In this document: positions 1 through 64,000 of the stretch, piece after piece
Numbering within the stretch: the stretch's first letter is position 1
How the letters are laid out: each line of letters starts with the position of its first letter
Assembly (NCBI GenBank): GCA_028867785.1
Contig: JAGWFS010000002.1
Span: 178,678 to 242,677, forward strand
Source: Nitrososphaerota archaeon
Lineage (GTDB): Archaea; Thermoproteota; Nitrososphaeria; Nitrososphaerales; Nitrosopumilaceae
DNA length: 64,000 nucleotides
Reading direction: 5' to 3'
The notes under the pieces: generated by a model
The model's input: only the letters and a program-made list of their open reading frames with translations
Database searches by the model: none
Told to the model about the DNA's origin: nothing
Position numbers and translations under genes: made by a program

Positions 1-1
1 G

Positions 2-184
2 AAGAATTACGAGTCAAAAGGGGTCACCCCAGACAAAGATGTAATATGTTACTGCAGAATTGGAGAACGTTCTTCTCACACCTGGTTTGTCCTAAAGTAC
101 CTCTTGGGATATCCTCAGGTCAGGAACTATGATGGTTCATGGACCGAGTGGGGAAACATGATAGGAAATCCAATTGAAAAGTAA
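2..184 (+). CDS. Rhodanese-type sulfurtransferase, 3' end
   Basis: The window opens inside this gene; the last 60 codons are visible and end in TAA. The C-terminal rhodanese domain carries the active-site loop CRIGERSS (Cys followed by xGxR), where the cysteine takes up a persulfide from thiosulfate or a similar donor. After it comes an LLGY[14 protein letters not shown] segment typical of the second domain of SseA-like thiosulfate sulfurtransferases. The exact sulfur donor and acceptor cannot be read from the fragment. The next gene starts 27 bases downstream on the same strand and may be cotranscribed. Confidence 0.85.
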
Positions 185-211
185 AAAATCCTCCTCAGGA
201 TTCTGAATATA

Positions 212-1741
212 GTGTCATACAAAAAGCAGATTGCAGCAGCAGTGTTAGTAACACTTGCGCTAGTGCTTGCTTTTGGCAGTCAAACCCATCTTTTCCCATC
301 TAAAACAGAACGCGAAACATTAACCAATAGCAGTACACAGGACGGTGTATCATCTGGCAAAATTAGTACCAAGCAAATAATCTCATTTGTCAAACCTATG
401 GAAACTCCATACATTACGGAATATCCCTTGCCAAACGGAACCGGCCCAAACAGCATTCTGGTAGACAAGAAGGGTATCGTATGGACTGTTGGCTCAACTT
501 TGCATGTTCTGTTCAGGCTCAACCCAAAGACCGGCGAGTTGCAACAGTATCATATCCCAGGCGAGAATGGAAATGATGACCACATGTCTTGGTCTATGCT
601 GGAGGATAAGGATGGCTTTATCTGGTTTTCCCAATTTGGTCCGGACCCATTGTGGAGATTTGACCCCAACTCTGATAGTTTTACTTCATTTCATTCTCTA
701 AGAGCACCGCCTTTCCAGATGAAGCTTGATGCAAAAACCGGTAACATATGGTTCACTACGCTCACAGAAGACAGCGTGGGATTGATACAGATGATTCAGA
801 ATGGTAGCGATCCTCATATGGATTACAAGATAAACGAGTTTTCCATCGGAAACGAGACCTATCCTAGTGGCCTTGCACTACGAGGAAGTTCTGTATGGGT
901 AACCGAACTTCAAAAAGGGAAGGTAGCAGAGTTTGAACCAGTACGCGACAATAGCACCGGAGAGATAACGGGAATCAAAAAAATAGAGGAGCTACCAACA
1001 GCAAATGAGACTCTTTTCTATGCTCCGACTGACATACTGTTTTCAGACAATAACACGGCATGGATGACAGAGCACGGGTCTAGCACCATTGATAAGTTTG
1101 ATGTCAAATCCCAGCATCTTACAAGAATTCCTACAGCGCAGAATGGTTTTCATGTAGCGTCTCTTCCCTTCTGGCTGCGTGAAAGTCTTGATGGCAGTGG
1201 CATATGGTTTGATGAGCACGAAGGTGGAAGCATCGCGTTTCTTGATACAAATAACAACACGCTGACAGAATACAAGCTTCAGAACAACTCAGAGGTAGTA
1301 TACATGCTAAATCTGGCACTTGATCCGCAAGATCCTGACAAGGCATGGTTTTCTGAATGGAATGCAGACAAGATAGGAGTTGTAGAGCGTACGGCAATTC
1401 CATTTGATATCCATTCTGACAAAAATGAGATACTGTGGAACGACAAAGAGGATCAGAAGAATTTCAGCACAGACATAGAGATTAAAAAAGAACAATCTGT
1501 TCCACAGGGTCAACACTTGCTATCACTCAACGTTTCAAGTTCTATGACGCCAGACGGCGAGCTTGAAAACATGACAGCAAACTTTTCACAAAACAGAGTC
1601 GATCTAAATTCGAGTCAGTCAGTTCATGACATCCTTACGCTGTACGATGAATCTGTACAGCCAGGAAATTACACCCTTGGTATAAGCGCAGGTAACGGCC
1701 TGGTCACAAAAACCATTTTTTATGAACTGATGGTTCAATAG
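212..1741 (+). CDS. Exported beta-propeller protein (streptogramin-lyase/Vgb-like)
   Basis: A 509-residue protein with a GTG start. Residues about 5-25 form a signal peptide or anchor, followed by a polar linker. The body has spaced blades of the Vgb/NHL type: repeated W[FV]S/T-x-x segments such as GIVWTVGS, GFIWFSQFG, NIWFTTLTEDS, SVWVTELQ, TAWMTEHGS, GIWFDEHEG and AWFSEWNADKIG. Virginiamycin B lyase shares this fold, but the lyase activity is not implied here; archaeal relatives are mostly uncharacterised surface proteins. Residues about 420-509 form an Asn/Ser-rich beta domain with many NxS/T sites, consistent with an extracellular position. It may be cotranscribed with the sulfurtransferase upstream. 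Confidence 0.75.
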   Translation: MSYKKQIAAAVLVTLALVLAFGSQTHLFPSKTERETLTNSSTQDGVSSGKISTKQIISFVKPMETPYITEYPLPNGTGPNSILVDKKGIVWTVGSTLHVLFRLNPKTGELQQYHIPGENGNDDHMSWSMLEDKDGFIWFSQFGPDPLWRFDPNSDSFTSFHSLRAPPFQMKLDAKTGNIWFTTLTEDSVGLIQMIQNGSDPHMDYKINEFSIGNETYPSGLALRGSSVWVTELQKGKVAEFEPVRDNSTGEITGIKKIEELPTANETLFYAPTDILFSDNNTAWMTEHGSSTIDKFDVKSQHLTRIPTAQNGFHVASLPFWLRESLDGSGIWFDEHEGGSIAFLDTNNNTLTEYKLQNNSEVVYMLNLALDPQDPDKAWFSEWNADKIGVVERTAIPFDIHSDKNEILWNDKEDQKNFSTDIEIKKEQSVPQGQHLLSLNVSSSMTPDGELENMTANFSQNRVDLNSSQSVHDILTLYDESVQPGNYTLGISAGNGLVTKTIFYELMVQ

Positions 1742-1829
1742 TTTTTTACAAATGTAAAGGTCTGCATTAAAATATCTCCAGATATCGCAAGGAATACCAT
1801 TTAATATCAATAAACTGGCTTTTGATTAG

Positions 1830-2666
1830 TTGGAAAAGCAGACTGTTGCTCAGCGTTCTCACAAGATGCTCATCATCATAGGATCCGTGGCAATGCTGAT
1901 CTCATTTCTGGCTTACTGGAACAACCACTCGCTCATGGTAACACCCAATGCCATGCCAGCGCTGCAAAGGCTTGCAATAGTGGCATACGTGATCATGCTA
2001 CTGTCTTTTGGTTCTATAGGGTGGGGTCTGCACCGATTCTACAGGGCAAAGATAAGGGATGCGGACGATTCCACGTCTTCAATAATTTCAAGCGTGATTA
2101 ACAGCAGGAAATCAAAGCGGATCTTTATCATCAGTGCCATAGGATACGGCCTGTTCTTTGCGTTCGGCTCGGGCATAATACTATACAAGCCAGAGATAAA
2201 CTTCACCGATTACGGCCTTTCAGTGCCAATGGCAGAGATATCTCCATGCTGTGGCCTCCCGGGGCAGATGCCCATGATTCTTGCCACATTCACAGAGCAC
2301 TGGGGCTTTCAGCTGATTCCACTCAACCTATTGTTGTGGGCAGTGGTAGCTTTCCTGGTGGGACTGAACTTTACCATGATGGCAAAGGCGTTTTCAATTG
2401 CAAAAAGGAGCAAGGGGCTTGGAATCTTTGGTGCAGCTACAGGCTGTTTTGTTGGATGTCCAACATGTGCCGGAACAATATTCTTCCTGCTTGCCAACAT
2501 GGGAATTACAGCTACCACTACTGCAACTGCGGTATTTCTCACCACATATGGTTTGCAACTTCAAACCATATTCATGGCCATATCCATTCCGGCATTGCTG
2601 GCAACTCCGTATATCATGGCAAAAGCTATACGAAAGTCTTCCAAGGAATCGTGTTCAATAAAATAA
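1830..2666 (+). CDS. Polytopic membrane protein with intramembrane CxxC, cysteine cluster member
   Basis: A 278-residue protein with about six hydrophobic segments. The TTG start lies about 27 bases after a TATA-like TTTAATAT, consistent with a leaderless transcript. Two cysteine features stand out: a CC pair in SPCCGLPGQ (residues 140-141) and the segment GCFVGCPTCAGT with C206 and CPTC at 210-213, inside a hydrophobic hairpin. The last 80 residues resemble those of the 180-residue membrane protein two genes downstream (GIFG, then CxxC, then xxT, then a hydrophobic stretch), so the two look related. A CxxC in a membrane next to a DsbA gene suggests thiol-disulfide exchange or soft-metal binding. 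I do not recognise a named family. Confidence 0.7.
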   Translation: MEKQTVAQRSHKMLIIIGSVAMLISFLAYWNNHSLMVTPNAMPALQRLAIVAYVIMLLSFGSIGWGLHRFYRAKIRDADDSTSSIISSVINSRKSKRIFIISAIGYGLFFAFGSGIILYKPEINFTDYGLSVPMAEISPCCGLPGQMPMILATFTEHWGFQLIPLNLLLWAVVAFLVGLNFTMMAKAFSIAKRSKGLGIFGAATGCFVGCPTCAGTIFFLLANMGITATTTATAVFLTTYGLQLQTIFMAISIPALLATPYIMAKAIRKSSKESCSIK

Positions 2667-2743
2667 GAAAATCATACAAAAAGCATGATATATTAATTTG
2701 ATAGTTTACAATTGTAAAATTTTCTCTGGCAAAAACGTTTAAA

Positions 2744-2751
2744 CTATAAAT
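2744..2751 (+). promoter_or_regulatory. TATA box of the DsbA-like gene
   Basis: CTATAAAT sits about 30 bases before the GTG at 2781. Transcription would start near 2774. That GTG opens only 13 codons before a stop, in a different frame from the DsbA-like protein; see the finding on the A-run. Confidence 0.5.
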
Positions 2752-2790
2752 TAGATGAAATGGCTGTCAGGTAAGACTAGGTGAAAAAAT

Positions 2791-3537
2791 ATTTCAGAAG
2801 GACCACGCAAAGTAAAAATTGAGATCACAAAAGGCACTATTCTTCTTTTCGCCGTGTTTCTTGTCATCGGGTATTTTGCTGGTGTAGTATTTCCTGTCAG
2901 CAATTTTCTGGACAAAAATATCGCGGTACCAAATCAAGCCAAGCTTGCATCTTATGCCAGTACAGATCAGGCCTCAAGCCAGGTACTCAAGATTGGCCTC
3001 CCGCCTTTTGCCATACCGCTTGGTTCAGACTCGGCGCAACTTAACATCGTAGAGTTTGGCGACTATCAGTGTCCGTATTGTGAAAGATTCTTCCAAGATA
3101 CAGAACCGCTCATAATGCAAGATTACGTAAACACAGGCAAGGCAAAGTTTTATTTTCTAGATTTTACAATCATAGGTCCTGACTCTCTTACGCTATCTAA
3201 TGGTGCATGGTGCGCAGCTGATCAAAACAAGTACTATGAATATCACCACTATGTCTATTCGCACCAAGGTGAGGAAAACTCTGGCTGGGGAATGCCTGAA
3301 AAGGTCAAGGCACTTGCCTCAAACATATCCGGGCTTGACATGCAACAGTTTGATGCGTGTCTTGACAGCAAGAAATATGAATCAAGGGTTCAGCAGTTAA
3401 CACAGTTCGGCCAGAGGCTTGGAATCACCGGTACACCAACAATCTTCATAGGAAACAACGAAAAAGGATACCTCACCATTACAGGAGCCCAACCCTACGA
3501 TGTAGTCAAGCAGGTCATAGACAAACAGCTGGGTTGA
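2791..3537 (+). CDS. DsbA-like thioredoxin-fold oxidoreductase, membrane-anchored
   Basis: The standard-start reading begins at GTG 2854, but the same frame is open upstream. It encodes SEGPRKVKIEITKGT followed by a hydrophobic segment that the GTG start would cut in half, so the real N-terminus probably lies near 2785-2791. The mature part is a DsbA/Fmp-type thioredoxin fold: EFGDYQCPYCERFF contains the redox CPYC motif, DQNKYYEYHHY matches the helical insertion, and GTPTIFIG supplies the cis-proline loop. It should form or shuffle disulfides on the outer face of the membrane. It lies between two CxxC membrane proteins, and the downstream gene overlaps its stop codon. No VKOR or DsbB partner is seen, so a neighbouring membrane protein could fill that role. 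Confidence 0.8.
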   Translation: MSEGPRKVKIEITKGTILLFAVFLVIGYFAGVVFPVSNFLDKNIAVPNQAKLASYASTDQASSQVLKIGLPPFAIPLGSDSAQLNIVEFGDYQCPYCERFFQDTEPLIMQDYVNTGKAKFYFLDFTIIGPDSLTLSNGAWCAADQNKYYEYHHYVYSHQGEENSGWGMPEKVKALASNISGLDMQQFDACLDSKKYESRVQQLTQFGQRLGITGTPTIFIGNNEKGYLTITGAQPYDVVKQVIDKQLG

Positions 3538-4076
3538 ACATGGGCGTAGCCATCATGAAGGGCGCATTTCGCAGAGTTTTTCAAAATCCACTATATGTGG
3601 CAGCGTCGACTCTGATCTCTGCCTTCACATTTTTCATCTTCATATTGGTCAACAACTTTTCAACGTTTGTCACGGTGCTTGGTCTTGACTCTTCTCCAAG
3701 ATTGCTCCTCGAGGTTACAACGAACGGAGCTGCGAACATACTTGGTGCGTCAGGCTCAGCCATGTTTGCATCTATAATTACAGTCTCCATACTTTCTGGC
3801 ATCACTATATCCATGATAATATATCAAATACGAACCACAGGATCCTTTGGCGGCAAGAAAAATCTGGCAAGCTTTAGCGGGATTTTTGGCGGTACGCTTT
3901 CTTCTGCGTGCTCCGCGTGTTCAACTACACTGATATCGATCCTAGGAGCAGCAGGAGGACTAGCCATATTTCCTCTCAAAGGGCTAGAGTTCAGCTTGCC
4001 AAGTATCGGCATACTTGTTGTATCGATGTATTTCATCTCCAAAGGAGTAATGGGATCAGGAAAGTGCAGTATATGA
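3534..4076 (+). CDS. Membrane protein with CSAC motif, related to the 1830-2666 protein
   Basis: A 180-residue protein with about four to five membrane segments. The TTG start overlaps the DsbA-like stop codon; ATG 3540 is an alternative. After a hydrophobic N-terminal half comes GIFGGTLSSACSACSTT with CSAC at 126-129. This is the same layout as GIFG...CPTCAGT in the first gene of the cluster, followed by a similar hydrophobic tail. The C-terminus ends SGKCSI with another cysteine. The stop codon overlaps the ATG of the next gene (ATGA at 4073-4076), so these genes are almost certainly one transcript. A function in disulfide relay or metal handling is inferred from context only. Confidence 0.7.
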   Translation: MNMGVAIMKGAFRRVFQNPLYVAASTLISAFTFFIFILVNNFSTFVTVLGLDSSPRLLLEVTTNGAANILGASGSAMFASIITVSILSGITISMIIYQIRTTGSFGGKKNLASFSGIFGGTLSSACSACSTTLISILGAAGGLAIFPLKGLEFSLPSIGILVVSMYFISKGVMGSGKCSI

Positions 4077-4777
4077 GATTGGAAATACCGACAAAGTATT
4101 TTGCAATAGGAGGAACAATAGCAGCCATTGCAATAATTTCTCTTGTCTTGATTAATTACCATCTACCTATTTCTGATTCTGTATCTCTTCAACACGCAGA
4201 CAGCAAACTGCTTGAGATTTACAATTCCATTCCGACTCAGACAGGCAAGAACATTTTCATGAATCAAAGTAAGGGCCTTACCAAGCCCGTAGATCCTGAG
4301 CTGGTTGATCTAGACAGCCAGATAATTTCGTGCAGTGCTAGTGTAGATAGTCTACTCACTTCGTCTCCAAATATTGGTGACAGCTGTACCGGCCCAGGCG
4401 TGAATCTGGACAACATAAGCGGAAAATATCTTAGTGGCCAGTGCTGCGGGGTTCTTCAGAATACCACGGAATACCATGAGCATCTAGAAAAACTCCAGCA
4501 GTATTCGAACATACCTGACATTCCGCTAAATCCCTACAAGACTCCTGTAGGTGTAGCAAAGAAATGGCTCGACTATGACAGCAAAACCACGCTTGACACA
4601 TCTGAACAAACAGTATACGATAAAGCAATAAAAATTTCAACAGAGGGGCCTTGCTGTTGTCACTGCTGGCATTATTATGTCAACGAGGGCGTTGCCAAAA
4701 AACTCATACACAGCTACGGATACAGTGCAAAGCAAGTTGCTGACTTTTGGAATGTTTCTGATATCTGTGGAATATAA
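4073..4777 (+). CDS. Anchored cysteine-rich protein with CCCHC motif (PCYCGC-like)
   Basis: A 234-residue protein. The ATG overlaps the previous stop as ATGA, which fixes the start although the frame is open further upstream. Residues about 8-28 form a single membrane anchor. The exported part holds a cysteine pair in SGQCCGVLQ and, near the C-terminus, EGPCCCHCWH (C194-C196, H197, C198), followed by a helix and a final Cys in SDICGI. This resembles the PCYCGC-type exported proteins of unknown role (PF13798-like), but the match is by eye only. It would suit copper or other soft-metal binding, or serve as substrate of the DsbA-like protein encoded two genes upstream. Confidence 0.65.
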   Translation: MRLEIPTKYFAIGGTIAAIAIISLVLINYHLPISDSVSLQHADSKLLEIYNSIPTQTGKNIFMNQSKGLTKPVDPELVDLDSQIISCSASVDSLLTSSPNIGDSCTGPGVNLDNISGKYLSGQCCGVLQNTTEYHEHLEKLQQYSNIPDIPLNPYKTPVGVAKKWLDYDSKTTLDTSEQTVYDKAIKISTEGPCCCHCWHYYVNEGVAKKLIHSYGYSAKQVADFWNVSDICGI

Positions 4778-5376
4778 ATCCGCAGATCGTCTACTATTGT
4801 TTTGAAATGGTGAAATCATCTCATTCTATCAAAATGCGCTTATACAAATTTTGCAGATCAGTTATTGCAAGATTGTTCTGTGATGTGGATACTGGTTGAA
4901 AACTCCGCCTGGATCATATCAGGTTTGTCTGTGATCTTGGATGTGTGGCAGTGCATCTGGCCGCAGCAGTTTTTCGATGGATTTATTTCATATCAATGTT
5001 TGAATACATTGTTGAGCAACTACAAAATTCCCATCTCTGAAAATATTACTTTTGCCAGTCATACACTTGATTCTTCCACTGCATCGTTTGTTCAGATGAT
5101 GCACACGAGCGTGCAGCCCGCATCTGCTCTCATCCGGGCAAACCAGCACGCGAAAATGCCCCGCAGGCGGACAGTTTTACGAACAAATCTGTCCATGAAA
5201 TGGACAATTGGACACCTCGAATCAAAAAACACGTCATGCCGGAACAGAAGATAGATTTGTCCGGTACACATGTCAAGACCTGACAGCACACTCCTCCAAA
5301 AGTTAACCCAAGCTAATTTTTCTGCATGACGCTGTTTGCCTATGTTTAAATATCGTTCAGAAGAATTTTTTATCGT
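4778..5376. other. Gene-poor stretch with a possible decayed ORF
   Basis: No convincing gene lies in this 599-base interval. The one frame with protein-like composition runs from stop to stop at 5071-5283 on the + strand: 70 codons with a good mix of charged residues, for example DDAHERAARICSHPGKPARE and NKSVHEMDNWTPRIKK. It has no ATG, GTG or TTG near its beginning. The overlapping longer ORF from 4865 has an unlikely composition. A remnant of a once-functional gene fits, but no family is recognised. TTTAAATA at about 5344-5351 is the likely TATA box of the following Mrp gene. Confidence 0.4.
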
Positions 5377-6459
5377 ATGGTCTCAGTCGACCAGGTCTTG
5401 CAGACATTGAGCACGGTAATTGATCCTGATCTGAAAAAGGACATTGTCTCAATGGGAATGATAAAGGATCTGGAAATCAACGGAAATGATCTCAAGTTTA
5501 CACTGGAGCTTACCACCCCTGCATGCCCTTTCAATGATCAGATAGAGCAGGACGTTAGAAAGGCGATATCTACAATATCCGGAGTGTCAAAGACCGACAT
5601 CAAGGTCACGGCCAGGGTGATGGAGGGACGTGCCCTGAGCATGGACGAGATGCTACCTACAGTCAAAAACATCATAGGAATTGCAAGCGGAAAGGGAGGG
5701 GTTGGCAAGACGACAGTTTCAGTAAACCTGGCGCTTGCCCTTGCACGTACAGGGGCAAAGGTTGGAATCCTGGATGCAGACATTTACGGCCCAAGTGTAC
5801 CGCTCATGCTTGGCATGGGAAAGGCCGCAATGGAAGTCGAGAACAACAAGCTGCAGCCTGCCGACTCTCACGGGCTCAAGGTGGTATCATTTGGATTCTT
5901 TGCAGACCAGGACCATCAGGCTGCGATATACCGGGGCCCGATAATCTCCGGAATACTAAAACAGTTCCTGGTTGATACAAACTGGACTGATCTTGATTAT
6001 CTTATTGTAGACCTGCCGCCAGGTACGGGCGACATCCCACTGACACTTGCCCAGACAATTCCAATCACCGGCATAGTGGTTGTAACAACCCCGCAGGAGG
6101 TTGCAAGCAATGTCGCAGTAAAGGCATTTGGCATGTTTCAAAAACTCAACGTGCCAATCATCGGCGTAATAGAAAACATGAGCTACTTCAAGTGCGACAA
6201 CTGCAGCACAAAGCACTACATCTTTGGAAAAGATGGAGCAAAAAGAATGAGTGAAAAATATGACCTGCCGTTTCTTGGCGGGATTCCGCTAAACCCTGGA
6301 ATAATGGAAAGCTCTGACACCGGAAGGCCAGCGATTGTAACCGATCCCAACTCGCCCCACGCACAGGCATTCATGGTTGTGGCAAAGAACATTGCAGCAA
6401 GGTGCAGCGTGATTGCAGCCCAGCTTGGCGAAGAGATGAAGGCAGAAGCAACTACATAA
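5377..6459 (+). CDS. apbC: Mrp/ApbC-type iron-sulfur carrier ATPase with N-terminal DUF59
   Basis: A 360-residue protein. Residues 1-85 are a DUF59/MIP18 domain (TTPACPFNDQIEQDV with the conserved Cys). Then comes a deviant Walker A P-loop, GKGGVGKTT at about 105-113, of the SIMIBI class, with LDADIYGPSVPLMLG and DYLIVDLPPGTGD. The CxxC in FKCDNCST (near residue 272) is the pair that bridges a labile Fe-S cluster between subunits in Mrp/Nbp35 proteins. The likely role is transfer of Fe-S clusters to apo-enzymes in the cytoplasm. The DUF59 fusion is a common archaeal form. The ATG lies about 27 bases after a TATA box, fitting a leaderless mRNA. Confidence 0.95.
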   Translation: MVSVDQVLQTLSTVIDPDLKKDIVSMGMIKDLEINGNDLKFTLELTTPACPFNDQIEQDVRKAISTISGVSKTDIKVTARVMEGRALSMDEMLPTVKNIIGIASGKGGVGKTTVSVNLALALARTGAKVGILDADIYGPSVPLMLGMGKAAMEVENNKLQPADSHGLKVVSFGFFADQDHQAAIYRGPIISGILKQFLVDTNWTDLDYLIVDLPPGTGDIPLTLAQTIPITGIVVVTTPQEVASNVAVKAFGMFQKLNVPIIGVIENMSYFKCDNCSTKHYIFGKDGAKRMSEKYDLPFLGGIPLNPGIMESSDTGRPAIVTDPNSPHAQAFMVVAKNIAARCSVIAAQLGEEMKAEATT

Positions 6460-6483
6460 AAAGAGAACCGGATAACGTATACC

Positions 6484-6978
6484 GTGCGCCTGCCAGAAAA
6501 CATGCGTGAGGCCCTCAAAAGACCGATGGGACTGCTGCTGCAAGACTCGGATGTGACAAGAGAAAATGTTCTAAAAACCATCAAAAAAGAAACGTTTCTG
6601 ATAACGGTGGGAGATGCCACAACGGAGAAGATGATTAAATTCGGGCTTGGCCCATCGCTGCAGATTGTCGATTCCCTGGAAAAAAGGCGCAAGAGAGAAC
6701 TTCCGGCGGGAAATGTGAGTACAACCCTGCACTGCACAAATCCGGCAGCTCAAATCACTGACGAGAGCATCAGTATAATAAAAAAGGCACTTGATGAAAA
6801 GCCGCCTGTGAGGATACTGGTAGACGGGGAGGAAGATCTGCTGGTGCTGCCTGCTGTTCTCTATGCCAAAGACAATTCCGTCATAATGTACGGACAGCCA
6901 AACGAGGGACTGGTCATGATAGATGTGAATGACGAGACAAGAAAGGCGGCAAAAAAAATCATGGATTCAATGGTCTGA
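6484..6978 (+). CDS. GTP-dependent dephospho-CoA kinase (DUF359)
   Basis: A 164-residue protein with a GTG start 24 bases after the Mrp gene. It matches the archaeal DUF359 family, shown in Thermococcus to be the GTP-dependent dephospho-CoA kinase that completes coenzyme A. Recognisable blocks are ITVGDATTEKM, the acidic VDGEEDLLVLPAVL and YGQPNEGLVMIDV near the C-terminus. The length fits the family. It should add the 3'-phosphate to dephospho-CoA in the cytoplasm. Confidence 0.9.
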   Translation: MRLPENMREALKRPMGLLLQDSDVTRENVLKTIKKETFLITVGDATTEKMIKFGLGPSLQIVDSLEKRRKRELPAGNVSTTLHCTNPAAQITDESISIIKKALDEKPPVRILVDGEEDLLVLPAVLYAKDNSVIMYGQPNEGLVMIDVNDETRKAAKKIMDSMV

Positions 6979-6999
6979 ACATGTAGGTAACCGATTGTT

Positions 7000-7542
7000 T
7001 TATCTAGGTTTTCTTTTCATTATTACGACTGCAACGGCACAGCCTGCTGCGGCTGCAGCGCCAATTCCGACATACACAAAGGTGTTATCGCCTGGCAATA
7101 CCGACGGTGCCGGCACAACTACTTTGAACTCTCCTATGGCAATAGGGCTGTCCGGACCATATGCAGAAGTGGGATAATTCGCACGGAAATACACCGGAAA
7201 AAGGCCGTCGTTTGGAAACGCATAGTTCACTGAAAATCTGCCATCTGTCACCATTATATTGCTAAAGTTGTAGTGTCCGCTTCCGCCAGTGAATCCGACC
7301 ACGTTGCCTATGGTAACAAACGCGACATACTCTACTGGCTTTCCATCAGTCGAGTTTATCACATTGAACATGAGCGTGGTATAGTTATTGATTATCGGGC
7401 TTGATGGCACATATCTGAACTGCATGATTACCCCGTTTTGTGCAAACTGTTGGACGGTATTGTTTCCGGTCTGTCCATACGCCATGGAAAATGCTAGTGT
7501 GGATATTCCAAACAAAATTAGAACCAGCAAGAAGGACTTCAA
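7000..7542 (-). CDS. Exported protein with C-terminal membrane anchor
   Basis: A 180-residue protein with an N-terminal signal peptide ending near SMAYGQ. The exported middle is beta-rich with several NxS/T sites: NNTVQQF, NNYTTLMFNVIN, KPVEYVAFVTIGN and FPVYFRANYP. This looks like an immunoglobulin-like or DUF-type cell-surface domain. The C-terminus has a 20-residue hydrophobic segment (YVGIGAAAAAGCAVAVVIM) and a basic KRKPR tail, so it is anchored facing out. It converges on the dephospho-CoA kinase gene. No enzyme motif is visible; the role is unknown. Confidence 0.7.
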   Translation of the reverse strand: MKSFLLVLILFGISTLAFSMAYGQTGNNTVQQFAQNGVIMQFRYVPSSPIINNYTTLMFNVINSTDGKPVEYVAFVTIGNVVGFTGGSGHYNFSNIMVTDGRFSVNYAFPNDGLFPVYFRANYPTSAYGPDSPIAIGEFKVVVPAPSVLPGDNTFVYVGIGAAAAAGCAVAVVIMKRKPR

Positions 7543-7591
7543 CTGATTTAACGTGTGTACATCTACACTTTTAATATTTTAGAGAAGATTC

Positions 7592-7599
7592 TTTTTATG
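7592..7599 (+). promoter_or_regulatory. TATA-like box for the candidate C/D sRNA
   Basis: The T-rich element TTTTATGA lies about 26 bases before position 7621, which is where the candidate guide RNA begins. The spacing is what archaeal TBP/TFB promoters use. Confidence 0.35.
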
Positions 7600-7620
7600 A
7601 CGTAACCGCTGCTTGTATTG

Positions 7621-7680
7621 TGGGTATGATGAGCCGGTGGCTGTATGATATGTGATTAAGCTACACAACTTCTGACCCTT
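7621..7680 (+). ncRNA. Candidate C/D-box methylation guide sRNA
   Basis: The interval has all four boxes in the expected order and spacing: C box ATGATGA (7626-7632), a 12-base guide (7633-7644), D' box ATGA (7645-7648, one mismatch to CTGA), a 3-base link, C' box GTGATTA (7652-7658, near RUGAUGA), a 13-base guide (7659-7671) and D box CTGA (7672-7675). The flanks GGG and CCC can pair into the terminal stem that forms the kink-turn. The symmetric 12/3/13 spacing is characteristic of archaeal L7Ae-fibrillarin guide RNAs. Targets, normally rRNA or tRNA, were not searched. Confidence 0.6.
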
Positions 7681-7771
7681 TAACCACTTTTTTGGTAAAC
7701 GTGAAAAAGTACACAAACCCTGACACGATATTTGACAATTCCGATTAAACCGCTTCCCAGGATAGGATGAA

Positions 7772-8137
7772 ATGATGAGGCTGGACCCGGATCTCCGGCT
7801 GCAGATACTTGAAAGAGTCGGAATCTACTCGGCTAGGTTTGGGATTGAAGAACCGCGGGTGGTCCTGAGCACAAAGGAGGTGCTTGAGCTGCCAAAAGAG
7901 ATCACGCAGGGAAGAAGGACTTCGGCATACAAGTATCTTGGAGTCTCTTACATGCAGCATAATTTGGTATTCATCAATGTAAAGAAAATTCCCGACGGCA
8001 AGACACTTGACAATACCATAGTGCACGAGTTGATGCATATGAGGTTCCCTTATCTGAGCCATGGAAAGCGCTTCAACAGGCTGGTAAGGCGTGGCCTGGC
8101 AGGAAAGATTTTCAAGCCATACCAAAAAAGAGTATAA
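7772..8137 (+). CDS. Small SprT/M48-like putative metallopeptidase
   Basis: A 121-residue protein. NTIVHELMHMRFPYLSHGKRF contains HExxH (HELMH) and a further histidine about ten residues on (SHGKRF), the arrangement of zinc-dependent SprT/WLM-like proteases. The N-terminal part has no signal peptide, so it is cytoplasmic. The start is ATG ATG. It is too short for most peptidase families and could be a minimal protease domain or a zinc protein with another role. It stands alone between the sRNA and the membrane pyrophosphatase. Confidence 0.65.
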   Translation: MMRLDPDLRLQILERVGIYSARFGIEEPRVVLSTKEVLELPKEITQGRRTSAYKYLGVSYMQHNLVFINVKKIPDGKTLDNTIVHELMHMRFPYLSHGKRFNRLVRRGLAGKIFKPYQKRV

Positions 8138-8236
8138 AAATTACAATTAAGTTTGTTTTAACTCATATCATTGTAACATTCCATGTAAAAGACAGGATAA
8201 ATTTACATAAATACTTGGTACGAGCTCCACTCTCGG

Positions 8237-10333
8237 ATGGCGCTCAAAGAGGTTGCAATACCTGTGGGCGCCTCCATACTGTCATTCATAGTTGCAGCCG
8301 TCCTTGCAGGCTGGGTATCAAGGCAAAAGCCAGGAACCCAGCAGATGCTTGACATCTCAAATGCAGTAAAAGAAGGCGCGGTGGCATTTCTAAAGCGAGA
8401 GTTCAAGATAGTTATACCAATTGCAATTGGAATTGCAGTGATTATAGGCGTGGCAATTGGCTATTCAAACGGAATTGCCTTTGCAGTGGGTGCAGGCCTG
8501 TCTGCCGTTGCAGGCCTAGTTGCGCTCAAGATAACAGTAAAGGCGGCAGTCAGGGCAGCCAATGCCTCGGGAAAGGGACTGGGTCACACGTTTGCACTGG
8601 CATTTAGAGGCGGGGCCACGGTTGGCCTGGTGGTCCCGGCAATGGCGCTGCTTGCCATAACCCTACTGTATCACTTTTTCCATAGTCCTATTACAATTGC
8701 AGGCGTGGGAATTGGCGCAAGTCTGATTGCCCTTTTCATAAGGGTGGGAGGGGGAATATTTACAAAGGCTGCCGATATGGGGGCAGACCTTGTCGGAAAA
8801 GTCGAGGCAAACATACCTGAAGACGACCCGCGAAACCCTGCCACAATTGCAGACAATGTGGGAGACAACGTGGGGGATGCGGCAGGGATGGGCTCTGACA
8901 TTTACGAGTCTTATATTGTCACAATGCTTGCCTCGCTGCTGCTGGCAGCGCTTATTGGAAACGAACAAAACCTCTTGTATCCAATGCTGATTGGAGCATC
9001 CGGGCTGATTGCATCAATTGTTGGAATATCCACCATTGGTCCAAGACGTATGGATGACGTTAACAAGCCGCTGGCACGCGCGTTCTATGTATCTGCCGCA
9101 ATTGCCATCATACTGAATTTTATCTTCACCTGGTTCTTTTTTGATCATTCTGCACTGTCATATGCAATGTTTGGCAGCACTGTTATCGGAGTCATACTGG
9201 TTCCGGTAATACAGAGAATAACAGATTATTTCACAAGCTATAGATTCAAGCCTGTACAAGAGATCGAAGCATCTGCAAAGTGGGGCTATGCGTCCCTGAC
9301 CCTGATGGGAATAATTCAGGGGATGCGTTCAACCGGTCCGTTCATGATTGCAATAGTTGTGTCTCTTGCCCTTTCCTACGCCCTAGTGTCGTCTGCTGCA
9401 GGCAGTCTGCAGGGAGACCAGTCGCAAGCCGTCCTGTATGGAATCTTTGGAACATCGCTTACTGCCATGGCGATGCTAAGCCTGGCAGGAATCGTACTGA
9501 GCATAGATGCGTTTGGACCTATCAGCGACAATGCAGGAGGAATAGTAGAGATGACAGGCATGGGAGAAGAAAACCGCAAGGTGACAGACGAGATAGATGC
9601 GGTAGGAAACACCACAAAAGCCGTGACAAAGGGATTTGCAATTGCAAGTGCTGGGCTTGCCGCGCTTGCAATGATTCAGGCATTTCAATACGAAGCGGGA
9701 AAAATATTTGACTTTGTCGGCAACAAAATAATCCGGCATGATCCTGCAAACGCATTGCACTATGCACTAAACTACAGCCTGTCAAATCCGGCCGTGGTGG
9801 TCGGGCTTTTGGTTGGAGGCCTGCTGCCGTTTTTCATCACAAACCAGCTAATGTCGGCCGTCACACGGGCTGCATCAAAAATGGTCGAGGAGATAAGAAG
9901 GCAATTCAAAGAGTCCCCTGGTATCCTTACCTACAAGACAAAGCCTGACTATGCCAAATGTGTGGATGTTGCAACCGTGGCGTCACTGAGGGAACTGTGG
10001 AAGTCTGCCACCATTACCATAGCATCTCCTATTATTCTGGGGGTCGTGCTTGGACCTCCCGCAGTGGTGGGATTGTTGATGGGCGCAGTCATCACGGGAA
10101 TATTTCTTGCCTTCCACCTGGCAAATACTGGGGGCGCGTGGGACAATGCAAAAAAGTTCATGGAGATCAAGGGAAAGAAGGGTACGGAAGAGCACAAGAT
10201 TGCCATCGTGGGAGACGTGATAGGTGACCCGTACAAAGATACCGCGGGACCTGCACTCAATACCGTCATAAAGCTGCTAAATACCGTGGCAATCGTGTTT
10301 GTATCTGCGTTTATTGCAGTAATAACGCTCTAA
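8237..10333 (+). CDS. hppA: Membrane-bound proton-translocating pyrophosphatase, K+-independent type
   Basis: A 698-residue protein with about 16 membrane helices. The catalytic blocks of the M-PPase family are present: ADMGADLVGKVEANIPEDDPRNPA, then DNVGDNVGDAAGMGSD, and at the C-terminus GDVIGDPYKDTAGPALN. The motif GNTTKA carries Lys where K+-dependent enzymes have Ala, which points to the K+-independent, H+-pumping class. It hydrolyses cytoplasmic PPi and exports protons. A soluble pyrophosphatase is encoded about 48 kb away at 58408-58950, so the cell has both modes of PPi removal. The ATG follows a TATA-like region at suitable distance. Confidence 0.96.
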   Translation: MALKEVAIPVGASILSFIVAAVLAGWVSRQKPGTQQMLDISNAVKEGAVAFLKREFKIVIPIAIGIAVIIGVAIGYSNGIAFAVGAGLSAVAGLVALKITVKAAVRAANASGKGLGHTFALAFRGGATVGLVVPAMALLAITLLYHFFHSPITIAGVGIGASLIALFIRVGGGIFTKAADMGADLVGKVEANIPEDDPRNPATIADNVGDNVGDAAGMGSDIYESYIVTMLASLLLAALIGNEQNLLYPMLIGASGLIASIVGISTIGPRRMDDVNKPLARAFYVSAAIAIILNFIFTWFFFDHSALSYAMFGSTVIGVILVPVIQRITDYFTSYRFKPVQEIEASAKWGYASLTLMGIIQGMRSTGPFMIAIVVSLALSYALVSSAAGSLQGDQSQAVLYGIFGTSLTAMAMLSLAGIVLSIDAFGPISDNAGGIVEMTGMGEENRKVTDEIDAVGNTTKAVTKGFAIASAGLAALAMIQAFQYEAGKIFDFVGNKIIRHDPANALHYALNYSLSNPAVVVGLLVGGLLPFFITNQLMSAVTRAASKMVEEIRRQFKESPGILTYKTKPDYAKCVDVATVASLRELWKSATITIASPIILGVVLGPPAVVGLLMGAVITGIFLAFHLANTGGAWDNAKKFMEIKGKKGTEEHKIAIVGDVIGDPYKDTAGPALNTVIKLLNTVAIVFVSAFIAVITL

Positions 10334-10530
10334 TCTGCAGCCTTTTTGTCGTCTATCACTATGGTCATGTCAAGCTCGTCTATCTGGGCCTCTATGGTCT
10401 TCTTCATCGCCTCGCTGTGCTCCTGGCAGAACTTGAAGAACCCGTCCACTGTCTCAAAACAGCCGCATATCCATTTTGTCATGATCTCGCCTTCCACGGT
10501 CAGCTTGTTGTACTTGTCATTTTTTGTCAC
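10330..10530 (-). CDS. Small cysteine-containing cytoplasmic protein
   Basis: A 66-residue protein whose stop overlaps that of the pyrophosphatase gene tail to tail by 4 bases. MTKWICGCFETVDGFFKFCQEH has CxC followed by C and H, which could bind a zinc ion. The C-terminal half, with EAMKKTIEAQIDELDM, is predicted helical. An internal ATG at residue 17 (MTKW) could be the true start, giving a 50-residue protein. No family name is recognised. Confidence 0.55.
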   Translation of the reverse strand: MTKNDKYNKLTVEGEIMTKWICGCFETVDGFFKFCQEHSEAMKKTIEAQIDELDMTIVIDDKKAAD

Positions 10531-10602
10531 GACTCGGGATAATGCTAGACAATCTAAAAAGAGTTTTCAAAAATAGTAGAATTAAAAATGAAAAAGCAGC
10601 GC

Positions 10603-10860
10603 TTATGGACAGCCTTCCATCTTCTGGATGAAGTACCCTTTTGACTGGATCTCATTGGCAATTGGCGGAGGCGCACCTTGTGAGTGGCAGAACTGGCACT
10701 CTTCAGTTGTAACCTTCGAGTCTCCCTCACCAATGGTCTTCAACCATTCTCTTGCATACTGGATTGCCTTTTGATGATCTTTGACTGCAGTAATGACATC
10801 AAAGTGCATAGTGTGACCATCCTTTGCTTCCACGTATGTATCGTATACATGAATTTCCAT
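10603..10860 (-). CDS. DUF2024 family protein
   Basis: An 85-residue protein starting at ATG 10860; the frame is open 13 codons further up but the family N-terminus is MEIHVYDTYV. It has the DUF2024 features: an N-terminal HVYDTYVEAKDGHTMHFDV block, a central helix (AIQYAREWLKTIG) and CQFCHSQGAPP with a CxxC. Structures of DUF2024 show a small alpha/beta fold, but no function is known. The cysteine pair may bind metal. Confidence 0.8.
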   Translation of the reverse strand: MEIHVYDTYVEAKDGHTMHFDVITAVKDHQKAIQYAREWLKTIGEGDSKVTTEECQFCHSQGAPPPIANEIQSKGYFIQKMEGCP

Positions 10861-11015
10861 GTTTTTGATGGGCAGAAAAGGGATATTTATTCCATGCAAA
10901 GTATGAAAATAAACATCGGGTAGCTAGACACGAAGCGATCTTATGAGTATCAGAGAATTTAATCTGAAAACCAACACGAACTGACCTGAACCTATTATAT
11001 TGCAAACCCAATTCA

Positions 11016-11684
11016 ATGAAAATCATGAATACGACCCAGATCTCCGCGTTATCATTGCTAGTCTTGCTCTTTATGTCATCATATGTGTTGTCTGCCCAGG
11101 CGGATGCTGGAATATCGATAATCAATCTTAAAGTACAGCCTTATGCAGTCAGAGTTGGGGACGTGTTTGTAATCAACGCAACCCTGGTCAATAACTCACC
11201 AAATACAATAAACGTCTTCAATGCATGTAGCATGCCGTTTACGCTAGAACTGGACAATCATACGGCGTCAAAGTTAAAAAGAGTGTGCAACTGGATGTCG
11301 CCACGGGTGATACTAAATCCCGGCGAAAGTGTCACTGGTTCCACGATGAATTCCCAAATTGCCTATGTGGCAGCATCGCCCGGTACTGCAAATGCGACCG
11401 TGATATTTTCGTACAGTGCATTCAACCCGACATCAAAGGATTTTAACAACAACTTTACCCATGTATCAAAATCGATTCTTTTTACAGTATCAGACCAATC
11501 CGCAGCATCTGTTGCCAAGTCGCCGCTTGCCCAGTTCAGGTCTGGGATTACAGCAAAGGACACAGTCTGCAATGAAGGCTTGGAGCTGGTCATAAAAGCA
11601 GAAGATGGATCTCCTGCGTGCATGAGCGCCAACACTGCGCAAAAACTTACCGAGAGGGGCTGGGCCCAGTTACTGAACAAATAG
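11016..11684 (+). CDS. Exported beta-sandwich protein with Cys-flanked C-terminal module
   Basis: A 222-residue protein with a signal peptide (cleavage near LSAQADA). The middle resembles a DUF11/BsuPI-like beta sandwich: VKVGD-like VRVGDVFVINATLVNNSPNTI, NPGESVTGS and TANATVIFSYS. The last 55 residues form a separate module, SPLAQFRSGITAKDTVC...CMSANTAQKLTERGW, with two cysteines that could pair. This module looks like a stand-alone tail motif of exported thaumarchaeal proteins, though I cannot name it. It lies alone on the + strand with a clear ATG start. Confidence 0.65.
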   Translation: MKIMNTTQISALSLLVLLFMSSYVLSAQADAGISIINLKVQPYAVRVGDVFVINATLVNNSPNTINVFNACSMPFTLELDNHTASKLKRVCNWMSPRVILNPGESVTGSTMNSQIAYVAASPGTANATVIFSYSAFNPTSKDFNNNFTHVSKSILFTVSDQSAASVAKSPLAQFRSGITAKDTVCNEGLELVIKAEDGSPACMSANTAQKLTERGWAQLLNK

Positions 11685-11798
11685 TGGCATACTTTCAACC
11701 CTTCGGTTACCTGCGCGTCTGAGACGAAGAAATTCAATTTTATCGTGATGTCTTGTTATAGAGTAATTCTTTTACGTAACTTCAGCGTATGACTGACA

Positions 11799-11900
11799 TT
11801 GTGGGGCCAAAAAGCCGAATTCAAGTGTAAGGATTGTAGCGCAACCTTTGTAGACAAGGAGCATTTTGAACGCCATAAAAAAAACATACACAAGCAATAA
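11799..11900 (+). CDS. Mini C2H2 zinc-finger protein (33 aa)
   Basis: A very short ORF from TTG 11799 to TAA. The sequence FKCKDCSATFVDKEHFERHKKNIH fits C-x2-C-x12-H-x5-H, a single classical zinc finger with the conserved Phe spacing, and nearly the whole protein is the finger. An alternative CTG two codons upstream cannot be excluded, and no ATG is available in frame. Archaea do encode such one-finger proteins. A second one of similar size is at 63518-63640 in this window. Confidence 0.6.
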   Translation: MWGQKAEFKCKDCSATFVDKEHFERHKKNIHKQ

Positions 11901-11902
11901 TG

Positions 11903-12316
11903 CTAAAGGATTGTCACATCGATGGGGATGACGGTCGATTCTAGAATATATGCCCTAAACTCATTATTGGAATTTGAATAGATGAGCCACGGGACTGGAT
12001 TTGTCTCCATGTATTGGCGGTCAGTGGAAGAAGGATATGCTGTAGAATCAGGATGTGAATGAAATATTGCAATGACTTCCAGCCTCTTTTTTTCCGACTC
12101 TGCATACGCCTTGATTAGCTCCACGTTTGATATGGTGAAACTGACCGGAGAAGGCTCTGAATTTTTTGTCAGGAAAACCTCGGAAATGAAAAACCCGGTT
12201 TCCTCATTCTTTCCAAATAGTATGGCACAAGACTCGTTGGGCTCGCTTTGTTTTGCGTGTTTTTTTAGTATGTCGACATGATTTTTGGAAAGGACTAGAT
12301 TTTTCTCCAATGTCAT
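11903..12316 (-). CDS. JAMM/MPN+ metalloprotease
   Basis: A 137-residue protein. The start is ATG 12316, which overlaps the stop of the upstream gene as ATGA; the open frame above it is not needed. The JAMM zinc signature is complete: EVIAIFHSHP, then seven residues, then SSTD, with an upstream Glu in NESCAILFG. In archaea such proteins remove ubiquitin-like SAMP modifiers (HvJAMM1) or process sulfur-carrier proteins. Which modifier is served here is not visible. It is translationally coupled to the membrane cupredoxin gene, an unexpected partner. Confidence 0.85.
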   Translation of the reverse strand: MTLEKNLVLSKNHVDILKKHAKQSEPNESCAILFGKNEETGFFISEVFLTKNSEPSPVSFTISNVELIKAYAESEKKRLEVIAIFHSHPDSTAYPSSTDRQYMETNPVPWLIYSNSNNEFRAYILESTVIPIDVTIL

Positions 12317-13416
12317 CCTACTATTATCTTTCCAGTCATCCATGGATGGATTGTGCAGAAGTACGACGTTGTACCGGCTGTTGTGAACGTGTACTTGAAT
12401 GTGTTGCCTGGCTTGATCAGTCCCGAATCAAATGTTCCGGAAGGTCCTGTGCTTTGGTCCCCGCTTGTAACCGTATGGGCAGCACTGTCCTGGTTGGTCC
12501 ATACGACAGTTGTTCCGACTTTGACGGAATCACTTGCAGGATCAAAGTATTTCTGGCCGGCGCTCTGTGTTGATGCGCCCTTTGCAATGCTGACGTTTGA
12601 AACTATTGGTTGTGTTATCACTATCTTGCCAGTCATCCATGGATGGACCGTGCACATGTAATCGTATTCCGTTGCATTTAGCTTTGACGTGTCAAGCGAA
12701 TATGTCTTCCCAGATGTAATAAGGCCTGAATCAAACACAGAACCGTCTGGTGCGTTTGTGACTGTGTGTGCTGCAGTATCGTTGTTTGTCCACTTTATTA
12801 TGTCGCCTTTCGGAACTGTAACCGTATTGGGCGTAAAGTTTGGATTTCCCTTGATAGAGGCGTTGACTGGTATGTTGACTGTGATTACCGGAGCAGTAGG
12901 CAATGCCTGGCTTGATGATTCTGTGGCATTTGTTGCGTTTAGCGGATGCAGCGAGAACTGGGCACCCGGTCCCAAAAATCCAAACGCCGTAAAGGAGCCT
13001 GCACCTACTGCCATGGCGGCCAGAAATATGACAGATATTGGCTTGAGATATTTCGGCATCCTCATTGAGGCAAATGCTATCACGATAGTTGGTACGATTA
13101 TGATGATCAAAACTCCGATAAATCTTGGCAATGACGTTATGACTGTATTCAGACTTAGTGCATAAGCTCCGACCGAGCCTGCAATTCCAAAGATCACAAG
13201 AGTCGTAGCCTTTGCCCTTGCGCTGGTTGAAATTCCGCCGTTTAGGATTCCAGCCGAGAGAAATACCATTCCGAATAGCATGGTCAGGCCTGAAAGTGCC
13301 TGCATTCCTGTAAGGAAGGTGTCAGCAATGCCCATGTAGGATAAAATGACTCCTGACATGCCGATAGCAGTCAGGCCCATGCCCGGCATCATGAGGTCCC
13401 AGTCACTCATCGTCAT
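12313..13416 (-). CDS. Membrane protein with two C-terminal plastocyanin-like domains
   Basis: About 367 residues from ATG 13416, chosen because a TATA-like element lies about 26 bases upstream; the longer reading to 13488 would overlap the divergent ctaB gene. Five membrane segments occupy residues 5-160. Two cupredoxin domains follow, each with type-1 copper ligands: AAHTVTN with YMCTVHPWM, and AAHTVTS with YFCTIHPWM (His, Cys, His, Met). Both face outside. Ammonia oxidisers use many such blue-copper proteins as electron carriers. Position next to heme O synthase suggests a link to the terminal oxidase branch. This is inference. Confidence 0.85.
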   Translation of the reverse strand: MTMSDWDLMMPGMGLTAIGMSGVILSYMGIADTFLTGMQALSGLTMLFGMVFLSAGILNGGISTSARAKATTLVIFGIAGSVGAYALSLNTVITSLPRFIGVLIIIIVPTIVIAFASMRMPKYLKPISVIFLAAMAVGAGSFTAFGFLGPGAQFSLHPLNATNATESSSQALPTAPVITVNIPVNASIKGNPNFTPNTVTVPKGDIIKWTNNDTAAHTVTNAPDGSVFDSGLITSGKTYSLDTSKLNATEYDYMCTVHPWMTGKIVITQPIVSNVSIAKGASTQSAGQKYFDPASDSVKVGTTVVWTNQDSAAHTVTSGDQSTGPSGTFDSGLIKPGNTFKYTFTTAGTTSYFCTIHPWMTGKIIVG

Positions 13417-13455
13417 AGTGCGATTAGGTGAGGTACTTAATTCTTTTGACCTTCG

Positions 13456-14385
13456 TTGATAAGCTTCGAAGAAATTAAATTCCCACAAGGCCCGCTAAGG
13501 CTAGTGGGATTAAAAGAAGTACTGGAAATATCAAAACCCCGTATAGTAGTTTTGCTTGTAATTACTGCGATAACCTCTATGTATGCTGCAAGCAAGTTGA
13601 TAGGGCCGCAGCTTAACTACATAAGCTTACTGCACCTCATCGTAGCCGGATCGCTTTCCTCTGCAGGATCAAGTGCTCTGAATCATTACTATGATCGAGA
13701 CATCGATCCGTTGATGAAAAGAACAAGCAAGAGACCCATTCCGTCTGGAAGAATGTCTGCAAGAAATGTTTTGCTGTATGGTCTTGCTGTTAGTGCGATC
13801 TCTGTAATTTATGCGTGGTTTACGCTGAACGCGCTTTCGACATTTTTCATAGCGCTTGGAATCTTTTTCTACGTGATAATCTATACCGCATGGCTCAAGC
13901 GCACCAACTCGTCAAATATTGTGATTGGTGGATTTGCCGGAAGCTGTGCAGCGATGGCTGGCTGGTCAGCAGCAACCGGCTCCATGGATGTCTTGGGCGC
14001 GCTTGTGGGGATACTTGTCTTTGCATGGACGCCGTCTCACTTTTGGTGTCTTGCGATGAAGATAAGGGACGACTATGCGGAGGCTCACGTGCCGATGCTG
14101 CCGGTGCTGATTGGAATGCAAAAGACTTCAAAATACATACTTGCCAACACCGCCATCCTGCTCCCGTATTCTCTGGCACTTGTAGCGTTTGGCCTAGGCT
14201 ATGTCTATCTTGCAATCGCGGCAGTATCGGGAGGACTCATGCTGGTGTATCATTACAAGCTGACAAAGAACCCCACTTCGGACTTTGCATGGAAAGCTTA
14301 CAAGGTGACCGCCCCGTATCTTACAATAATTTTTGTAGGAATTGCACTTGATGCGGCATTTCACTTTCCAGTATTTGTGAAATAA
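13456..14385 (+). CDS. ctaB: Protoheme IX farnesyltransferase (heme O synthase)
   Basis: About 309 residues with a TTG start; GTG 13504 is possible. A UbiA-superfamily prenyltransferase: NHYYDRDIDPLMKRT is the first Asp-rich Mg-prenyl-diphosphate motif, with RPIPSGRMS after it, KRTNSSNIVIGGFAGSCAAMAGW and the second motif in MKIRDDYAEAHVPMLP. About nine membrane helices. It farnesylates heme b to heme O for heme-copper oxidases. It diverges from the twin-cupredoxin gene. Confidence 0.95.
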   Translation: MISFEEIKFPQGPLRLVGLKEVLEISKPRIVVLLVITAITSMYAASKLIGPQLNYISLLHLIVAGSLSSAGSSALNHYYDRDIDPLMKRTSKRPIPSGRMSARNVLLYGLAVSAISVIYAWFTLNALSTFFIALGIFFYVIIYTAWLKRTNSSNIVIGGFAGSCAAMAGWSAATGSMDVLGALVGILVFAWTPSHFWCLAMKIRDDYAEAHVPMLPVLIGMQKTSKYILANTAILLPYSLALVAFGLGYVYLAIAAVSGGLMLVYHYKLTKNPTSDFAWKAYKVTAPYLTIIFVGIALDAAFHFPVFVK

Positions 14386-14386
14386 T

Positions 14387-14701
14387 TTATTCTTCCAGAT
14401 CTTCCTGCTCTACGCCTGGAAATCCTGCCTCGTATTCTTTTTCCAAGCTTTCCTGGTTCTGTTTTTCTATCTCGTCCTCATCTGCTTCTTTTACCGAGAT
14501 CTCCACCCTTCTTTCGTCCTTTGTCAGCCATGTGACCTTGACGAGCCCGTAAATTTCCAAGTTGAGCAGTGTCTTGTTGAACTCGTCTTCAGGTATCGAG
14601 ATTCCGGATTTTACCAATGCTTTTGAGAGTTCCGAGTCTGTCATGGCTCCTGCGTTCTTTACTATTTCATATACTGAATTTCTAAGAGGCATGGTTGTCA
14701 T
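14387..14701 (-). CDS. Winged-helix-like small acidic protein
   Basis: A 104-residue protein; starts at ATG 14701 or 14692 are both plausible. The N-terminal 60 residues look like a winged helix: SVYEIVKNAGAMTDSELSKAL, then a recognition-like helix and IYGLVKVTWL with a wing (KDERRVEISV). The last 35 residues are strongly acidic (EADEDEIEKQNQESLEKEYEA). It follows Cdc48 by 3 bases in the same operon, so it may act with that ATPase or with translation. It converges on ctaB with one base between. Confidence 0.7.
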   Translation of the reverse strand: MTTMPLRNSVYEIVKNAGAMTDSELSKALVKSGISIPEDEFNKTLLNLEIYGLVKVTWLTKDERRVEISVKEADEDEIEKQNQESLEKEYEAGFPGVEQEDLEE

Positions 14702-14704
14702 ATC

Positions 14705-16882
14705 TTAACCGTAAAATGCTTTGTCAATTGGCTTTGGCAGCGCGTATGATATATTGTCTTTGATTGACGTGTACCAGTCTTCGACACCTTTGGTGATGGA
14801 AGGCTTGATGACCTTTAATGCTGCGGCAAAGTCAGCATTGCCAATCTTTGACGCGTTGTTTCTCATTGCCTGCACTGCAGCCTCCCTGCATACTGCCACA
14901 AGGTCTGCGCCCGTGTGTCCTTTTGTTGCAAATGCAATCTCTTTCAAATCAACGTCTCCAGACAGAGGCATCTGCCTTGTTAACGTCTTGATTATCTCAA
15001 GCCTTCCTTTTTCTTCAGGAGCAGGTATGAAAAGTATCAAATCGAGACGACCGGGTCTGAGAAGTGACGGGTCTATCAAATCAGGTCTGTTGGAAATTCC
15101 TACAACAATGACCCTTGAAGCTCCTCCGTCTTCCATCTCTGTAAGCAACTGGCTGAGCAGTCTTTCTCCCACGCCTCCTTCTTCTGGAGATTTTGATCTT
15201 GCCAGAGAGTCTAGCTCATCGAAAATTATGATGCACGGGGATGAAGCCTTTGCTTTTCTGAAAATCTCCCTTATTGCTTTTTCAGACTCGCCTACCCATT
15301 TTGAAAGAATCTCTGCTCCTCGTACCAATATCATGTTGCCGCCGCTCTCTGTTGCAAGCGCTCTTGCAAGCAGGGACTTGCCACACCCTGGAGGGCCGTA
15401 AAGCAGCGCACCTTTGGGAGGCTTGATTCCCATCTTTTGAAACTTTGCAGGCTCTTTTATTGCAGTGATCAGGTTATCGTTTAGCGTTCTTTTTGCATCA
15501 TCCAGACCTCCAACATCCTTCCACCATACTTTTGGACTCTCGACATAGAACTCCCTCATTGCAGTGGGTACAATCTCATGCATTGCATCGTAAAAGTCAT
15601 GAAGGTTTATGGCCATCTTCTGCAGAACTTCGGGCGATATCTTTTCAGCCTCCGTTTCAATTTCAGGCAAAAAGGTCCTAAGTGTCTTCATTGCAGCTTC
15701 CCTGCAAAGCGATTTAATGTCTGCACCGGTGTAACCGTGAAGCTCTGCTGCCAAGATCTTCAGGTCTACATCGTCTGCAAGGGGCATGCCTCTTGTGTGA
15801 ATCTGAAGAATCTCGAGTCTTCCATCTGCGTTTGGCACTGATATCTCGATCTCCCTGTCAAACCTGCCAGGCCTTCTAAGTGCGGGGTCTACACTTTCGG
15901 GTCTGTTGGTTGCACCCAATACTATGACATTTCCTCTGTCTGTCAAACCGTCCATCAATGCTAACAGCTGGGCCACCACTCTTTTCTCGACATCGCCATA
16001 AGCCTCCTCTCTTTTTGGAGCGATTGCATCAATCTCGTCTATGAATATCACACTTGGAGCATTGTCCTTTGCCTCTTTGAATATGTCTCTGAGTCTTGCC
16101 TCTGTCTCTCCGTAATACTTGTTCATTATTTCAGGTCCGTTTATGGAATAGAAATTGGCCTCAGATTCGCTTGCAAGTACTTTGGCAATCAGTGTCTTGC
16201 CGCATCCGGGAGGGCCGTACAAGAGAATTCCGCTATGCGGTTCTACGTTTAATTGAGTGAAAACCTCCGGGTGTTTCAGAGGAAGCTCCACAATCTCGCG
16301 CATTCTGTTTATCTGAGCCCTGAGTCCGCCTATCTCCTCGTACGTAACCCGAATCTTCTTGTCTACAGAGGTTTCGGTCAAAATTGTAAGCGAAGTTCCA
16401 CGCTCTATCTTGACAACTCCCTTCGGTGAAATCTTGTGAATCTTAAAGTCCATTGAGTTGCCCAGTATCATTACCGATATGTCGTCTCCTTCTGAAAGCG
16501 GCAGCCCCTTCAGTCTGTTTTTGACAAAATCTGTAAACTCCTTGTCCACTGTGACATTTCCGTTTACTGGCATGAGTACCACAGTCTTTGCTGGCTTTGC
16601 TACCACCTTTCTAACGTTGACTAGGTCGTTTATTCCAACACCAGAGTTCTTCCTTGTCTGGCCGTCTATTCTTATCATGTCTGGTGCCTTGTTGTCGTCA
16701 TCAGCGGGCCACACTATTGCACAACTGGATTTTTTCCCGATGATTTCTATCATGTCGCCTGGTTCAACTTTTAAAAATTCCATAGCTTCTGGTTCTATTC
16801 TTGCTCGTCTTTTGCCTACGTCTCTTTGCTTGGCCTCCCCGACGCGCATTTGGAGTAGCTCGTCTTTTCTCATTGCAGACAC
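14705..16882 (-). CDS. cdc48: Cdc48/VAT-type AAA+ unfoldase
   Basis: A 725-residue protein with a GTG start directly after the aEF-1beta stop; ATG 16873 is an alternative. Residues 1-180 form the double-psi-barrel and CDC48_2 N-domain. D1 has [20 protein letters not shown] and arginine fingers in [13 protein letters not shown]2 has [19 protein letters not shown] and LRPGRLD. It forms a hexamer that unfolds proteins for the proteasome and other uses. Operon order is zinc ribbon, aEF-1beta, Cdc48, winged helix. The C-terminal tail is [14 protein letters not shown]-like and lacks a clear HbYX end. Confidence 0.96.
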
Positions 16883-17164
16883 CTATTTTGCGTCTACCGA
16901 GGCCCGACTTATTCCGAGCACCTCGAACTCCCCCACCCCTTCGGCTGAACGGACGCAGTTTTCAAGCGAGTCCATCTGTCCTTCCCTGTCGTCTAGAGAG
17001 AATTCTGCATTAATAAAATAAAGGCCAAAAGCAAGGGGCTCTTTTGTGTATTTTCCAAGTGTTATTCCGTCTTTCAGAGTAGTGCCGATCTTCTTGGCAA
17101 CCCCGTCAAGATCAATCTCAGTCCCTGTTGGTAGAATCTTTGCTCGTAGTGTTAAACGCGGCAT
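16883..17164 (-). CDS. Translation elongation factor aEF-1beta
   Basis: A 93-residue protein of the usual archaeal length. It has the EF-1beta guanine-exchange fold: an N-terminal RLTLRAKILPTGTEIDLDGVAKKI, the central EPLAFGLYFINAEFSLDDREG and a C-terminal GVGEFEVLGISRASV. It exchanges GDP for GTP on aEF-1alpha. Its gene begins six bases after the zinc-ribbon protein stop and abuts Cdc48. Confidence 0.93.
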   Translation of the reverse strand: MPRLTLRAKILPTGTEIDLDGVAKKIGTTLKDGITLGKYTKEPLAFGLYFINAEFSLDDREGQMDSLENCVRSAEGVGEFEVLGISRASVDAK

Positions 17165-17169
17165 CTTCT

Positions 17170-17349
17170 TTATGGTCCTTCAAAATTGCATGACTTGCAC
17201 GTATATGTTCTGGCAGCTTCTCTGCAGCTTTCGCATCTCCAGAGCAGTACAGAACCACAGCCGGGACAGTTGAATTTTACACATTTATCATTAGGCATTA
17301 TGGGTCTATGACATGAACTGCATACGGGCAGTGCAATAGATGACGACAT
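17170..17349 (-). CDS. Small archaeal zinc-ribbon protein (COG2888-like), 59 aa
   Basis: A short gene easily missed. The 59 residues hold four CxxC knuckles: PVCSSC, FNCPGC, RCESC and TCKSC, with W in LLWRCESC. This is the archaeal zinc-ribbon protein, thought to bind RNA, that is often found next to aEF-1beta. The stop TAA lies five bases before the aEF-1beta ATG, so the two are cotranscribed. It heads the operon that continues to Cdc48. Confidence 0.88.
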   Translation of the reverse strand: MSSSIALPVCSSCHRPIMPNDKCVKFNCPGCGSVLLWRCESCREAARTYTCKSCNFEGP

Positions 17350-17401
17350 GCCTGAACTGACTTTCTACCGAATTTATATCTTCCTTATTAACTAGATGTG
17401 T

Positions 17402-18538
17402 TTACCCCAAAAGTCGTCTCAGCTCATTTCCCAAAATTGTCTGAACAGCTTTTACTGATCCCTTTACTCCTAAAAGTTTTGCAACAGACATGGTATGAAA
17501 ATCAAAACTTCCCTCCTTTGAAATTTCATTTAAAACTTCGGGGGTTATTGATTCAAAAAGACTGTTGATTGATTTGTTGTCCAGTCTTTCAAGAAGAGAT
17601 CTTGCCAGAAGCATCTGCTCAAACTCTTTTCCAAATTTATCTGTCCATTTTTTCTGGTATTCCTGCAAGGTGCCTTCTTTTCCAGTCTCTAAAAATTTTG
17701 ATATGGCATTTCCGGCAAATATGCCCCCCAGCCCTGAAGAATAGATTCCTCCTGCGGTTGTGGGTTTTGCCTGTCCGGCGGCATCTCCGACAGTCACAAT
17801 ATTTCTTGTCACAAATTCTTTGATTGGACCCTTAATCCATATGGGAGCAAATATTTTCCTTACAGCGGAGTATCTGCCTTTCTCTTTCAAAAAGTCTTCT
17901 AGCACCGCTGCCGAGTTTATTCCCTTGCCAGCAACTCCCACCTTTGCCTCATCGTGCCTTGTTGGTATGACCCATGCAAAGAATCCAGGATATTTTTCTT
18001 GATCAAGATACACCTCGACTCTTTCCTTGTCTATCCAGTCTGCATACACTTCGTACTGTGCTGATTGGAGAGTTCCTGTGCGGTCTTTGTTAATCAATGA
18101 CGAAACGCCCCTTGCATCAACTATTGTCCTGCATTTGATCTCACCGTCACTTGTCCTGACCCCGTCCTTTGTTATCTCCCTAAGTGAAGTTCTCACGCGT
18201 ATTTCGGCCCCGTTGACCTTGGCCTGGTGGGCAATCTGTTTGTCAAACTCTCTTCTGTCTAGGACTATGACCTGCTGTGGCCTTGCGTCAAGCACAAAGT
18301 CTTTTCCTGACGGTGCTGTTACTCGCGCAGACCTTATCTTGTTGTCAAGCGTTGCCCTGAAAGGAATTATTCCAAGCTCGTCCATGCCGGATGTGCTTAC
18401 AAGCCCACCGCAGTGTTCCGGAGTGCCAATCTCGTAATCTTCCTCTATTACAAGAACCCGGTGGTTTTGTGCCGCAATCTCTCTTGCACACAAAAGACCT
18501 GCCACGCTTCCCCCTGCGACAACTACGTCATAATCCAC
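17402..18538 (-). CDS. Geranylgeranyl reductase family flavoprotein
   Basis: A 378-residue protein. The N-terminal Rossmann FAD motif is DVVVAGGSVAGLLCA with IEEDYEIGTPEHCGGLVS (the family PxxCxG-type substrate motif appears as PEHCGG). Mid-sequence VDARGVSS and, later, VGDAAGQAKPTTAGGIYSSG is the GD FAD-binding motif. Archaeal members saturate the isoprenoid chains of membrane lipids or of quinones. Which substrate is used cannot be told here. The gene is single, facing the aEF-1beta operon, with ATG start. Confidence 0.88.
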   Translation of the reverse strand: MDYDVVVAGGSVAGLLCAREIAAQNHRVLVIEEDYEIGTPEHCGGLVSTSGMDELGIIPFRATLDNKIRSARVTAPSGKDFVLDARPQQVIVLDRREFDKQIAHQAKVNGAEIRVRTSLREITKDGVRTSDGEIKCRTIVDARGVSSLINKDRTGTLQSAQYEVYADWIDKERVEVYLDQEKYPGFFAWVIPTRHDEAKVGVAGKGINSAAVLEDFLKEKGRYSAVRKIFAPIWIKGPIKEFVTRNIVTVGDAAGQAKPTTAGGIYSSGLGGIFAGNAISKFLETGKEGTLQEYQKKWTDKFGKEFEQMLLARSLLERLDNKSINSLFESITPEVLNEISKEGSFDFHTMSVAKLLGVKGSVKAVQTILGNELRRLLG

Positions 18539-18618
18539 ACCATGATACTTTTCGTCAATTATTTATATCAAACATCAAGCGTTACATCAGATTCCAATGT
18601 CTTGGACATTTCGAACTT

Positions 18619-18759
18619 CTAGTGTTGTTTGAGCCTGTACTTTGGCGCACAATCTTTGTGGAACCACTTGTCACCAAATATCACATCGCCTTCCACAAAT
18701 CTCATCTCCGTGTTGCAAAGAGAGCATGACGGCCTGATGGTTTTTTGAATGGCTTCCAT
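18619..18759 (-). CDS. Tiny LIM-like zinc protein (46 aa)
   Basis: Starting at ATG 18759, the 46 residues read MEAIQKTIRPSCSLCNTEM...DKWFHKDCAPKYRLK. The pattern C-x2-C...W-F-H-x2-C matches one half of a LIM or treble-clef zinc site. The open frame extends 38 codons upstream without an obvious better start and with unlikely composition, so the short form is preferred. Function is unknown; it could be a zinc-stabilised adaptor. Confidence 0.6.
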   Translation of the reverse strand: MEAIQKTIRPSCSLCNTEMRFVEGDVIFGDKWFHKDCAPKYRLKQH

Positions 18760-18914
18760 TATGTTTCCACGTATTGCGCTTTGAATATAACCTGCTGTCT
18801 GTAACAACGGGACAAACTCTTCATGCGGTTCAAGACGCAAAATTCCGCTGTATGGCAGCAAAAGCAAACCCAACTCAAAAGTTTTAACATGTGCTGCTCT
18901 GATTCAGAATTGGT

Positions 18915-19271
18915 ATGGGCACAGTAAAACAGGTAATAGTTGTTAGGCGGGATCTTGGAATGGGCACGGGAAAGATTGCTGCTCAGGTGGGGCATGCATG
19001 CGTTCTAGGAGCAGAACATGTCAGAAAGTCAAACAGGGAATGGTATGACGAATGGGCAGAATCCGGCCAAGAAAAAGTTGTACTCAAGGTTTCAAGCCTG
19101 TCAGAGCTTGAAAATGTGAAAAAACATGCAATATCGCTAGGCCTTCCGTGGTCCGAGGTAACAGATGCCGGCCACACACAAATCGAGCCAGGCACAGTTA
19201 CCTGCATATCTATAGGGCCTGCTCCGGAAGATACAATTGACAAGGTCACGCAAAATCTGAAATTGCTCTAG
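18915..19271 (+). CDS. pth2: Peptidyl-tRNA hydrolase, type 2
   Basis: A 118-residue protein of typical Pth2 length. Conserved blocks: QVIVVRRDLGMGTGKIAAQVGHA, then W-Y-x-EWAESGQEKVVLKV, then PWSEVTDAGHTQIEPGTVTCISIGPAPED. It releases tRNA from stalled peptidyl-tRNA. Start ATG 18915. Its stop overlaps the convergent gene's stop (CTAG at 19268-19271). Confidence 0.96.
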   Translation: MGTVKQVIVVRRDLGMGTGKIAAQVGHACVLGAEHVRKSNREWYDEWAESGQEKVVLKVSSLSELENVKKHAISLGLPWSEVTDAGHTQIEPGTVTCISIGPAPEDTIDKVTQNLKLL

Positions 19272-19525
19272 ATCTGTTTTTCACGTTCTCTTATTTTTCC
19301 GTCAAACGATGCTGTAATGTTCTGTCCCGGCTGTGCGTTGCACGGGGGTATCTTTACGACAAAATGATCTTTGGTTTCAACATAGCAACCGCTCTGGTCC
19401 ACTGCCTTTACCGTGACCACCTCGGTTACTGTACTGGGAATGAGATTCCAAAACGGGAAGACAAGCGTAGTCATTACCGCTATTGCCGCTGCAATCCCTC
19501 CAAATATCATGGTCTTCTCATTCAT
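19268..19525 (-). CDS. Small anchored exported protein
   Basis: An 85-residue protein. Residues about 5-30 form one membrane segment (MIFGGIAAAIAVMTTLVFPFW). The outside part, about 50 residues, is beta-rich with two cysteines (SGCYVETKDHFVVKIPPCNAQPG) that may pair. No family is recognised. Its tail overlaps pth2 tail to tail. Confidence 0.6.
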   Translation of the reverse strand: MNEKTMIFGGIAAAIAVMTTLVFPFWNLIPSTVTEVVTVKAVDQSGCYVETKDHFVVKIPPCNAQPGQNITASFDGKIREREKQI

Positions 19526-19636
19526 ACGTCTGATCGAAGTAATCCCGTATTTAGCATTATTGCGTAAATCTTGGTTGACTTGCTAAAAGTGAGAATATTA
19601 GAAATGCTCTTAAATCCTTAATCATCGAAGGATCCT

Positions 19637-19921
19637 GTGTTCGTAGCTGTAGTTGACATTCAACTAAAAAAAGGAATGGAAGCAGAATTCAAACAATGGG
19701 TCAACGAATCAAACAAGGACCTTGCAAAGTTTGACGGGTTCGTTAACAGAAGACTTTTGGCCACTCGCATGGGAAAACACACAATTCTTGTAGAGTTTGA
19801 AAGCCAAGAAAAATTTGAAAAAATGCACCAAACCCAGGAACATTCCAGAATACAATCAAAGGGTCATTCATACATGGAGACCCCCCCAAGGCCAGTGTTT
19901 TACGAAGTAATTGCCAATTAG
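19637..19921 (+). CDS. Antibiotic-biosynthesis-monooxygenase-fold (ABM) protein
   Basis: A 94-residue ferredoxin-like dimeric alpha/beta protein. FVAVVDIQLKKGMEAEFKQWV is the first strand and helix, LAKFDGFVNRRLLAT the second strand, HTILVEFESQEKFEKMHQT the third. Members degrade heme, oxidise small aromatics or have no known substrate. No substrate residues can be assigned. GTG start. Confidence 0.75.
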   Translation: MFVAVVDIQLKKGMEAEFKQWVNESNKDLAKFDGFVNRRLLATRMGKHTILVEFESQEKFEKMHQTQEHSRIQSKGHSYMETPPRPVFYEVIAN

Positions 19922-19975
19922 CAAGACCTCGGTACTTTATAAAAGATGCATCTGTAATGCACAAATCTCACAGAT

Positions 19976-19991
19976 AGCGGATCTTTATCCG
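19976..19991. other. Short inverted repeat between convergent genes
   Basis: CGGAT, four bases, ATCCG forms a perfect 5-bp hairpin in the gap between the ABM gene and the convergent zinc protein gene. It could end transcripts from either side but lacks a long T-run. A TATA-like CTTTATAAAAG at about 19936-19946 also lies in this gap, so a short transcript is possible. Confidence 0.3.
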
Positions 19992-19999
19992 ATCATTCA

Positions 20000-20368
20000 T
20001 CATAAATAGTGAATCTTCATGTGGTTGTTGTGTACCGTCTCAAACTGGGTGACATGGCCGCAGTGAATGCAAGAGAAAAACTGGTCTGATCTGCCATGTG
20101 GAAACGACTCTAATTTGTAGCCATCAAGCGAGACAACTGTGACTACCATGTTTTTCTGTATGACTGCAAAATGCCTTTCACGCCCTATTGATGCAAGGAA
20201 CATCTTGATTGCCGTGATGACGTTTGTGGCGTCAATCTCCTCATCCTCAATGGGTGAAAGAACAAACTCGTGCAGTTTCAGGGCTGGAACTGCTCCGACT
20301 TTGTCAGAGGTGTATATGGCCAGCGGGGATTTTATGGAGGGGACTTCTCTGCAGTTTACCGTAATCAT
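20000..20368 (-). CDS. Conserved protein with C-terminal C2H2-type zinc finger
   Basis: About 122 residues from ATG 20368 (TTG 20377 also in frame). The first 90 residues form an alpha/beta domain resembling small sensor or longin-like folds: LAIYTSDKVGAVPALKLHEFV, TNVITAIKMFLASIG, FAVIQKNMVVTVVSLDGYKL. The end, FFSCIHCGHVTQFETVHNNHMKIH, is a C-x2-C and H-x3-5-H zinc finger. Adjacent HTH gene in the same direction suggests a regulatory pair. No family name is known to me. Confidence 0.65.
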   Translation of the reverse strand: MITVNCREVPSIKSPLAIYTSDKVGAVPALKLHEFVLSPIEDEEIDATNVITAIKMFLASIGRERHFAVIQKNMVVTVVSLDGYKLESFPHGRSDQFFSCIHCGHVTQFETVHNNHMKIHYL

Positions 20369-20407
20369 GTTTATCAAAAAGACAGAACTGTATTTTAGTT
20401 TAACAAC

Positions 20408-20680
20408 TCATCCTAGGACTTTTTTCAGTACTGAAAAGTTGCCCTTGTAGAGTATCTCTCTCTTGCCTGATTCATTTATGGTTCCGATTTTGCGTATTAC
20501 CTTGCGATCTGCCAGCTTTTGCATCTTTCTATATGCCGTACTTGTGGGTATGCTGCATTCTGTGCAAATCTGGCTTGTAGATTTTGCAGTTGTCATGATG
20601 GATTCCAATATTATCCTGCTAGCTTTATCGGACAAAAGATCCTGTATCTCCTTGTCTTGGCCGCCTTGGATCTCTAACAT
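20408..20680 (-). CDS. Winged-helix transcription regulator
   Basis: A 90-residue protein of the ArsR/MarR-like winged helix class. LLSDKASRIILESIMTTAKSTSQICTECSIPTSTAYRKMQKLADRKVI holds helices 1-4 including the recognition helix (STAYRKMQKL), and REILYKGNF is the wing. CTEC might bind a metal or respond to redox. A perfect palindrome lies 37-49 bases upstream of the start and may be its operator. The likely TATA (AAATTGTAC region) leaves a leaderless start at 20680. Confidence 0.8.
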   Translation of the reverse strand: MLEIQGGQDKEIQDLLSDKASRIILESIMTTAKSTSQICTECSIPTSTAYRKMQKLADRKVIRKIGTINESGKREILYKGNFSVLKKVLG

Positions 20681-20716
20681 TGATCCTATTCTTACTTGTA
20701 CAATTTAATGGATTAC

Positions 20717-20729
20717 TTAACTAAGTTAA
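20717..20729. promoter_or_regulatory. Perfect palindrome, candidate operator
   Basis: TTAACT, A, AGTTAA is a 6-bp inverted repeat around one base. It lies just upstream of the probable BRE/TATA of the winged-helix gene and in the shared region with the divergent regulator at 20852. Such 13-bp sites suit a dimeric winged-helix protein, so autoregulation is the natural guess. Confidence 0.45.
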
Positions 20730-20851
20730 CTGAGTCCTCTGCATGTTCCCGGTTCTGCCACGCTGAGATGTGTCAATTCTACATGCGCTTCTGCAAAAAA
20801 CATGTCCAGTATGGGCAAAGATTTAGATAAATAACTTGGAACATTCTGCTA

Positions 20852-21652
20852 GTGACTGACATATATGAAAACGCTGCAAACGATTTTCTTGAGCTTGCAA
20901 GCGAGCAGCGACTCAATATAATCTTCAAACTACTGGAAAAGAAATCAAAGATATCCAACATGGCAAAGGAGCTGCACGCCACAGTGCAGGAAGTCCATAG
21001 AAATTTTGAGCGTCTTGCAACTGCCGGATTGATCATGAAAGACAAGGATGGCATGTATGACCTGACTACATATGGAAAAACCATGTGTACCCAAGTTCCG
21101 TCCCTCCTGTTCCTCTCCAAGAACAGAAAATACTTTGAGAATCATGATTTTGGTGACGTGTCAATGAAGTTCATACAAAGAATCGGCGCTCTTGCTGGAG
21201 GGCAACAGGTCAAGGGATTCGTCAAGGTCCTGGAACAGTGGAAGGCAATCTACAAAAATGCAGATGAATTTGTATACGAGATCTTTACAGAAGTGCCCCT
21301 TGATCTGATAGAGCCGCTTCTTACCAAAGTGAAACAGGGGATAAAACTACATTACATTTTTTCCGAACCTGTCATCGTACCAAAAGGCAGGAAGGAACTT
21401 CTCAAAAAGCTGGGCATGAAGGAACTGCTTGAGAAGGGCCTAGTTGAACGAAAAATGAGAGCCGGCACAAATGTGGTAGTGGTGTTAAACGAGAAAGAGG
21501 CATGCGTCGGTTTTCCTACTCTGGACGGGGTTGCAGACATGAGGGAGATGTTTTACAGTAGGGATCCCTTGTTTCACGAGTGGTGCCTGGACTATTTCAG
21601 ATATTGTTGGTATAACTCGGACTCGTTCCAGGAAAGCAAGATCCAAGAATAG
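20852..21652 (+). CDS. Transcription regulator, HTH plus FilR1/DUF1724-like domain
   Basis: A 266-residue protein with GTG start. Residues 5-75 are a winged helix (LELASEQRLNIIFKLLEKKSKISNMAKELHATVQEVHRNFERLATAGLI). Residues about 115-255 resemble the DUF1724/FilR1 domain found in archaeal two-domain regulators (EVPLDLIEPLLTKVKQGIKLHYIF, then VVLNEKEACVGFPTLDG, then DPLFHEWCLDYFRYCW). The ligand is unknown. It diverges from the small winged-helix gene. TTTAGATAAATAAC about 28 bases before the start is a probable TATA box. Confidence 0.8.
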   Translation: MTDIYENAANDFLELASEQRLNIIFKLLEKKSKISNMAKELHATVQEVHRNFERLATAGLIMKDKDGMYDLTTYGKTMCTQVPSLLFLSKNRKYFENHDFGDVSMKFIQRIGALAGGQQVKGFVKVLEQWKAIYKNADEFVYEIFTEVPLDLIEPLLTKVKQGIKLHYIFSEPVIVPKGRKELLKKLGMKELLEKGLVERKMRAGTNVVVVLNEKEACVGFPTLDGVADMREMFYSRDPLFHEWCLDYFRYCWYNSDSFQESKIQE

Positions 21653-21694
21653 CCGGCGGTATGAATTTAATCTGCCATACATTCTAAAGCCTCA

Positions 21695-22567
21695 TTGCTT
21701 GATTTTACTGCAAAATATATCCGATGCATAAACTGCAAGTCTGCTTTATCAGTAGAATCCATGGCAGGTGAGACAGAGGTTGAGGAGGGGTTTCTAAATT
21801 GCACCAGTTGCAAATCTGTCTATCCTATAATATGTTCAGTGCCTTTCATGCTTGATGACATGCCTTCGTATTTTTCAATTCGTATGTCTTTGGGCGGCCA
21901 GCTTATGTTGCTTGCCACATCGTCCAAAATGAAATCATTTGTAAAAGAGACCCTGAGAAAAATAAAGCATACATCAGAAGATACATCTGACCTTGAACGA
22001 AAGTGGGTGGGAATCTACAGGAATAGCTTGCGGTCGAAATTTTATTCCCGCGTGAGGGATCTGATGCAAAAACTACCTGCAAGCAGCCTTGTGTTGGAAC
22101 ATGGATGTTCCATAGGCAATATGGTAAGAGAGTCTGCAAAAAGAAACTCTGTGGTATTTGGTATGGACAAGTCATTTTACGGCATAGTGGAGGCAAAAAA
22201 GAATCAGAGAAAAAACTCTGATTTTCTTCTAGCTGACTCGCTAAACACTCCGTTTGGAAGCCAAAAGTTTGATCTCGTTATGGCTTTGAACCTGCTTGAC
22301 ATTGTGGAGCCGAGTAAACTCTTGAAGATCATCTCGCGTCAGACAAAAAAGTTTCTCATGTTGTCTGATCCGTATGATTTTGACCGGGGAAAAAACTCTG
22401 TAAAGACAAAGACAGGCCCGGAAGAGCTGAGATCATATCTGAGAAACGCCGGGTTTGCTATAGTTCAAGGCACGGGCAAGCCTAGCTACATACCGTGGAA
22501 ACTGAATGTCAATTCAAGACTGTACCTAGATTACAAGGTAGATGTGATTGTTGCGCGGAAGAACTAG
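21695..22567 (+). CDS. SAM-dependent methyltransferase with N-terminal Trm112-like zinc ribbon
   Basis: A 290-residue protein with TTG start. Residues 1-55 form a zinc ribbon of Trm112/YcaR type: IRCINCKSAL and FLNCTSCKSVYPIICSVPFML. Residues about 120-225 hold a class I methyltransferase core: SSLVLEHGCSIGNMVRESA (SAM-binding motif I) and FDLVMALNLLDIVEP. The C-terminal 60 residues fit a substrate lid. Fusion of the ribbon to the enzyme is frequent in lipid, quinone and sugar methyltransferases. Substrate unknown. It converges on the radical SAM gene with a 4-base overlap. Confidence 0.75.
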   Translation: MLDFTAKYIRCINCKSALSVESMAGETEVEEGFLNCTSCKSVYPIICSVPFMLDDMPSYFSIRMSLGGQLMLLATSSKMKSFVKETLRKIKHTSEDTSDLERKWVGIYRNSLRSKFYSRVRDLMQKLPASSLVLEHGCSIGNMVRESAKRNSVVFGMDKSFYGIVEAKKNQRKNSDFLLADSLNTPFGSQKFDLVMALNLLDIVEPSKLLKIISRQTKKFLMLSDPYDFDRGKNSVKTKTGPEELRSYLRNAGFAIVQGTGKPSYIPWKLNVNSRLYLDYKVDVIVARKN

Positions 22568-23640
22568 ATCTGCTGCGCTATCTCAGGCGAGCGCTGGCTG
22601 ATCATCTTGGACAATCCTCTCATATAATTCTGGGCAAAGGTTGTCACAGGCTGGGAGGAATACCATATGCATCCTAGTACCTCGCAATCATGACAAGTTT
22701 TGGCAATCTCCCACTGGGGTGCACTCCAGATCTCATCTACGCTTTTCTCGAGAAGGTTGTATGTGTTCTCAGGACTGCTATATTTCCAGCATGGTACCAT
22801 GACAGTACCATTTCCATTTACAAAGATGCTTTTCCACACGCCGCATTCATCATACATCCCACGTCCGTGCTTGATTATCTGCTCAAAGTATTGCGGTGGA
22901 ATCATTATCTGCGGATCTTCCTTGCTATGTATGTGTTCAAGGATGCTCTGGCAAACTTTTATGACTGTATCCCTGTCAGGCAGCAACGAATAGTCAACAT
23001 CTGATCTGTCCTCCACAAACGTCAGGGAGACTGCGTTTACACCAAGCTCCTTTGCCCTTCTAAAATAGGATTTATCGATGAATTCCTTTGTGTTAAACTT
23101 GGTTATTACAGAGTTAAAATAATGTGGAACTTTGTGTTCCGTCAACAATTGGAGGTTTTGCATCACCCGCTGATAGGTTTGCGGGTTGACACCGCGAACT
23201 TTGCAATAAGACTCTTCAAAGACAGAATCTATGCTGCATGTTATGAACTGGGTGTATCCCTTTAGCTCGTCAAGGTCTATCGTATGCAGCAGTGAACAGT
23301 TTGTAATCAGGGTAATTGGCAACTTGAGGCTGTGCAGATGGCGCACAAGCTCAATAAAGTCTGGCCTGCTTGTAGGCTCCCCACCTTCGATTATGGACCA
23401 GATGCAGTATTCTGCAACCTTGTCAAATATCTGCCTCCATTGACCCGTGGTCAGGTCGTTTTTACTTGCAAGTTTTAGCTGCCCTTGCTTGTCCGAGTCT
23501 CCAAACGGGCACATGGGACAAAAGTAATTGCAATAATGCGTGAGGCTAAAGACTGCAATGAGAGGCCTCCTTTTTCCAATTGCCCTGTTAAGGGACCACT
23601 TGCCTACCCTGTTGATCGTTCTTACGATGTCTACTACCAC
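22564..23640 (-). CDS. Radical SAM enzyme
   Basis: A 358-residue protein with GTG start. HYCNYFCPMCPFGD carries the CxxxCxxC cluster motif. IIEGGEPTSRPDF is the GGEP SAM-binding motif, and ITLITNCSLLH and FITCSIDSVFEESY follow as the barrel strands. The C-terminal quarter has MVPCWKY and CHDCEVLGC, a short cysteine-rich SPASM/twitch-like region that may hold a second cluster. It resembles the MoaA/HpnH/PqqE-type superfamily; the specific substrate cannot be assigned. Confidence 0.85.
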   Translation of the reverse strand: MVVDIVRTINRVGKWSLNRAIGKRRPLIAVFSLTHYCNYFCPMCPFGDSDKQGQLKLASKNDLTTGQWRQIFDKVAEYCIWSIIEGGEPTSRPDFIELVRHLHSLKLPITLITNCSLLHTIDLDELKGYTQFITCSIDSVFEESYCKVRGVNPQTYQRVMQNLQLLTEHKVPHYFNSVITKFNTKEFIDKSYFRRAKELGVNAVSLTFVEDRSDVDYSLLPDRDTVIKVCQSILEHIHSKEDPQIMIPPQYFEQIIKHGRGMYDECGVWKSIFVNGNGTVMVPCWKYSSPENTYNLLEKSVDEIWSAPQWEIAKTCHDCEVLGCIWYSSQPVTTFAQNYMRGLSKMISQRSPEIAQQI

Positions 23641-23743
23641 GATTCTAGGTTGCTCCCAAATGTATTAAAATCTTGTAACTTTTTATCCATTTTACACATC
23701 ACGGTTGAACTAATTTATTTAAAAGGAGAGTACAGTTTTTAGC

Positions 23744-24283
23744 ATGCGCACGCTGGTCATGGTAGCGGTTTCTACTGCAGCAATCGCGATAGCGTCTTTC
23801 ATGCTTGTACAGCAAAACGTAACACAGACAGTACATTCTCAGGATTTTGTAATATCAAGCACCGCATTTGAGAACAATGGAACAATCCCATTGCAGTATA
23901 CGTGCGACGGAGACGGTATCTCCCCGCCTCTTGTCATGTCGGGCGTTCCAAAGACCGCAAAAAGTCTTGCACTGACCGTAGTAGATGTTGATGCTCCAAG
24001 CGGACCGTTTACACATTGGACAGTATGGAACATTCCAACTAATGTTACCGCATTTTCCGCAGGACAAGGCATTCCATTTCCCCAAGGAATCACAAGTGCC
24101 AAAACTCATGGATACAAAGGACCATGCCCGCCATCTGGAATCCACAGATACTTTTTCACTGCTTATGCGTTGGATTCCGTTCTTGATCTCAATGAGAATG
24201 CAACAAGAAGCGATCTTGAGCAAGCCATGAGTGGTCATGTTGTAGGCACGACTGAGTTGATGGGAAAGTATTCCAAACATTGA
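23744..24283 (+). CDS. YbhB/YbcL-type PEBP protein, exported
   Basis: A 179-residue protein. Residues 5-25 are a signal or anchor segment. The rest is a phosphatidylethanolamine-binding-protein fold: IPLQYTCDGDGISPPLVMSGVP, then ALTVVDVDAPSGPFTHWTVWNIP (the DPDAP/HW pocket motifs), and GPCPPSGIHRYFFTAYALD. The ligand of the bacterial and archaeal members is not settled. ATTTAAAA about 26 bases upstream suits a leaderless ATG. Confidence 0.9.
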   Translation: MRTLVMVAVSTAAIAIASFMLVQQNVTQTVHSQDFVISSTAFENNGTIPLQYTCDGDGISPPLVMSGVPKTAKSLALTVVDVDAPSGPFTHWTVWNIPTNVTAFSAGQGIPFPQGITSAKTHGYKGPCPPSGIHRYFFTAYALDSVLDLNENATRSDLEQAMSGHVVGTTELMGKYSKH

Positions 24284-24343
24284 TTGCTCTCTGATTCTAT
24301 TTGAAAAAACGGGGTTCAAAATATATCGAAAGATCATAGTGAT

Positions 24344-24850
24344 TTGGGATTGAGTCAAGACAATCTAAAAAAACACAATAGCGTCAGATCAAAATTTAAA
24401 ACTTTTGTATGTTTCAGCAAAAATGATGAGGAAAAAGCACATATTTTGGAATCTGCGCTTGCGGAAAAAGGATTCGGTACATATCTAGTAGATGTTGAAT
24501 CTCATGATAGTTTCCTTTCATCTGAACTCAAAGACATGATCCGTTCATCTGTCTGTTTTATTGCTATTCTTACCTCGAAACTTCTTGTTTCGAGTCTGTT
24601 TAATCAAGAAATAGGCTATGCTCAAGGTAAGGGATTACGCGTTATTCTGGTTGTCAACACCAGTCTAAAAAATGATGTTCAGAACATCAAGACAAAACTA
24701 TCTATAATAGAATTTAATGAAAATGATTTCAAACAATCTTGTCTTTTGGTTACTGATAAAGTATCAAAGATAACAGAAATTCTGGACGAACCAATTGATT
24801 TTGAATCATTTCTTGATTTCTATACTGAGAGTAAAACAAAACCTGGATAG
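24344..24850 (+). CDS. TIR-like domain protein
   Basis: A 168-residue protein with TTG start. KTFVCFSKNDEEKAHILESALAEKGFGTYL is the first strand, BB-loop region and helix of a TIR/TIR_2 fold. ELKDMIRSSVCFIAILTSKLL follows, then SLFNQEIGYAQGKGLRVILVV, where E89 falls at the place of the catalytic Glu of NAD-cleaving TIR domains. There is no sensor or effector domain besides a short C-terminal tail. The gene is visibly richer in A+T than its neighbours (AAT, AAA, TCT-rich codons), a sign of possible transfer. TIR proteins can act in antiviral NAD depletion or signalling; here there is no partner gene. Confidence 0.65.
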   Translation: MGLSQDNLKKHNSVRSKFKTFVCFSKNDEEKAHILESALAEKGFGTYLVDVESHDSFLSSELKDMIRSSVCFIAILTSKLLVSSLFNQEIGYAQGKGLRVILVVNTSLKNDVQNIKTKLSIIEFNENDFKQSCLLVTDKVSKITEILDEPIDFESFLDFYTESKTKPG

Positions 24851-24994
24851 TTCTGAATCTCTGAAGATTCGTAAAAAAACTGTAGAAATCTGTGAACAAG
24901 ATGGTTCGCAAATCTGCTCGTAATGGTATGTCTCGAAAAATTTTGGATTCAAAATGTGCGATATTCGGATCTTCTTTTTGCCTAACTGTTAGAG

Positions 24995-25002
24995 TTATAA
25001 AG
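24995..25002 (+). promoter_or_regulatory. TATA box of the fluoride-riboswitch transcript
   Basis: TTATAAAG lies about 25 bases before 25020-25024, exactly where the riboswitch aptamer begins. The transcript therefore probably starts at the 5' edge of the RNA, unlike the leaderless neighbours. Confidence 0.6.
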
Positions 25003-25023
25003 GCGTAGTGAAAGAAATTATGT

Positions 25024-25090
25024 GGCTATGGCATTAGCCTTGGGACAAAATTCCTAAACCGCCCCAGAAGGAGCTGATAATGTCTACCTA
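25024..25090 (+). ncRNA. Fluoride (crcB) riboswitch aptamer
   Basis: The sequence matches the crcB RNA core: GGCT (25024-25027) and AGCC (25036-25039) form the pseudoknot pair around ATGGCATT, whose GGCATT (25030-25035) pairs with AATGTC (25079-25084) as stem P1. AAACC then GCCCC/GGAGC (25061-25065 with 25070-25074) is the inner hairpin, followed by the conserved CTGAT. The same ATGGCATT, AAACCGC and AGCTGAT blocks occur in the well-known Pseudomonas syringae fluoride riboswitch (from memory). An extra small hairpin (GGGA, loop, TTCC at 25042-25054) is inserted between the pseudoknot strand and AAACC. It binds fluoride with Mg ions. Confidence 0.9.
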
Positions 25091-25111
25091 ATGAAAAATT
25101 AAGAGGTAGAC
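25082..25111 (+). promoter_or_regulatory. Riboswitch expression platform, SD-sequestering hairpin
   Basis: GTCTACCT (25082-25089) and AGGTAGAC (25104-25111) form a perfect 8-bp stem. The right arm contains the Shine-Dalgarno GAGGT (25103-25107), six bases before the ATG at 25114. The left arm uses GTC, also the 3' strand of aptamer stem P1. The two folds exclude each other, so fluoride binding should free the ribosome-binding site and turn translation on. Confidence 0.75.
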
Positions 25112-25113
25112 AA

Positions 25114-26649
25114 ATGAACAAAAATAAAAAAAAACCAAGTTGCAGAATGACTTCATGCACAACAGTCAAGGCTTTCTCCATATTACCTCAAGTCAAAAGC
25201 AAAAAGATCTTTGAAGAATATCTCACCTATGGTATGATCATTTTCATATTGTCTAGTTTGTATCTAGTGCACAGCCCTGCCTTTGCACAGTATTACGATA
25301 AGACCCCCGAATTTACGCAGACAGAATCTAACAGCCAGCTGGTCGTAGGAAAAGCAGTTTCTTCGGATGGCTCTGTTCATGTTACATTGATATCTACGCC
25401 AATAGAACCAGATCAGCCTCTTGCTCTCCAAATATCCTTTACAGACCCACAGGGAAGGTTGATACCGTACGAAAATTATGGCATAAGGGCTCAACAGATA
25501 GAAGGTAATGGCGCGTGGATACTTTCAAACGAGTCTGCGCTCGCAGCTGATGGAAAAGATATTCAGGTTACAAGTGATTTGCAAAACGTAAGCCCCGTTA
25601 ACTTTCAAATCCAGCTGCAAGGATCAGGTGCTCCAGATACTAGTATATCGGAGTGGACAGGGCCAAACGAGATAGTAAGCATAACAATTGGCAATCAATA
25701 TAGCGCACATACGGCAGTGTCACAAGCTCCTTCTGGTACATCACAAGTTGTTACAATCCCATATGGTGCGTACAATCCGCAATTTGACACCTCGGCCCCA
25801 TCTTGGTATGCACCGTCCACTGTGACTATATCTGTGAATCAGAGTGTAACTTGGATAAATCAAGATAAGGAGATCCATACTGTAACAAGCGGTCACTCTT
25901 CAGGCAGAGCAAGTCTTCTTGGAAATAGCGTTGGGCAACCAAATGGTCTTTTTGACAGTGGCAACATCCTCATTGGCAAATCTTGGACCCACAAGTTCAC
26001 GACGACTGGAACATTCGAGTATTACTGTAGCTTGCACCCATGGATGCAGGGTTACGTGATAGTAAAGCCAACAGAATCTGTTCCTGTTGATGCATATGGG
26101 AACGAGATTACAAAATTTCCAGTCGTACGACTCACCCCTGACAGGGCATACGAGGTAGATCTCGATTGGGAGCCACATTACATTACAACTGGGAAACAAA
26201 TTGTGTTCATATATCAGGTCTACGACAACATCAAGTACGAAGCAATTCCGGCTCACTATGTATTTACAATTATACAAAATGGACAACAACTGTACAAAAT
26301 TGAAGACTCGACACAGTTTGGAGGGGCATACCAGTATTTTCGATTCGACAACACAGGGCCCGTGACCTTTGAATTTTCTGATATTGCACATACCGATCAA
26401 GATGTGCAGTATACTACTGTAGTAAATCCTGGCAACTCAACAGATACAAGTGATATGAATATGCCAATGGTTGAGCCTGCAAGAAACATGGATGTGAATT
26501 TCTGGCTAATGCCAATCTTCTTTGTGCCGGCTGGGGTGGCAGTTGCAGTCGTATATGCCAAGAAACGCATGAGGAATGCAGCAAAGACACATTTCCGTTC
26601 TTCTGACAGGCCCAATGATAAAACTTTAGCAAAAAAGACTCCGATATGA
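25114..26649 (+). CDS. Exported cupredoxin protein with C-terminal membrane anchor, under the fluoride riboswitch
   Basis: A 511-residue protein. ATG 25114 is supported by an SD (GAGGT) six bases before it. A signal segment lies near residues 35-57, after a positively charged leader. Residues about 60-200 form a beta domain with NxS sites. Residues about 215-315 are a plastocyanin-like domain: STVTISVNQSVTWINQDKEIHTVTSG and FEYYCSLHPWMQGYV give His, Cys, His and Met copper ligands. A further beta domain (residues 330-440) precedes a membrane segment (WLMPIFFVPAGVAVAVVYA) and basic tail. Its placement directly behind a fluoride riboswitch is unusual. The nearby crcB has its own likely promoter. 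Confidence 0.85.
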   Translation: MNKNKKKPSCRMTSCTTVKAFSILPQVKSKKIFEEYLTYGMIIFILSSLYLVHSPAFAQYYDKTPEFTQTESNSQLVVGKAVSSDGSVHVTLISTPIEPDQPLALQISFTDPQGRLIPYENYGIRAQQIEGNGAWILSNESALAADGKDIQVTSDLQNVSPVNFQIQLQGSGAPDTSISEWTGPNEIVSITIGNQYSAHTAVSQAPSGTSQVVTIPYGAYNPQFDTSAPSWYAPSTVTISVNQSVTWINQDKEIHTVTSGHSSGRASLLGNSVGQPNGLFDSGNILIGKSWTHKFTTTGTFEYYCSLHPWMQGYVIVKPTESVPVDAYGNEITKFPVVRLTPDRAYEVDLDWEPHYITTGKQIVFIYQVYDNIKYEAIPAHYVFTIIQNGQQLYKIEDSTQFGGAYQYFRFDNTGPVTFEFSDIAHTDQDVQYTTVVNPGNSTDTSDMNMPMVEPARNMDVNFWLMPIFFVPAGVAVAVVYAKKRMRNAAKTHFRSSDRPNDKTLAKKTPI

Positions 26650-26731
26650 AACTGAGCATGGAAGATTTTTCATATGGTACTGTGAAAACCAAAAATGTAG
26701 TTAATTTAAGTAACTGCTATACTAGTCAGGT

Positions 26732-27121
26732 ATGAAAATGATAGAGCTTGCTTTTCTTGCAGTAGGGGGAACGGCGGGAATTTTCCTAAGATATGGTATT
26801 ACAAAATCGCCGCTGCTGTTTGGAGCATTGCCTGTAAACATACTGATTGTAAACGTCATAGGAAGTTTCATTCTTGGCGCATTTGCAGTCGTTTCTCAGC
26901 AATGGAATCTGGATGAGAAATATGCACTGTTTGTAGCAATTGGGTTTTGTGGAGGGCTGACCACAATGTCCTCATTTGCGCTTGAAACCTCAAACATGAT
27001 TGATAACAAGCAATACCTGATGGTGGCAGTCAACGTTTTGACAAACGTGGGATTGTCACTTGGGGCAATATTTGGCGGCAGAGCTTTGACAGGCCTGATT
27101 TTGAGTGGAGGGTTTAGATGA
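26732..27121 (+). CDS. crcB: CrcB/Fluc fluoride channel
   Basis: A 129-residue protein with four membrane helices, standard for a dual-topology Fluc. Family blocks: GGTAGIFLRYGI at the N-terminus, NVIGSFILGAF, then GFCGGLTTMSSFALE (the GxxTTFSTF-type core, Na+ site and phenylalanine box), and a final GALFGG-like AIFGGRAL. It lets fluoride leave the cytoplasm. A TATA-like TTAATTTAAG about 26 bases before the ATG suggests a leaderless transcript separate from the riboswitch RNA. Overlaps the DUF190 gene by ATGA. Confidence 0.95.
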   Translation: MKMIELAFLAVGGTAGIFLRYGITKSPLLFGALPVNILIVNVIGSFILGAFAVVSQQWNLDEKYALFVAIGFCGGLTTMSSFALETSNMIDNKQYLMVAVNVLTNVGLSLGAIFGGRALTGLILSGGFR

Positions 27122-27432
27122 GAACACTGGACATGTGGGCGCTTGTGATAAGGATAAAGCGCAATGACACATTCAAGGGAAAACGCGTCCATAACCTGAT
27201 ACTTGACATTCTTAAGAAAGGCCATATCTCTGGCGCCACTGTGTGGACGGGGGTATCTGGATACGGCAAGCGCGGAAAATCCAATTTCCAAATAGAAGGA
27301 ATATCAATCAACATGCCGCTGGTAATAGAAGTAATAGACGATCTGAAAAAAATTGAAGAGATACTGCCAGAAATCAAAGAAATTATTGGCGACAATGGTC
27401 TTGTCACAGTAAACAAAATAGGCGTTGTATGA
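27118..27432 (+). CDS. DUF190 family protein
   Basis: A 104-residue protein of the DUF190 (PII-like fold) family, which is often found beside crcB. Blocks are LVIRIKRNDTFKGKRVHNLILDILKKGHISGATVWTGVSGYGKRGK and LVIEVIDDLKKIEEILPEI. Translationally coupled to crcB by the ATGA overlap. It may regulate the channel or sense a nucleotide; not shown. Confidence 0.92.
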   Translation: MRTLDMWALVIRIKRNDTFKGKRVHNLILDILKKGHISGATVWTGVSGYGKRGKSNFQIEGISINMPLVIEVIDDLKKIEEILPEIKEIIGDNGLVTVNKIGVV

Positions 27433-27505
27433 CGTCTCATGATTCCGTATCTTCACTTGTATATCCCACAAGATATTTTACTGGTTGTGAATTTCCACAA
27501 GTAAA

Positions 27506-28426
27506 ATGAAGTCAATAAACTATACCCTGCTTGGAGATGAAACAATTGCCAAGGATCTAGGAAAAAAAGGAACCACCACTGATATCACAATATATGATAA
27601 AAAAGATACAGGTTTTGTAAAGACGTGGACTTTGCCCACGGGCTTTCCAGAAAAGATACCTCCGCTACTTCAGGCCATAAACATGGGGGAATACGTGATA
27701 TTTCATGTGTCAAAACTTGACAAGTTTACAGGTGAGCAGATTGTTGCCCTTGACGTACTTGGTAAAACCAAGGGACTGCTGACCCACTCCTATGATGTAG
27801 ACCAGGAAAAACTTCTCTTAATGATAAAAGGAACGGTTGTAGAACAATACAAGATTGTGGAACAATCAAACCTGAAGCAAGAGATGGATGCACTGGAGCC
27901 GGTATCTGGAGACGGTCCGACAAGAATTCCTATTGACCATTGCTTTGACGTGAAAGGCGTAGGCACGGTCATACTTGGCAAAGTGGCCCAGGGAAAGGTC
28001 AAGGCGTATGACAAGCTAAAACTTTTGCCAAAGGGAGACGAGGTTCTGATAAAATCAATCCAGATGCATGACGACCCAGTGGAAGAAGCTACGTCTCCAG
28101 CACGGGTTGGGCTTGCTGTAAAGGGAGTAGTATCAGATGACGTCCAAAGGGGGGACCAGCTGTCTTTGGGCGAAGGAATCACAGTGTCTCAGGACATTGC
28201 ACTAGATTACAAGCAAAACAAGTTCTTCAAAGACAAACTTACTGAAGGTCAGACATTTCTTGTCAACATAGGACTGCAGACAAGGGCAGCAAAAATAACC
28301 TCTCTTAGCCCTATGAAGATCTTACTTAACAAGCCTGCATCATTTGTCAAAAATGACATTTGTGTTATTCTAAAACCCGAGTCTGCAACTATACGCATAG
28401 TAGGCAGTGGCCCAATTGTTGCATAG
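27506..28426 (+). CDS. EF-Tu/SelB-like protein without a GTPase domain
   Basis: A 306-residue protein. The first 125 residues have no P-loop, no DxxG and no NKxD, yet they contain fragments reminiscent of a degraded G domain (GKKGTTTDITIYDKK; FHVSKLDKFTGEQIVALDVLG). From about residue 140 the sequence is EF-Tu domain 2 (IPIDHCFDVKGVGTVILGKVAQGKVKAYDKLKLLPKGDEVLIKSIQMHDDPVEEATSPARVGLAVKG segments), then a domain 3-like barrel. It could bind tRNA or ribosomes or act as a scaffold. Related archaeal proteins are known only as EF-Tu-domain-2 proteins. Confidence 0.75.
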   Translation: MKSINYTLLGDETIAKDLGKKGTTTDITIYDKKDTGFVKTWTLPTGFPEKIPPLLQAINMGEYVIFHVSKLDKFTGEQIVALDVLGKTKGLLTHSYDVDQEKLLLMIKGTVVEQYKIVEQSNLKQEMDALEPVSGDGPTRIPIDHCFDVKGVGTVILGKVAQGKVKAYDKLKLLPKGDEVLIKSIQMHDDPVEEATSPARVGLAVKGVVSDDVQRGDQLSLGEGITVSQDIALDYKQNKFFKDKLTEGQTFLVNIGLQTRAAKITSLSPMKILLNKPASFVKNDICVILKPESATIRIVGSGPIVA

Positions 28427-28496
28427 GCACACACATGTTAGAAAACTGACTGCCCCTACAGGCTCACTAAAATATCTCTAGTTGGCTGTTGTGTGT

Positions 28497-28619
28497 ATGG
28501 CTGGCTTTGATATGACTGCATTTGTTTCCTGGTGTTCGATATCTGGCATCTTGATTGTTGTGACAGCGCTCGTTTACAAGAGATTTGCAAAAAATAACAA
28601 TGAATCACATCAGACTTGA
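28497..28619 (+). CDS. Single-pass small membrane protein (40 aa)
   Basis: The frame runs ATG 28497 to TGA 28619. It has one hydrophobic segment of about 20 residues (FVSWCSISGILIVVTALVY) and a polar tail KRFAKNNNESHQT. Its 3' end overlaps the DUF99 start by 20 bases. Such one-helix proteins are frequent in archaea. Nothing indicates a specific function. Confidence 0.5.
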   Translation: MAGFDMTAFVSWCSISGILIVVTALVYKRFAKNNNESHQT

Positions 28620-29169
28620 GAAGAAGGGCCTCAGAGGACTTGCGGTAGCAGAGAGCTTTCGAGAGACTGATCCGGTATCTTGCTTGGCAGGAGTGGTGAT
28701 GAGAAGGGATTTTGTCATAGACGGGTTTGTCTTTGGCAAGGCTACAGTTGAAGGCGATGATGCCACAAATACAATACTTGGCATGTATGAAAAACTGGCC
28801 CGCCAAGACATCAGTTTCATCCTGCTTTCCGGACTGATAATTTCCATGTACAATATTATAGACATCAGAAAACTATGGAATGAGATCAAGATACCGATAG
28901 TTGGTGTAACATACGAAGAGTCAGATGGGATAGAAGATGCAATAAAACATCACTTTCCCGACTCTTACGAATCAAAGATAGCTCAATACCAAAAGCTTGG
29001 TCCCAGAACCAAAATATCGTTACATACAAAACATGACATTTACCTACGCCTTGAAGGGTGCAAGGTAAGTGAAGCCAAGAAACTTCTTGACGCATTTACA
29101 CTGCAGGGGGCGGTACCTGAACCGTTGCGTGTGGCACAACTTCTTGCCAAGACAGATCTGAACTTGTAA
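28600..29169 (+). CDS. DUF99 family protein (endonuclease V-like fold)
   Basis: About 189 residues from ATG 28600, preferred over TTG 28585. Family blocks: RGLAVAESF, then CLAGVVMRRDFVIDGFVFGKATVEGDDAT, then ISFILLSGLIISMYNIIDI and IPIVGVTYEESDG. DUF99 proteins are archaeal relatives of endonuclease V, with a similar core fold. Whether this one cleaves deaminated DNA or RNA is not known. Confidence 0.88.
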   Translation: MNHIRLEKKGLRGLAVAESFRETDPVSCLAGVVMRRDFVIDGFVFGKATVEGDDATNTILGMYEKLARQDISFILLSGLIISMYNIIDIRKLWNEIKIPIVGVTYEESDGIEDAIKHHFPDSYESKIAQYQKLGPRTKISLHTKHDIYLRLEGCKVSEAKKLLDAFTLQGAVPEPLRVAQLLAKTDLNL

Positions 29170-29174
29170 TTTGA

Positions 29175-29561
29175 TTATTTCCGCTCTTCTTTGCTTATGG
29201 TCCACTTGCTGTTTGTCAGCCGGGAAGATGTGAACTCTATCTGCCCAAGCAGCCTGTCGCCTTTTCGTACCATGCCGTACTCGTGGCGGGCGACCTTGAC
29301 AATCAGCCTGCGTGTCTTGTATCCTCCCTCGATGACTTTGATCTTGAATCTCTTGCTTGCCTTGATGACTAGGTCACGCGCTGCCTTTGAGTCTCCCATC
29401 CATGAAAACATCTCAAACGTGCCAAAACTTTTGCTTGTTATTTCATAATCGTATAGTTTTGCCTCAAACTTCCACTCCATCTTCTTTGCTTCTTCGTTCA
29501 TCCAATCTACTGCCTGCCTTCCATATCCTTTTTCAATACCAAAAGATTCTGCGTCTGCCAA
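29175..29561 (-). CDS. Conserved hypothetical protein
   Basis: A 128-residue basic alpha/beta protein with TTG start. Composition is well balanced: GYGRQAVDWMNEEAKKMEWKF, then FGTFEMFSWMGDSKAARDLVIKAS, then YKTRRLIVKVARHEYGMVRKGDR. No signal peptide, no cysteine, no recognised motif. The many Lys and Arg residues would suit nucleic acid binding, but this is a guess. It converges on DUF99 with a 5-base gap and diverges from nreA. Confidence 0.6.
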   Translation of the reverse strand: MADAESFGIEKGYGRQAVDWMNEEAKKMEWKFEAKLYDYEITSKSFGTFEMFSWMGDSKAARDLVIKASKRFKIKVIEGGYKTRRLIVKVARHEYGMVRKGDRLLGQIEFTSSRLTNSKWTISKEERK

Positions 29562-29649
29562 TTTTTGTTATCATCTGGAAAAGAGCTGAATATAACTCAA
29601 AAGTGATTCCATCAAATGTGTTATTAGCCTCACAATAGTGTAAAAAACA

Positions 29650-30810
29650 ATGGTTAGGACTGCGGCAGACGTACGTAAGGCAGTTGAATCAAACTGGAAT
29701 GAATATCTCTCAAAATATGCCAACCTGTTCTCCTCAAACTACATAGAGGGTTCAAGTCCGCCATCTGTTTTTGTCGGCTCTTACGGGTATCCAAAGGTCT
29801 TGGCGGGGCCGATGGTGCCACCTGTACACGGGGATACGCTAGTTATGGACATGCCTGAATCTTGGGTTGGAAAGAGCTTGGAGGATATTGTAAACTATAG
29901 GCTGTCGCTTGTGAGGGGAATACAGGCAGTAAAGGTTGGCGAGCCGCATGGGAGGTACATTGAAAGCTTGCAAGACCTTGTCATGTCGTCTCGCTCGACT
30001 GACTCGGAACTAGAGTTTGTAAAAAATGCTAGGTCCTCTTCATTTGTCGATTCTGAAAATGCTCCGTTTGGGCCGGTTGGGGAGATAAAAAATGCCAAGT
30101 TTTCAATCTCCTCTTCTGACAAAAACATTCAGAGAATGTTCTATGACAAGGATGTGCTGGCACAGGATGCCGTACTTGAGCTCTACAACAGGGGAATAGA
30201 GATAAGCAAAATCCAAAAATGCTTTAGCATCGGCATGTTTGGAAAAAACCGCAAACTTGTCCCTACAAGGTGGAGCATAACTGCAACCGATGACACCATC
30301 TCAAAATCACTACTAGAAGAGATTGTGGCTTTTACAGAAATAGACAGCAGTCGCCTTTTTACATTCGAACATCTCGGAAACCTGTATGCGATAATCCTGT
30401 TTCCAAACAGGTGGATGTTTGAAATGCAGGAAGCATGGTATGATCAAAATGGAAACATCGGGTTTGGCTCTGACTTTGAGGACATGCGCGGACTCTCACA
30501 CTATCCAGAAACTGCCGGTGCGCATTTTGCCTCAAGGCTAGCTGTAGCCGAGTATCTCCTGGCAAATGAAATACAGGCAGGAGCAATGGTGCTTCGCGAG
30601 ATACGGCCGGAATATGCGGTACCGGTAGGAGTCTGGCAGGTACGCGAGGGAGTGAGGACGGCATTAAGGCAGAGCCCAACACTGGTGTCAAGCTTTGAAC
30701 AAGGACTGGATATTGCATGCAAGGGTCTCAGTGTGGACAAGAAAGAGTGGCTTGCGAGAAGTAAACTGCAAAAAGCAAGGAAACAGAAATCGATTAAAGA
30801 TTATTTCTGA
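29650..30810 (+). CDS. nreA: NreA DNA repair protein with PIP box
   Basis: A 386-residue protein of the archaeal Nre family (DUF650/DUF651). N-terminal VFVGSYGYPKVLAGPMVPP, then DMPESWVGKSLEDIVNYRLSLVRG. The C-terminal domain has GLSHYPETAGAHFASRLAVAEYL and VLREIRPEYAVPVGVWQVREGVR. The extreme C-terminus KQKSIKDYF is a PCNA-interacting (PIP) motif. In Haloferax NreA works with NreB in repair of DNA crosslinks. Confidence 0.92.
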   Translation: MVRTAADVRKAVESNWNEYLSKYANLFSSNYIEGSSPPSVFVGSYGYPKVLAGPMVPPVHGDTLVMDMPESWVGKSLEDIVNYRLSLVRGIQAVKVGEPHGRYIESLQDLVMSSRSTDSELEFVKNARSSSFVDSENAPFGPVGEIKNAKFSISSSDKNIQRMFYDKDVLAQDAVLELYNRGIEISKIQKCFSIGMFGKNRKLVPTRWSITATDDTISKSLLEEIVAFTEIDSSRLFTFEHLGNLYAIILFPNRWMFEMQEAWYDQNGNIGFGSDFEDMRGLSHYPETAGAHFASRLAVAEYLLANEIQAGAMVLREIRPEYAVPVGVWQVREGVRTALRQSPTLVSSFEQGLDIACKGLSVDKKEWLARSKLQKARKQKSIKDYF

Positions 30811-30825
30811 CTGCTAGAGTTTTTA

Positions 30826-31785
30826 TTGAACGCGTTTTGCACTAGATTGTTGCAAAATAGAAGCGTACTTGTCGCTATAGCGATCATTGCATCTCCAATA
30901 ATGTTTGCGCTGGCCGTATTTCCTGACACGTTTAGCCTAGGCTGGAACCAAGGCAGGGGAGGATTCCTGTTTGCCATGGCGTTTATTGCAGCAGAGCTGA
31001 TAGGACTCAAACTTGAGATTCCAAAGAAAAGGCTCTATGCGGCAATTCCTGTGGCAGGCGTCGCAATTGGATATCTGGTCGGCATAGAATTTGGACTGAA
31101 AAAATTCCTCATCTCAATTGCACCCCAGTTTCATGTTCTATTGTTGGATTCGTGGACTTGGATGTGGGACTTTATTGTGATTGCAGCCTTTTTCATGATA
31201 ACGCTGACCATATTGTTTGGTAAAAGATGGATAAGGATATCTCCTGCTGGGCCTATCTATGCAGCAGGCACTGCCATCATTCTCTCGCTTGACGCATTTT
31301 TTCCATATGACTCGCTTGGACCGCTACAATACGTGGTCCCGTATCTTGTAAAACTTGATGTCTTTTTGATCACGACCTTCAACCTTGGCGTGGCCAGCGC
31401 ACATGGCAACATCATGTTCTTGAGTGGTGACCACGGGCCGTTTGCACTCCAAGTATTCTGGCCCTCTGCTGGCGTGCACAGCATAATAATTTACTCTCTT
31501 GTCATGATGGCATTCCTGTTCAAGATGAACATACAAAGAAACAGGAAGGCCGCATATTTTGCACTTGGAGTAATAGGAACAATCGGAGTAAACGTGATTC
31601 GAATACTCTCTCTTTCCCTGTTTGTGCTCAAGGTCTCAACTAATGTAAATGAATTTCAGTCATTCCATGGTATTGCTGGGGAGATAATGTTCCTTCCATG
31701 GCTCTTTGTCTTTCTACTGATTGTGACATATGTTGAAACAAAGCGATTAAAAAAAAATGAAATGAAAATTGCAAAACATGAATGA
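30826..31785 (+). CDS. Archaeosortase/exosortase-family protein with Cys-to-Ser change
   Basis: A 319-residue protein with about eight membrane helices; TTG start. The family motif around the catalytic cysteine appears as FWPSAGVHSIII, with Ser (S214) where most archaeosortases have Cys. The conserved Arg (GVNVIRI, R259) and His (SFHGIAGEIMFLPWL, H281) are kept. The enzyme class cleaves C-terminal sorting signals of surface proteins. The Ser form may be a lineage-specific version. No clear PEF or LVN sorting tail was seen in this window. It overlaps the next gene by eight bases. Confidence 0.8.
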   Translation: MNAFCTRLLQNRSVLVAIAIIASPIMFALAVFPDTFSLGWNQGRGGFLFAMAFIAAELIGLKLEIPKKRLYAAIPVAGVAIGYLVGIEFGLKKFLISIAPQFHVLLLDSWTWMWDFIVIAAFFMITLTILFGKRWIRISPAGPIYAAGTAIILSLDAFFPYDSLGPLQYVVPYLVKLDVFLITTFNLGVASAHGNIMFLSGDHGPFALQVFWPSAGVHSIIIYSLVMMAFLFKMNIQRNRKAAYFALGVIGTIGVNVIRILSLSLFVLKVSTNVNEFQSFHGIAGEIMFLPWLFVFLLIVTYVETKRLKKNEMKIAKHE

Positions 31786-32263
31786 AATAAAAATCAATAG
31801 AGGTGTAACCCCAGGCGCGTACTCGATAGAAGACATCTTTACAAATCTGAAGAATGTCAAAATACTCCAGAATGTTTTTGGCTCAATCAAGGAACTAGAA
31901 GATGTTTTTTCCAAAACTAGGCTGGTCGTAGACATAAACAATCACTATATGCATGTAAAAAATGAAGATGCCACCATCGTAGTATCATTAAACCACTTGA
32001 AGAATTCAGATGATGTCACGCTGTATCTTGATATAGTGCACGAGCTTGTGCATGTAAAGCAACAGAGGCAGGGCCTCGACTTGTATGACAAATCATACTC
32101 TTATGTGGATAGGCCCACTGAGATTGAGGCATATGTTGTTGCTGTTGAAGAGGCAAAAAGACTGGGAATGGGGCATAATGCAATAATGGATTATTTGCAG
32201 GTAGAGTGGATTACCTCGGAAGAGCACAAGAGGCTTGCAACACACGTAGGGCTAGTACATTAG
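31778..32263 (+). CDS. HExxH metallopeptidase-like protein
   Basis: About 161 residues from ATG 31778 (TTG 31769 possible). VTLYLDIVHELVHVKQQRQG has HELVH, and a downstream Glu follows in RPTEIEAYVVAVEEAKRLG, the zinc arrangement of ImmA/IrrE or SprT-like peptidases. No signal peptide. It overlaps the sortase-like gene, but a functional link is unproven. Confidence 0.7.
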   Translation: MNEIKINRGVTPGAYSIEDIFTNLKNVKILQNVFGSIKELEDVFSKTRLVVDINNHYMHVKNEDATIVVSLNHLKNSDDVTLYLDIVHELVHVKQQRQGLDLYDKSYSYVDRPTEIEAYVVAVEEAKRLGMGHNAIMDYLQVEWITSEEHKRLATHVGLVH

Positions 32264-33354
32264 AAAAAATTTGTAATATCTGCCTGTCCTGACACTTCTG
32301 TAAAATCTGAAACCTTGACTCCTAGTCTTCTAACTTGCAATCTCTGGTCCTCCAGTGATTCCTTGAGCAACTGGATGGCGGTCTTTTTCAGTTCTTCAAG
32401 GCTTGACGTTGGGTTTTTTAGCATTCTTGACTTTGTTCTGTTTGAAAGATCTTCTTGTACAAACTGTATTCCAACTGACTTGAAGACAAGATTGTCTTTT
32501 ACAATGGCATCATGTATATCCACGCATAACCGCTCCAGATCTTTTGATAGTGATTCAAGATCCTTTGTATCCTGCTTTAACGTGACTATTCTGCTGTATT
32601 GTATTGGGTCTCCCCTAGGGGATACCGGATACTCATCAATTCCCCTTGCCGCATTGTAAATGTAGGTTCCAGTCTTTCGGCCAAATAGACCGTTAAGTGC
32701 AAACACGTCCAGTCTTTTCAGATCAGATATGGTCTCGAGTCCCAATTCATGAAACTTTTCTTCGGATTTTTTTCCAATGCCTGGTATGACCTTGATTGGA
32801 AGCGGGTCAAGAAACGACTCTATCCTGTCCGGCTCTACGACCGTCAGGCCGTCTGGTTTTTTAAAATCCGAAGCTATCTTTGAGACAAGTTTGTTTGTCG
32901 AGGCTCCTATAGTTGACGAAAGTTTGATCCTACTGCGTATGGAGTTCTTTAGCTGTTGTGCAAGATGCGGTACTCTGGCAAACTCTCCTTCTGTCTTTTT
33001 TGTGACGTCAAGATATGCCTCATCCCTTCCAACGTATTCGAAAATGTCTGCATGTTTTCTAATTATGTCCATTGCAGCTCCGGATACTTCGGAATAATAT
33101 TCAAAATCCGTAGGCAAAAACGCCGCCTCTGCGACATCCTCCAGTTTTCTCCTTGCAAATTTTATGGGCATGCCGGATTTTACACCGTATTTTCTTGCCT
33201 GATAGTTGGCAGTTGCAACCGCGCCGCTGTCTCCGCCTCTGTCGGAGAAGACGCATACGACCACCGGCCTTGTCCTCAATTCAGGCCTTCTCAACTCTTC
33301 GCATTGGGCGTAAAAATAATCAAAATCTACATGTAAAATGACTCGCTGGTGCAC
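32260..33354 (-). CDS. dinB: Y-family DNA polymerase IV (Dpo4)
   Basis: A 364-residue protein with GTG start. Catalytic acidic residues appear in HVDFDYFYAQCEE and in GRDEAYLDVT (the usual S-I-D-E has Gly-Arg before the Asp). A helix-hairpin-helix GIGKKSEEKFHELGL follows, then the little-finger domain. The C-terminal QADITNFF is a PCNA-binding PIP box. It bypasses damaged bases. Convergent with the metallopeptidase gene by 4 bases. Confidence 0.95.
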   Translation of the reverse strand: MHQRVILHVDFDYFYAQCEELRRPELRTRPVVVCVFSDRGGDSGAVATANYQARKYGVKSGMPIKFARRKLEDVAEAAFLPTDFEYYSEVSGAAMDIIRKHADIFEYVGRDEAYLDVTKKTEGEFARVPHLAQQLKNSIRSRIKLSSTIGASTNKLVSKIASDFKKPDGLTVVEPDRIESFLDPLPIKVIPGIGKKSEEKFHELGLETISDLKRLDVFALNGLFGRKTGTYIYNAARGIDEYPVSPRGDPIQYSRIVTLKQDTKDLESLSKDLERLCVDIHDAIVKDNLVFKSVGIQFVQEDLSNRTKSRMLKNPTSSLEELKKTAIQLLKESLEDQRLQVRRLGVKVSDFTEVSGQADITNFF

Positions 33355-33451
33355 AAATTTCCTATTGTGTCATTTTGCTTATTATATTATTGGTGCGGGT
33401 TACGACTTTTCTCAAATTACATCTAAATACCGTTTATGACCCCAAACGTGG

Positions 33452-33697
33452 GTGGACTATCCAGTTCTGATAGAAAAAGAAGGAATCAAACTGCAGACTG
33501 AAAAAATGGAAGTTGACAAGCTGTATTACTGTGTATATCAAGACAGGGTGATGCTTTTTTTCAAGGACAAAAACGATCTTCTGAACTGCTATGAAATAGA
33601 AGAAAAGGAAATTGTTGACGAAGTAAAACAATCGATGCCAGAAGACATAGAAAAAACACTTGAGAAATACATCAAAGAAAAGAATCTTAGTTCCTAG
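33452..33697 (+). CDS. Small acidic conserved hypothetical
   Basis: An 81-residue protein with GTG start, about 30 bases after a TATA-like ATCTAAATAC. It has an N-terminal beta region (YPVLIEKEGIKLQTEKMEVDKLYYCVYQDRVMLFF) and a C-terminal charged helix (KQSMPEDIEKTLEKYIKEKN). No motif is recognised. It precedes the alba gene. Confidence 0.55.
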   Translation: MDYPVLIEKEGIKLQTEKMEVDKLYYCVYQDRVMLFFKDKNDLLNCYEIEEKEIVDEVKQSMPEDIEKTLEKYIKEKNLSS

Positions 33698-33702
33698 GCC
33701 TT

Positions 33703-33728
33703 GTTAGTGTATTTTTTGTTGTACTAAC
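33703..33728. promoter_or_regulatory. Inverted repeat upstream of the alba TATA box
   Basis: GTTAGT (33703-33708) and ACTAAC (33723-33728) form a 6-bp inverted repeat with a 14-base spacer, ending where the TATA element ATTAAATAA (33729-33737) begins. The alba GTG at 33760 lies about 26 bases after the TATA centre. It may bind a regulator such as an Lrp-type protein. Confidence 0.35.
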
Positions 33729-33759
33729 CATTAAATAAAACACATAAAGAGTCTGGTTT

Positions 33760-34047
33760 GTGACAAGACCGCCAAACATTGTCTTCATTGGTAAAAAACC
33801 AATCCTGACATACGTAAATGCTACGTTGACACTGCTTGCAAATGAGCCAACCGTGACAATAAAAGCGCGAGGCAAGAGCATAACTGCCGCAGTGGACGTA
33901 TCCCAGATGATAGTCAAGAGAATGAACGCGGTGGGCTACAAAGTCAGCGGCGTTAGGATCTTCTCAGAAAGAATGGAGTCAAAAGACGGAAAAGAAAGAA
34001 ATGTATCAACTATAGAAGTTGATGTCTCAAAACCGGAAAATGGCTAA
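33760..34047 (+). CDS. alba: Alba chromatin protein
   Basis: A 95-residue protein. NIVFIGKKPILTYVNATLTLLANEP has the GKKP loop with the lysine that is acetylated in Sulfolobus Alba, and VTIKARGKSITAAVDVSQMIVKRM with the basic beta hairpin SERMESKDGKERNVSTIEV complete the fold. It coats DNA and RNA as dimers. Leaderless GTG. Confidence 0.96.
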   Translation: MTRPPNIVFIGKKPILTYVNATLTLLANEPTVTIKARGKSITAAVDVSQMIVKRMNAVGYKVSGVRIFSERMESKDGKERNVSTIEVDVSKPENG

Positions 34048-34068
34048 CCTGTCTATAGAATGTGATTA

Positions 34069-34689
34069 TTATAGCGGTAACGCGTCAATTAGAAAATTTA
34101 TGCCAAAATAAACCAAAACCCCACTTAGTATGATCATGAAAATCTTATAGTTTTTTGCAGAAAGTATGCTCTTTCCACGTTTTGACAAAAATCCCGTCGC
34201 GCCAAGCCATGCGTAGTCCATCCATATGTGAAATCCAAATATTGTGCCTATTCCGATGAATGAATACATTGTCAGGGCATCTGAAATTAATTTGAAGCCT
34301 ATGGTGAACCACCAAACCAAGAAAAATGGATTCAACGCGCTCAGCAGAACTCCCATAAAGAGCGGGCCGTGTCTTGGTAATTGATCCGAAGAGTATTTTC
34401 TGTACACTGTCCTTATCTGTAGCCCTGCAAAGACAAAGAGACTGATTGCCCCAAGTACAGAAATGTATTCCCTGAATTGCGGCAACACATCAAGGGATAT
34501 TGCACCAATTCCAAGAAGCACCACGAGCGGAAGCTCGACCAGTGTGTGCCCGTATGCCATCTTGATTCCTGATTTCCAACCATCTCTTATCCCATATGCC
34601 ACATTTGCCGTAAATAGGGGGCCTGGAGCCATGACGCCGGAAACTGAAATCATAATGACGGTTATTGCAAATTCTAGTATGGTCATCAT
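34069..34689 (-). CDS. LysE-family exporter
   Basis: A 206-residue protein with six hydrophobic helices. The N-terminal SVSGVMAPGPLFTANVAYGIRDGWKSGIKMAYGHTLVE is the LysE/RhtB signature region (PGP). GFLSKRGKSIL is in the cytosolic loop. Exports amino acids or small molecules; substrate is not predictable. Confidence 0.9.
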   Translation of the reverse strand: MMTILEFAITVIMISVSGVMAPGPLFTANVAYGIRDGWKSGIKMAYGHTLVELPLVVLLGIGAISLDVLPQFREYISVLGAISLFVFAGLQIRTVYRKYSSDQLPRHGPLFMGVLLSALNPFFLVWWFTIGFKLISDALTMYSFIGIGTIFGFHIWMDYAWLGATGFLSKRGKSILSAKNYKIFMIILSGVLVYFGINFLIDALPL

Positions 34690-34706
34690 GTTATCCTGTT
34701 AAGGAT

Positions 34707-34955
34707 TCAGTATGAGAAAATTCTCGAGGAAGGCCCTATCTTGTTTGCTAGAAAATCTAGAACTTCATGCACGCAATTCATGTACAAAAATTTGTCATGA
34801 TTGCTTCTTGATATGTCAATACAATATCTCTTGGATGTCTTGTTGATGAAAACAAATTCTTCCTTGTTTTCTATCCTGATTCCCTCGTCAGAATCTAAAA
34901 CTTTGAGATGTTTTTCCAGGCTGTCTTTTGAGATCTCTTGCTCTTTATAGCTCAT
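34707..34955 (-). CDS. Small hypothetical protein coupled to PAC2
   Basis: An 82-residue protein whose start overlaps the stop of the PAC2-family gene upstream (TCAT at 34952-34955). The content is alpha/beta with FVFINKTSKRYCIDISRSNHDKFLYMNC and a C-terminal helix EVLDFLANKIG. Not recognised; proximity suggests a link with proteasome assembly or LysE, neither supported. Confidence 0.55.
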   Translation of the reverse strand: MSYKEQEISKDSLEKHLKVLDSDEGIRIENKEEFVFINKTSKRYCIDISRSNHDKFLYMNCVHEVLDFLANKIGPSSRIFSY

Positions 34956-35665
34956 CCGTATATTGCATCTCGCAGTGGACCTGCATCCTCTTCTGCTTGC
35001 TTCATATGCTGTTCGACATTTTCCGCCTCGCTGACCAGATTTCGGAAATCACAGGACGCACCTGGTACAAGTTTTGACATTGCCATGCAAATCTCTGCCC
35101 CTGCCCTAAAGTCAGGTCCTGTTTCCTGGCCTTTGTACAAGAGCACTATTACGCTAGTCTTTGCAAGCAATCCCTCGTTTAACAAGATGCCCGGTATTCC
35201 CGGAACTGTGCCATTCTTGAGTATCGGAATCTGAGCGCCTGCCAGTCGTTTCTTTGCATCGTCATTGCTTGCCACTCCTATCACAAGCGGCTTGTCATCA
35301 GACTTGACGGCGGAGCTGCTAACTATGAGCGAACACTTGTGGTCACTTGCCCACTTTAGCATTGTCTTTGCAACCTCTCTGTGAAGTGATTCGTGTGGAG
35401 TAAGGTATGACGAAAATACCGCGACCTTTAGCTCCTCATTGACAAATATTCTTGCGGGAAATCCAGGCACCTCATCTCTTATGATGCTAATCGGTGGAAA
35501 GAGATCAGAGTCAAGTACTCCTGCCAATTCAAACTGCGACGTCGTGTTTATCAAAGACTCGGTGGCTATTGCATTTGCCAGTCCTGCATAAGGAAAACCA
35601 TCTATGACAAATCCTCCCTCGATGTTAATTGATTTGAGTTCTCTGACAATTATGTCGTTTGTCAT
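34952..35665 (-). CDS. PAC2-family protein (proteasome assembly chaperone-like)
   Basis: A 237-residue protein. The N-terminal VIDGFPYAGLANAIATESLI, then AGVLDSDLFPPISIIRDEVPGFPARIF, then VPGIPGILLNEGLL, are PAC2 hallmarks. Archaeal relatives (PbaA/PbaB) bind proteasome subunits. The C-terminal helix ENVEQHMKQAEEDAG is charged. Confidence 0.88.
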   Translation of the reverse strand: MTNDIIVRELKSINIEGGFVIDGFPYAGLANAIATESLINTTSQFELAGVLDSDLFPPISIIRDEVPGFPARIFVNEELKVAVFSSYLTPHESLHREVAKTMLKWASDHKCSLIVSSSAVKSDDKPLVIGVASNDDAKKRLAGAQIPILKNGTVPGIPGILLNEGLLAKTSVIVLLYKGQETGPDFRAGAEICMAMSKLVPGASCDFRNLVSEAENVEQHMKQAEEDAGPLRDAIYG

Positions 35666-35735
35666 AAATTATTCTATTACGTACATACTTTTAAATCATG
35701 GATATCGTTTTATGTGCTGAATCTTATTGGTAAAC

Positions 35736-35981
35736 ATGGATGCATTGTATATTCTCATAAACTGTGATCTGGGTTCTGAAGTGGAGATCATAAATGAACT
35801 GTCCAAAATTCCAGAGGTAAAGGAAGTCAGAGGAACATACGGGGTATATGACATATTTGTCAAGGTTCAAGCCGGCTCGAACGCCACGCTGGAAGAGATA
35901 GTCACACATAAGATAAGAAAAATCCCAAAGGTTCGTTCCACCGTGACATTGACACCAATCATGTCTCAGGGTGGAAGATAA
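35736..35981 (+). CDS. Stand-alone Lrp/AsnC ligand-binding (RAM) domain
   Basis: About 81 residues from ATG 35736 (TTG 35727 in frame). Fold: ALYILINCDLGSEVEIINELSKIPEVKEVRGTYGVYDIFVKVQA with the GVYDI motif, then VRSTVTLTPI. No DNA-binding domain. Such one-domain proteins pair with full Lrp regulators or bind amino acids. It overlaps the following CysRS-like gene by 11 bases. Confidence 0.85.
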   Translation: MDALYILINCDLGSEVEIINELSKIPEVKEVRGTYGVYDIFVKVQAGSNATLEEIVTHKIRKIPKVRSTVTLTPIMSQGGR

Positions 35982-37149
35982 GAACATCATGATAAAACTC
36001 TACGATTCTTTTTCTTCAAGCAAGGACAATTTTGAGCCGTTTCAAAAAGATCTGGTTCGCATATTTATCTGCGGGCCGACCCTGTATGATTTCACCCATC
36101 TAGGGCATGCTAGGATTTTTTTGACATATGATCTTTTGTGCAGGCATTTGAATGAAAGGGGGTATGATACTGACGTCCTAGTAAACATGACTGACATAAA
36201 TCAAAATGTTTTCAACAAGGCAAAATCAGAATCGCAAAACTATCGTTTGATTGCCAAGTTTTATGCAGATAGGTTCTCCGAAGATCTTGCAATGCTTAAC
36301 ATCGGGAGCATTAGCAGGCTTGCACATGTATCTGATTATGTCAGCTATATAGAAAACCACATCTCAAAATTACTGGATGACAAGGCTGCCTATTATGCAA
36401 ACGGAAATGTCTACCTTGATGCGTCCAAAGTTAAAACATATGGCATACTGTCAAAGCAATCACAAGACCAGCTGAGGCTTCATAGGTTGGATATAGGGCC
36501 CAACAAGAAAAACCCGGAAGATATCATGCTGTGGAATTGTTCTGAAAACTTTGACTTTACATGGTCAAGCAGGTTTGGAGAGGGAATACCTTGGTGGCAT
36601 ATGCAAGATACTACCGTTGTGCTAGAAAATTTTGGAGCAAATTACGACATACATGGAGGCGCAAGAGAACTACTATATCCGCATCATGAAGCCCACCTTG
36701 CCCAGTATGAATTGCTTTCAGGATCTGAAAGACCTGTCAAAATTTGGATGCATGTGGGGCTTGTCCTGTCGTGCGGGGAGAAGATGTCAAAATCTCTAGG
36801 AAATGTAGTGTGGTCGCGAGATCTTGTAAAAAAATATGGCCAGAATCTATTGAGGCTCTATATGTTCTCAAAACATTATCAAGAGGACATTAATTTCAAC
36901 GAAAACCAGATTGCTGAAAAAAAGCCGATCTTGGATAAAATCTACCTTGCTGGCATGAAAACCACAGAAAAAACAGATCCTGAAATTTCTAGATTGATTG
37001 AAGACTTTCTTGCATCACTTGACGATGATCTTAATTCTCCAATGGCGCTTGAAATATTTGAAAACATGTGTTCCAAAGTAATTGCCGGAAGCGCCGTTAC
37101 CTCTCTTGATTTTGAACGAACATGCCAGGTATTGGGAATAAAGATCTAG
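35971..37149 (+). CDS. Short cysteinyl-tRNA-synthetase homologue with altered zinc site (CysRS or MshC-like ligase)
   Basis: A 392-residue class I enzyme. CGPTLYDFTHLGHAR (C34, HLGH 43-46) and KMSKSLGN (271-278) are the ATP-binding motifs. CysRS senses the cysteine thiol with zinc held by Cys, Cys, His and Glu. Here the second ligand region reads GIPWWHMQDTT, with D213 instead of Cys, and HHEAH replaces HHENE, with H242 instead of Glu; C34 remains. The protein ends in QVLGIKI at the point where MshC of actinobacteria ends, so it lacks the C-terminal anticodon-binding part of Escherichia CysRS. It could be the cell's only CysRS in divergent form, or a ligase making a low-molecular-weight thiol. 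Confidence 0.6.
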   Translation: MEDKNIMIKLYDSFSSSKDNFEPFQKDLVRIFICGPTLYDFTHLGHARIFLTYDLLCRHLNERGYDTDVLVNMTDINQNVFNKAKSESQNYRLIAKFYADRFSEDLAMLNIGSISRLAHVSDYVSYIENHISKLLDDKAAYYANGNVYLDASKVKTYGILSKQSQDQLRLHRLDIGPNKKNPEDIMLWNCSENFDFTWSSRFGEGIPWWHMQDTTVVLENFGANYDIHGGARELLYPHHEAHLAQYELLSGSERPVKIWMHVGLVLSCGEKMSKSLGNVVWSRDLVKKYGQNLLRLYMFSKHYQEDINFNENQIAEKKPILDKIYLAGMKTTEKTDPEISRLIEDFLASLDDDLNSPMALEIFENMCSKVIAGSAVTSLDFERTCQVLGIKI

Positions 37150-37847
37150 CGTCAAGGTCAGAGGCAGTGGACCTTGCTTTTACGAGCCTTTGGAGCAGTT
37201 CATTAAATCTTGAGTGTGGAACTCTGTTTCTCAATCAAAACCTACCAAACGACCCTTTTTTCAACAAGCTTGTCAGTCTGACATGTCTTGATGACGCAAT
37301 GCTGGAAAACTCACTGAAACTCTTCAAGAAACATGATACCGTTCCATACATTTACACGTTAGATCAACCTGAATTTGACAAAAAATTGCTTGAAAAACAT
37401 TTCAAACTATATGATACCCAGCATGTCCTGACTAGAATTCCAATCTCTACTGTAAAGTCCCGTGCTCGCAAGATATCAAAAGGCGAATCAATGATATGGT
37501 CAAAAACATTTTGCAGTGCATACGATTGCAATGAATGGATTGCTACCGTAGACAAGATAGTACAAAACTCGTGTAACTCGATAGACTACTATATTGACGA
37601 ATTAGCCAGCTCGTGCGTAGCTCTGTATGAAAGCAACTCAATGCTTGGACTCTACTGCCTTGGCACTGTGCCCGAAATGAGGAAAAAAGGCCTTGCTGCT
37701 TCGCTAATTGATCTTGCTCTAGGCGAGGTAAAAAAACGCAATCTGGGATTTTTGATGCTTGAGACGTACCGAAAAGACAGATTGCTTGATTTTTACTTTA
37801 AACTGGGATTTGAAGATATTTACCACAAAAACGTCTACACTACTTGA
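37122..37847 (+). CDS. GNAT-family acetyltransferase
   Basis: A 241-residue protein that overlaps the CysRS-like gene by 28 bases, so they are cotranscribed. The C-terminal half is a GNAT domain: SMLGLYCLGTVPEMRKKGLAASLIDLALGEV is the acetyl-CoA-binding loop and helix, and FLMLETYRKDRLLDFYFKLGFEDI is the last strand. The N-terminal 110 residues are a degraded second GNAT-like fold. In mycothiol synthesis MshC is followed by the two-domain GNAT MshD; here the pair is suggestive but not proven. Confidence 0.75.
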   Translation: MPGIGNKDLASRSEAVDLAFTSLWSSSLNLECGTLFLNQNLPNDPFFNKLVSLTCLDDAMLENSLKLFKKHDTVPYIYTLDQPEFDKKLLEKHFKLYDTQHVLTRIPISTVKSRARKISKGESMIWSKTFCSAYDCNEWIATVDKIVQNSCNSIDYYIDELASSCVALYESNSMLGLYCLGTVPEMRKKGLAASLIDLALGEVKKRNLGFLMLETYRKDRLLDFYFKLGFEDIYHKNVYTT

Positions 37848-38778
37848 TCTTGGAAAGCAGTGCAGAGTAGAGAAATGGCATAATTGTCGTAGCTTCCGCA
37901 TGTATTGTGGTCTGTTTTGCATTCTGGGTCACCTTGCCCCATGATATTGCCTCCCTTACAAGTGCACCGCTGAGGCTACCGTCAAACTCTTGTGCGGTTG
38001 TAATGTACACTGCGTAATCCAATCCATCCCTGTATTGATTCCACCACAATGTATGATGTTTTGATATTCCTCCGCCTATCATCAACGCGCCAGATTTTTT
38101 TGCCTTGAAAATTAATCCAGACAGCAAATCTCCGTCTGCTGCCACATTCAATCTAAAGTCGCTGTGCTTTTGCGTAAACATCCAAATCTGACTGCCCACT
38201 GCACCGTCCATTATTCCTGGAACTATGACAGGTATGTTGTTCTTGTTTGCCCAATACAGAAAAGAGTCCTCGCCGAGGTTGGAGCCTATTGCCTTGCAAA
38301 CATCATGTGTTGACATTTCTTTTTTTCCTTTAGAGTATTCTTTTTGCAGAAATGACTGTACCTTTTCCTCAATCAAAGGACCGTAACTTTTGAGCGGAAC
38401 CAGTACGTTTCCCAGTCTGTGTATGCCCTTGTCTGCCAATTCGCTATCGTCAAGGGTAAATGAGCCTTCCAAGTAATTGGAATAGTGTCTTGCAATGTCA
38501 TGATCAAGAGCGCCACAAGTAGTGATGATGACATCACACATCTTGTTTTTCACCATATCGGTGATTATCCCCCTGAGTCCTGTGGATACAACTGCCGCTA
38601 CAAAAGATAGGAACTTCAAACACTGCTTGTCTTCGATCATTGAAGAAAGAATATTCAAACCCTCTGCTAGGTTGCGTGATTCAAAGCCTCCGGATTCAGA
38701 CATTTGATCAAATATTGAATTTATGGTATCGTCCTTTTTTATTGCGATGTCTTTTACCGGTCTTCCAGATTTTGTCAC
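37840..38778 (-). CDS. dys: Deoxyhypusine synthase (first copy)
   Basis: A 312-residue protein with GTG start. NAD-dependent fold: VSTGLRGIITDMVKNKMCDVIITTCGALDHDIAR, then GEDSFLYWANKNNIPVIVPGIMDGAVGSQIW, and GGGISKHHTLWWN with the catalytic Lys (K240) in the SKHH motif. It moves the aminobutyl group of spermidine onto aIF5A. A second homologue begins at the end of this window. It converges on the GNAT gene with 8 bases overlap. Confidence 0.95.
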   Translation of the reverse strand: MTKSGRPVKDIAIKKDDTINSIFDQMSESGGFESRNLAEGLNILSSMIEDKQCLKFLSFVAAVVSTGLRGIITDMVKNKMCDVIITTCGALDHDIARHYSNYLEGSFTLDDSELADKGIHRLGNVLVPLKSYGPLIEEKVQSFLQKEYSKGKKEMSTHDVCKAIGSNLGEDSFLYWANKNNIPVIVPGIMDGAVGSQIWMFTQKHSDFRLNVAADGDLLSGLIFKAKKSGALMIGGGISKHHTLWWNQYRDGLDYAVYITTAQEFDGSLSGALVREAISWGKVTQNAKQTTIHAEATTIMPFLYSALLSKIK

Positions 38779-38867
38779 ATGTCACAAATCCAATCTGGGG
38801 TATAAAATCCTCTGCCCGGACAAATCACAATTAATATGTAGGAGTAATTTGGTAGTTATCGAATAAG

Positions 38868-39935
38868 TTGGGAAAGAAGATCAAGATTGCCATAGCTGGT
38901 GTAGGCAACTGCGCATCTGCGCTAATTCAAGGAGCAAAATACTATACTGATAATACTAATGATACTGTAGGGCTTACTGCGTACAACTTGGGTGGGTATG
39001 AACCTCGGGACATTGAAGTAGTAGCCGCATTTGACGTGGCAGATACCAAGGTAGGAAAGGATGTCTCAGAGGCAATATACGCAAGGCCAAACAATACCAT
39101 CACAGTTGCTGACGTGCCACGTACCGGAATTACGGTTCAGCGCGGGCCCACAAAGGACGGGCTTGGAAGACACCTGAGCAGAATAGTTACACCTTCCCCC
39201 GAACCCGATGTGGATGTCAAAAAAGTACTGCTAGATACCGGTGCAGAGATGCTTGTCAACTATCTTCCTGTTGGGAGCACCGAAGCCGTAAGGCATTATG
39301 CAAGCCAGGCCCTTGAGGCAGGAATCGGTTTTCTCAACGCCATTCCAGTTTTCATAGCGTCTGAGCCAAAATGGCAGCAGATGTATGCAGAGAAAAAAAT
39401 CCCACTGGCAGGAGATGACGTAATGAGTCAACTTGGCGCCACAGTAGTTCACAAGACGCTTGTCAAGCTCTTTGTGGACAGAGGTGTACTAGTAGACGGC
39501 ACGTACCAATTGAACATTGGGGGCGACATGGACTTTTACAACATGCTCGACGAGGAGAGGCTCGAAGACAAGAGAATCAGCAAGACAAGTGCAGTGAAGG
39601 CAATGGCAGACTATGACATACCAATGAGGATAGGCCCAAGCGATTATGTAGACTTTATTGACAATGAGAAGATCTGCTACATAAACATCGAAGGCAAATA
39701 CTTTGGCAGGATACCTATCAAACTTGATCTGAAACTAAAGGTAATTGATGCCTACAACAGTGCAGGCATAATGATCGATGCAATACGCGGACTGAAGATA
39801 GCGCTAGACCGAAAGCTTTCAGGGCCAATGACCAGCATCTCGTCCTACTGCTTCAAGCATCCGCCGATACAGATGCCTTACACTGAAGCAAAGAAGGCAT
39901 TTACAGAATTTGTAGAAGGCAAACGCGAACGATAG
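38868..39935 (+). CDS. ino1: Myo-inositol-1-phosphate synthase
   Basis: A 355-residue protein with TTG start. KIKIAIAGVGNCASALIQGAKYY is the NAD-binding Rossmann loop; later blocks are VNYLPVGSTEAVRHYASQALEAGIGFLNAIPVFIAS, AGDDVMSQLGATVVHKTLVKLFVDRGV, and GGDMDFYNMLDEERLEDKRISKTSAV. It makes inositol-1-phosphate from glucose-6-phosphate for archaeal lipid heads (archaetidylinositol) and perhaps other inositol compounds. Confidence 0.95.
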   Translation: MGKKIKIAIAGVGNCASALIQGAKYYTDNTNDTVGLTAYNLGGYEPRDIEVVAAFDVADTKVGKDVSEAIYARPNNTITVADVPRTGITVQRGPTKDGLGRHLSRIVTPSPEPDVDVKKVLLDTGAEMLVNYLPVGSTEAVRHYASQALEAGIGFLNAIPVFIASEPKWQQMYAEKKIPLAGDDVMSQLGATVVHKTLVKLFVDRGVLVDGTYQLNIGGDMDFYNMLDEERLEDKRISKTSAVKAMADYDIPMRIGPSDYVDFIDNEKICYINIEGKYFGRIPIKLDLKLKVIDAYNSAGIMIDAIRGLKIALDRKLSGPMTSISSYCFKHPPIQMPYTEAKKAFTEFVEGKRER

Positions 39936-39965
39936 ATTACACATTGTAATTATTGTTAGCCTAGT

Positions 39966-40020
39966 CAATGAAACTTGTCAATAATCGGTTATTTCACATG
40001 TATGGCCACCGGTTTCATTG
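39966..40020 (+). promoter_or_regulatory. Inverted repeat covering the SMC start codon
   Basis: CAATGAAAC (39966-39974) and GTTTCATTG (40012-40020) are a perfect 9-bp inverted repeat. The right arm ends in the TTG start codon of smc. Inside lies a smaller hairpin AATAA, TCGG, TTATT. Either a regulator site flanking the promoter or an mRNA fold over the start is possible. Confidence 0.4.
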
Positions 40021-43000
40021 GTACACATACGCAAGCTAGAGATCTTCGGCTTCAAATCGTTTGGATACAAGAATACTGTAATCAACTTTGAATCTGGTCT
40101 CATAGCGATCTCCGGTGCTAACGGATCTGGCAAAAGCAACATTCTTGATGCGATCTCATTTTCCTTGGGTGAAAACTCGCCAAAGGTAATGAGAGTGGAC
40201 AAGTTACGCTCTCTGTTGCATGACGTGGATGGTGCCAGCCATGGGGCAAAGATAGCACGGGTGAGCTGCCATTTTGATAACACTGACAGAAAGATACCTG
40301 TGGATTCTAGCACTGTAACAATTACAAGGGAGATGGACGAATCTGGTGAGAACATCTACTATCTGAACCAAAAAAAGGTACTAAGAAACCACATCTTGGA
40401 TCTGCTGGAGGTTGCAAACTGTGGAATACACAAGCTGAATATCGTTCAGCAGGGAACTATCACGAGAATCTCAGAGTTCAATTCCGAAGAGAGACGAAGA
40501 ATAATTGAGGATATCGTAGGGCTTGCCTACTTTGACGAGAAAAAAACAGAGGCTTTAAAACAACTTGATGAGGCAGACAGGCGGCTTGAGATAGCCCTTG
40601 CCAGGATGGATGAGATAAAAAAACGCATTGACGAGCTGGAGGCAGAGCGAAACAGCCAACTCAGGTATGATTTTCTGGACCGCGAGCTGAAGAGGCTTTA
40701 TGCCATCCAGTCTTCAAACAAACTGAGAGATATCGAGGCCCAGAAGGTATCCAAAGAGAGAAGCCTAAACGCCATCCAGTACGAATACAAAAAACTCGAC
40801 GAGCAGCGCGGCCAGATAAGGGACGAGATAAAGAAACTCGAGGAGGAAAAGCAAAAGTTCATGGAAGAAGTCAACGCGTACAACATTGCCAAGGCATCAA
40901 TTGATTCTGAACTTTCTGCGGCAATGCACCAGTCAGAGACTGCAAACAGCAAGCTTGCTACAAATGCAAGGAGAGTCGCACAAATAGAATCAAGGCTTCC
41001 TGAAATCCAGACTGATCTGTCAAGTCTACACGAAAAGCGCTTTACGCTGGAATCTCAAACCATGGAACTGAAAAACTCAATCAACGCTGTTAACGAGTCA
41101 AAAAAAAATACCAATGCCGAACTTGTGCTGGCAGATTCTGAAATCAACCAAACACTCAGACAACAGTCCCAGGTTACAAGCAACAAGATAAAAACTGACG
41201 AAAAAGTAAGACATCTTACAGACACGCTAAACGAAGCCAAACTGTCGCACTCAAAACTTGAACAAGAGCGCGCAGACATACAAAACAAGGTTGATCAAAA
41301 CTCGCTCAAGGCAAACGCACTGAATGATGAAAAAAATAAACTAGTAGACCTAGAACAAAAACTCAAGCAAGTACGGGTAGGTCATGAGTCTGCTATTGGA
41401 GAACTAAAGTCCAGGCTTTCTGATCTGCGTGATAAACGTGCCAAGGCAGAAAAAGATGTTGAAGAGACTACTGTGATTTTTGAAAAGGCAAGTAAGGCTG
41501 CGGCGCAGTATGAAGCCAAGATCAAAGTTGTAAAGGAAGTAATGCATGAGGACTATTCGATTGCAAAGCTCAAGGAAGACTCGAAGAGACTCGGGATACA
41601 AGGTCTTGTTTATGAATTGCTTTCTTGGGACAAACAATACGAGAGAGCAGTTTTATCGGCTGGCTCGGACTGGCTAAAGGCACTTGTTGTAAATGACTTT
41701 GCCACGCTTCTTGGAATTGCAGAATTTGCACAACAAAGGAATCTCCCAAAAATCAGAATCATTCCTTTAGATGCCGTAACGAATTCCAAGGCGACAATCA
41801 AACAAGAAGATGGAATACTTGGAATTCTTTCTGACTTTGTAAAATGCGAAGAAAAACTAGGACCTCTCAAAAATTTTATCTTCGGACGCATTGGCTTGGC
41901 AAATTCGAAGGAGGCAGCCTACGCGCTGTCAAAAAAGGGATACAGGGCAGTCACGCTTGATGGACAATTCTTTGAAGCTGACGCAAATGCGGTAATAATA
42001 GACATCAACTCAAAGGTCTCAAATCTTACAAAGATAATACTCCTTAGCACCTCCGTGGACGGTCTTATCCAGTCACTAGAACTGTTAAGGAAGTTCATCC
42101 AAAACAAGAAAGGCCAAGTAAAGAAAATTGAGCGCATAGCAAGAAATCTGGAAAATAGGTATGGCGCATCAGAAACCGGGCTTGCCAATGTGGACCTGAG
42201 CCTTACCGATGTAAAGACCAAACTAAAAGAAATTCATATGTCTCTTGACCAGATATCATCTAGAATATCGCAACTCAAGCGCAGGGACGAGGGCATAACA
42301 GTCGATCTCTCAAAGGCCGAGTCATACATTGCATCATTGGAAGAGAGGATCTCACTGACCAAGGAAAACTATGCCGAAGAAGAACAAGAAAGAATCGCAA
42401 GCGTGCTATCGTCTCTGAATGAGAAGCGCTCCTCTCTATTGAGTGCGCAAAGTACAATTTCCACGGAATTTCGTGAACTTACAGCAAGGCTTACCGAACT
42501 TGTCAACGAGGAAAACTCACACAAGGCAAACATGCGACGCCTGTCTGAAGAACAGTCATCGCTAAACCATGAAAAACACGATCTCGAGGTACAGTCAAGA
42601 ACGCTATCAAAGGAAAAAGAAAACACTGACGCGTCGCTGGTTCTGCTAAGGGAAAAAGAACAGCAGTTGATATCAACATCTGGAACTTCTGTGTCAACAC
42701 TCAAAGAATACGACGCCAAGCTAAAGGGCCAGTATGAAACCGAGAGAACGCTTACAAAAGAGATTAACGGAATGGAGAGGCAGTCTGACTCTATACTGAG
42801 AGACGTCAAGGATCTTAATGAAAACGGGGAAAGAATTCGCAAAACTCTTCTTTCATATGGATACAACGAACTGCTCGAGTCATTTGATGTAGACCATATT
42901 CTTGTAGAACTTGAGGCAGAAAAGAAACAAATGTCAGGCTCTATCAATACGCGAGCTCCTGATTTGTACGTTGAAGTGTCAAATGGATATCGTTCCATGT

Positions 43001-43542
43001 CGACAAGAAAGAACGAACTTGAAGCCGAAAGAAACTCTATTGTCAAATTCATAGAGGAGATAGACAAGGACAAACGACAAACATTCTTGGAATCTTATGA
43101 CAAAGTTGACAAGGACATACGGGAGATTTTCAGCAAGATGACTGGGGGAAACGCCTGGCTTGAAATTCAAAATGAGGACGACATATTTTCATCAGGGATT
43201 TCATACTTGGTGCAGTTTCCAAACAAACCAAAAAGAGAGTCCACCTCAATTAGTGGTGGAGAGAAAACTCTTGCCGCAATCACCTTCCTGCTTGCACTTC
43301 AAAAACTCAAACCGTCGCCTTTCTATCTGCTTGACGAAGTTGACGCACACTTGGACGCATTGAACACGGAAAGGCTGTCTAGAATACTTGAAGACAGGGC
43401 AGGTGGAAGCCAAATAATAACGGTGTCGCTAAAGGACTCTGTAGTACAAAAGGCAACACTGATCTACGGAGTGTTTCCAAGAAATGGCGTATCGCATGTT
43501 GTGTCCCACAAAATATCTAATACACAACAGGTTGCAAACTAG
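40018..43542 (+). CDS. smc: SMC chromosome segregation ATPase
   Basis: A 1174-residue protein with TTG start. Walker A in GANGSGKSN, long coiled coils from about 170 to 500 and 680 to 1010, a hinge near 510-670 (RLGIQGLVYELLSWDKQYERAVLSAG), the ABC signature ISGGEKTLAAITFLLALQ and Walker B FYLLDEVDAHLD. With kleisin it loops DNA. The strand composition gives large artefactual reverse ORFs, which are not genes. It converges on the oligopeptide ATPase gene with a 4-base overlap. Confidence 0.97.
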   Translation: MVHIRKLEIFGFKSFGYKNTVINFESGLIAISGANGSGKSNILDAISFSLGENSPKVMRVDKLRSLLHDVDGASHGAKIARVSCHFDNTDRKIPVDSSTVTITREMDESGENIYYLNQKKVLRNHILDLLEVANCGIHKLNIVQQGTITRISEFNSEERRRIIEDIVGLAYFDEKKTEALKQLDEADRRLEIALARMDEIKKRIDELEAERNSQLRYDFLDRELKRLYAIQSSNKLRDIEAQKVSKERSLNAIQYEYKKLDEQRGQIRDEIKKLEEEKQKFMEEVNAYNIAKASIDSELSAAMHQSETANSKLATNARRVAQIESRLPEIQTDLSSLHEKRFTLESQTMELKNSINAVNESKKNTNAELVLADSEINQTLRQQSQVTSNKIKTDEKVRHLTDTLNEAKLSHSKLEQERADIQNKVDQNSLKANALNDEKNKLVDLEQKLKQVRVGHESAIGELKSRLSDLRDKRAKAEKDVEETTVIFEKASKAAAQYEAKIKVVKEVMHEDYSIAKLKEDSKRLGIQGLVYELLSWDKQYERAVLSAGSDWLKALVVNDFATLLGIAEFAQQRNLPKIRIIPLDAVTNSKATIKQEDGILGILSDFVKCEEKLGPLKNFIFGRIGLANSKEAAYALSKKGYRAVTLDGQFFEADANAVIIDINSKVSNLTKIILLSTSVDGLIQSLELLRKFIQNKKGQVKKIERIARNLENRYGASETGLANVDLSLTDVKTKLKEIHMSLDQISSRISQLKRRDEGITVDLSKAESYIASLEERISLTKENYAEEEQERIASVLSSLNEKRSSLLSAQSTISTEFRELTARLTELVNEENSHKANMRRLSEEQSSLNHEKHDLEVQSRTLSKEKENTDASLVLLREKEQQLISTSGTSVSTLKEYDAKLKGQYETERTLTKEINGMERQSDSILRDVKDLNENGERIRKTLLSYGYNELLESFDVDHILVELEAEKKQMSGSINTRAPDLYVEVSNGYRSMSTRKNELEAERNSIVKFIEEIDKDKRQTFLESYDKVDKDIREIFSKMTGGNAWLEIQNEDDIFSSGISYLVQFPNKPKRESTSISGGEKTLAAITFLLALQKLKPSPFYLLDEVDAHLDALNTERLSRILEDRAGGSQIITVSLKDSVVQKATLIYGVFPRNGVSHVVSHKISNTQQVAN

Positions 43543-44549
43543 TTTATCTCTACAAAACAAGCAACAGATCTCTGATTTCCAACCTGTTCTAGGCTTGGCT
43601 CTTGCTTGCATTTTTCAATTGCATAAGGACATCTTGCCCTAAACCTGCATCCTTGATACACATCAATATCGAGAGGATTGTTGATGCGAATTTTTTTCTC
43701 ACCGTGCAAGTTGCTGGGGTTGGGCTCTGAGATTGAATCAATGAGTGCCTGTGTATAGGGATGTTTTGGTTGCAATAATACGTCCCCAATATTTCCAACC
43801 TCTACGATTTTTCCAAGATACAGTATGGAAATAACATGTCCGACGTATCTTGCAGTGGAAAGATCATGCGTTATGTACAAGAATGATATTCCGTGTTTGT
43901 CCTGCAATTCTTTTATTAATTCCAAGATCCCGACTCTTACTGAGACATCAAGCATTGATACTGGCTCATCAGCTATGACCATCTTGGGCTTGGTTGCAAT
44001 GGATCGTGCAATAACCACACGCTGCCTCTGTCCTCCTGACAACATGTGTGGGTATTTTGAAGCAACCTCGTCGGGGTCTAGCTTTACATCTCTTAGTGAA
44101 TCATAGACAATCTCTTTTCTCTCACTTGGCTTTCCGATACTGTGTATATCCAAGGGCTCTCTTACTATGTCAAAAACTTTCATCCTCGGATCAATTGAGG
44201 CATAAGGATCCTGGTGTATCATCTGGCATTCTTTTCTTATTTTTTTGAGACTTGGTGTGTCGGCGTTTATCTCGGTGTTGTCAAAAATTATCTTGCCAGA
44301 GTCAGGCTCTATTGCTCCAAGTATCAAACGAGCCATGGTTGTCTTGCCAGATCCGGATTCTCCAGCCAAGACCAAAGTCTGGCCCCTTTTAACTGAAAGT
44401 GATACATCGTCAACAGCTCTTATGGTTTCCTTTTGTCGCATGAATCCGTCCTTTGTAAAGTATTTTTTCAGGTTTCTTATCGATAGGATCTCTTCCACTT
44501 CTGTTACTTGTCCGTCAAGTATATCAAGAAAACTGTGGGAAAAGAACAC
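43539..44549 (-). CDS. Oligopeptide-type ABC transporter ATPase (DppF/OppF-like)
   Basis: A 336-residue protein with GTG start. Walker A GESGSGKTT, signature LSGGQRQRVVIARSIA, Walker B MVIADEPVSMLD, and the C-terminal OppF extension KHPYTQALIDSI with CRFRARCPYAIEKCKQE. The latter's four cysteines bind an Fe-S cluster in Opp ATPases. Membrane permeases and binding protein are not in this window. The partner DppD-like ATPase is 1 kb away on the same strand. Confidence 0.92.
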   Translation of the reverse strand: MFFSHSFLDILDGQVTEVEEILSIRNLKKYFTKDGFMRQKETIRAVDDVSLSVKRGQTLVLAGESGSGKTTMARLILGAIEPDSGKIIFDNTEINADTPSLKKIRKECQMIHQDPYASIDPRMKVFDIVREPLDIHSIGKPSERKEIVYDSLRDVKLDPDEVASKYPHMLSGGQRQRVVIARSIATKPKMVIADEPVSMLDVSVRVGILELIKELQDKHGISFLYITHDLSTARYVGHVISILYLGKIVEVGNIGDVLLQPKHPYTQALIDSISEPNPSNLHGEKKIRINNPLDIDVYQGCRFRARCPYAIEKCKQEPSLEQVGNQRSVACFVEIN

Positions 44550-44577
44550 GTATCGTTAATCTACGGTGATTATCATT

Positions 44578-44624
44578 GATCGGGCGTGGCCTGCCTTGGG
44601 TCAAAAATCAGGCATTAGGCGATC
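44578..44624. other. Nested inverted repeats between divergent genes
   Basis: GATCG (44578-44582) with CGATC (44620-44624), and inside it GCCTG (44589-44593) with CAGGC (44609-44613), form two nested 5-bp stems. The region lies between the divergent ABC ATPase and repeat-protein genes. It may be a regulatory site or a folded 5' leader. Confidence 0.3.
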
Positions 44625-44683
44625 ACTTGGTCAAATTCTTAGTATCGCAAAGTTTTAAAGGCTATGATTTATGATACAAAAAC

Positions 44684-45595
44684 GTGAACGTTAAACTCCT
44701 AGCCGCGGTAATGATAACCGGCTTAGTTCTAAGTGGAAGTTCTGTTTACCTAAACAAGGTATTTGCAGACGATCAATGGTCTAACATTGCACAGCGCCAA
44801 TTGATTGCACAGCAAAAGGCAGCCCAAGTTTACTCTGACAAGTATATGTATAACGACATTAATGGCTCGCAAAGAAACTGGTCTGGCTTGACTTTTACTA
44901 GTACTGATGAGGATACAAAAGGACGAGACTTGGCAGCAGCTTCACAGGCATCAATGCAAAACGCTCTATCTGAGTTTGACAAGATTCACATCACCCAACT
45001 TTCCTCTTTGCAGGCCACTGGGTATGCAGGATTAAACAGCACGACAACTGATGAGCAAGGCAGAGACCGAACTGCTCTGATTGCTCAGGCAAGAGATCAA
45101 TCTCTAAATGATGCTCAGTACATCGTATCAGAACTATCAAAAATAGACAAAGCGTACACTGACATTCAGAATCAGGGAACAACACAAGGATATTATACTA
45201 ACAGACAGGCACAGATAGAAAATACTTGGGATTCTATGGAGGCACGAGCAGGTGCACTTGTGAATGCCCTTACAAAGGTTGATACTGACTATGTGAATCT
45301 ACAAACAGGCGGTACCACAAATGAGAATACCCAGGGCCGTCAACTAGATGTTGCACAAGCAAATGCTCTAAACAAAGCCATTCAAATATTCCAAGAGATT
45401 CATGCCAAACATCTTGCAGCAACTCAGTCAACCGATTATGCAGGATTGACAAGTTCAACTACTAATGAACAAAACAATGACAACAGGAACACCGAGATTG
45501 AAGATGCAAGCCAACAGGCATTGCAGAATGCATTGAATACATACAACTCGTACTATAACGGTATAGGCCTAAATCAGACACTCTATTCTCACTAA
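44684..45595 (+). CDS. Exported protein with about four 50-residue repeats
   Basis: A 303-residue protein with a signal peptide (cleavage near FADDQ). Four repeated units begin with an aromatic-x-x-L-T/S turn followed by a TTDE/TTNE cluster and GR: NWSGLTFTSTDEDTKGRD, GYAGLNSTTTDEQGRDR, DYVNLQTGGTTNENTQGRQ and DYAGLTSSTTNEQNNDNR, each followed by a helix rich in Ala, Gln and Asn (AAASQASMQNALSEF-like). Such helix-plus-acidic turn repeats may bind calcium or self-associate. It sits between two ABC ATPase genes, but on the opposite strand. Confidence 0.7.
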   Translation: MNVKLLAAVMITGLVLSGSSVYLNKVFADDQWSNIAQRQLIAQQKAAQVYSDKYMYNDINGSQRNWSGLTFTSTDEDTKGRDLAAASQASMQNALSEFDKIHITQLSSLQATGYAGLNSTTTDEQGRDRTALIAQARDQSLNDAQYIVSELSKIDKAYTDIQNQGTTQGYYTNRQAQIENTWDSMEARAGALVNALTKVDTDYVNLQTGGTTNENTQGRQLDVAQANALNKAIQIFQEIHAKHLAATQSTDYAGLTSSTTNEQNNDNRNTEIEDASQQALQNALNTYNSYYNGIGLNQTLYSH

Positions 45596-45609
45596 AAATT
45601 TTTTAATTT

Positions 45610-46554
45610 TTACTTGCTCTCTTCATAGAGCCAGCATGATACATGCCCTGTACTAGTTTTTGTCACTGGAGGTTCTGCCTTGCATCTTTCTTTTGCCTTT
45701 GGGCATCTGTCATAAAACCTGCATCCTGCAGGAGGAGATGCCAAGCTTGGCGGATTGCCTTTGAGCGATATCAAATCAGATTCGCCATTGATCTTTGGAG
45801 TGGATTTGAGCAATGCTTGGGTGTAGGGATGCTTGGGGTCTGAATATACTTCCCGCATGGAGCCAAATTCCACTATCTTTCCTGCATACATTATTGCAAC
45901 CTTGTCCGATATTTCTGAGATTATGCCCAAATCGTGGGAGATTAACACTAGTGACATGCCTTCTTTTTTCAGCTTTTTGAGCATACTGATAATCTGGGCC
46001 TGTACCAAGACATCAAGTGCAGTAGTGGGCTCGTCTGCAATCACAAGTTTTGGCCTCAAAAGCAATGCTATGGCAATCACTGCTCTCTGTTTCATGCCGC
46101 CACTAAGCTCATGAGGAAATTTATCCAGTACTGATACAGGCAAACCTACTGAATTTGCTGCATCATTTATTGTCTTGGCACTGTCCCCGCAATAGCCATG
46201 AACTTGCAAGATCTCTTCAAACTGCTGTTTTATGGAAAATACGGGGTCAAGTGAGTTCATGGCTCCCTGAAATACCATTGCTATTTTTTTCCAGCGAATG
46301 TTGCTGGCAAACTCTTCCTCAGACATGTTCAAGATCGACCTGTTGTCTAGCCGTATGTCTCCTGAAACAACCCGCCCCCCTGGAACTGACCGGACTATGG
46401 CAAGCCCTAGAGTACTTTTCCCACAGGCACTCTCGCCTACAATTCCAATCGACTCGTTGTCTTCAAGAGAAAAGGAAAGCCCGTCCACTGCATTGACTGC
46501 CTTGCCCCCAGACTCGTACTGGACTATGAGATCTCTGACAAAAAGTGTTACCAC
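45610..46554 (-). CDS. Oligopeptide-type ABC transporter ATPase (DppD/OppD-like)
   Basis: About 314 residues from GTG 46554 (TTG 46575 also in frame). Walker A GESACGKST, signature LSGGMKQRAVIAIALL, Walker B LVIADEPTTALDV, and the C-terminal KHPYTQALLKSTPK followed by CRFYDRCPKAKERCKAE with clustered cysteines. The two ATPases normally act as a pair on the DppBC permease. The absence of permease genes is notable; they could lie elsewhere. Confidence 0.9.
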   Translation of the reverse strand: MVTLFVRDLIVQYESGGKAVNAVDGLSFSLEDNESIGIVGESACGKSTLGLAIVRSVPGGRVVSGDIRLDNRSILNMSEEEFASNIRWKKIAMVFQGAMNSLDPVFSIKQQFEEILQVHGYCGDSAKTINDAANSVGLPVSVLDKFPHELSGGMKQRAVIAIALLLRPKLVIADEPTTALDVLVQAQIISMLKKLKKEGMSLVLISHDLGIISEISDKVAIMYAGKIVEFGSMREVYSDPKHPYTQALLKSTPKINGESDLISLKGNPPSLASPPAGCRFYDRCPKAKERCKAEPPVTKTSTGHVSCWLYEESK

Positions 46555-46685
46555 TAGATAGTGTATGAAATACAAGTAAATCTGCTTTTTGAAAACTGCC
46601 TGATCGCAACAAAAGTCTTGTAACTATATAGTTCATGTGTCCTATATGCATCAGACATTTAACTGTGCAACTTTAGAATAGCTAT

Positions 46686-47318
46686 ATGACACAATGGATG
46701 ACATGGATAAAGTCAAACGAAAAAGAAATCTTGTCACTCTTAAACGCTCTTGCATGCAAGGCAGAAGAAGCATCAAAACTATTGGTTGGAATATTTGAAA
46801 ACTTTGAAAAACTAGGCGAAAATCATTCTCAAATAAAAAAGATAGAGCGGGAAGCCGATGGGCTGACACATTCTGTCTTTGAGGAACTAAACAAGACATT
46901 CATCACACCGCTTGACAGGGAGGATATTTCCCGTATCGCATCAAAGGCAGACGATATAATTGACTATATCGAGGGCATATCCGGCAGGATAGTTAACTTC
47001 AAGATAAAGTCTCCTCCCCCCTACATGCTTGAGCTGGCAAAGGAGCTTCAAAATGCCACAAAAGAGATCAATCTCATGATTACAAGCCTCAATAAACTGA
47101 AGGTAAACAAATCTATAATTGAACACTGTCGTGCTGTTAGTACTATAGAACACAATGCAGACGACATTTACAGAAAAGCCGTCGGGGAATTGCTGGAGAC
47201 GACTGATGTTATCAACATTATAAAGCTGAAAGATATCTATGAATCCTTGGAAGAGGCTTCAGACAGGTGTCTTGACGTTGCCGACTCCATAGAAGACGTG
47301 GTTCTAAAATACACGTAG
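46686..47318 (+). CDS. DUF47/PhoU-like PiT accessory protein
   Basis: A 210-residue all-helical protein. KKIEREADGLTHSVFEELNKTFITPLDREDISRIASKADDIIDYIEG is the DUF47 signature with the acidic D-x-x-E metal sites. It is encoded six bases before a PiT transporter, the usual arrangement, and probably regulates phosphate uptake. Confidence 0.93.
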   Translation: MTQWMTWIKSNEKEILSLLNALACKAEEASKLLVGIFENFEKLGENHSQIKKIEREADGLTHSVFEELNKTFITPLDREDISRIASKADDIIDYIEGISGRIVNFKIKSPPPYMLELAKELQNATKEINLMITSLNKLKVNKSIIEHCRAVSTIEHNADDIYRKAVGELLETTDVINIIKLKDIYESLEEASDRCLDVADSIEDVVLKYT

Positions 47319-47324
47319 ATCTTT

Positions 47325-48311
47325 ATGATTGCACTTGCCATAGGAGCCATAGTAGCGGCATTAGTTTTTGATTTCTTAAACGGCTTTCATGACGCTGCAA
47401 ACTCTATTGCTACCATAGTTGGAACAAGAGTTCTCAGGCCACTCCCCGCCGTGGGAATAGCCGCTTTTGCCAACTTTGCAGGCCCGTTTCTTTTCGGCGT
47501 GGCAGTCGCAACCACAATAGGAAAAGGCATCATTAATCCTGACTTTGTAACACTTGACATAATCATAGGTGCCTTGGCTGGTGCAATCGTATGGGATATC
47601 ATAACGTGGGTACTGGGGTTGCCAACCTCGAGCAGCCATGCCTTGGTTGGAGGAATACTGGGCGCCGGCTTGGCAGGGGCTGGAACAAAAGCCGTGATTT
47701 TTGGAGGCCTGCAGACTGTACTGACTGGGATTGTAGTCTCGCCAATAGCTGGACTGGCAGTTGCATTTCTGATTGCACTGTTGATAATGAGAATCTTTGC
47801 AAAAATGCGACCGCATACTGTCAACTCTGTCTTTGGCAAGCTTCAGCTTGTCTCGTCAACATATTTCTCGCTTACACACGGAGCAAACGATGGGCAAAAG
47901 ACAATGGGTGTCATAGCACTCATCCTGCTCACCCAAGGCGTCATCACCACGTTTTCCATTCCGACATATGTTATACTAATGGCTGCAACCGCCATGAGCC
48001 TTGGCACATTCTTTGGAGGCTGGAGAATTGTAAAGACAATGGCCATGAAGATTACAAACCTCAGGCCATATCAGGGATTTTCTGCAGAGACAGGAGCTGC
48101 CACCATTCTGGCAACCCTTGCCTGGGCTGGCGTGCCGGCAAGCACTACTCACGCAATATCTGGAGGAATTATGGGAGTTGGCGCTGTCAGAAGGCTGTCT
48201 GCTGTCAGATGGGGAGTTGGAAAAAGAATTGTATGGGCATGGATAATCACAATTCCTGCCAGTATGTCAGTCTCGTTTGTCATAACATGGATGATAACCG
48301 GACTGAAATGA
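47325..48311 (+). CDS. pitA: PiT-family inorganic phosphate transporter
   Basis: A 328-residue protein with about ten helices. N-terminal FLNGFHDAANSIATIVGTRVL and central SLTHGANDGQKTMGVIALIL are the two PiT signature repeats (GxNDxxN type). PTSSSHALVGGILGAG and PASTTHAISGGIMGVGAVRR mirror each other in the two halves. Imports phosphate, probably with H+ or Na+. Confidence 0.95.
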   Translation: MIALAIGAIVAALVFDFLNGFHDAANSIATIVGTRVLRPLPAVGIAAFANFAGPFLFGVAVATTIGKGIINPDFVTLDIIIGALAGAIVWDIITWVLGLPTSSSHALVGGILGAGLAGAGTKAVIFGGLQTVLTGIVVSPIAGLAVAFLIALLIMRIFAKMRPHTVNSVFGKLQLVSSTYFSLTHGANDGQKTMGVIALILLTQGVITTFSIPTYVILMAATAMSLGTFFGGWRIVKTMAMKITNLRPYQGFSAETGAATILATLAWAGVPASTTHAISGGIMGVGAVRRLSAVRWGVGKRIVWAWIITIPASMSVSFVITWMITGLK

Positions 48312-48448
48312 CTAGTCGTTTGCAGACCCACAGATATTGCATCAGCAAAGTAAAATGGATCGCAGTCGGAAATTAACCTAAAACCCACTAGTGGCGGGTA
48401 GACCATGAGAGGATTAATACGCACTGTGTTGGTAAAAGTTCCAGTAAT

Positions 48449-48471
48449 GTGTATGCTTGTAATACATACAC
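48449..48471. other. 7-bp inverted repeat in a gene gap
   Basis: GTGTATG and CATACAC flank nine bases in the intergenic stretch after the phosphate transporter, followed by the palindrome ACGTACGT. It could be an operator or the end of the transporter transcript. No T-run follows. Confidence 0.25.
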
Positions 48472-48505
48472 GTACGTATCTACTTTATTGAATTTAAATC
48501 AAAAC

Positions 48506-48700
48506 ATGCAAGTGGAGGAAGTGTCAGCGGACAAGATGTGGAAGGCCATAGAAACGTTCGGAATTAAACGCGCGATACTTGATCCACACAATAGATTGTC
48601 ATCCGGTACCATTCATGATCTGTATTTGACAATAAAAAATGGTAGTGATCAATCATTTTTGAACAGAAAGAAGCTCAATCGCAGATTGAACAGTGCCTAA
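48506..48700 (+). CDS. Small hypothetical protein (64 aa)
   Basis: From ATG 48506 the 64 residues are basic and mostly helical: SADKMWKAIETFGIKRAILDPHNRLSSGTIHDLY, then NRKKLNRRLN at the end. The frame is open 19 codons upstream but without support. No family is known. It may be cotranscribed with the next two genes. Confidence 0.45.
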   Translation: MQVEEVSADKMWKAIETFGIKRAILDPHNRLSSGTIHDLYLTIKNGSDQSFLNRKKLNRRLNSA

Positions 48701-48779
48701 TTTCGTAGGGTTTATCTTCCAGTTAAAGTTAAGCAAAAATCGATTTTCCTTGAGGACCCCGATTTGTAGCTTTGATGCA

Positions 48780-49259
48780 ATGAATGGCATTCTTTGCCCA
48801 CAATGCGAGTCCAAGCTAGATTCTGGACAACTCACAAAGGCAGACGTAGATGCATCCATAAAACTTGTCCATCTGTCTCAAAAAATACATCCAATTGAAA
48901 AATTCACGCTCAACTCGTGCCAAGAGTCAAATGGAAACTATGTGCTGTATCTTAGCAGCACCGATATCATGACTGTGAGACAAAGCAGAGAGCTTTACAG
49001 GATACTGCAAAACGAGTTTTCAGGCAAGATTTGGCTTGTCGAGGAAAGATGTGACGACAAAAAATTCATAGAGGACATGTTCTTTCCAATCAAGACACTT
49101 GCAATCAACCAACTATGGGTCCCCGGGGGAGTTAGAAAAACCAAAGTCATAGTTTCAGGAAGAAAGACATCCCGGTTCCCAATTGATATAGATAAATTAA
49201 TTGCGATATCAAAAGATCTTCGAAAGATAGAACTAGTAGTTGAATTTGAGAGAAAGTGA
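48780..49259 (+). CDS. Archaeal protein with N-terminal zinc-ribbon knuckle (NusA-like context)
   Basis: About 159 residues from ATG 48780; the frame is open above but family-like content starts at MNGILCPQCESKL. One CxxC knuckle is visible at the N-terminus, the middle is alpha/beta (YVLYLSSTDIMTVRQSRELYRILQNEF), and the C-terminus has WVPGGVRKTKVIVSGRKTSRFPIDIDKLI, a KH-like pattern. I would guess an RNA-binding protein near AspRS. The gene ends 9 bases before aspS. Confidence 0.6.
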   Translation: MNGILCPQCESKLDSGQLTKADVDASIKLVHLSQKIHPIEKFTLNSCQESNGNYVLYLSSTDIMTVRQSRELYRILQNEFSGKIWLVEERCDDKKFIEDMFFPIKTLAINQLWVPGGVRKTKVIVSGRKTSRFPIDIDKLIAISKDLRKIELVVEFERK

Positions 49260-49268
49260 GAAAATAGA

Positions 49269-50558
49269 TTGGATTTGAAAAGAACACACTACATTGGAAA
49301 GCTAAACGTGTCAATGAAAGGCCAAAAGGTGGTAATTGGAGGCTGGGTGGAAGATCTTCGTGAGCTTGGCAAGCTCACCTTTCTTACGTTGCGAGACGTG
49401 ACAGGCGTAGCACAGATAGTAGTTGTTGGCGAAGATGGTATCAGACAAGTAAAGGACCTCAATAGGCAAAGCGTAGTGCGCGTCACAGGAATCGTCCAGG
49501 ACACAAAAGCAAGAGACTTTCCATTCGAGGTAAAGTCAGAAAAAATTGAAATTCTTTCCCGTGCAATGCATCCGTTACCGATTGACCCAATTGGCAGGCT
49601 GGAAAGCAATATAGACAACCGGCTAAACGCAAGAGCGCTTGATCTGCGGAACCAGAAGACCGCATCAATTTTTAAAATGCGGCATCATACGCTGCAGTCA
49701 ATACGTAAAACTTTGACAGAACTTGGGTTTATTGAGGTCAATACACCGAAAATAATTGGAAGTGCAAGCGAGGGAGGGGCAAACCTATTTTCTCTGAAAT
49801 ATTTCGACAAGCAAGCATACCTTGCACAAAGCCCGCAACTCTACAAGGAACAACTAACCGTGGGTCTTGAGAGAGTTTTTGAGATCTCGTCATTTTATCG
49901 CGCAGAAAAATCACACACTGTAAGACACCTGACTGAATTTACAAGCGTTGACATCGAGGCAGACTTTATGGATTATCTTGATGTGGCAGAGGTTTTAGAA
50001 ACGGTTGTCACAAACGTCTTTGAACACATTGAGAAAAACTGCGTAGAAGAGCAAAAAATTCTTGGAATCGAAGTAAAAAAACCAGATGCTCCATTTGAAA
50101 AAGTGACATACAAACAAGCCATAGAAGAGCTGAGCCGGGAGGGACTGGATCTTGCAGAGGGAGACGACTTGCAGGACTCGCATCTGAGAAAACTTGGCGA
50201 GATACACCATGGGTTTTATTTTCTAATAGACTGGCCCATGAAGCTAAAGCCGTTTTACATACATGAAAAAGAAGACAATCCGTCGATGTCCAAATCCTTT
50301 GATCTGCAGTATGGCTATCTTGAGCTATCTTCTGGAGGACGGCGACTGCATGATCCAAATAAGATTAAGGCGAGATTGATCGAGCAGGGGCTAAATCCAT
50401 CCCAGTTTGAGGATCACCTCAAGGCATTTGACTGGGGAATGCCCCCGCATTCTGGATGGGGACTGGGCCTTGACAGGCTAATGACTGTCCTGACCAAAAT
50501 CGATAACGTCAGAGAGGTAGTGCTGTATCCAAGAGATCCAGAAAGACTGTTTCCATAA
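49269..50558 (+). CDS. aspS: Aspartyl-tRNA synthetase, archaeal type
   Basis: A 429-residue class II enzyme with TTG start. N-terminal OB-fold anticodon domain (VVIGGWVEDLRELGKLTFLTLRDV), then EVNTPKIIGSASEGGANLFSL, YLAQSPQLYKEQL, FYRAEKSHTVRHLTEF (motif 2) and GLGLDRLMTVLT (motif 3). Archaeal AspRS may be discriminating or not; the OB-fold position usually read for this (W or H after GWV) is Glu here, so the sequence does not decide. Confidence 0.95.
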   Translation: MDLKRTHYIGKLNVSMKGQKVVIGGWVEDLRELGKLTFLTLRDVTGVAQIVVVGEDGIRQVKDLNRQSVVRVTGIVQDTKARDFPFEVKSEKIEILSRAMHPLPIDPIGRLESNIDNRLNARALDLRNQKTASIFKMRHHTLQSIRKTLTELGFIEVNTPKIIGSASEGGANLFSLKYFDKQAYLAQSPQLYKEQLTVGLERVFEISSFYRAEKSHTVRHLTEFTSVDIEADFMDYLDVAEVLETVVTNVFEHIEKNCVEEQKILGIEVKKPDAPFEKVTYKQAIEELSREGLDLAEGDDLQDSHLRKLGEIHHGFYFLIDWPMKLKPFYIHEKEDNPSMSKSFDLQYGYLELSSGGRRLHDPNKIKARLIEQGLNPSQFEDHLKAFDWGMPPHSGWGLGLDRLMTVLTKIDNVREVVLYPRDPERLFP

Positions 50559-50590
50559 AAGGATAAATCTGGTTTTCACTAGGTTTACTT

Positions 50591-50932
50591 GTGCAAGAAT
50601 GCGATTTCTGCGGCTCTGATTTTGGAGACCACACGTGCTATTTCTGTGACAAACATTGCTGCAATTCTTGCATGACAAACGACAGGACACGTTGCAAGAA
50701 ATGCTATGTGGCAAAGCGCAAGCTTGGCTGGAGAATCTTCAAGAAAAACAAGGTGTTGCTTGGCTTTATCGGGTTTGTGTGGGCATATACTGTTTTTCCA
50801 GTGCCGCTGATCAAGGGAATTGACCCTACCTTCTACTGGGTGTGTTTTGGAGTGGCAATCATGATAATGATTCCAGTAGGTCTTGCAATGTTCTTCTGGT
50901 CAAGAGAGCCTCCAGCGTCAGACCTTAAATGA
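50591..50932 (+). CDS. Membrane protein with N-terminal double zinc-finger
   Basis: A 113-residue protein with GTG start. ECDFCGSDFGDHTCYFCDKHCCNSCM then TRCKKC gives eight or more cysteines in CxxC pairs, likely an AN1/B-box-like cross-brace on the inner side. Two hydrophobic helices follow (VLLGFIGFVWAYTVFPVPL and WVCFGVAIMIMIPVGLAMFFW). A membrane-bound zinc finger of unknown function; it converges on leuB with 8 bases overlap. Confidence 0.7.
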   Translation: MQECDFCGSDFGDHTCYFCDKHCCNSCMTNDRTRCKKCYVAKRKLGWRIFKKNKVLLGFIGFVWAYTVFPVPLIKGIDPTFYWVCFGVAIMIMIPVGLAMFFWSREPPASDLK

Positions 50933-51941
50933 CCTTTGAGATGACTTTCTGGGTGAACTCTCTTGTGGTATTGTTTCCGCCAATGTCCTTTGTCTTGATT
51001 CCGTCACTTACCACGCTGTAGACTGCCTCTTCTATCTTTTTTGCTATCTCAAGTGACCTGACATCATTATTTTTCATTGCCAGCCACTCAAACATCATTT
51101 TGGCAGACAGGATAAACGATGACGGGTTTGCGGCTTGTTTTCCTGCAATGTCAAATGCCGCCCCATGTACGGGTTCAAACAAGGCAAAATTTTCTCCAAT
51201 GTTGGCAGCTGGTGCCATCCCAAGTCCTCCAACTACCTGTGCTGCCTCGTCTGACAAGATGTCTCCAAACAAATTGGTTGTCACAATAACATCGAAAGAC
51301 TCGGGCTGCCTGATTAGGTTCATTGCGCACGCATCGACATACATCTGTTCAAATGCAATGTTGCCAAAATCTTCTGCCACCTGTGCACATGACCTAGAAA
51401 AAAGCCCGTCTGTCTTTCTCATGACGTTTGATTTGTGAACGCAGGTGACTTTTCTCTGCCTGTTTCTCTGAGTTGCTGTCATAAATGCATATTTTGCGAT
51501 GCGTTTTGACGCATGCTCTGATATGGTTCTTAGTGCAACTGCCGAATCTCCGACATCAAACTCCATTCCTGTGTAAAGGTCTTCCGTGTTCTCTCTTACT
51601 ATGACAAGGTCGATGTTTTCTTTGAGGACTGGCATGTTTGGATATGACTTGGCAGGCCTAATGTTTGCATAAAGATCTAGTGCTCTTCTTAGGAACACGA
51701 TGACGTCTGCTGCACTCTCGCCCACTGGTGCCTTGAGGCAGGCATCTGATTTTTTTATTGTATCAAGCGTAGAGTCTGGCATGGCCCTGCCAGTTTTTTT
51801 AAGAGCGTCATCTCCTGCTTCTACTGTGGTGATTTCTAGCTTTATTCCGGCCTTGTCATTTATTGCGTGTAATACATTTGTGACAGATTCCGACAGTTCA
51901 GGACCTATGCCGTCTCCTGTTATGAGCGCGACTTTGTACAT
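50925..51941 (-). CDS. leuB: 3-isopropylmalate dehydrogenase-type enzyme
   Basis: A 338-residue beta-decarboxylating dehydrogenase. ALITGDGIGPEL is the N-terminal nucleotide loop, LDLYANIRPAKSYPN the Arg-containing substrate site, LVIVRENTEDLYTGMEF and VHKSNVMRKTDGLF the catalytic Tyr/Lys region, and TNLFGDILSDEAAQVVGGLGMAPAANIG the Asp-metal and NAD site. Last gene of ilvB-ilvN-leuA-leuB, so leucine is the likely product. Isocitrate or homoisocitrate specificity cannot be ruled out from sequence alone. Confidence 0.88.
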   Translation of the reverse strand: MYKVALITGDGIGPELSESVTNVLHAINDKAGIKLEITTVEAGDDALKKTGRAMPDSTLDTIKKSDACLKAPVGESAADVIVFLRRALDLYANIRPAKSYPNMPVLKENIDLVIVRENTEDLYTGMEFDVGDSAVALRTISEHASKRIAKYAFMTATQRNRQRKVTCVHKSNVMRKTDGLFSRSCAQVAEDFGNIAFEQMYVDACAMNLIRQPESFDVIVTTNLFGDILSDEAAQVVGGLGMAPAANIGENFALFEPVHGAAFDIAGKQAANPSSFILSAKMMFEWLAMKNNDVRSLEIAKKIEEAVYSVVSDGIKTKDIGGNNTTREFTQKVISKVI

Positions 51942-53459
51942 CTAGAGTCCCAGGTTTTTTTGTTTGAGAATTTTTTTGAGCATGATTCTGTTTATACCGT
52001 CAATCATTGCCTGAACGCTTGTTATGACAATGTCCTCACCAATGGATTTTGCAGAGGCTTGGTTGCCATAGGAATCTTCCACCTTTATTGTCACTTCGCA
52101 CAAGGCCTCTGATCCGCCTGAAATGGAATCTAGTTTGTATTCTTTTATTCTTACCTTGGAAATTTCTCCTGTAATCTTTTGTATTGCATTAATTGATGCG
52201 TCTACGGGACCTACTCCATAGTCGGTACCTATGAAATCTTTTCCTTCTATGTTTAACTTGACAAACGCATACGGCATGTTGCCCATTCCGGTTGATACCG
52301 AAAATCCGGTCAAATGAACAAGCCTTCTCAAGCCTTCCTGATGCATGACCTCTCCAGTAATGGAGAGCAACTCAACATCTGTGACATGCTTTCCCTGGTC
52401 TCCGAGTTTTTTGACCTGTTCTAGTATCTCGTGTGTCTGCTCCTTTGACGGCTGGATGCCGTATTCCTCTAGCATGGCAGATATACCATGTGCCCCTGCG
52501 TGTTTTCCTACCTGGAACCACCTTGTTCTCCCAACAAGCTCAGGACTGATTGGCTCGTATGTGAGAGGGTTGTTCAAGACCCCATGCGTGTGAATTCCTG
52601 ACTCGTGTCCGAATGCATTTTCGCCAACTATTGCCTTGTTTGGCTGTACCTGGACTCCAACCACTTTGGAAACATATCTTGATGTTTCATAGAGGAGCTT
52701 GGAGTTGATGTTTGTCTCAAATTTGTTATCAAACTGTAAGCATTGTAGCGCCATGACAAACTCTTCAAGCGATGCATTGCCTGCCCTCTCTCCTATGCCG
52801 TTTATTGTGACATGTGCACACTGTGCCCCTGCCTGGATTCCAGATATTGCATTTGCTACTGCCAGCCCAAAATCATTGTGGCAGTGAACGCTTACAGGCA
52901 AATGGGTGGCGTCTATGGTATCCTTGGTTATTGCGGCAATGTACTGGGGTGTCGAATATCCAACTGTATCGGGTATGTCTATCCTGTCAGTTCCGGCGTC
53001 TGTGACCGCGCGAAAGACTTTTTTGAGAAATTCCCTGTCAGTTCTTGTAGCGTCTTCAGCGGAAAACTCCACCTGTAGTCCTCTGGACTTTGCATATTCT
53101 ACTGCTTCCACCGCCTTTGTAACTGCTTGTTCGCGTGTGAGATTGAGCTTGTACTTGAGATGAATGTCTGATGTTGCAATAAACGTGTGTATGTATTTCA
53201 ATCCGGAATCAACTGCTGCATCAATGTCTTTTTTCTCGGTTCTTGCCAATCCGCAAACCTCCGCTCGAAGTCCTGCATGTGCAATTTCTTTTACCGCTTT
53301 TTTTTCACCGTCTGAAATTATTGGAAATCCTGCCTCTATGGCGTCCACTCCAAGCTCGTCTAGCTTTTGGGCAATTGCAAGTTTCTGATCTGGTGTTAAC
53401 GCAATTCCAGGTGTTTGTTCCCCGTCTCTTAACGTGGTATCAAAAATTCTAACTTTCAT
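51942..53459 (-). CDS. leuA: 2-isopropylmalate synthase (LeuA) or citramalate synthase
   Basis: A 505-residue protein. DTTLRDGEQTPGIALTPDQKL is the DRE-TIM barrel start, VSVHCHNDFGLAVANAISGI holds the metal HxH site, and GERAGNASLEEFVMAL follows. Residues about 390-500 form the allosteric LeuA_dimer domain (GTDYGVGPVDASINAIQKI). Leucine feedback is thus likely. A citramalate synthase would look similar, so specificity is not certain. Start overlaps ilvN by 11 bases. Confidence 0.9.
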   Translation of the reverse strand: MKVRIFDTTLRDGEQTPGIALTPDQKLAIAQKLDELGVDAIEAGFPIISDGEKKAVKEIAHAGLRAEVCGLARTEKKDIDAAVDSGLKYIHTFIATSDIHLKYKLNLTREQAVTKAVEAVEYAKSRGLQVEFSAEDATRTDREFLKKVFRAVTDAGTDRIDIPDTVGYSTPQYIAAITKDTIDATHLPVSVHCHNDFGLAVANAISGIQAGAQCAHVTINGIGERAGNASLEEFVMALQCLQFDNKFETNINSKLLYETSRYVSKVVGVQVQPNKAIVGENAFGHESGIHTHGVLNNPLTYEPISPELVGRTRWFQVGKHAGAHGISAMLEEYGIQPSKEQTHEILEQVKKLGDQGKHVTDVELLSITGEVMHQEGLRRLVHLTGFSVSTGMGNMPYAFVKLNIEGKDFIGTDYGVGPVDASINAIQKITGEISKVRIKEYKLDSISGGSEALCEVTIKVEDSYGNQASAKSIGEDIVITSVQAMIDGINRIMLKKILKQKNLGL

Positions 53460-53946
53460 TGCCTACTCCTCGCTCTAATGCACAAATTCCAGTCCTTGTT
53501 ATCTCAAGTATGCCATATCCTCTCACGAGGTCCTCAAATGCGTTGATCCTGTCTGGTGTTGCCGTGATTTCCACAATTATTGAGGATTTTCTTACATCAT
53601 GAACATTGCACTTGAAAGCGTTCGCAAGATCTGTTATCTCCATGATATCTGACGGCTTGGTTATCTTTACCTTCATTAGTACCAGCTCGCGATATATGCT
53701 CTTTTTTTCCTCTAATAGTTTTACTTCTACAGTGTCTATCATCTTGTCAAGCTGTTTGATTATCTGGTTGAGTTGTTTCTCGTCTGCAGACGTCGTGATG
53801 GTCATCCTGGAAAATTCTGGATTCTCAGTTATCCCAACAGATATGCTGTCAATGTTATAGTTTCTTGACCTGAATAGATGTGTGACCTTGAACAAAACAC
53901 CGGGCTTGTTTTCTACTAGTACAGAAATTATTGACCACATGGGCAT
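53449..53946 (-). CDS. ilvN: Acetolactate synthase regulatory subunit
   Basis: A 165-residue protein. An N-terminal ACT domain (SIISVLVENKPGVLFKVTHLFRSRNYNIDSISVG) and an ALS_SS C-terminal domain (ELVLMKVKI, DIMEITDLANAFKCNVHDV). It gives valine-sensitive control of IlvB. Three bases separate it from ilvB. Confidence 0.94.
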   Translation of the reverse strand: MPMWSIISVLVENKPGVLFKVTHLFRSRNYNIDSISVGITENPEFSRMTITTSADEKQLNQIIKQLDKMIDTVEVKLLEEKKSIYRELVLMKVKITKPSDIMEITDLANAFKCNVHDVRKSSIIVEITATPDRINAFEDLVRGYGILEITRTGICALERGVGNES

Positions 53947-53949
53947 TCA

Positions 53950-55638
53950 CTATGATGGTAAGATCATGTCCTTTAGTGGTGTTCCTGGGGCCACAAATGG
54001 CAAGACGTCTTCTTGTGGGTCGATTGGGATGTCTATGACCGTAGCTATGTTGCTTTTGAGCGCAGTCTGCACTGCCTTTCCAATCTCGTCTATGCTTTCT
54101 GCTCTTATGCCTTGGGCACCATATGATTCTGCTAGTTTTACATAGTCTGGGCAATTCTTGAGGTCTATTCCAATCATGCGCCTGTCGTAGAATGTTCTCT
54201 GCCACTGTGCAACCATGCCGAGTGAAAAGTTGTTCAATAGGAATACAATGACTGGCAAGTCATCTAGCACTGATACAGCAAGCGAGTTCTCTGTCATGTT
54301 AAAGCTGCCTTCTCCTGCAATGTCGACTACTGGAACATCAGGCCTTGCAGCCTTGGCTCCTATTGCTGCTGGAAATCCCCACCCCATGGTGCCAAGACCG
54401 GTGGAACTAAAGAAAGTACCAGGATGTATCACATCAAAGAACAGTGATGCCCACATCTGGTGCTGGCCCACCTCTGTCGTTACAATTGACTGTGCAGGGA
54501 GGACCTCTCTTAGTTTTCTTAGTACTTTGGCAGCACCTAACGGGTGCGGATGAAGTTTTAGGCTTTGTCTAAAGTATTCTCTTGTCTCATTTACTCGCTT
54601 TATCCATGGGTTGTCTCCGTTCTTCTTGGCGGCCTTTTGGATTAGCATCTTTACCATGGTTCTAAGCGATGCCTTGAGGTCTCCTACTACTGCCACATGT
54701 GTTGTCTGGTTCTTTCCTATCTCTGCCGGGTCTACATCCATGTGTATTATCTTGAGGTTCTTTTCAAATTCCTCAAATGTCCCAACCGACCTGTCTGAAA
54801 ACCTTGAACCACATGCAAGCACACAATCGGCTTCCACCATTATCTTGTTAGCTTCTGCATGTCCGTGCATTCCTATAGGTCCTAGCGAAAGTGGGTGGTT
54901 TTCAGGAAATGCACCTTTTCCTTTGAATGTTGTCACGACTGGAATCATTAGCAGTTCTGCAATCGACTGAAGCTCTGCAAACGCGCTTGAGATTATCACT
55001 CCCCCTCCTGCCAAGATGACTGGCCTCTCAGAGGATAGCAGCATGTCTATTGCACGTTCTATTTTCCCAATGTCTGGGTCTATCCAAGGATGATACCCCC
55101 TGATCTTTACCTCTGTTGGAAAAATCATCTCCGCTTCGTTTTGCTGCACGTCCTTTGGAATGTCAATTAGTACGGGGCCTGGCCTGCCTGTTGCAGATAT
55201 GTAAAACGCCTTTTTTACCACCTCTGGAATTTCTGAAGCAGTCATGGGCTGAAATGCATATTTCACTATTGGATTTGTAATTCCAATTATGTCGCTTTCC
55301 TGAAAAGCATCCCTCCCAATCATTTTTGTCTGTACCTGTCCGGTAATGGCAATCATTGGGGCAGAGTCTGCCTGCGCGGTTGCAATTCCAGTCACAATGT
55401 TTGTTGCTCCAGGACCGGAGGTAGCAAAGCACACTCCTGGTCGCCTGCTTACTCTCCCAAAACCGTCTGCCATATGTGACGCAGACTGTTCATGTCTGAC
55501 AAGTATGTGTCTGATGTTGCTCTTGTAAAGCTCATCATAAATCGGAAGGTTTGCCCCTCCGGGAAGTCCGAAGACTATGTTTGCACCCTCTTTCTCTAGG
55601 GCAACCATTAAAGATCTAGCACCTGACATTTTTTCCAT
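53950..55638 (-). CDS. ilvB: Acetolactate synthase catalytic subunit
   Basis: About 562 residues from ATG 55638, which has a Shine-Dalgarno GGAG (55651-55648) nine bases upstream; TTG 55653 and ATG 55630 are also in frame. A ThDP enzyme: GANIVFGLPGGANLPIYDEL with the catalytic Glu region in RHEQSASHMADGFGRVS, then TSGPGATN, DVQQNEAE, and GEGSFNMTENSLAV with FLLNNFSLGMVAQWQ (the ThDP-Mg site). It condenses pyruvate for Val and Leu, or pyruvate with 2-oxobutyrate for Ile. An SD-led start is unlike the leaderless neighbours and fits the leader RNA upstream. Confidence 0.95.
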   Translation of the reverse strand: MEKMSGARSLMVALEKEGANIVFGLPGGANLPIYDELYKSNIRHILVRHEQSASHMADGFGRVSRRPGVCFATSGPGATNIVTGIATAQADSAPMIAITGQVQTKMIGRDAFQESDIIGITNPIVKYAFQPMTASEIPEVVKKAFYISATGRPGPVLIDIPKDVQQNEAEMIFPTEVKIRGYHPWIDPDIGKIERAIDMLLSSERPVILAGGGVIISSAFAELQSIAELLMIPVVTTFKGKGAFPENHPLSLGPIGMHGHAEANKIMVEADCVLACGSRFSDRSVGTFEEFEKNLKIIHMDVDPAEIGKNQTTHVAVVGDLKASLRTMVKMLIQKAAKKNGDNPWIKRVNETREYFRQSLKLHPHPLGAAKVLRKLREVLPAQSIVTTEVGQHQMWASLFFDVIHPGTFFSSTGLGTMGWGFPAAIGAKAARPDVPVVDIAGEGSFNMTENSLAVSVLDDLPVIVFLLNNFSLGMVAQWQRTFYDRRMIGIDLKNCPDYVKLAESYGAQGIRAESIDEIGKAVQTALKSNIATVIDIPIDPQEDVLPFVAPGTPLKDMILPS

Positions 55639-55647
55639 AATTTTTAA

Positions 55648-55651
55648 CTCC
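55648..55651 (-). promoter_or_regulatory. Shine-Dalgarno of ilvB
   Basis: GGAG on the minus strand, nine bases before ATG 55638. It shows that ilvB is translated by internal initiation from a longer leader RNA, and favours ATG 55638 over the TTG that overlaps it. Confidence 0.55.
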
Positions 55652-55658
55652 AAACAAT

Positions 55659-55693
55659 TGCTGTAGTCTACAGCAGAGGGTCGACTAGCAGCA
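55659..55693 (-). promoter_or_regulatory. Alternative stem-loops in the ilvB leader RNA
   Basis: Three segments: A (TGCTGCTAGTC, 55693-55683, the Leu-Leu-Val codons), B (TGCTGTA, 55675-55669, Leu-Leu and start of the stop codon) and C (GACTACAGCA, 55668-55659). B pairs with C in a 7-bp stem with a 3-base loop. A pairs with C in a 10-bp stem with one bulged base. The two cannot form together, and a ribosome on the Ile/Leu/Val codons would hide A. This is the logic of an attenuator. Confidence 0.5.
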
Positions 55694-55730
55694 GAATACC
55701 AGAAATGCTTGCCGAGCCTCCTAACTTCAT
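55668..55730 (-). CDS. Candidate branched-chain amino acid leader peptide
   Basis: A 20-codon ORF, ATG 55730 to TAG 55668, on the ilvB strand. The peptide contains GILLLVDPLL at its end: in total six Leu, two Ile and one Val among 20 residues, with Ile-Leu-Leu-Leu-Val in a row. It ends 30 bases before the ilvB ATG. The ATG is about 26-34 bases from a TATA box, so it could be the first, leaderless ORF of the transcript. This recalls ilvL/leuL of bacteria, where stalling at these codons controls the operon. Conservation was not tested. Confidence 0.55.
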   Translation of the reverse strand: MKLGGSASISGILLLVDPLL

Positions 55731-55755
55731 TTTAGTCTATGAGTTTTGCGTCGGA

Positions 55756-55770
55756 TATAATTTATAAATA
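55756..55770 (-). promoter_or_regulatory. TATA region of the ilv-leu operon
   Basis: Read on the minus strand, TATTTATAAATTATA gives overlapping TATA elements centred near 55764 and 55757. Start points about 26 bases on would be 55738 to 55731, next to the leader-peptide ATG at 55730. Confidence 0.5.
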
Positions 55771-55898
55771 TTGCTGGAGAAAATGAACAAATTAGTAAAA
55801 AGGACGTCTGTACTCTGCGAATATTTCAACACTAGAGCGCCTTTTCCTTCCAGTCTTTCACAAGACTTAAACTAGAACTATCTGAAGCAATAGCGATT

Positions 55899-56303
55899 TT
55901 GGGAGATAAAGACGAGATACTTGATATAATTGCAATCTTCTTTAATGCAGGAAAGACAAAGAATCTTGCCCCGCTGGGTGCAATTCAGCTTGATGATTCT
56001 AGATTTTCAAGCTACAGCGACGTGCCGCCATTTGACCTAAAGGATTATGCAACCACAATTGCGTTGCAGCAGCTCAGGTTTGTCAGCATATCTGACTATG
56101 AATGTGAGGTAAAAAATGCGCGGGCGGATATATTTGATAACTGTGCCGTAGCAACCTTTACTGTCAGACAAACCGGCATGATTGTAGACAACTATAGCTT
56201 TCGTGGGCAGCACCTGTCAATGGAAAGCAGAGGAACTTTTGTCCTGGCAAAATCGCAAAAATGGAAGATCGTACACGTGCACTTGTCTAGGATTTCTGAT
56301 TAG
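55899..56303 (+). CDS. SnoaL/NTF2-like protein
   Basis: A 134-residue protein with TTG start about 27 bases after a TATA-like TTAAACTA. The cone-shaped NTF2 fold is suggested by EILDIIAIFFNAGKTKNLAPL, then a loop, ATTIALQQLRFVSISDYECEVKNARADIFDNCAVATFTV and RGTFVLAKSQKWKIVHVHLSRI at the end. Such proteins bind or isomerise small molecules, or have no catalytic role. It converges on the LsrF-like gene with 17 bases overlap. Confidence 0.75.
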   Translation: MGDKDEILDIIAIFFNAGKTKNLAPLGAIQLDDSRFSSYSDVPPFDLKDYATTIALQQLRFVSISDYECEVKNARADIFDNCAVATFTVRQTGMIVDNYSFRGQHLSMESRGTFVLAKSQKWKIVHVHLSRISD

Positions 56304-57120
56304 TTTTTACGACTGGCTTGGCAGTCTTTTCAATGCCTTTTAGTTTCTTGAATATCTCGTGGGCTTCCTTAACAGTTGCATTCTGGTGCACTATGGCTTT
56401 AACTGCCTTGATCATTGCCACCGGATGATCTGACTGCCAGATGTTTCTTCCCATGTCAACACCTGATGCTCCTGCCTGTATTGCATCAGAGGTAAGCTTC
56501 AACGCGTCCAATTCTGTTGCAAGCTTTGGTCCGCCTGCAATTATTACCGGCACCGGACAGGACTTTACGACTTTCTCGAAATTATCACAATAATACGTCT
56601 TGACAAGATGTGCACCAAATTCCGCAGCAATTCTGCATGCTAGGCTCAGGTATCTTGCATCTCTTTTTTCCAATTCCTTTCCTACTGCGGTAACTGCAAG
56701 AATCGGTATTCCGTACTCCTCGCCTTCATTTACAAGGTTTCCAAGACTGACAAGTGACTCGTGCTCATATGGAGCGCCTACAAATATTGACATTGCCAGT
56801 GCTGACACGTTTAGTCTGATTGCATCCTTGACAGATGTTGTTATCTTTTCATTTGAGAGGTCTTTGCCAATTATGCTGGAACCGCCGGATACTCTGAGTA
56901 CCACTGGTACAGGATATCCGGGATCTACTGATGTCCTCAGAACACCGCGGGTAAGCATTAAAGAATCTGCATGAGGTAATAGTGGGGCAATTGTCTTCCT
57001 TGGATCTTCAAGTCTCTCGGTAGGACCTAGGAAATAGCCATGGTCTACGGCAAGCATTACGCCTCGTTTGTCATATGGTTTTATTATTCGCGCAAGACGA
57101 TTTTTTAATCCCCAGTCCAT
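56287..57120 (-). CDS. LsrF/class I aldolase-type protein
   Basis: About 277 residues from ATG 57120 (MDWGLKNRLARII); the frame is open to 57171, overlapping the upstream gene. Very close in pattern to LsrF: VMLAVDHGYFLGPTERL, LMLTRGVLRT, VVLRVSGGSS, AHLVKTYYCDNFEKVV with the Schiff-base Lys, VIIAGGPKL and GASGVDMGRNIWQSDHPVAM. LsrF is a thiolase acting on a phospho-AI-2 derivative; archaeal relatives also include the ADH synthase of aromatic synthesis. Which reaction applies is open. No other Lsr gene is present; a zinc dehydrogenase gene lies immediately upstream. Confidence 0.8.
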   Translation of the reverse strand: MDWGLKNRLARIIKPYDKRGVMLAVDHGYFLGPTERLEDPRKTIAPLLPHADSLMLTRGVLRTSVDPGYPVPVVLRVSGGSSIIGKDLSNEKITTSVKDAIRLNVSALAMSIFVGAPYEHESLVSLGNLVNEGEEYGIPILAVTAVGKELEKRDARYLSLACRIAAEFGAHLVKTYYCDNFEKVVKSCPVPVIIAGGPKLATELDALKLTSDAIQAGASGVDMGRNIWQSDHPVAMIKAVKAIVHQNATVKEAHEIFKKLKGIEKTAKPVVKTNQKS

Positions 57121-57142
57121 GTATTCTTCCAAAAAATTTGCC

Positions 57143-58186
57143 TTAGTTAAGCGTTTCTGAATTTGTAACAATTATCTTCATGGAATCATTTCCCTGATGG
57201 GCATACTCTAATGCCTGTGCAGATTCGGAAAGGTTGAACCTATGTGTAATCAGTTTATTGACATTGATTTTTTTTTCTGCTATTAAATTAAACGCGGCAT
57301 TTGTATCTGATTCAGATGCGGCATAGCTTGGAGTTATTGTAATTTCTTTAGAATACACTTTGCTAATGTCTATTGACATCCTTGCATCTTTTGAAGGCAC
57401 GCCAAATAATACGACAGTTCCGCCTTTCCTGACAATCTCCAATGACTGGGCAATTGCACTTGTACTGCCAGTCGCAACTATTGCGACATCCACTCCCCTG
57501 TTTTGTGTACTATCCAGGATCTTTTGCTGTGCTTGAGGATCTGTTGAATGAATGGCGGATGTTATTCCAAGCTTCTTGGCAAAGCCCAGTCTGAAATCGT
57601 TTATGTCAAAACAAAAAATATCTTTCATCCCAAAAGCCTTTCCAAGCATGACATGCATCATGCCTGTAGATCCGGCTCCGAGTACCGCAACCGAGTCTCC
57701 CTGCTTGAATTTTACCCTGTTCCATGCCCTGACGCAACATGCAAGGGGCTCTATCATTGCAGCCTCGTCAAAGCTAATGCTGTCTGGAAGTTTTATCACG
57801 CCACCATGTGATACATTCCATTCAGGCACCAGAAATTCTTCAGCCAAACCGCATGGACTCAGATTTGTCTCAGAATATTTCTGACACATTGTCTCATTTC
57901 CATGCAGACAATAGTGACACGAATAGCATGGTACGTGATGATGCACAAACACTCTGTCTCCTTTTTTGAACTCTTTTACGCCCGGCCCTGCCTCTAGGAC
58001 GATGCCTGATGGCTCGTGTCCCAGTCTCATGGATGGCTGGCTATACTGTCCGTATATTTTTTCCAAGTCAGATCCGCATACTCCGCATGCCTTCATCGTT
58101 ATCATGAGATCGACGTTTCCCACTTTGGGCCTCTCGACATTTTTGATCTCTACAGTGGACGGTCCTTTTACATATGCTGCTTTCAT
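57143..58186 (-). CDS. Zinc-dependent MDR alcohol/polyol dehydrogenase
   Basis: About 347 residues from ATG 58186 (MKAAYVKGP); the frame is open to 58246. The catalytic zinc site is in MKACGVCGSDLEKIYG and RLGHEPSGIV, the structural zinc in CYSCHYCLHGNETMC, and the NAD(P) loop in VAVLGAGSTGMMHVML. Related to sorbitol, threonine and glucose dehydrogenases. Paired with the LsrF-like gene on the same strand, so a shared sugar-phosphate or polyol pathway is plausible. Confidence 0.85.
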   Translation of the reverse strand: MKAAYVKGPSTVEIKNVERPKVGNVDLMITMKACGVCGSDLEKIYGQYSQPSMRLGHEPSGIVLEAGPGVKEFKKGDRVFVHHHVPCYSCHYCLHGNETMCQKYSETNLSPCGLAEEFLVPEWNVSHGGVIKLPDSISFDEAAMIEPLACCVRAWNRVKFKQGDSVAVLGAGSTGMMHVMLGKAFGMKDIFCFDINDFRLGFAKKLGITSAIHSTDPQAQQKILDSTQNRGVDVAIVATGSTSAIAQSLEIVRKGGTVVLFGVPSKDARMSIDISKVYSKEITITPSYAASESDTNAAFNLIAEKKINVNKLITHRFNLSESAQALEYAHQGNDSMKIIVTNSETLN

Positions 58187-58407
58187 GGTATCCTGACTCA
58201 ATCTTGGATTCTTTCTTATTTGTATTCTCTGGTCTCTTAATGCCAAATTATTTGAATGATTTTTGCTATGCGATCTATTTTATCTCTAATTTGAGATCTA
58301 TTGCCTAAAAATAACGCAACAAATTAAAAAATTAAAAAATTCGATAGCGTACAACATGTCATTTTCGTGATGGCAATTAAATTAGGCTCTTTTTGGCACT
58401 AGTCATT

Positions 58408-58950
58408 ATGGATTTGTGGCACGATATTGAAACAGGTCCAAAAATACCATCAATTCTCAACATAATTGTAGAGATTCCAAAGGGCTCTCAGAACAAATAC
58501 GAATACGACAAAAAAAACAACATCATAAAACTAGACCGTGTCCTCTTCTCTCCTCTGTACTATCCGGGAGACTATGGGATCATACCGCAAACATACGCTG
58601 AAGACGGCGACCCACTGGACGCACTTGTCTTGGTAACGAATCCAACCTTTCCAGGTGTGTTAATAGAGGCAAGACCGATTGGTCTGCTAAGGATGAAGGA
58701 CTCTAACCAAATGGACAGCAAGATTCTCTGTGTGGCAAAAAATGATCCAAGGTATGCAGGCCTAAGGGACATCACGGACCTGGAAAAACATCATCTAAAA
58801 GAAATAGCACACTTCTTTCAGGTATACAAGCAGCTTGAGGGAAAGAAAGTCGAGATTGTAGGATGGAGAAATGCAGCAAGCGCCAAGAAGGTTGTACTAC
58901 ATTCAATAAAACATTACCAGAAAACTTTCAAAAAGTCATTTTTAATCTAG
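58408..58950 (+). CDS. ppa: Soluble inorganic pyrophosphatase
   Basis: About 180 residues from ATG 58408, with TTAAATTA about 27 bases upstream. Family I blocks: VEIPKGSQNKYEYDKKNN, LDRVLFSPLYYPGDYGIIPQTYAEDGDPLDALVLV (the D-x-D-x-x-D metal site), MKDSNQMDSKILCVAKNDPRYAG. Hydrolyses PPi in the cytoplasm, complementing the membrane pyrophosphatase. Confidence 0.96.
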   Translation: MDLWHDIETGPKIPSILNIIVEIPKGSQNKYEYDKKNNIIKLDRVLFSPLYYPGDYGIIPQTYAEDGDPLDALVLVTNPTFPGVLIEARPIGLLRMKDSNQMDSKILCVAKNDPRYAGLRDITDLEKHHLKEIAHFFQVYKQLEGKKVEIVGWRNAASAKKVVLHSIKHYQKTFKKSFLI

Positions 58951-59001
58951 CCTTTTATCTTGATGCAAATAGTCTTAAACCCATGAACGCCAAGTAACGG
59001 T

Positions 59002-59460
59002 ATGAACGAGGGCGACATTGCACCTGACTTTGAACTTGCCGCAAATGATGGCAGTATTGTTAAGCTGAGCCCTTTTAAAGGACAAAAAAAGGTAGTGCTG
59101 TGTTTTTATCCGAAAAACCACCTATTTGCATGTCCTTCGAGGAAGACCTTCCAGATGGCCGAAGCAACGATAAAGGCATATCCAAAAATTGTGGAGCAAG
59201 GCGCAGAGCTTTTTGCCATATCTGTAGATACAGTTGAGGATCAGAAAAAATTTGTTAACGAATATCACGTTCCGTATTTGCACCTCAGTGACACGACCAA
59301 GTCTGTATGCAAGACTTATGCCGGATTAAACTTGGCAGGGTTGGCAAAACGGTCAACTTTTGTCATAGGCAAGGACGGAAAGGTGGCCAAGATATTTCGA
59401 GATATCGATGTCGCGTCACATGGACAAGAGATCATACAAGCGTTGCAGTCTGTATCGTGA
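59002..59460 (+). CDS. Peroxiredoxin, BCP/PrxQ type
   Basis: A 152-residue protein. The peroxidatic cysteine is in FYPKNHLFACPSRKTFQMAEA, slightly off the usual PGCTxExCxF. No second cysteine lies five residues later, so it is 1-Cys or uses a distant resolving Cys (CKTYAGL). SVDTVEDQKKFVNEYHVPYLHLSD and RSTFVIGKDGKVAKIFRDID complete the thioredoxin fold. Reduces peroxides. Confidence 0.92.
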   Translation: MNEGDIAPDFELAANDGSIVKLSPFKGQKKVVLCFYPKNHLFACPSRKTFQMAEATIKAYPKIVEQGAELFAISVDTVEDQKKFVNEYHVPYLHLSDTTKSVCKTYAGLNLAGLAKRSTFVIGKDGKVAKIFRDIDVASHGQEIIQALQSVS

Positions 59461-59510
59461 TTTTTCCTGTTTTCAATAAATTTTTAAAGATCTGAAATTA
59501 GAATGGAATC

Positions 59511-60062
59511 GTGCTAGATCTTGTTGCAAAAAAACTATTCCTTACCAGAGGTAAGGGCGTACACCAGGACAGGCTGACAAGTTTTGAATACGCATTACGC
59601 GACGCCGGGATTGCCGGAACTAACATCGTTTTAATTTCAAGCATATTTCCACCTGGTGCAAAGCTAATCTCAAGGGCAGAGGGGCTTAAATTGATACGTC
59701 CTGGTAGTGTGCAGTTTGTAATCTATGCCAGAAATGAGACAAATGAACCGCATAGACTATTGGCATCGTCCGTGGGAATAGCGGAACCAAAAGACAAGAC
59801 AAAGTATGGCTATTTGTCAGAATATCACTCGTTTGGGGAAACCGAGAAAGAGGCAGGAGAATATGCCGAGGATATAGCAGCTCAGATGCTAGCATCATCT
59901 CTTGGAATAGAATTTGATGTAAACAAGAGCTGGGATGAAAAGAAACAACAGTGGAAAATATCTAATCAGATATACAAGACAAGAAACATCACCCAGAGTG
60001 CCGTTGGAGATCCGCATGGTAGGTGGACAACTGTCTTTTCAGCCGCTGTTCTGATTCTCTAG
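59511..60062 (+). CDS. pdaD: Pyruvoyl-dependent arginine decarboxylase
   Basis: A 183-residue protein with GTG start. The self-cleavage site is Ser-Ser in NIVLISSIFPPGA (S43-S44), which makes the pyruvoyl group. Other blocks: RGKGVHQDRLTSFEYALRDAGI at the N-terminus, SEYHSFGETEKEAGEYAEDIA, and a late HGRWTTVFSAAVLI. It makes agmatine from arginine, the first step of archaeal polyamine synthesis, which feeds the deoxyhypusine route also encoded here. Confidence 0.93.
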   Translation: MLDLVAKKLFLTRGKGVHQDRLTSFEYALRDAGIAGTNIVLISSIFPPGAKLISRAEGLKLIRPGSVQFVIYARNETNEPHRLLASSVGIAEPKDKTKYGYLSEYHSFGETEKEAGEYAEDIAAQMLASSLGIEFDVNKSWDEKKQQWKISNQIYKTRNITQSAVGDPHGRWTTVFSAAVLIL

Positions 60063-61241
60063 TCCCCTTCTTCTCATAAAGAGGTAAACTGCCGCACCTC
60101 CCGCGATTACAATTCCTACTATTACATATGTGGAATAGTCTGGATTATCTGTATGCGGAGCGCCACCTGAACTTGAATTTGTTTGTTGGTTTGGTTGTGA
60201 TGACGGGGGGCCTATTGTGAGTGCCAAGTCGTCGTTTGTTGCAGATGTTGTTGTACCGAAAATGTAAATTCCAGTAACCTGTTGCCCTGAACTTGGATCA
60301 AAGACCCATCCGGACTTGTTGAGGTCTGTTGGAATGCCCTGACTGTTTGTAGGCACTGTATTGCCAGCGTCGCTTGTTATTGACGTATCATTTCTTGATA
60401 GTACTGAAACTTGGACAAGTGAATTGAGTGGGAAAAAGCCCCCGCTAAAATAAGATGATCTGTTTAATTGGCTGATTCCGAAGAAATCAAGTGGCCTGAT
60501 TGCTGTAACCTCTCCTTTGATTGGCGAGTGGGCAGATACCTGTAATTGATATATTGACCGACTGTTTGTTGTAGTGGGCGTTATTGCAAAGGTTACGGTA
60601 GAGTTGGTAGCATCTGATAGTTTTCTTGCTACATCGTAAAACCCGCCGCCATTCCGTATTTGCTGTGGCAACAATATGGATGTTAACTGATCAAATAGAT
60701 ATGATGACTTGAGCTGTGGCGCAGTATATACCGCGGAAATTGTCCTATTTCCTGATAGTGCACCCGAAGTTCCAAGTGCACCACTCAGCTCCCCCTTTGG
60801 ACGTATGTAAACTGAATTAAACGTTGCATCAAGCAAGAATGCCTTGTTGATGTCTCCAATGAGGCTGTCGCCAATTGTACGAGTAACAGTCTGTATTTTG
60901 GTGATGTTATAGGATTCTATGAGCGCTGGGGAGTAGATTGTTATCAGGACACATGTCTGTCCTGTGACCCCTGGAACACACGAATCTGTGTTAGTTATGG
61001 CAATAGATGTGACGTTTGCAGTATTGGCAATCTTCTGATCCAACGTGGTAGGAACACGCATCTCAAGCGGGCTGGTGCTACTGAGTGTGACAAACGCAGT
61101 GGTCTGGTTTTGTATTTTTTCATCAACAAGCACCTGGGCAGTTTCGCGGTACGTTGCAAGCTGAGGTTGCTGTGCATATGCGCCAGCAAAAGTGCTCATT
61201 ACAACTGCAGAAATCAACAAACCTACAATAACGGACTTCAT
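60039..61241 (-). CDS. Exported Ser/Thr/Asn-rich protein with C-terminal anchor
   Basis: A 400-residue protein. Signal peptide (cleavage near GAYAQQ), many N-x-S/T sites, two cysteines (SCVPGVTGQTCVL) that may pair, a Ser/Asn-rich stalk (SSQPNQQTNSSSGG), then a membrane helix (YVIVGIVIAGGAAVYLFM) and basic RRRG tail. This is a typical anchored surface protein. No PEF sorting motif seen. Its tail overlaps the decarboxylase gene by 24 bases. Confidence 0.7.
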   Translation of the reverse strand: MKSVIVGLLISAVVMSTFAGAYAQQPQLATYRETAQVLVDEKIQNQTTAFVTLSSTSPLEMRVPTTLDQKIANTANVTSIAITNTDSCVPGVTGQTCVLITIYSPALIESYNITKIQTVTRTIGDSLIGDINKAFLLDATFNSVYIRPKGELSGALGTSGALSGNRTISAVYTAPQLKSSYLFDQLTSILLPQQIRNGGGFYDVARKLSDATNSTVTFAITPTTTNSRSIYQLQVSAHSPIKGEVTAIRPLDFFGISQLNRSSYFSGGFFPLNSLVQVSVLSRNDTSITSDAGNTVPTNSQGIPTDLNKSGWVFDPSSGQQVTGIYIFGTTTSATNDDLALTIGPPSSQPNQQTNSSSGGAPHTDNPDYSTYVIVGIVIAGGAAVYLFMRRRGLENQNSG

Positions 61242-61273
61242 TTAATGCAACTTTCGATCTCGAACTATTAAGT

Positions 61274-61429
61274 CTACCCACGAAGTTTTTCTATCTTGAC
61301 TGCAAATCTCTGAAACGGCTCTTCCTTAAAGTGTTCTTTACATACAAGCATGGTCTCTCGAGGATCCGGGCCGCAGTCATAAGTAATCAAATATTCTGGC
61401 TCTTTATTGCAACATCTGGGATATTTCAC
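61274..61429 (-). CDS. Small cysteine protein (51 aa)
   Basis: GTG 61429 to TAG 61274. The 51 residues include KYPRCCNKEPEYLITYDCGPDP and METMLVCKEHF-like VCKEHF. The arrangement CC...C...C-x2-H suggests a zinc site. A TATA-like TTTTATAATG on the minus strand precedes the GTG by roughly 20 bases. Unknown family. Confidence 0.6.
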   Translation of the reverse strand: MKYPRCCNKEPEYLITYDCGPDPRETMLVCKEHFKEEPFQRFAVKIEKLRG

Positions 61430-61482
61430 TTGTAGATTACTTTACATTATAAAATAAAATAGTTTTAGATCTGCTCCCAATA

Positions 61483-61491
61483 GTTTAAATT
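61483..61491 (+). promoter_or_regulatory. TATA-like box before a candidate small RNA
   Basis: TTAAATTAT on the plus strand lies about 26 bases before position 61513. No ORF follows, but two hairpins do (see next entry). Confidence 0.35.
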
Positions 61492-61512
61492 ATAATGAAT
61501 CGTTCCAGTCAC

Positions 61513-61579
61513 TGACATCGGTTCAAACCGTAGGGGAACATGCCTGGCAGTCGAGGGCGCTTGACTGCCAGGCGCTTTT
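61513..61579 (+). ncRNA. Candidate small RNA with terminator-like hairpin
   Basis: Downstream of a TATA-like box there is a hairpin CGGT, TCAA, ACCG (61519-61530), a 11-base link, then a perfect 11-bp stem (61542-61552 with 61563-61573, loop GAGGGCGCTT), followed by GCTTTTA. Total about 65 bases. The strong stem and T-run fit the end of a short RNA. It lies just past the stop codon of the convergent pepF gene, so it may also act as that gene's 3' boundary. Confidence 0.4.
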
Positions 61580-63374
61580 AGTTTATGATTTTTTCAAGTG
61601 TTCTAGTTTGATTTCTTATGTAGTCAAATCCTTTCTGCCAAAACCCCTCAGACGTGATGTCTATGCCGTATTCTTCAAGCAGTTCTTCAGGCTTTCTTGA
61701 CCCTCCAGACGAAAGGATCTTCAAATAGATGGGAGCAAAAGACCCTCCATCTTTCTTGTATTGTTGGAACAGAGACAAGGATAGCAGGTTCCCAAAAGAA
61801 TACGAATAACAGTAGAATGGAGAGTGGAAAAAATGCGGGATGCACGTCCACTCAACTGCAAAATCTGGAGATATTGCAAGAGACGACCCAAACTGTTCTT
61901 TTAGAATATTCATGTATGTATTAGATATGTCTTGTACTGTTGCACCATCACCTATCTTTTGATGCGCGTCTATCTCAAAGACAGTAAAATAGGACTGTCT
62001 GCCAACCGTGGCATAAAGATCATCAATATGGTCAACCAGTATGGGCTGCTGTTCTTTTTCAGATACTTGGCTTAAGATCCTGTCAAATAGCAGCATCTCG
62101 GAAAAAGTGGATGCAGTCTCAGCCAGGGGAAGGGATGCTTCTTGTATGAAAATTGACTTGTCTGATGCCGCTATGCTGTGTATTGCATGACCTATTTCAT
62201 GGGCCATGGTGAAGACATCGTTGGTTCGACCCTTGAAATTTAGTAAAACATACGGAGTTATTTTTGGTGTTACAGTGCTGCAGAAGGCACCACTTCTCTT
62301 CCCAATTCTTATCTGTGAATCTACATGGTTTTCCACAAACACCCTTTTTGCAAATTCTCCAAGCGTAGGACTAAAGTCCTTCAAGGTCTGAAGAACGGTT
62401 TTGACTGCCTTGTCGTACGTGTATCTTTTCTCCTCTTTTTTCTGAATAGGCGCATACAAATCGTATCTTCTGAGCTTTTTTACTTTCAAAAGGCTGGCCT
62501 TTAATGAAAAAAATCTTCGAAAGACACCTGCATTATCTTTGCACACTGAAATTAGCGATTCAACCGTTTTATCATCCACATCGTTTCCAATATTTCTGAC
62601 TGATATGGGAGAAGAATATCCTCGAATCTGAATGCATTCGTCTTTCCAGTTTTGGACGATGTTCTGGTATATCTCACCTAGAACTCCCTTGTTTTTGTCA
62701 AATTGTGATAACAGTGATTTGTACGCAATTTCCCTTGTTTTTGTCTTGGGGCTTCGAACAAGCTGAGTAATCTCCTCTCTCGTGTACGTTCGCGTCCTGC
62801 CGTCAATCTTGACGGTAAACTGGAACGCGTTTGTAATCTTGTCATACAATTTCACTAGGGCAGAATGACCGGTCACATCAAGTGTGTTTATTATCTTTTC
62901 TTCTGGCTCTGACAAAGAATATCTTGCCAACGTCCTTTTGTGTTTGAGGAACTCGCGAAGCTCGCCTGTGTTTTGCATCAGTCTGTGCGCGTTTTTCCCA
63001 TCAATCTGCTTCTTCCACCACTGGTCAAAAAACAGAGTTCTGTTGTCAATTTCTGCACCAAATTTTCTCATCTTGGTGAGAAGCGATGTTGTCTTGTCAG
63101 ACTGCGTGTCTGATGAGTATTCAAGAGACGCATATCCTGAAACAATGCTGAACCTCTCTATTATCTCCTCGAGTGAATGCAGCATGGCAAGAAATTTTTT
63201 TTCTGAAATGTTGGAAGAAAGATGGGGCTTGTTTTTCTCAAATGCCTTGACTTTGGATTCTATGCCTTGAAGTCTTTTCTCAAACAAATGCGAATATGGA
63301 TCGTCCACAAGCCCGGTTAGATTCCATTTGCCTGTGCTGAAAGGTCGCATCCACTTCGAGTTCTCGATTCTCAT
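61578..63374 (-). CDS. pepF: Oligoendopeptidase F (M3 family)
   Basis: About 598 residues from ATG 63374 (TTG 63392 also in frame). HExGH motif in TMAHEIGHAIHSIAA with a downstream Glu in QEASLPLAETASTFSEM. The N-terminal half is helical. C-terminal YYSYSFGNLLSLSLF-like block and LEEYGIDI are family features. A cytosolic zinc endopeptidase for short peptides. Confidence 0.94.
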   Translation of the reverse strand: MRIENSKWMRPFSTGKWNLTGLVDDPYSHLFEKRLQGIESKVKAFEKNKPHLSSNISEKKFLAMLHSLEEIIERFSIVSGYASLEYSSDTQSDKTTSLLTKMRKFGAEIDNRTLFFDQWWKKQIDGKNAHRLMQNTGELREFLKHKRTLARYSLSEPEEKIINTLDVTGHSALVKLYDKITNAFQFTVKIDGRTRTYTREEITQLVRSPKTKTREIAYKSLLSQFDKNKGVLGEIYQNIVQNWKDECIQIRGYSSPISVRNIGNDVDDKTVESLISVCKDNAGVFRRFFSLKASLLKVKKLRRYDLYAPIQKKEEKRYTYDKAVKTVLQTLKDFSPTLGEFAKRVFVENHVDSQIRIGKRSGAFCSTVTPKITPYVLLNFKGRTNDVFTMAHEIGHAIHSIAASDKSIFIQEASLPLAETASTFSEMLLFDRILSQVSEKEQQPILVDHIDDLYATVGRQSYFTVFEIDAHQKIGDGATVQDISNTYMNILKEQFGSSLAISPDFAVEWTCIPHFFHSPFYCYSYSFGNLLSLSLFQQYKKDGGSFAPIYLKILSSGGSRKPEELLEEYGIDITSEGFWQKGFDYIRNQTRTLEKIIN

Positions 63375-63517
63375 TAAAATACTATGTGACAAAAATCAAT
63401 CATGTATATGTAATATGAAAAGTTTGGTTGCATTGAATTTTTTTTATTTTTTGATCAGGTGCAGCTTAGTACAAATTCTACGCGTCTCTTATATAGAAAA
63501 ATTACAATATAGAACTA

Positions 63518-63640
63518 ATGAGTATCACAGCATGGCAATGTTACAGATGTAACTTGATTTTCAAAGAAAAATCCCATGTTGAGATGCACAATCAAGTCTC
63601 ACGCCACCATGCAGTGGAAGTAAAGATGGTTTCTCCATGA
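63518..63640 (+). CDS. Mini C2H2 zinc-finger protein (40 aa)
   Basis: ATG 63518, about 27 bases after TATATAG, to TGA 63640. WQCYRCNLIFKEKSHVEMHNQVSRHH fits C-x2-C-x12-H-x5-H (with an extra His). The remaining ten residues are a tail (AVEVKMVSP). A sister of the 33-residue finger at 11799-11900. It may bind DNA, RNA or protein. Promoter and start fit a leaderless mRNA. Confidence 0.7.
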   Translation: MSITAWQCYRCNLIFKEKSHVEMHNQVSRHHAVEVKMVSP

Positions 63641-63724
63641 ATGTGTTCTTGATGCATCTAGAAAATACGGTGTTGGGATGTTGTTGGCAAGTATTTATTT
63701 AGCCCAGAATTAGATTACCCGTTC

Positions 63725-64000
63725 GTGGACCCGCATAGTTTTCATGGAAAAGACATCAGACACTTGAAAATCAAGCCCAACATGGGCGTTGATGACCTGG
63801 TGGATATCTTTGCAAGTACGGGGTATAATGCAAGACAGCTTGGGGAGGCTGCAAAACTTTATCGTAAAATGATACGGGACGATGCCACAATCTGTCTTAC
63901 CATATCTGGGGCTATGACGCCTGTAGGCTTTGGAGGTCTCTTTAAGACTCTCATCGAGAGGGGATTTGTTGACTGGATAATCTCGACTGGAGCAAACGTA
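63725..64000 (+). CDS. Deoxyhypusine-synthase-family protein, 5' part (second copy)
   Basis: A GTG start (63725) about 26 bases after TATTTATTTA, then 92 codons that run off the window. The visible part has FHGKDIRHLKIKPNMGVDDLVDIFASTGYNARQLGEAAKLYRKM, then TICLTISGAMTPVGFGGLFKTLIERGFVDWIISTGANV, matching the N-terminal NAD-binding region of DHS. The catalytic Lys is beyond the edge. Two family members in one genome suggest that one may be a DHS-like enzyme for another polyamine substrate. Confidence 0.85.
   Translation, partial: MDPHSFHGKDIRHLKIKPNMGVDDLVDIFASTGYNARQLGEAAKLYRKMIRDDATICLTISGAMTPVGFGGLFKTLIERGFVDWIISTGANV

What the first reader, a model, noticed from the sequence alone, without database searches (positions are those of the whole stretch)
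25024..25113. Fluoride riboswitch in front of an exported cupredoxin gene
The crcB-type aptamer is clear (pseudoknot GGCT/AGCC, P1 GGCATT/AATGTC, AAACCGCC, AGCTGAT). The first gene after it is an anchored cupredoxin protein, not a fluoride exporter. The channel gene crcB follows 1.6 kb later and appears to have its own promoter. So fluoride may directly control a copper protein at the cell surface.
Basis: partly seen in the sequence, partly recalled or inferred. Interest (0 to 1): 0.85.

Follow-up and report, generated by a model that had tools for sequence, protein, structure and literature searches.

The report
Fluoride riboswitch controlling a copper protein
In an acid-soil ammonia-oxidising archaeon, an RNA fluoride sensor sits directly on the start site of a gene for a surface-anchored blue-copper protein, while the nearby fluoride-channel gene has its own conserved promoter, so sensing fluoride probably turns on the copper protein itself.

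Summary
Rfam finds one fluoride aptamer in the window and in the whole genome (RF01734, 40.9 bits, cut-off 34). The aptamer is fused to a 9-bp hairpin (25081-25089/25104-25112) that hides the Shine-Dalgarno sequence and ends one base before the cupredoxin start codon. There is no U-tract terminator. Across 73 distinct archaeal leaders, pseudoknot, aptamer tail and SD arm covary as two mutually exclusive helices, so this looks like a translational ON switch. The genus is acidophilic Ca. Nitrosotalea. All 12 close cupredoxin orthologues found sit behind this riboswitch and, where testable (11), form one clade; 0 of 28 paralogue loci do. One genome has separate riboswitches for crcB and for the cupredoxin, so the cupredoxin is not just a passenger of the crcB operon. 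In nine genomes crcB has its own TATA box 26-27 nt before its start codon. Two relatives carry islands of 7-8 fluoride riboswitches before TFB, Hyf-like, ferredoxin, TIR and transporter genes. I found no earlier report of a cupredoxin under a fluoride riboswitch.

The parts
24995..25002 (+). TATA box TTATAAAG of the riboswitch-cupredoxin transcript, 29 nt before P1
   Evidence: sequence; TATA-like box about 28-34 nt before P1 in most same-genus leaders
25015..25093 (+). fluoride (crcB) riboswitch aptamer
   Evidence: RF01734, 40.9 bits, E 7e-8; R1 model 93.9 bits
25024..25039 (+). P1 hairpin GGCT/AGCC with loop ATGGCATT
   Evidence: Rfam alignment
25030..25035 (+). pseudoknot 5' strand GGCATT
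   Evidence: pairs with 25079-25084; covaries; G31-U83 wobble here
25079..25084 (+). pseudoknot 3' strand AATGTC, overlapping the SD hairpin by TGTC (25081-25084)
25081..25112 (+). expression platform: hairpin TGTCTACCT/AGGTAGACA sequestering the Shine-Dalgarno GAGGT (25103-25107)
   Evidence: dG -12.4 kcal/mol, falls to -4.6/-3.1 when the pseudoknot takes the 5' arm; conserved and covarying
25114..26649 (+). exported, membrane-anchored three-domain cupredoxin (511 aa); Cu ligands H255, C305, H308, M311
   Evidence: PF00127; ligand columns invariant in 13 homologues; helices 29-50 and 466-490, beta domains between
26705..26710 (+). TATA box TTTAAG of crcB, 27 nt before its ATG (leaderless promoter)
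   Evidence: conserved at 26-27 nt in 9 of 9 genomes
26732..27121 (+). crcB (Fluc) fluoride channel, 129 aa
   Evidence: PF02537, 83.1 bits; only copy in the genome
27118..27432 (+). DUF190 protein, 104 aa, overlapping crcB by 4 bases
   Evidence: PF02641, 76.1 bits

Best explanation
This is a translational ON-type fluoride riboswitch whose direct target is the cupredoxin. SHOWN from sequence: a TATA box lies 29 nt before P1, so the mRNA should begin at the aptamer. The aptamer tail (25081-25089) can pair either with the P1 loop (pseudoknot) or with the SD region (hairpin), not both, and both helices are conserved by covariation. The hairpin ends one base before the cupredoxin ATG, and no U-tract follows. 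INFERRED: without fluoride the SD hairpin forms and the cupredoxin is not translated; Mg-fluoride stabilises the pseudoknot, removes 4-5 nt from the hairpin's 5' arm and frees the SD. crcB-DUF190 is expressed from its own leaderless promoter, possibly also by read-through. INFERRED, weaker: the cupredoxin is a fluoride-induced paralogue of a constitutive AOA surface cupredoxin, used to keep copper electron transfer working under HF stress, which is severe for an acidophile.
For: Rfam hit above cut-off. SD hairpin: helix score over 99 leaders 18.2, against 10.4 +/- 0.2 after shuffling and 15.2 +/- 0.3 after permuting arms. Pseudoknot/tail/SD-arm states A-T-A 37, A-T-G 2, G-C-G 28, G-T-A 6; tail-arm Fisher p 3.5e-18. 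Energies. 12 of 12 close orthologues linked, 0 of 28 paralogue loci; linked rows form one clade, 100/99. G292 has separate riboswitches for crcB and cupredoxin. crcB TATA at 26-27 nt in 9/9. Genus Ca. Nitrosotalea from record titles; 29 of 37 genomes carry the switch. HF entry at low pH: PMC11139923.
Against: No fluoride binding, RNA-seq or proteomics. With only the pseudoknot held, the folding model still pairs the remaining 5 bp over the SD, so release is argued from the energy difference, not shown. The window's pseudoknot has a G-U wobble. Sequences are phylogenetically related, so the p value overstates independence. The conserved TATA box does not prove a promoter, and in split-gene relatives (G144, G087) crcB follows within 12 nt without one.
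Confidence: 0.78

Rival explanations
1. The cupredoxin is a passenger: the switch exists to control crcB-DUF190 as the distal genes of one operon, and the cupredoxin was inserted between them.
For: crcB follows the cupredoxin in 11 of the 12 loci. In G144 and G087 the gap is only about 12 nt. Many relatives have the riboswitch directly before crcB, or before a short leader ORF and crcB.
Against: In G292 the cupredoxin has its own fluoride riboswitch with no crcB behind it, and crcB has another elsewhere. crcB has its own conserved TATA box in nine genomes. The SD hairpin acts on the first ORF only.
Confidence: 0.15
2. The switch controls transcription (termination) rather than translation of the cupredoxin.
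For: The best-studied fluoride riboswitches are transcriptional (PMC13273304; PMC2864571).
Against: No U-run follows the hairpin; the next 25 nt are A-rich coding sequence, and no + strand terminator-like site is found. The hairpin covers the SD and abuts the ATG in most leaders.
Confidence: 0.07
3. The aptamer is a decayed relic that no longer responds to fluoride.
For: The window pseudoknot carries a G-U wobble (GGCATT/AATGTC), where most same-genus relatives have GACATT.
Against: It scores above the Rfam cut-off with all conserved loop bases, and a complete SD hairpin and TATA box are kept. The same G-T-A state occurs in five island leaders of G183 and G279.
Confidence: 0.05

Closest known systems
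Fluoride (crcB) riboswitch, RF01734
   Same: Aptamer architecture, conserved loop, 5'-UTR position, tail shared between pseudoknot and an alternative hairpin.
   Different: Archaeal leader with an SD-sequestering arm instead of a terminator; first gene is an exported cupredoxin, which is not among the associated genes named in the sources read (exporters, Na+/H+ antiporters, pyrophosphatase, enolase, formate hydrogenlyase, mutS and others).
AOA surface cupredoxin paralogues (~330 aa: cupredoxin + beta domain + C-terminal anchor)
   Same: Domains 2 and 3, Cu ligands and C-terminal anchor, about 35-45% identity.
   Different: Paralogues lack the N-terminal domain and have no riboswitch in 28 loci checked. 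The riboswitch-linked group is one clade with a fused or adjacent extra domain.
Nitrosopumilus maritimus purple cupredoxin (PDB 5fc9) and MCO C-terminal cupredoxin (9cck)
   Same: Best solved relatives of domain 2 by sequence and fold.
   Different: 5fc9 has R where this protein has the axial-type Met (HPWR against HPWM); neither has the flanking domains or anchor.
crcB-DUF190 fluoride-resistance operon
   Same: crcB and DUF190 overlap here and in many relatives.
   Different: Here the pair has its own conserved leaderless promoter and lies behind the cupredoxin.

Membership tests
Fluoride riboswitch RF01734 | covariance-model score at or above gathering threshold | tested here: met
   40.9 against 34 bits, full length
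Fluoride riboswitch RF01734 | P1 hairpin plus loop-tail pseudoknot | tested here: met
   GGCT/AGCC and GGCATT/AATGTC (one G-U); pseudoknot covariation A-T 39, G-C 28, G-T 6, A-C 0
Fluoride riboswitch RF01734 | lies in the 5' leader of a gene, with an expression platform sharing the tail | tested here: met
   SD hairpin and ATG at 25114
Fluoride riboswitch RF01734 | binds fluoride with Mg2+ | not testable with these tools
   needs in-line probing or SHAPE
Plastocyanin/azurin (Copper-bind, PF00127) | Pfam score above gathering threshold | tested here: met
   25.3 against 21.2 bits, residues 232-318
Plastocyanin/azurin (Copper-bind, PF00127) | type 1 Cu ligand set His-Cys-His-Met | tested here: met
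   H255, C305, H308, M311 invariant in 13 homologues
Amicyanin (TIGR02657 equivalog) | curated cut-off | tested here: not met
   30.6 against 110.2 bits
CrcB/Fluc (PF02537) | Pfam score above gathering threshold | tested here: met
   83.1 against 32.9 bits

The most novel reading that the evidence does not exclude
In acidophilic Nitrosotalea the fluoride riboswitch has become a genome-level regulon device. Promoter-riboswitch cassettes are placed before a surface cupredoxin and, in relatives with 7-8 copies, before general transcription factor TFB paralogues, a Hyf-like complex, Zn-ferredoxin, TIR, Lrp and MFS genes, so that fluoride remodels electron transport and, through TFB, transcription.
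Probability: 0.4. Interest if true: 0.8.

Novelty: new variant of a known kind. Interest (0 to 1): 0.62.

Why it matters
It links fluoride sensing to copper electron-transfer chemistry in ammonia-oxidising archaea and gives a concrete, conserved translational fluoride switch in archaea with a three-way covariation signature. Nitrosotalea lives in acid soil, where HF enters cells easily, so the link makes a physiological prediction: fluoride should induce a specific surface cupredoxin. One of the linked loci is in a record titled Candidatus Nitrosotalea sp. TS (L115).

Tried and rejected
Unknown 390-aa exported protein in the same slot as a cupredoxin homologue: rejected (no Pfam or NCBIfam hit; no profile similarity). 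Intrinsic terminator as platform: no + strand candidate. Additional weak riboswitches in the window genome: none. Pfam for domains 1 and 3: nothing at E up to 10. The anti-SD search by short pattern was uninformative. My first orientation of minus-strand loci was wrong and was redone. Baker et al. 2012 was not held.

Full report
OBSERVATION. The only Rfam match in the window is the fluoride riboswitch RF01734 at 25015-25093 (+), 40.9 bits against a gathering score of 34; it is also the only one in the 2.5-Mb genome. The next gene (25114-26649, 511 aa) has a plastocyanin/azurin domain; crcB (26732-27121) and a DUF190 gene follow.

SETTING. Relatives of the protein in titled public records come from Thaumarchaeota/Nitrosopumilaceae MAGs and from Candidatus Nitrosotalea sp. 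TS, so the genus is very probably the acidophilic ammonia oxidiser Nitrosotalea (inference from those titles and the shared genus label). With a model built from 32 archaeal leaders (R1), 29 of 37 genomes of the genus carry the riboswitch. [quoted passage not shown]

EXPRESSION PLATFORM. The aptamer tail TGTCTACCT (25081-25089) is perfectly complementary to AGGTAGACA (25104-25112), which contains most of the Shine-Dalgarno GAGGT (25103-25107) and ends one base before the ATG. Its 5' arm overlaps the pseudoknot strand by four bases, so the two helices exclude each other. Over 99 leaders the tail/downstream helix scores 18.2, against 10.4 +/- 0.2 with shuffled downstream sequence and 15.2 +/- 0.3 with arms permuted between leaders. 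One tail base covaries with both partners: pseudoknot/tail/SD-arm = A-T-A 37, A-T-G 2, G-C-G 28, G-T-A 6, with no mispaired class. The sequences are related, so the Fisher p of 3.5e-18 is only indicative. The hairpin is worth -12.4 kcal/mol and drops to -4.6 or -3.1 when the pseudoknot (and the following long-range A-U, recalled from the crystal structure) takes its arm. A simple fold with the pseudoknot held still leaves the SD paired in a short helix, so opening with fluoride is an inference. There is no U-run and no + strand terminator-like site. TATA-like boxes lie about 28-34 nt before P1 in most same-genus leaders, so the transcript should begin with the aptamer.

IS THE CUPREDOXIN REALLY THE TARGET? 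Orthologues at 53% identity or more, as fused proteins or as two adjacent ORFs, were found in 12 genomes: G000, G216, G258, G260, G261, G279, G292, G412, and split in G087, G144, G249, G415. All 12 have the riboswitch immediately upstream. The more distant ~330-aa paralogues (about 35-45% identity), widespread in the family, have none in 28 loci with upstream sequence (a 29th, L095, is truncated). Eleven riboswitch-linked rows form one clade with support 100/99, one change of state on the tree (G412 is broken into two overlapping ORFs and was not in the tree). In G292 no crcB follows the cupredoxin; its only crcB is on another contig behind its own fluoride riboswitch. crcB in the window has a TATA box (TTTAAG, 26705-26710) 27 nt before its ATG; the same box stands at 26-27 nt in nine of nine genomes compared, although the spacer between the genes ranges from about 80 to over 600 nt. 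This is the layout of a leaderless archaeal promoter. Relatives that lost the cupredoxin or the alternative 390-aa exported protein keep its start codon and first codons as a 23-48-aa leader ORF behind the switch, as expected if the switch acts on translation of whatever ORF comes first.

THE PROTEIN. It has an N-terminal membrane/signal helix, a beta domain, the cupredoxin domain with H255, C305, H308 and M311 invariant in 13 homologues, a second beta domain and a C-terminal membrane helix. In split relatives the N-terminal domain is a separate adjacent gene with a near-threshold PEFG-CTERM signal (23.1 against 25 bits). The best solved relatives are the N. maritimus purple cupredoxin 5fc9 and the C-terminal cupredoxin of an N. 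maritimus multicopper oxidase, 9cck. Domains 1 and 3 have no Pfam match.

WHAT IT IS FOR (inference). Fluoride inhibits a multicopper oxidase reversibly (CueO; PMC6117412), and the island genomes put other redox parts (Hyf-like complex, Zn-ferredoxin) behind fluoride riboswitches. The most economical idea is that the cupredoxin is a fluoride-induced electron carrier or copper-handling paralogue that keeps the copper-based surface electron transport working while HF is in the cell. I give this role about 0.35; a role as passenger or as general envelope-stress protein is possible.

NOVELTY. The aptamer is a normal family member. New, as far as the open library shows, are the target gene (no paper holds both 'fluoride riboswitch' and 'cupredoxin'; none with Thaumarchaeota), the covarying archaeal SD-sequestering platform, and the riboswitch islands. 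Most subscription papers could not be searched.

Noticed in passing
L031 and L032 (G183:C37:50000-89999): Seven fluoride riboswitches within about 19 kb, in front of a 191-aa protein, a TFB operon with a TIR gene, a Hyf/complex-I-like operon, a Zn-ferredoxin, an Lrp-like gene, a second TFB and the 390-aa exported protein before crcB.
   Followed up: partly
L033 and L034 (G279:C57:20000-59999): Eight fluoride riboswitches in front of the cupredoxin, a TFB, an HTH protein, a Hyf-like operon, DUF6659 and ferredoxin genes, a TIR protein, an MFS transporter and an Lrp-like regulator.
   Followed up: partly
window 24960-25020 and L032:1750-1820: The promoter region of the window's riboswitch is nearly identical by eye to that of the riboswitch before a TFB paralogue in G183, suggesting that promoter-riboswitch cassettes are shuffled between genes.
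   Followed up: partly
window 24344-24850: TIR-domain gene just upstream of the cassette is 60% identical to a TIR protein that stands behind a fluoride riboswitch in G279.
   Followed up: partly
L032:3414-4583 and seven other genomes: A 390-aa exported, C-terminally anchored protein without any family match occupies the cupredoxin's slot between riboswitch and crcB in eight genomes; unrelated to the cupredoxin.
   Followed up: partly
L092 3115-4621 (G412; same locus as L115, Ca. Nitrosotalea sp. TS): The cupredoxin gene is broken into two overlapping ORFs, by a frameshift or a sequencing error.
   Followed up: no
rows 10, 16, 35, 41, 47, 49, 59, 76, 85, 86, 90, 93: Many leaders with the CTTCTAC/CTCCTAC tail (mostly family f10) lack the tail hairpin and instead carry GCGAGCGG or similar before the start, complementary to the aptamer's CCGCTCG: apparently a second archaeal expression platform.
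   Followed up: no
L049 (G127:C55:140243-140481): Two fluoride riboswitches back to back on opposite strands, driving divergent genes.
   Followed up: no

What the first reader, a model, noticed from the sequence alone, without database searches (positions are those of the whole stretch)
25079..25116. Expression platform that should turn translation on with fluoride
GTC at 25082-25084 belongs both to aptamer stem P1 and to a downstream hairpin (GTCTACCT/AGGTAGAC) whose right arm overlaps the SD GAGGT. Ligand-bound aptamer would break the hairpin and expose the SD. It also makes this one of the few SD-led genes in a leaderless-rich genome, and the TATA box puts the transcript start at the aptamer's 5' edge.
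Basis: partly seen in the sequence, partly recalled or inferred. Interest (0 to 1): 0.7.

Follow-up and report, generated by a model that had tools for sequence, protein, structure and literature searches.

The report
Fluoride-sensing RNA switch in ammonia-oxidising archaeon
An RNA element in the leader of a gene of an ammonia-oxidising archaeon almost certainly senses fluoride and, by letting go of a hairpin that covers the start of the gene, turns protein synthesis on; the same design is conserved across dozens of related archaea, so it is a well-supported new example of a known kind of switch.

Summary
25015-25093 is a fluoride riboswitch aptamer (RF01734, 40.9 bits). GTCTACCT (25082-25089) pairs perfectly with AGGTAGAC (25104-25111), which overlaps GAGGT (25103-25107) and ends 2 nt before the ATG at 25114. 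The shared GTC belongs to the aptamer's pseudoknot, not P1; the overlap also takes in the linchpin U25085 and conserved A25086-C25087. The platform is far above chance (z -6.2) and conserved in 70 of 98 aptamers from the same archaeal class (shuffles 3-11). Pseudoknot, shared strand and right arm change together (G-C-G versus A-U-A). A TATA signal sits 26-30 nt upstream of the aptamer class-wide. Best reading: a translational ON switch, counterpart of bacterial fluoride terminators; fluoride response was not testable here. Corrections: a 4-bp remnant over the SD survives in the modelled bound state (-2 to -3 kcal/mol), and the SD is not conserved beyond what the hairpin requires. The switch directly governs a cupredoxin protein; crcB downstream probably has its own leaderless-type promoter. 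In relatives the same RNA-AUG unit often opens a 13-59-codon leader ORF overlapping the next gene, and two genomes carry 6-8 copies in one island. New member of a known kind.

The parts
24995..25001 (+). TATA box (TTATAAA), predicted archaeal promoter of the riboswitch transcript
   Evidence: sequence; class-wide T/A-rich signal at -30 to -26 from the first P1 base in 97 distinct loci
25022..25026 (+). predicted transcription start zone, at the 5' edge of the aptamer (inferred from TATA spacing, about 25-27 nt)
   Evidence: inference and established archaeal promoter spacing; no mapped 5' end
25015..25093 (+). fluoride riboswitch aptamer match (RF01734)
   Evidence: cmscan 40.9 bits, gathering 34; the only copy in its genome
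25024..25039 (+). aptamer stem P1 GGCT/AGCC with loop ATGGCATT
25030..25035 (+). pseudoknot 5' strand GGCATT
   Evidence: pairs with 25079-25084; covariation in relatives
25040..25057 (+). extra hairpin inserted between P1 and the AAACCGC junction (optional stem)
   Evidence: fold; a variable-length insert relative to the Rfam model
25061..25074 (+). aptamer stem P3
25079..25084 (+). pseudoknot 3' strand AATGTC; its last 3 nt are shared with the platform hairpin
25077..25085 (+). linchpin pair A25077 / U25085 (equivalent to A40-U48)
   Evidence: position by alignment to the Rfam model; linchpin described in PMC11077080
25082..25089 (+). left arm of the platform hairpin, GTCTACCT
25104..25111 (+). 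right arm of the platform hairpin, AGGTAGAC, ending 2 nt before the start codon
25103..25107 (+). Shine-Dalgarno-like GAGGT, 6 nt before ATG
   Evidence: complementary to the anti-SD GGATCACCTCC of relatives
25114..26649 (+). directly controlled gene: 511-aa protein with a cupredoxin domain (PF00127) and a hydrophobic stretch near the C-terminus
   Evidence: E 2.2e-5, residues 232-318
26703..26713 (+). TATA-like ATTTAAGTAA about 27 nt before the crcB ATG: probable own leaderless promoter of crcB
   Evidence: same motif and spacing in several relatives; inference
26732..27121 (+). crcB (Fluc fluoride channel, PF02537)
   Evidence: E 2e-23
27118..27432 (+). DUF190 gene, start overlaps the crcB stop by 4 nt
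   Evidence: E 2.7e-21

Best explanation
This is a translational ON fluoride riboswitch. Transcription starts at the aptamer's 5' edge. Without fluoride the pseudoknot is weak, and the right arm AGGTAGAC takes GUC, the linchpin U and ACCU from the aptamer's 3' end to form an 8-bp hairpin covering the Shine-Dalgarno-like GAGGU and ending 2 nt before AUG, so the 30S subunit cannot load. Fluoride with Mg2+ locks the pseudoknot and the linchpin A25077-U25085, which removes the basal 4 bp; the remaining 4-bp remnant is weak enough for a ribosome to open. The cupredoxin-like protein is then made, and crcB and DUF190 on the same transcript may follow, although crcB probably also has its own leaderless promoter. 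Shown: the aptamer match, both pairings, their conservation and joint variation, the TATA position. Inferred: fluoride binding, the transcript start, ribosome blocking and the direction of the response.
For: Rfam match above the curated cut-off. In 400 genomes of the class, 86 carry the aptamer, in 27 of 82 genera. The core of the hairpin (3 pseudoknot nt + U-A-C) is paired downstream in 70 of 98 aptamers, against 3-11 with shuffled arms. Anchoring only on the UACC part, all three pseudoknot-shared nt also pair in 45 of 61, with about 3 expected. P1 and pseudoknot: 99.5% of cells paired, 7 of 10 pairs with two-sided changes. The shared nt pair with the right arm in 79% of cells, against 13-37% when slid; covariation score 0.367, reached by 0 of 500 shuffles. 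Three-strand pattern loop/shared/right arm: A-U-A 24 times and G-C-G 21 times. The hairpin z-score is below -2 in 67 of 70 loci, median -10.4 kcal/mol, falling to -2.5 when the shared nt are blocked. The start codon follows the arm at 0-5 nt in 52 of 69 loci, mode 2 nt, also in front of unrelated genes. TATA signal at -30 to -26 from P1. No U-run after the hairpin.
Against: No fluoride or expression data exist for this lineage. In the constrained bound-state fold the SD stays mostly paired through the ACCU/AGGU remnant (mean unpaired probability 0.24 against 0.21; the region 25098-25118 rises from 0.44 to 0.68), so the switch depends on the energy difference. SD-like sequence is not conserved beyond what pairing demands. 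The pseudoknot contains a G-U wobble (25031/25083), making it weaker than in relatives. The two-sided changes reflect few independent events on the tree.
Confidence: 0.87

Rival explanations
1. The platform works on transcription or RNA stability: the hairpin promotes premature termination or processing without fluoride, as the overlapping terminators of bacterial fluoride riboswitches do.
For: The overlap geometry (pseudoknot and linchpin taken by a downstream hairpin) is the same as in bacterial transcriptional fluoride riboswitches (PMC11077080).
Against: The right arm is followed by AAATGAACAAAAATAAAA, with no U-run, and sits 0-5 nt before a start codon in most loci. Archaeal termination relies on U-tracts, not on hairpins (established knowledge).
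Confidence: 0.07
2. A downstream transcription start gives a leaderless mRNA, so that the aptamer is bypassed for this gene.
For: The genome is SD-poor and TATA boxes cluster near -30 of start codons, the leaderless arrangement.
Against: No TATA-like sequence lies 25-30 nt upstream of 25114; the TATA box sits upstream of the aptamer, as in relatives.
Confidence: 0.03
3. The hairpin is a constitutive or protein-bound translational operator, and its overlap with the aptamer is incidental.
For: Hairpin stability far exceeds the pseudoknot duplex (-10.8 against -3.5 kcal/mol), so it could stay closed.
Against: The right arm co-varies with the shared pseudoknot strand, and the hairpin travels with the aptamer to unrelated genes; nothing in the pattern needs a protein.
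Confidence: 0.03

Closest known systems
Fluoride riboswitch of Thermococcus kodakarensis (Speed et al. 2018, cited in PMC11077080 and PMC8241225; transcript data in PMC4247193)
   Same: An archaeal, presumably translational fluoride switch; it lies upstream of the neighbour of crcB (TK0513) while crcB (TK0514) has its own start site, as proposed here.
   Different: A euryarchaeal hyperthermophile. The original paper was not readable here, so platform-level identity was not compared. The window belongs to a Nitrosotalea-type ammonia oxidiser and the first gene encodes a cupredoxin protein.
Bacillus cereus crcB riboswitch with overlapping terminator
   Same: Same aptamer class and the same overlap: a downstream hairpin invades the linchpin and the 3' pseudoknot strand; fluoride prevents this (PMC11077080).
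   Different: There the hairpin is an intrinsic terminator; here it covers the ribosome entry site and has no U-run.
Bacterial translational fluoride riboswitches (Pseudomonas syringae, Burkholderia pseudomallei; named in PMC13273304)
   Same: Predicted control of translation instead of termination.
   Different: Bacterial; not compared at sequence level here.
Synthetic riboswitch for haloarchaeal gene expression (PMC8241225)
   Same: Ligand-dependent control of translation in archaea.
   Different: Synthetic; not a fluoride aptamer.

Membership tests
Fluoride riboswitch aptamer (RF01734) | score above the curated gathering cut-off | tested here: met
   40.9 against 34 bits
Fluoride riboswitch aptamer (RF01734) | 6-bp pseudoknot between the P1 loop and the 3' strand | tested here: met
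   6 of 6 paired, one G-U; covariation in 38 distinct relatives
Fluoride riboswitch aptamer (RF01734) | linchpin A-U residues | tested here: met
   A25077 and U25085 present at the equivalent positions; both columns invariant in 38 relatives (A20 and T28)
Fluoride riboswitch aptamer (RF01734) | association with fluoride-export or fluoride-stress genes | tested here: met
   crcB is the second gene; in relatives crcB, cation/proton antiporter, enolase, Usp, MutS-like and complex-I/hydrogenase-4-like genes
Fluoride riboswitch aptamer (RF01734) | binds fluoride with Mg2+ | not testable with these tools
   needs in-line probing, SHAPE or NMR
Translational ON platform | hairpin mutually exclusive with the aptamer and covering the initiation region | tested here: met
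Translational ON platform | ligand frees the SD | tested here: inconclusive
   energy falls from -10.8 to between -2.3 and -3.1 kcal/mol, but a 4-bp remnant over the SD remains in the model
Intrinsic-terminator platform | U-run after the hairpin | tested here: not met
   AAATGAACAAAAATAAAA follows the right arm

The most novel reading that the evidence does not exclude
In Nitrosotalea-type archaea the aptamer, RBS hairpin and an A-rich AUG context form a mobile regulatory unit: it sits before unrelated genes, often through a 13-59-codon leader ORF whose stop overlaps the next start (ATGA or TAATG). Fluoride would then be relayed by translational coupling, and multi-copy islands would form a fluoride regulon in an acid-loving ammonia oxidiser. 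I know of no natural archaeal riboswitch described as acting through leader-ORF coupling.
Probability: 0.5. Interest if true: 0.65.

Novelty: new member of a known kind. Interest (0 to 1): 0.5.

Why it matters
PMC8241225 (2021) states that the only experimentally determined natural archaeal riboswitch was the fluoride switch of Thermococcus kodakarensis. Here the aptamer and a co-varying translational platform are seen across a whole class of ammonia-oxidising and related archaea, in a largely leaderless lineage where a leader is needed for such control. It names a concrete RNA to test, suggests that fluoride (HF at acid pH) is a real stress for soil ammonia oxidisers, and offers a fluoride-inducible expression cassette for archaea.

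Tried and rejected
(1) 16S rRNA in the window's own assembly: not found; relatives used instead. (3) Terminator reading: rejected, no U-run. (4) SD as an independent signal: SD matches of 5 nt or more occur before 2 of 60 genes against 2.4 by chance, and in relatives the SD-like letters vary except where pairing fixes them, so the SD itself is not independently supported. (5) A single platform for all relatives: rejected; family f4 lacks it and instead pairs the aptamer's junction and P3 strand CCGCTCGC with GCGAGCGG before the start codon. (6) Two weak aptamer hits (L062, L063) judged chance matches. (7) Structure prediction of the cupredoxin protein not run: it does not bear on the switch. 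(8) Speed et al. 2018 and Baker et al. 2012 could not be read.

Full report
What is there. The window lies in a Nitrosotalea-type ammonia-oxidising archaeon: named relatives of the downstream protein are Thaumarchaeota and Nitrosopumilaceae MAGs and Candidatus Nitrosotalea sp. TS. At 25015-25093 (+) a fluoride aptamer (RF01734) scores 40.9 bits against a cut-off of 34. It is the only copy in this genome. P1 is 25024-25027/25036-25039. The P1 loop GGCATT (25030-25035) pairs with AATGTC (25079-25084) as the pseudoknot, with one G-U wobble (25031/25083). By alignment the linchpin is A25077-U25085.

The finding. GTCTACCT (25082-25089) pairs with AGGTAGAC (25104-25111). Six of the eight left-arm letters are aptamer letters: the last three of the pseudoknot, the linchpin U and the conserved AC. 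The stretch 25079-25116 folds at -13.2 kcal/mol, z = -6.2 against 1000 dinucleotide shuffles, none as low.

Conservation. In 400 genomes of the same class, 86 hold the aptamer, in 27 of 82 genera. I collected 98 usable aptamers with their downstream DNA. In 70 of them the shared core is fully paired downstream; with shuffled arms 3-11 are. This search selects for pairing, so I repeated it anchored only on the part outside the pseudoknot: among 61 anchored loci, all three pseudoknot-shared letters also pair in 45, with about 3 expected. The middle shared letter shows a three-strand pattern: loop A, strand U, right arm A (24 loci) or G, C, G (21 loci). On 38 distinct sequences the P1 and pseudoknot pairs are 99.5% standard with two-sided changes in 7 of 10 pairs. 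The shared letters pair with the right arm in 79% of cells, against 13-37% when slid, and beat all 500 shuffles on cells paired and covariation score. Few independent events lie behind these counts: U is typical of the window's family and C of most others.

Position on the start codon. In 52 of 69 loci the start codon follows the right arm by 0-5 nt, most often 2. This holds before unrelated genes: crcB, a cupredoxin protein, a TIR protein, TFB, NuoH-like, an uncharacterised 191-aa protein and others. No U-run follows the hairpin in the window, so a terminator is unlikely. Blocking the shared letters and the linchpin drops the hairpin from a median of -10.4 to -2.5 kcal/mol across 70 loci. In the window the remnant is ACCU/AGGU (-2.3; -3.1 in the constrained fold) and still holds the SD; mean unpaired probability of the SD barely changes in the model (0.21 to 0.24), while the 25098-25118 region rises from 0.44 to 0.68. 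So SD exposure depends on the ribosome opening a weak remnant; this is inferred.

Promoter and SD background. Across 97 distinct loci a T/A signal peaks at -30 to -26 from the first P1 base. The window's TTATAAA lies at -29 to -23. With the usual 25-27 nt spacing, transcription begins at the aptamer's edge (about 25022-25026).

The operon. The first gene is a 511-aa protein with a cupredoxin domain (PF00127, E 2.2e-5); crcB (26732) and DUF190 (27118) follow. Upstream of crcB is ATTTAAGTAA about 27 nt before its ATG, conserved in several relatives with the same spacing: probably an own leaderless promoter. This resembles T. kodakarensis, where the aptamer precedes TK0513 and crcB (TK0514) has its own start site (PMC4247193).

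Wider picture. In about 19 related loci the AUG after the hairpin opens a 13-59-codon leader ORF. In seven its stop overlaps the next start by 4 nt, in two by 1 nt, and two more 4-nt overlaps are visible. Such overlaps support termination-reinitiation, demonstrated in Haloferax (PMC6728339). Two genomes carry islands at the same locus with six and eight hits, near NuoH/NuoD/hydrogenase-4-like genes, enolase, Usp, TFB, TIR, MFS and ferredoxin genes. mutS, K+/Cl- transport and formate-hydrogenlyase genes were already linked to this motif in 2010 (PMC2864571). Family f4 uses another partner: CCGCTCGC of the junction and P3 pairs with GCGAGCGG before the start codon, a second, independent-looking way to cover the start.

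Verdict. A translational ON fluoride riboswitch, confidence 0.87. Fluoride binding and the direction of the response are inferred from the family and the anatomy. It is a new member of a known kind; the leader-ORF relay and the islands are the more novel part.

Noticed in passing
G087:C37:52000-78000 (L032, L033) and G185:C57:22000-52000 (L034, L035): Islands with six and eight fluoride-aptamer hits in 20-25 kb, between the radical-SAM/PEBP genes and crcB-DUF190, holding a complex-I/hydrogenase-4-like cluster, enolase, Usp, TFB, TIR, MFS, ferritin and ferredoxin genes.
   Followed up: partly
L025, L026, L031, L041, L002, L003, L035 and others: Short leader ORFs (13-59 codons) start right after the RBS hairpin and end in ATGA or TAATG overlaps with the next gene.
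   Followed up: partly
L020, L071, L076, L078, L081, L083, L084 (family f4): A different platform: the CCGCTCGC junction/P3 strand of the aptamer pairs with GCGAGCGG just upstream of the crcB start.
   Followed up: partly
window 26703-26732: TATA-like ATTTAAGTAA about 27 nt before the crcB ATG, conserved in relatives: likely leaderless promoter of crcB independent of the riboswitch.
   Followed up: partly
window 25117-25146: The first ten codons after the riboswitch AUG are very A-rich (56% A on average in 42 family loci, window average 28%), even before unrelated proteins.
   Followed up: partly
L010, L013, L015, L008, L002, L003, L077, L086: The aptamer precedes a cation/proton antiporter-like protein in several families instead of crcB; the one tested (L010) matches PF00999 and CPA2 models.
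   Followed up: no
L005, L006, L007, L009 (families f21, f22): The aptamer precedes a ~495-aa protein; the one tested (L006) has a MutS domain V.
   Followed up: no

Follow-up and report, generated by a model that had tools for sequence, protein, structure and literature searches.

Introduction

Leader-peptide attenuation is a textbook mechanism of bacterial gene control. In the enterobacterial ilvBN, ilvGMEDA and leu attenuators segment 1 of the leader holds the regulatory codons and the 3:4 helix is an intrinsic terminator; the archaeal leader described here shares the signal and the pathway with them, but its regulatory codons belong to the first stem's 3' arm, and no strong terminator was seen. 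As far as the available text of a 2010 survey goes, attenuation had been recorded from Proteobacteria and Actinobacteria alone, with Firmicutes as a new addition (PMC2965389).

Judged from the accessible portions of its descriptions, the known element that comes nearest is the Corynebacterium ilvBNC leader (ilvBNC attenuator/ilvB-II motif), which likewise places a short Leu/Ile/Val-rich leader ORF before ilvB (PMC11857589, PMC10272879). Leaderless translation of the leader is discussed there as well, and several hairpins are described, one of which blocks the initiation of the leader itself (PMC11857589). However, the host is bacterial, the proven terminator of C. glutamicum has no counterpart in the archaeal leader, and neither the overlap of antiterminator and terminator nor an Rfam match was seen in the latter. 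The ilvB-OMG and Leptospira ilvB motifs, so far as the available sections of PMC10272879 outline them, are also structured RNAs in which a putative uORF rich in Ile/Leu/Val precedes ilvB, but these are bacterial too, and the archaeal leader is without an Rfam match. Among archaea, Haloferax volcanii and Methanosarcina mazei are documented to carry short ORFs before genes in long 5' UTRs, although in the accessible parts of those reports they are not linked to cognate amino-acid codons or to attenuation (PMC4983044, PMC11456600). An archaeal leader-peptide attenuator was not found in the part of the literature covered by an open-access library.

The comparison of ilvB upstream regions presented here makes it fairly probable that a near-leaderless leader peptide, acting through the ribosome and sensing branched-chain amino acids, controls ilvB throughout the class Nitrososphaeria, the ammonia-oxidising archaea and their relatives. 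To our knowledge this would be the first case of leader-peptide attenuation at a biosynthetic operon of archaea. Its core, the ORF with a post-stop helix, would be kept while the helices are rebuilt by lineage, and its output would do without both a terminator of the bacterial type and a masked ribosome site. If this is true, archaea read their amino-acid supply by translating a leader, class-wide, and the locus offers a natural, testable system for archaeal transcription-translation coupling, with a bearing on the control of amino-acid synthesis in abundant marine and soil archaea.

Results and discussion

The ilvB operon and its leader

The DNA that was analysed (the window) is a stretch of 64,000 nt from a Nitrososphaerota archaeon. 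On its minus strand the leader ORF MKLGGSASISGILLLVDPLL occupies 55668-55730; it has 20 codons and a TAG stop, and is recognised by its translation and by its conservation as an Ile/Leu/Val-rich ORF. The first gene downstream, 29 nt from leader stop to ATG, is ilvB for the large subunit of acetolactate synthase (53950-55638, minus strand, ATG at 55638, 562 aa), whose function is assigned by resemblance and which has close relatives across the whole family. It is followed on the same strand by an ilvN-like small subunit (53449-53946, 165 aa), a leuA/cimA-like synthase (51942-53459, 505 aa) and a leuB-like dehydrogenase (50925-51941, 338 aa), all three named from reading their translations. The sequence GGAG at 55648-55651 (minus strand) is the Shine-Dalgarno of ilvB. 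This site, the leader codons and the pairing segments A, B and C discussed below were all found where the original prediction had placed them.

The host is a Nitrosotalea-like ammonia-oxidising archaeon, since the leader of G008, a genome of the window's genus, is identical to that of Candidatus Nitrosotalea devanaterra (L034). Rare codons were not seen in the leader when its codon use was checked. A Shine-Dalgarno-like AGGAGG lies just within the leader ORF, in codons 3-5 (55722-55717, minus strand); it is retained in one part of the window's genus and missing from the other.

Comparative analysis of the leader ORF

Altogether 150 ilvB upstream regions were read, 130 from the family and a further 20 from the rest of the class. 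The family sample comes from 143 genomes with a match, one of which gave two regions, while incomplete or near-identical others were left out. In the strict test an ORF that starts with ATG, has 9 codons or more and ends 15-130 nt before ilvB was scored by the number of Ile, Leu and Val among its last 10 codons. The outside-family set used for the folding z, the ribosome models and the T-run, frame and TATA counts consisted of 15 of the 20 regions, in which G174 and G173 (score 4) were taken instead of G172 and G176 (score 5, doubtful ORF).

A score of at least 6 was reached in 112/150 regions and at least 7 in 91/150. Dinucleotide shuffles of the 150 regions gave a mean of 5.0 (maximum 11) and 1.1 (maximum 4) at these thresholds, and the reverse strand of the same regions 9 and 1, respectively. 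Before 238 other long ORFs of the same loci the strict test found 8 scores of at least 6 and 1 of at least 7. The leader ORF reaches a score of 6 in 100 of the 130 family regions and in 12 of the 20 outside the family, and as leaders share descent and such counts inflate the number of independent cases, it is fairer to count 16 of the 22 genera in the family and, beyond it, at least five further families (f3, f5, f6, f8, f9). It is missing or doubtful in genera g2, g5, g7, g10 and g16 by strict scan and reading of the regions, all three regions of g15 score only 5, and 8 of the 20 outside regions stay under the threshold. T-rich upstream DNA could by chance yield Leu/Ile/Val-like codons devoid of function, and a relaxed scan (420 nt, last 12 codons) does find such ORFs elsewhere, for instance in 7/18 thrC regions; against the strict counts before ilvB, before other genes and in shuffles, the probability left to this explanation is practically negligible.

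When other amino-acid sets with 12-14 codons were put in place of Ile/Leu/Val, the best of 60 random sets reached 6 of 10 in at most 3/150 regions. This bears on constitutive translational coupling, according to which the leader merely supplies ribosomes that re-initiate on ilvB and so increase its translation, with no sensing of amino acids. The short distance from leader stop to ilvB start (median 51.5 nt across the regions, roughly 26-32 nt for the genus of the window) suits such a role, and bacterial leader genes are proposed, in the available part of PMC4833913, to boost expression via re-initiation; yet coupling leaves an Ile/Leu/Val enrichment at an Ile/Leu/Val operon unexplained, and we consider it unlikely.

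In 111 distinct regions Ile, Leu and Val account for 0.68 of the last 10 codons when these are read in frame vs 0.22 and 0.10 in the other two frames. Among the nearest genera pN/pS was 0.66 in frame vs 0.58 in frame +1, so that this measure did not single out the coding frame in the window's nearest relatives. Taken over the class, the comparisons argue that the leader ORF of the window is real.

The peptides themselves drift: the variants inside and outside the family include ILLLVDPLL, ILLLVDLML, LSIVLLVVLVL, KKLPVVILL, FLLVVLL, LFLLVVLL, KVKILVLLLLA, SVALIVLLIVV and VILLIIV, in which the residues change between genera and the Ile/Leu/Val content is kept. A drifting sequence with constant Ile/Leu/Val content is what codon sensing would predict, and is expected neither of a functional protein nor of an arrest peptide. 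A nascent-chain arrest peptide, which would itself stall the ribosome upon a metabolite, could point to the motif (I/V)LLLV(D/E)L(V/M/L)L, well conserved across many genera; but part of this conservation of letters is accounted for by stem 1:2 (see below), and g3, g11, g22 and the regions outside the family swap residues freely among Ile, Leu and Val. The conserved peptide sequence expected of an arrest peptide was not found, the C-terminus varying among Ile, Leu and Val between genera, and this explanation is, in our view, quite improbable. Sensing of Leu/Ile/Val by the leader is, by contrast with these alternatives, well supported as a reading of the compared sequences.

Promoter and start of the leader

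A TATA-like box, TTTATAAA, lies at 55761-55768 (minus strand), assigned by sequence and positional conservation. An archaeal TATA box stands, as a rule, about 26 nt from the transcription start, and the start is predicted here roughly 5-12 nt upstream of the leader ATG. A TTTATW box was found 19-60 nt 5' of the leader ATG in 111/128 regions vs 3/128 in a control window. The fixed distance between box and ATG ties the leader to its promoter, and translation of the leader is therefore probably near-leaderless, starting close to the 5' end of the RNA.

Stems in the window's genus and its relatives

Two alignments were folded, A1 with the complete set of 30 distinct leaders from g1, g6, g8, g21 and g9 (the window's genus and four related ones) and A2 with all 14 distinct leaders of g17, a genus in which G131 has the same leader as the Nitrosotenuis record L037. 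Given no structure, RNAalifold found the same two hairpins, 1:2 and 3:4, in both. Stem 1:2 joins codons 5-8 with the Leu-Leu-Val-Asp codons: its 5' arm, segment 1, covers 55707-55715 (codons 6-8) and extends to 55716-55718 via a bulge or a register shift, and its 3' arm, segment 2, lies at 55681-55689, overlapping segment A. Stem 3:4 is the stop hairpin, in which segment 3 (55669-55675, identical with B) contains the last Leu codons and the first two letters of the stop, and segment 4 (55659-55665) is the core of C (55668-55659); all of these arms are on the minus strand. The 7-bp B:C hairpin with the loop GAC, foreseen in the original prediction, is thus a conserved element that was recovered unprompted, and in the 30 sequences of A1 it is paired in 89.4% of cells.

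The original prediction had gone further and proposed that segment C switches between segment A (55683-55693, minus strand) and segment B in mutually exclusive stems. Both pairings can indeed be drawn in the window, A:C with 10 bp and one bulge at the predicted place, and B:C is conserved; the A:C half of the proposal did not hold. In arm-swap tests (family leaders only, identical arms removed, 2000 permutations) swapping the arms of A:C had no effect (983 and 935 of 2000 permutations in the five-genus set and with g17, respectively), its z averaged over genera against shuffled arms was 0.05 (130 regions scoring 5 or more, 115 from the family and 15 from outside), and its outer pairs are broken in most relatives. 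A:C as an alternative stem was rejected on these grounds, and a switch of C between A and B, which has no A:C signal in any genus set, is very improbable. The A:C pairing is best read as a likely by-product of repeated Leu-Leu codons, A resembling B because both consist of Leu-Leu codons followed by UAG-like letters.

For stem 1:2 own arms paired better than swapped ones, with -16.3 vs -15.3 kcal/mol in the five-genus set and -17.1 vs -15.2 kcal/mol when g17 was included (0/2000 in both), and its genus-averaged z was -1.32. The arms of 3:4 could be swapped with little consequence (696/2000 in the five-genus set, 90/2000 in the six-genus set, z -0.57); in g19, g12 and g20 together the figure was 9/2000. 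By the arm-swap evidence stem 1:2, which the original prediction lacks, covaries, and the real partner of A is segment 1 upstream of it; B:C is conserved but shows only weak covariation. Two-sided compensatory changes were found at 0 pairs in A1 or A2, where changes are one-sided only. Compensatory changes between homologues had been named as the check on the predicted stems: there are none for A:C and practically none for B:C among the near relatives, and they are present in the equivalent stem of the marine relatives.

Folded alone the leader of the window is unremarkable (z -0.98; 33 of 200 shuffles as stable or more stable), and over 124 leaders, G060 left out, the mean z was -0.94 for the stop-proximal region and -1.27 for the whole leader. 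One leader, L215 of genome G190, has an exceptionally long 1:2 stem of about 16 bp, the ORF pairing on itself.

The helix of the marine relatives

In the marine genera g3, g4, g11, g14 and g22 the segment behind the stop pairs with the start of the leader, as TGAGCACA with TGTGCTCA or TGTGTGTG with CACACTCA. Over 38 leaders this stem of 5' end and post-stop segment reached -9.17 kcal/mol with own arms vs -6.29 with swapped ones (0/2000); by genus, g11 alone gave 0/2000 and g14 alone 224/2000. A gapless count on 36 leaders of g4, g11 and g14 gave 6.39 of 8 pairs with own vs 6.09 with swapped arms (0/1000). The alignment A3 comprises 28 of the 38 distinct marine leaders, partly picked by eye, and RNAalifold found no structure on A3 alone; it was the arm tests that revealed the stem, which was then scored on A3 as a specified structure. 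So scored, 5 of its 8 pairs have two-sided changes (13 cells vs 4.9 expected) and its covariation score is 0.236 vs 0.169 (sd 0.015; 0/500). When the partner was slid by +2 columns 70% was still paired, therefore part of the signal comes from repetitive sequence.

Regions outside the family have post-stop hairpins of different sequence, for example GGACCCCT...AGGGGTCC in G156 and GCCCC...GGGGC in G151.

An additional element was noticed in the marine leaders. TTAAAATTATGG, located between the leader stem and the ilvB start, is invariant in 28/28 marine leaders of A3 (e.g. L148, L164, L130). It is mostly non-coding, and a similar CACTTAAAATTA precedes ilvB in several genomes without the leader; these sequences are possibly a second promoter or some other element.

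Ribosome position and a probable mechanism

Considering these results together, the element consists of an ORF, about 20 codons long and set at a constant distance from its promoter, and of a conserved helix whose 3' strand follows the stop directly. Sensing of the Leu/Ile/Val supply by ribosome position, in cis, before the archaeal ilvB operon is what we hold to be likely from the DNA comparisons. The ribosome would initiate near-leaderless on the leader and, with charged Leu, Ile or Val tRNAs scarce, slow down on the Leu/Ile/Val run; its position would then select among the leader helices. On the run it would break stem 1:2 and leave the post-stop helix (3:4 in the window, 5' end with post-stop segment in the marine relatives) free, and on arriving at the stop it would open that helix. 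If the sign is the usual one and shortage activates the pathway, the ON state would include the post-stop helix. Certainty is lowest for the last step of the model.

The geometry was followed in fold models in which the ribosome was a 30-nt unpaired block. Mean accessibility of the post-stop region was 0.34 without a ribosome, 0.34 with the ribosome at the 7th and 0.38 at the 4th codon before the stop; with the ribosome at the stop it rose to 0.75, partly since the block itself covers the region. Only the ribosome at the stop opened the post-stop region in these models. This agrees with the earlier expectation that a ribosome stalled upstream permits B:C and one at the stop covers B.

The opposite wiring may be nested in the same mechanism: the post-stop helix would be the OFF state, formed after a fast ribosome has left the stop, and a stall on the last codons would block it sterically. 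The front of a ribosome stalled on the last codons would reach the post-stop arm, and several lineages carry Ile/Leu/Val to the last codon of the ORF (VVILL, LIVV, LIIV). In the window, however, the Leu-Leu-Leu-Val run is located 5-8 codons upstream of the leader stop, and in the models a ribosome at either of the two positions ahead of the stop opens the post-stop region little, if at all. We regard this wiring as a possible variant to which we do not incline, and keep the post-stop helix tentatively in the ON state.

Concerning the output, the original prediction had noted the lack of a long U-run after the hairpin and had suggested control through the ilvB Shine-Dalgarno instead. The first point was borne out, the window having no T-run longer than 3 from leader stop to ilvB. 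The second found no support in the fold models: accessibility of the ilvB Shine-Dalgarno and start was 0.49-0.50 in every state and changed by at most 0.006 on average, and the model of masking at this site was set aside. The feature of the erm/cat type, a leader helix that masks the Shine-Dalgarno and is displaced by a stall, was not found in the fold models, and an intrinsic terminator of the trp/ilv type (hairpin plus long U-run) was not found before ilvB. Between leader stop and ilvB, runs of at least four T are enriched (67/114 regions vs 34.9 expected from mononucleotide shuffles) and runs of at least six are not (3 vs 3.7 expected, 114 regions), therefore a bacterial-type terminator is absent.

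The leader has the ORF enriched in codons for the products of the pathway and conserved helices that overlap or abut this ORF (1:2, the stop hairpin and the marine stem). It would thus work like a leader-peptide attenuator, and it is classed neither as a trp-type transcription attenuator nor as an erm-type translational attenuator, since the output features of both types were looked for and not found. According to the available portion of PMC11616081, factor-dependent termination in archaea has a preference for U-rich RNA. FttA is proposed there to monitor transcription-translation coupling, its link to termination still being a hypothesis. We infer that termination by FttA at U-rich RNA could be a route for the ilvB leader that needs no hairpin terminator. 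Regarding the level of the output, we find it slightly more likely that transcription past the leader is controlled than that the ilvB ribosome site is masked.

Search for related leaders and other elements

Corresponding Trp, His, Phe and Thr leaders were looked for before trpE, hisG, PDT and thrC, and none was convincing; the hisG scan covered the region behind a hisD-like ORF and not the true head of the operon. A mini-ORF at trpE, MGGHIWAFKP, was considered as a Trp leader and discarded, as it overlaps the trpE start in another frame. The 22 ilvC regions contained few, weak ORFs, no better than relaxed controls. A comparable leader was found in none of the 5 Methanosarcinaceae loci (of 16 loci scanned) and was absent from most of 20 other Thermoproteota regions.

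Two short ORFs were observed in more distant Thermoproteota sets. In L282 and L283 (genomes G239 and G253, one genus outside the class) a Val/Ile-ending ORF stands before ilvB (SLVIVVILK, SVNVVILK) together with a long hairpin, AAGCGCCTTAAG...CTTAAGGCGCTT; perhaps this is the same kind of leader further afield. L294 and L297 (G240 and G247, one other Thermoproteota family) have a mini-ORF in common, MMGGYTLQVE or MIGGYTLQV, about 100-125 nt upstream of ilvB.

In the region 55600-55850 no Rfam covariance model, those of the T-box and the ilvB motifs included, matched at E values up to 10, and 20 relatives gave three hits, all far under the gathering score. The only Rfam hit of the window at gathering score is a fluoride riboswitch (RF01734) at 25015-25093 on the plus strand, with 40.9 bits.
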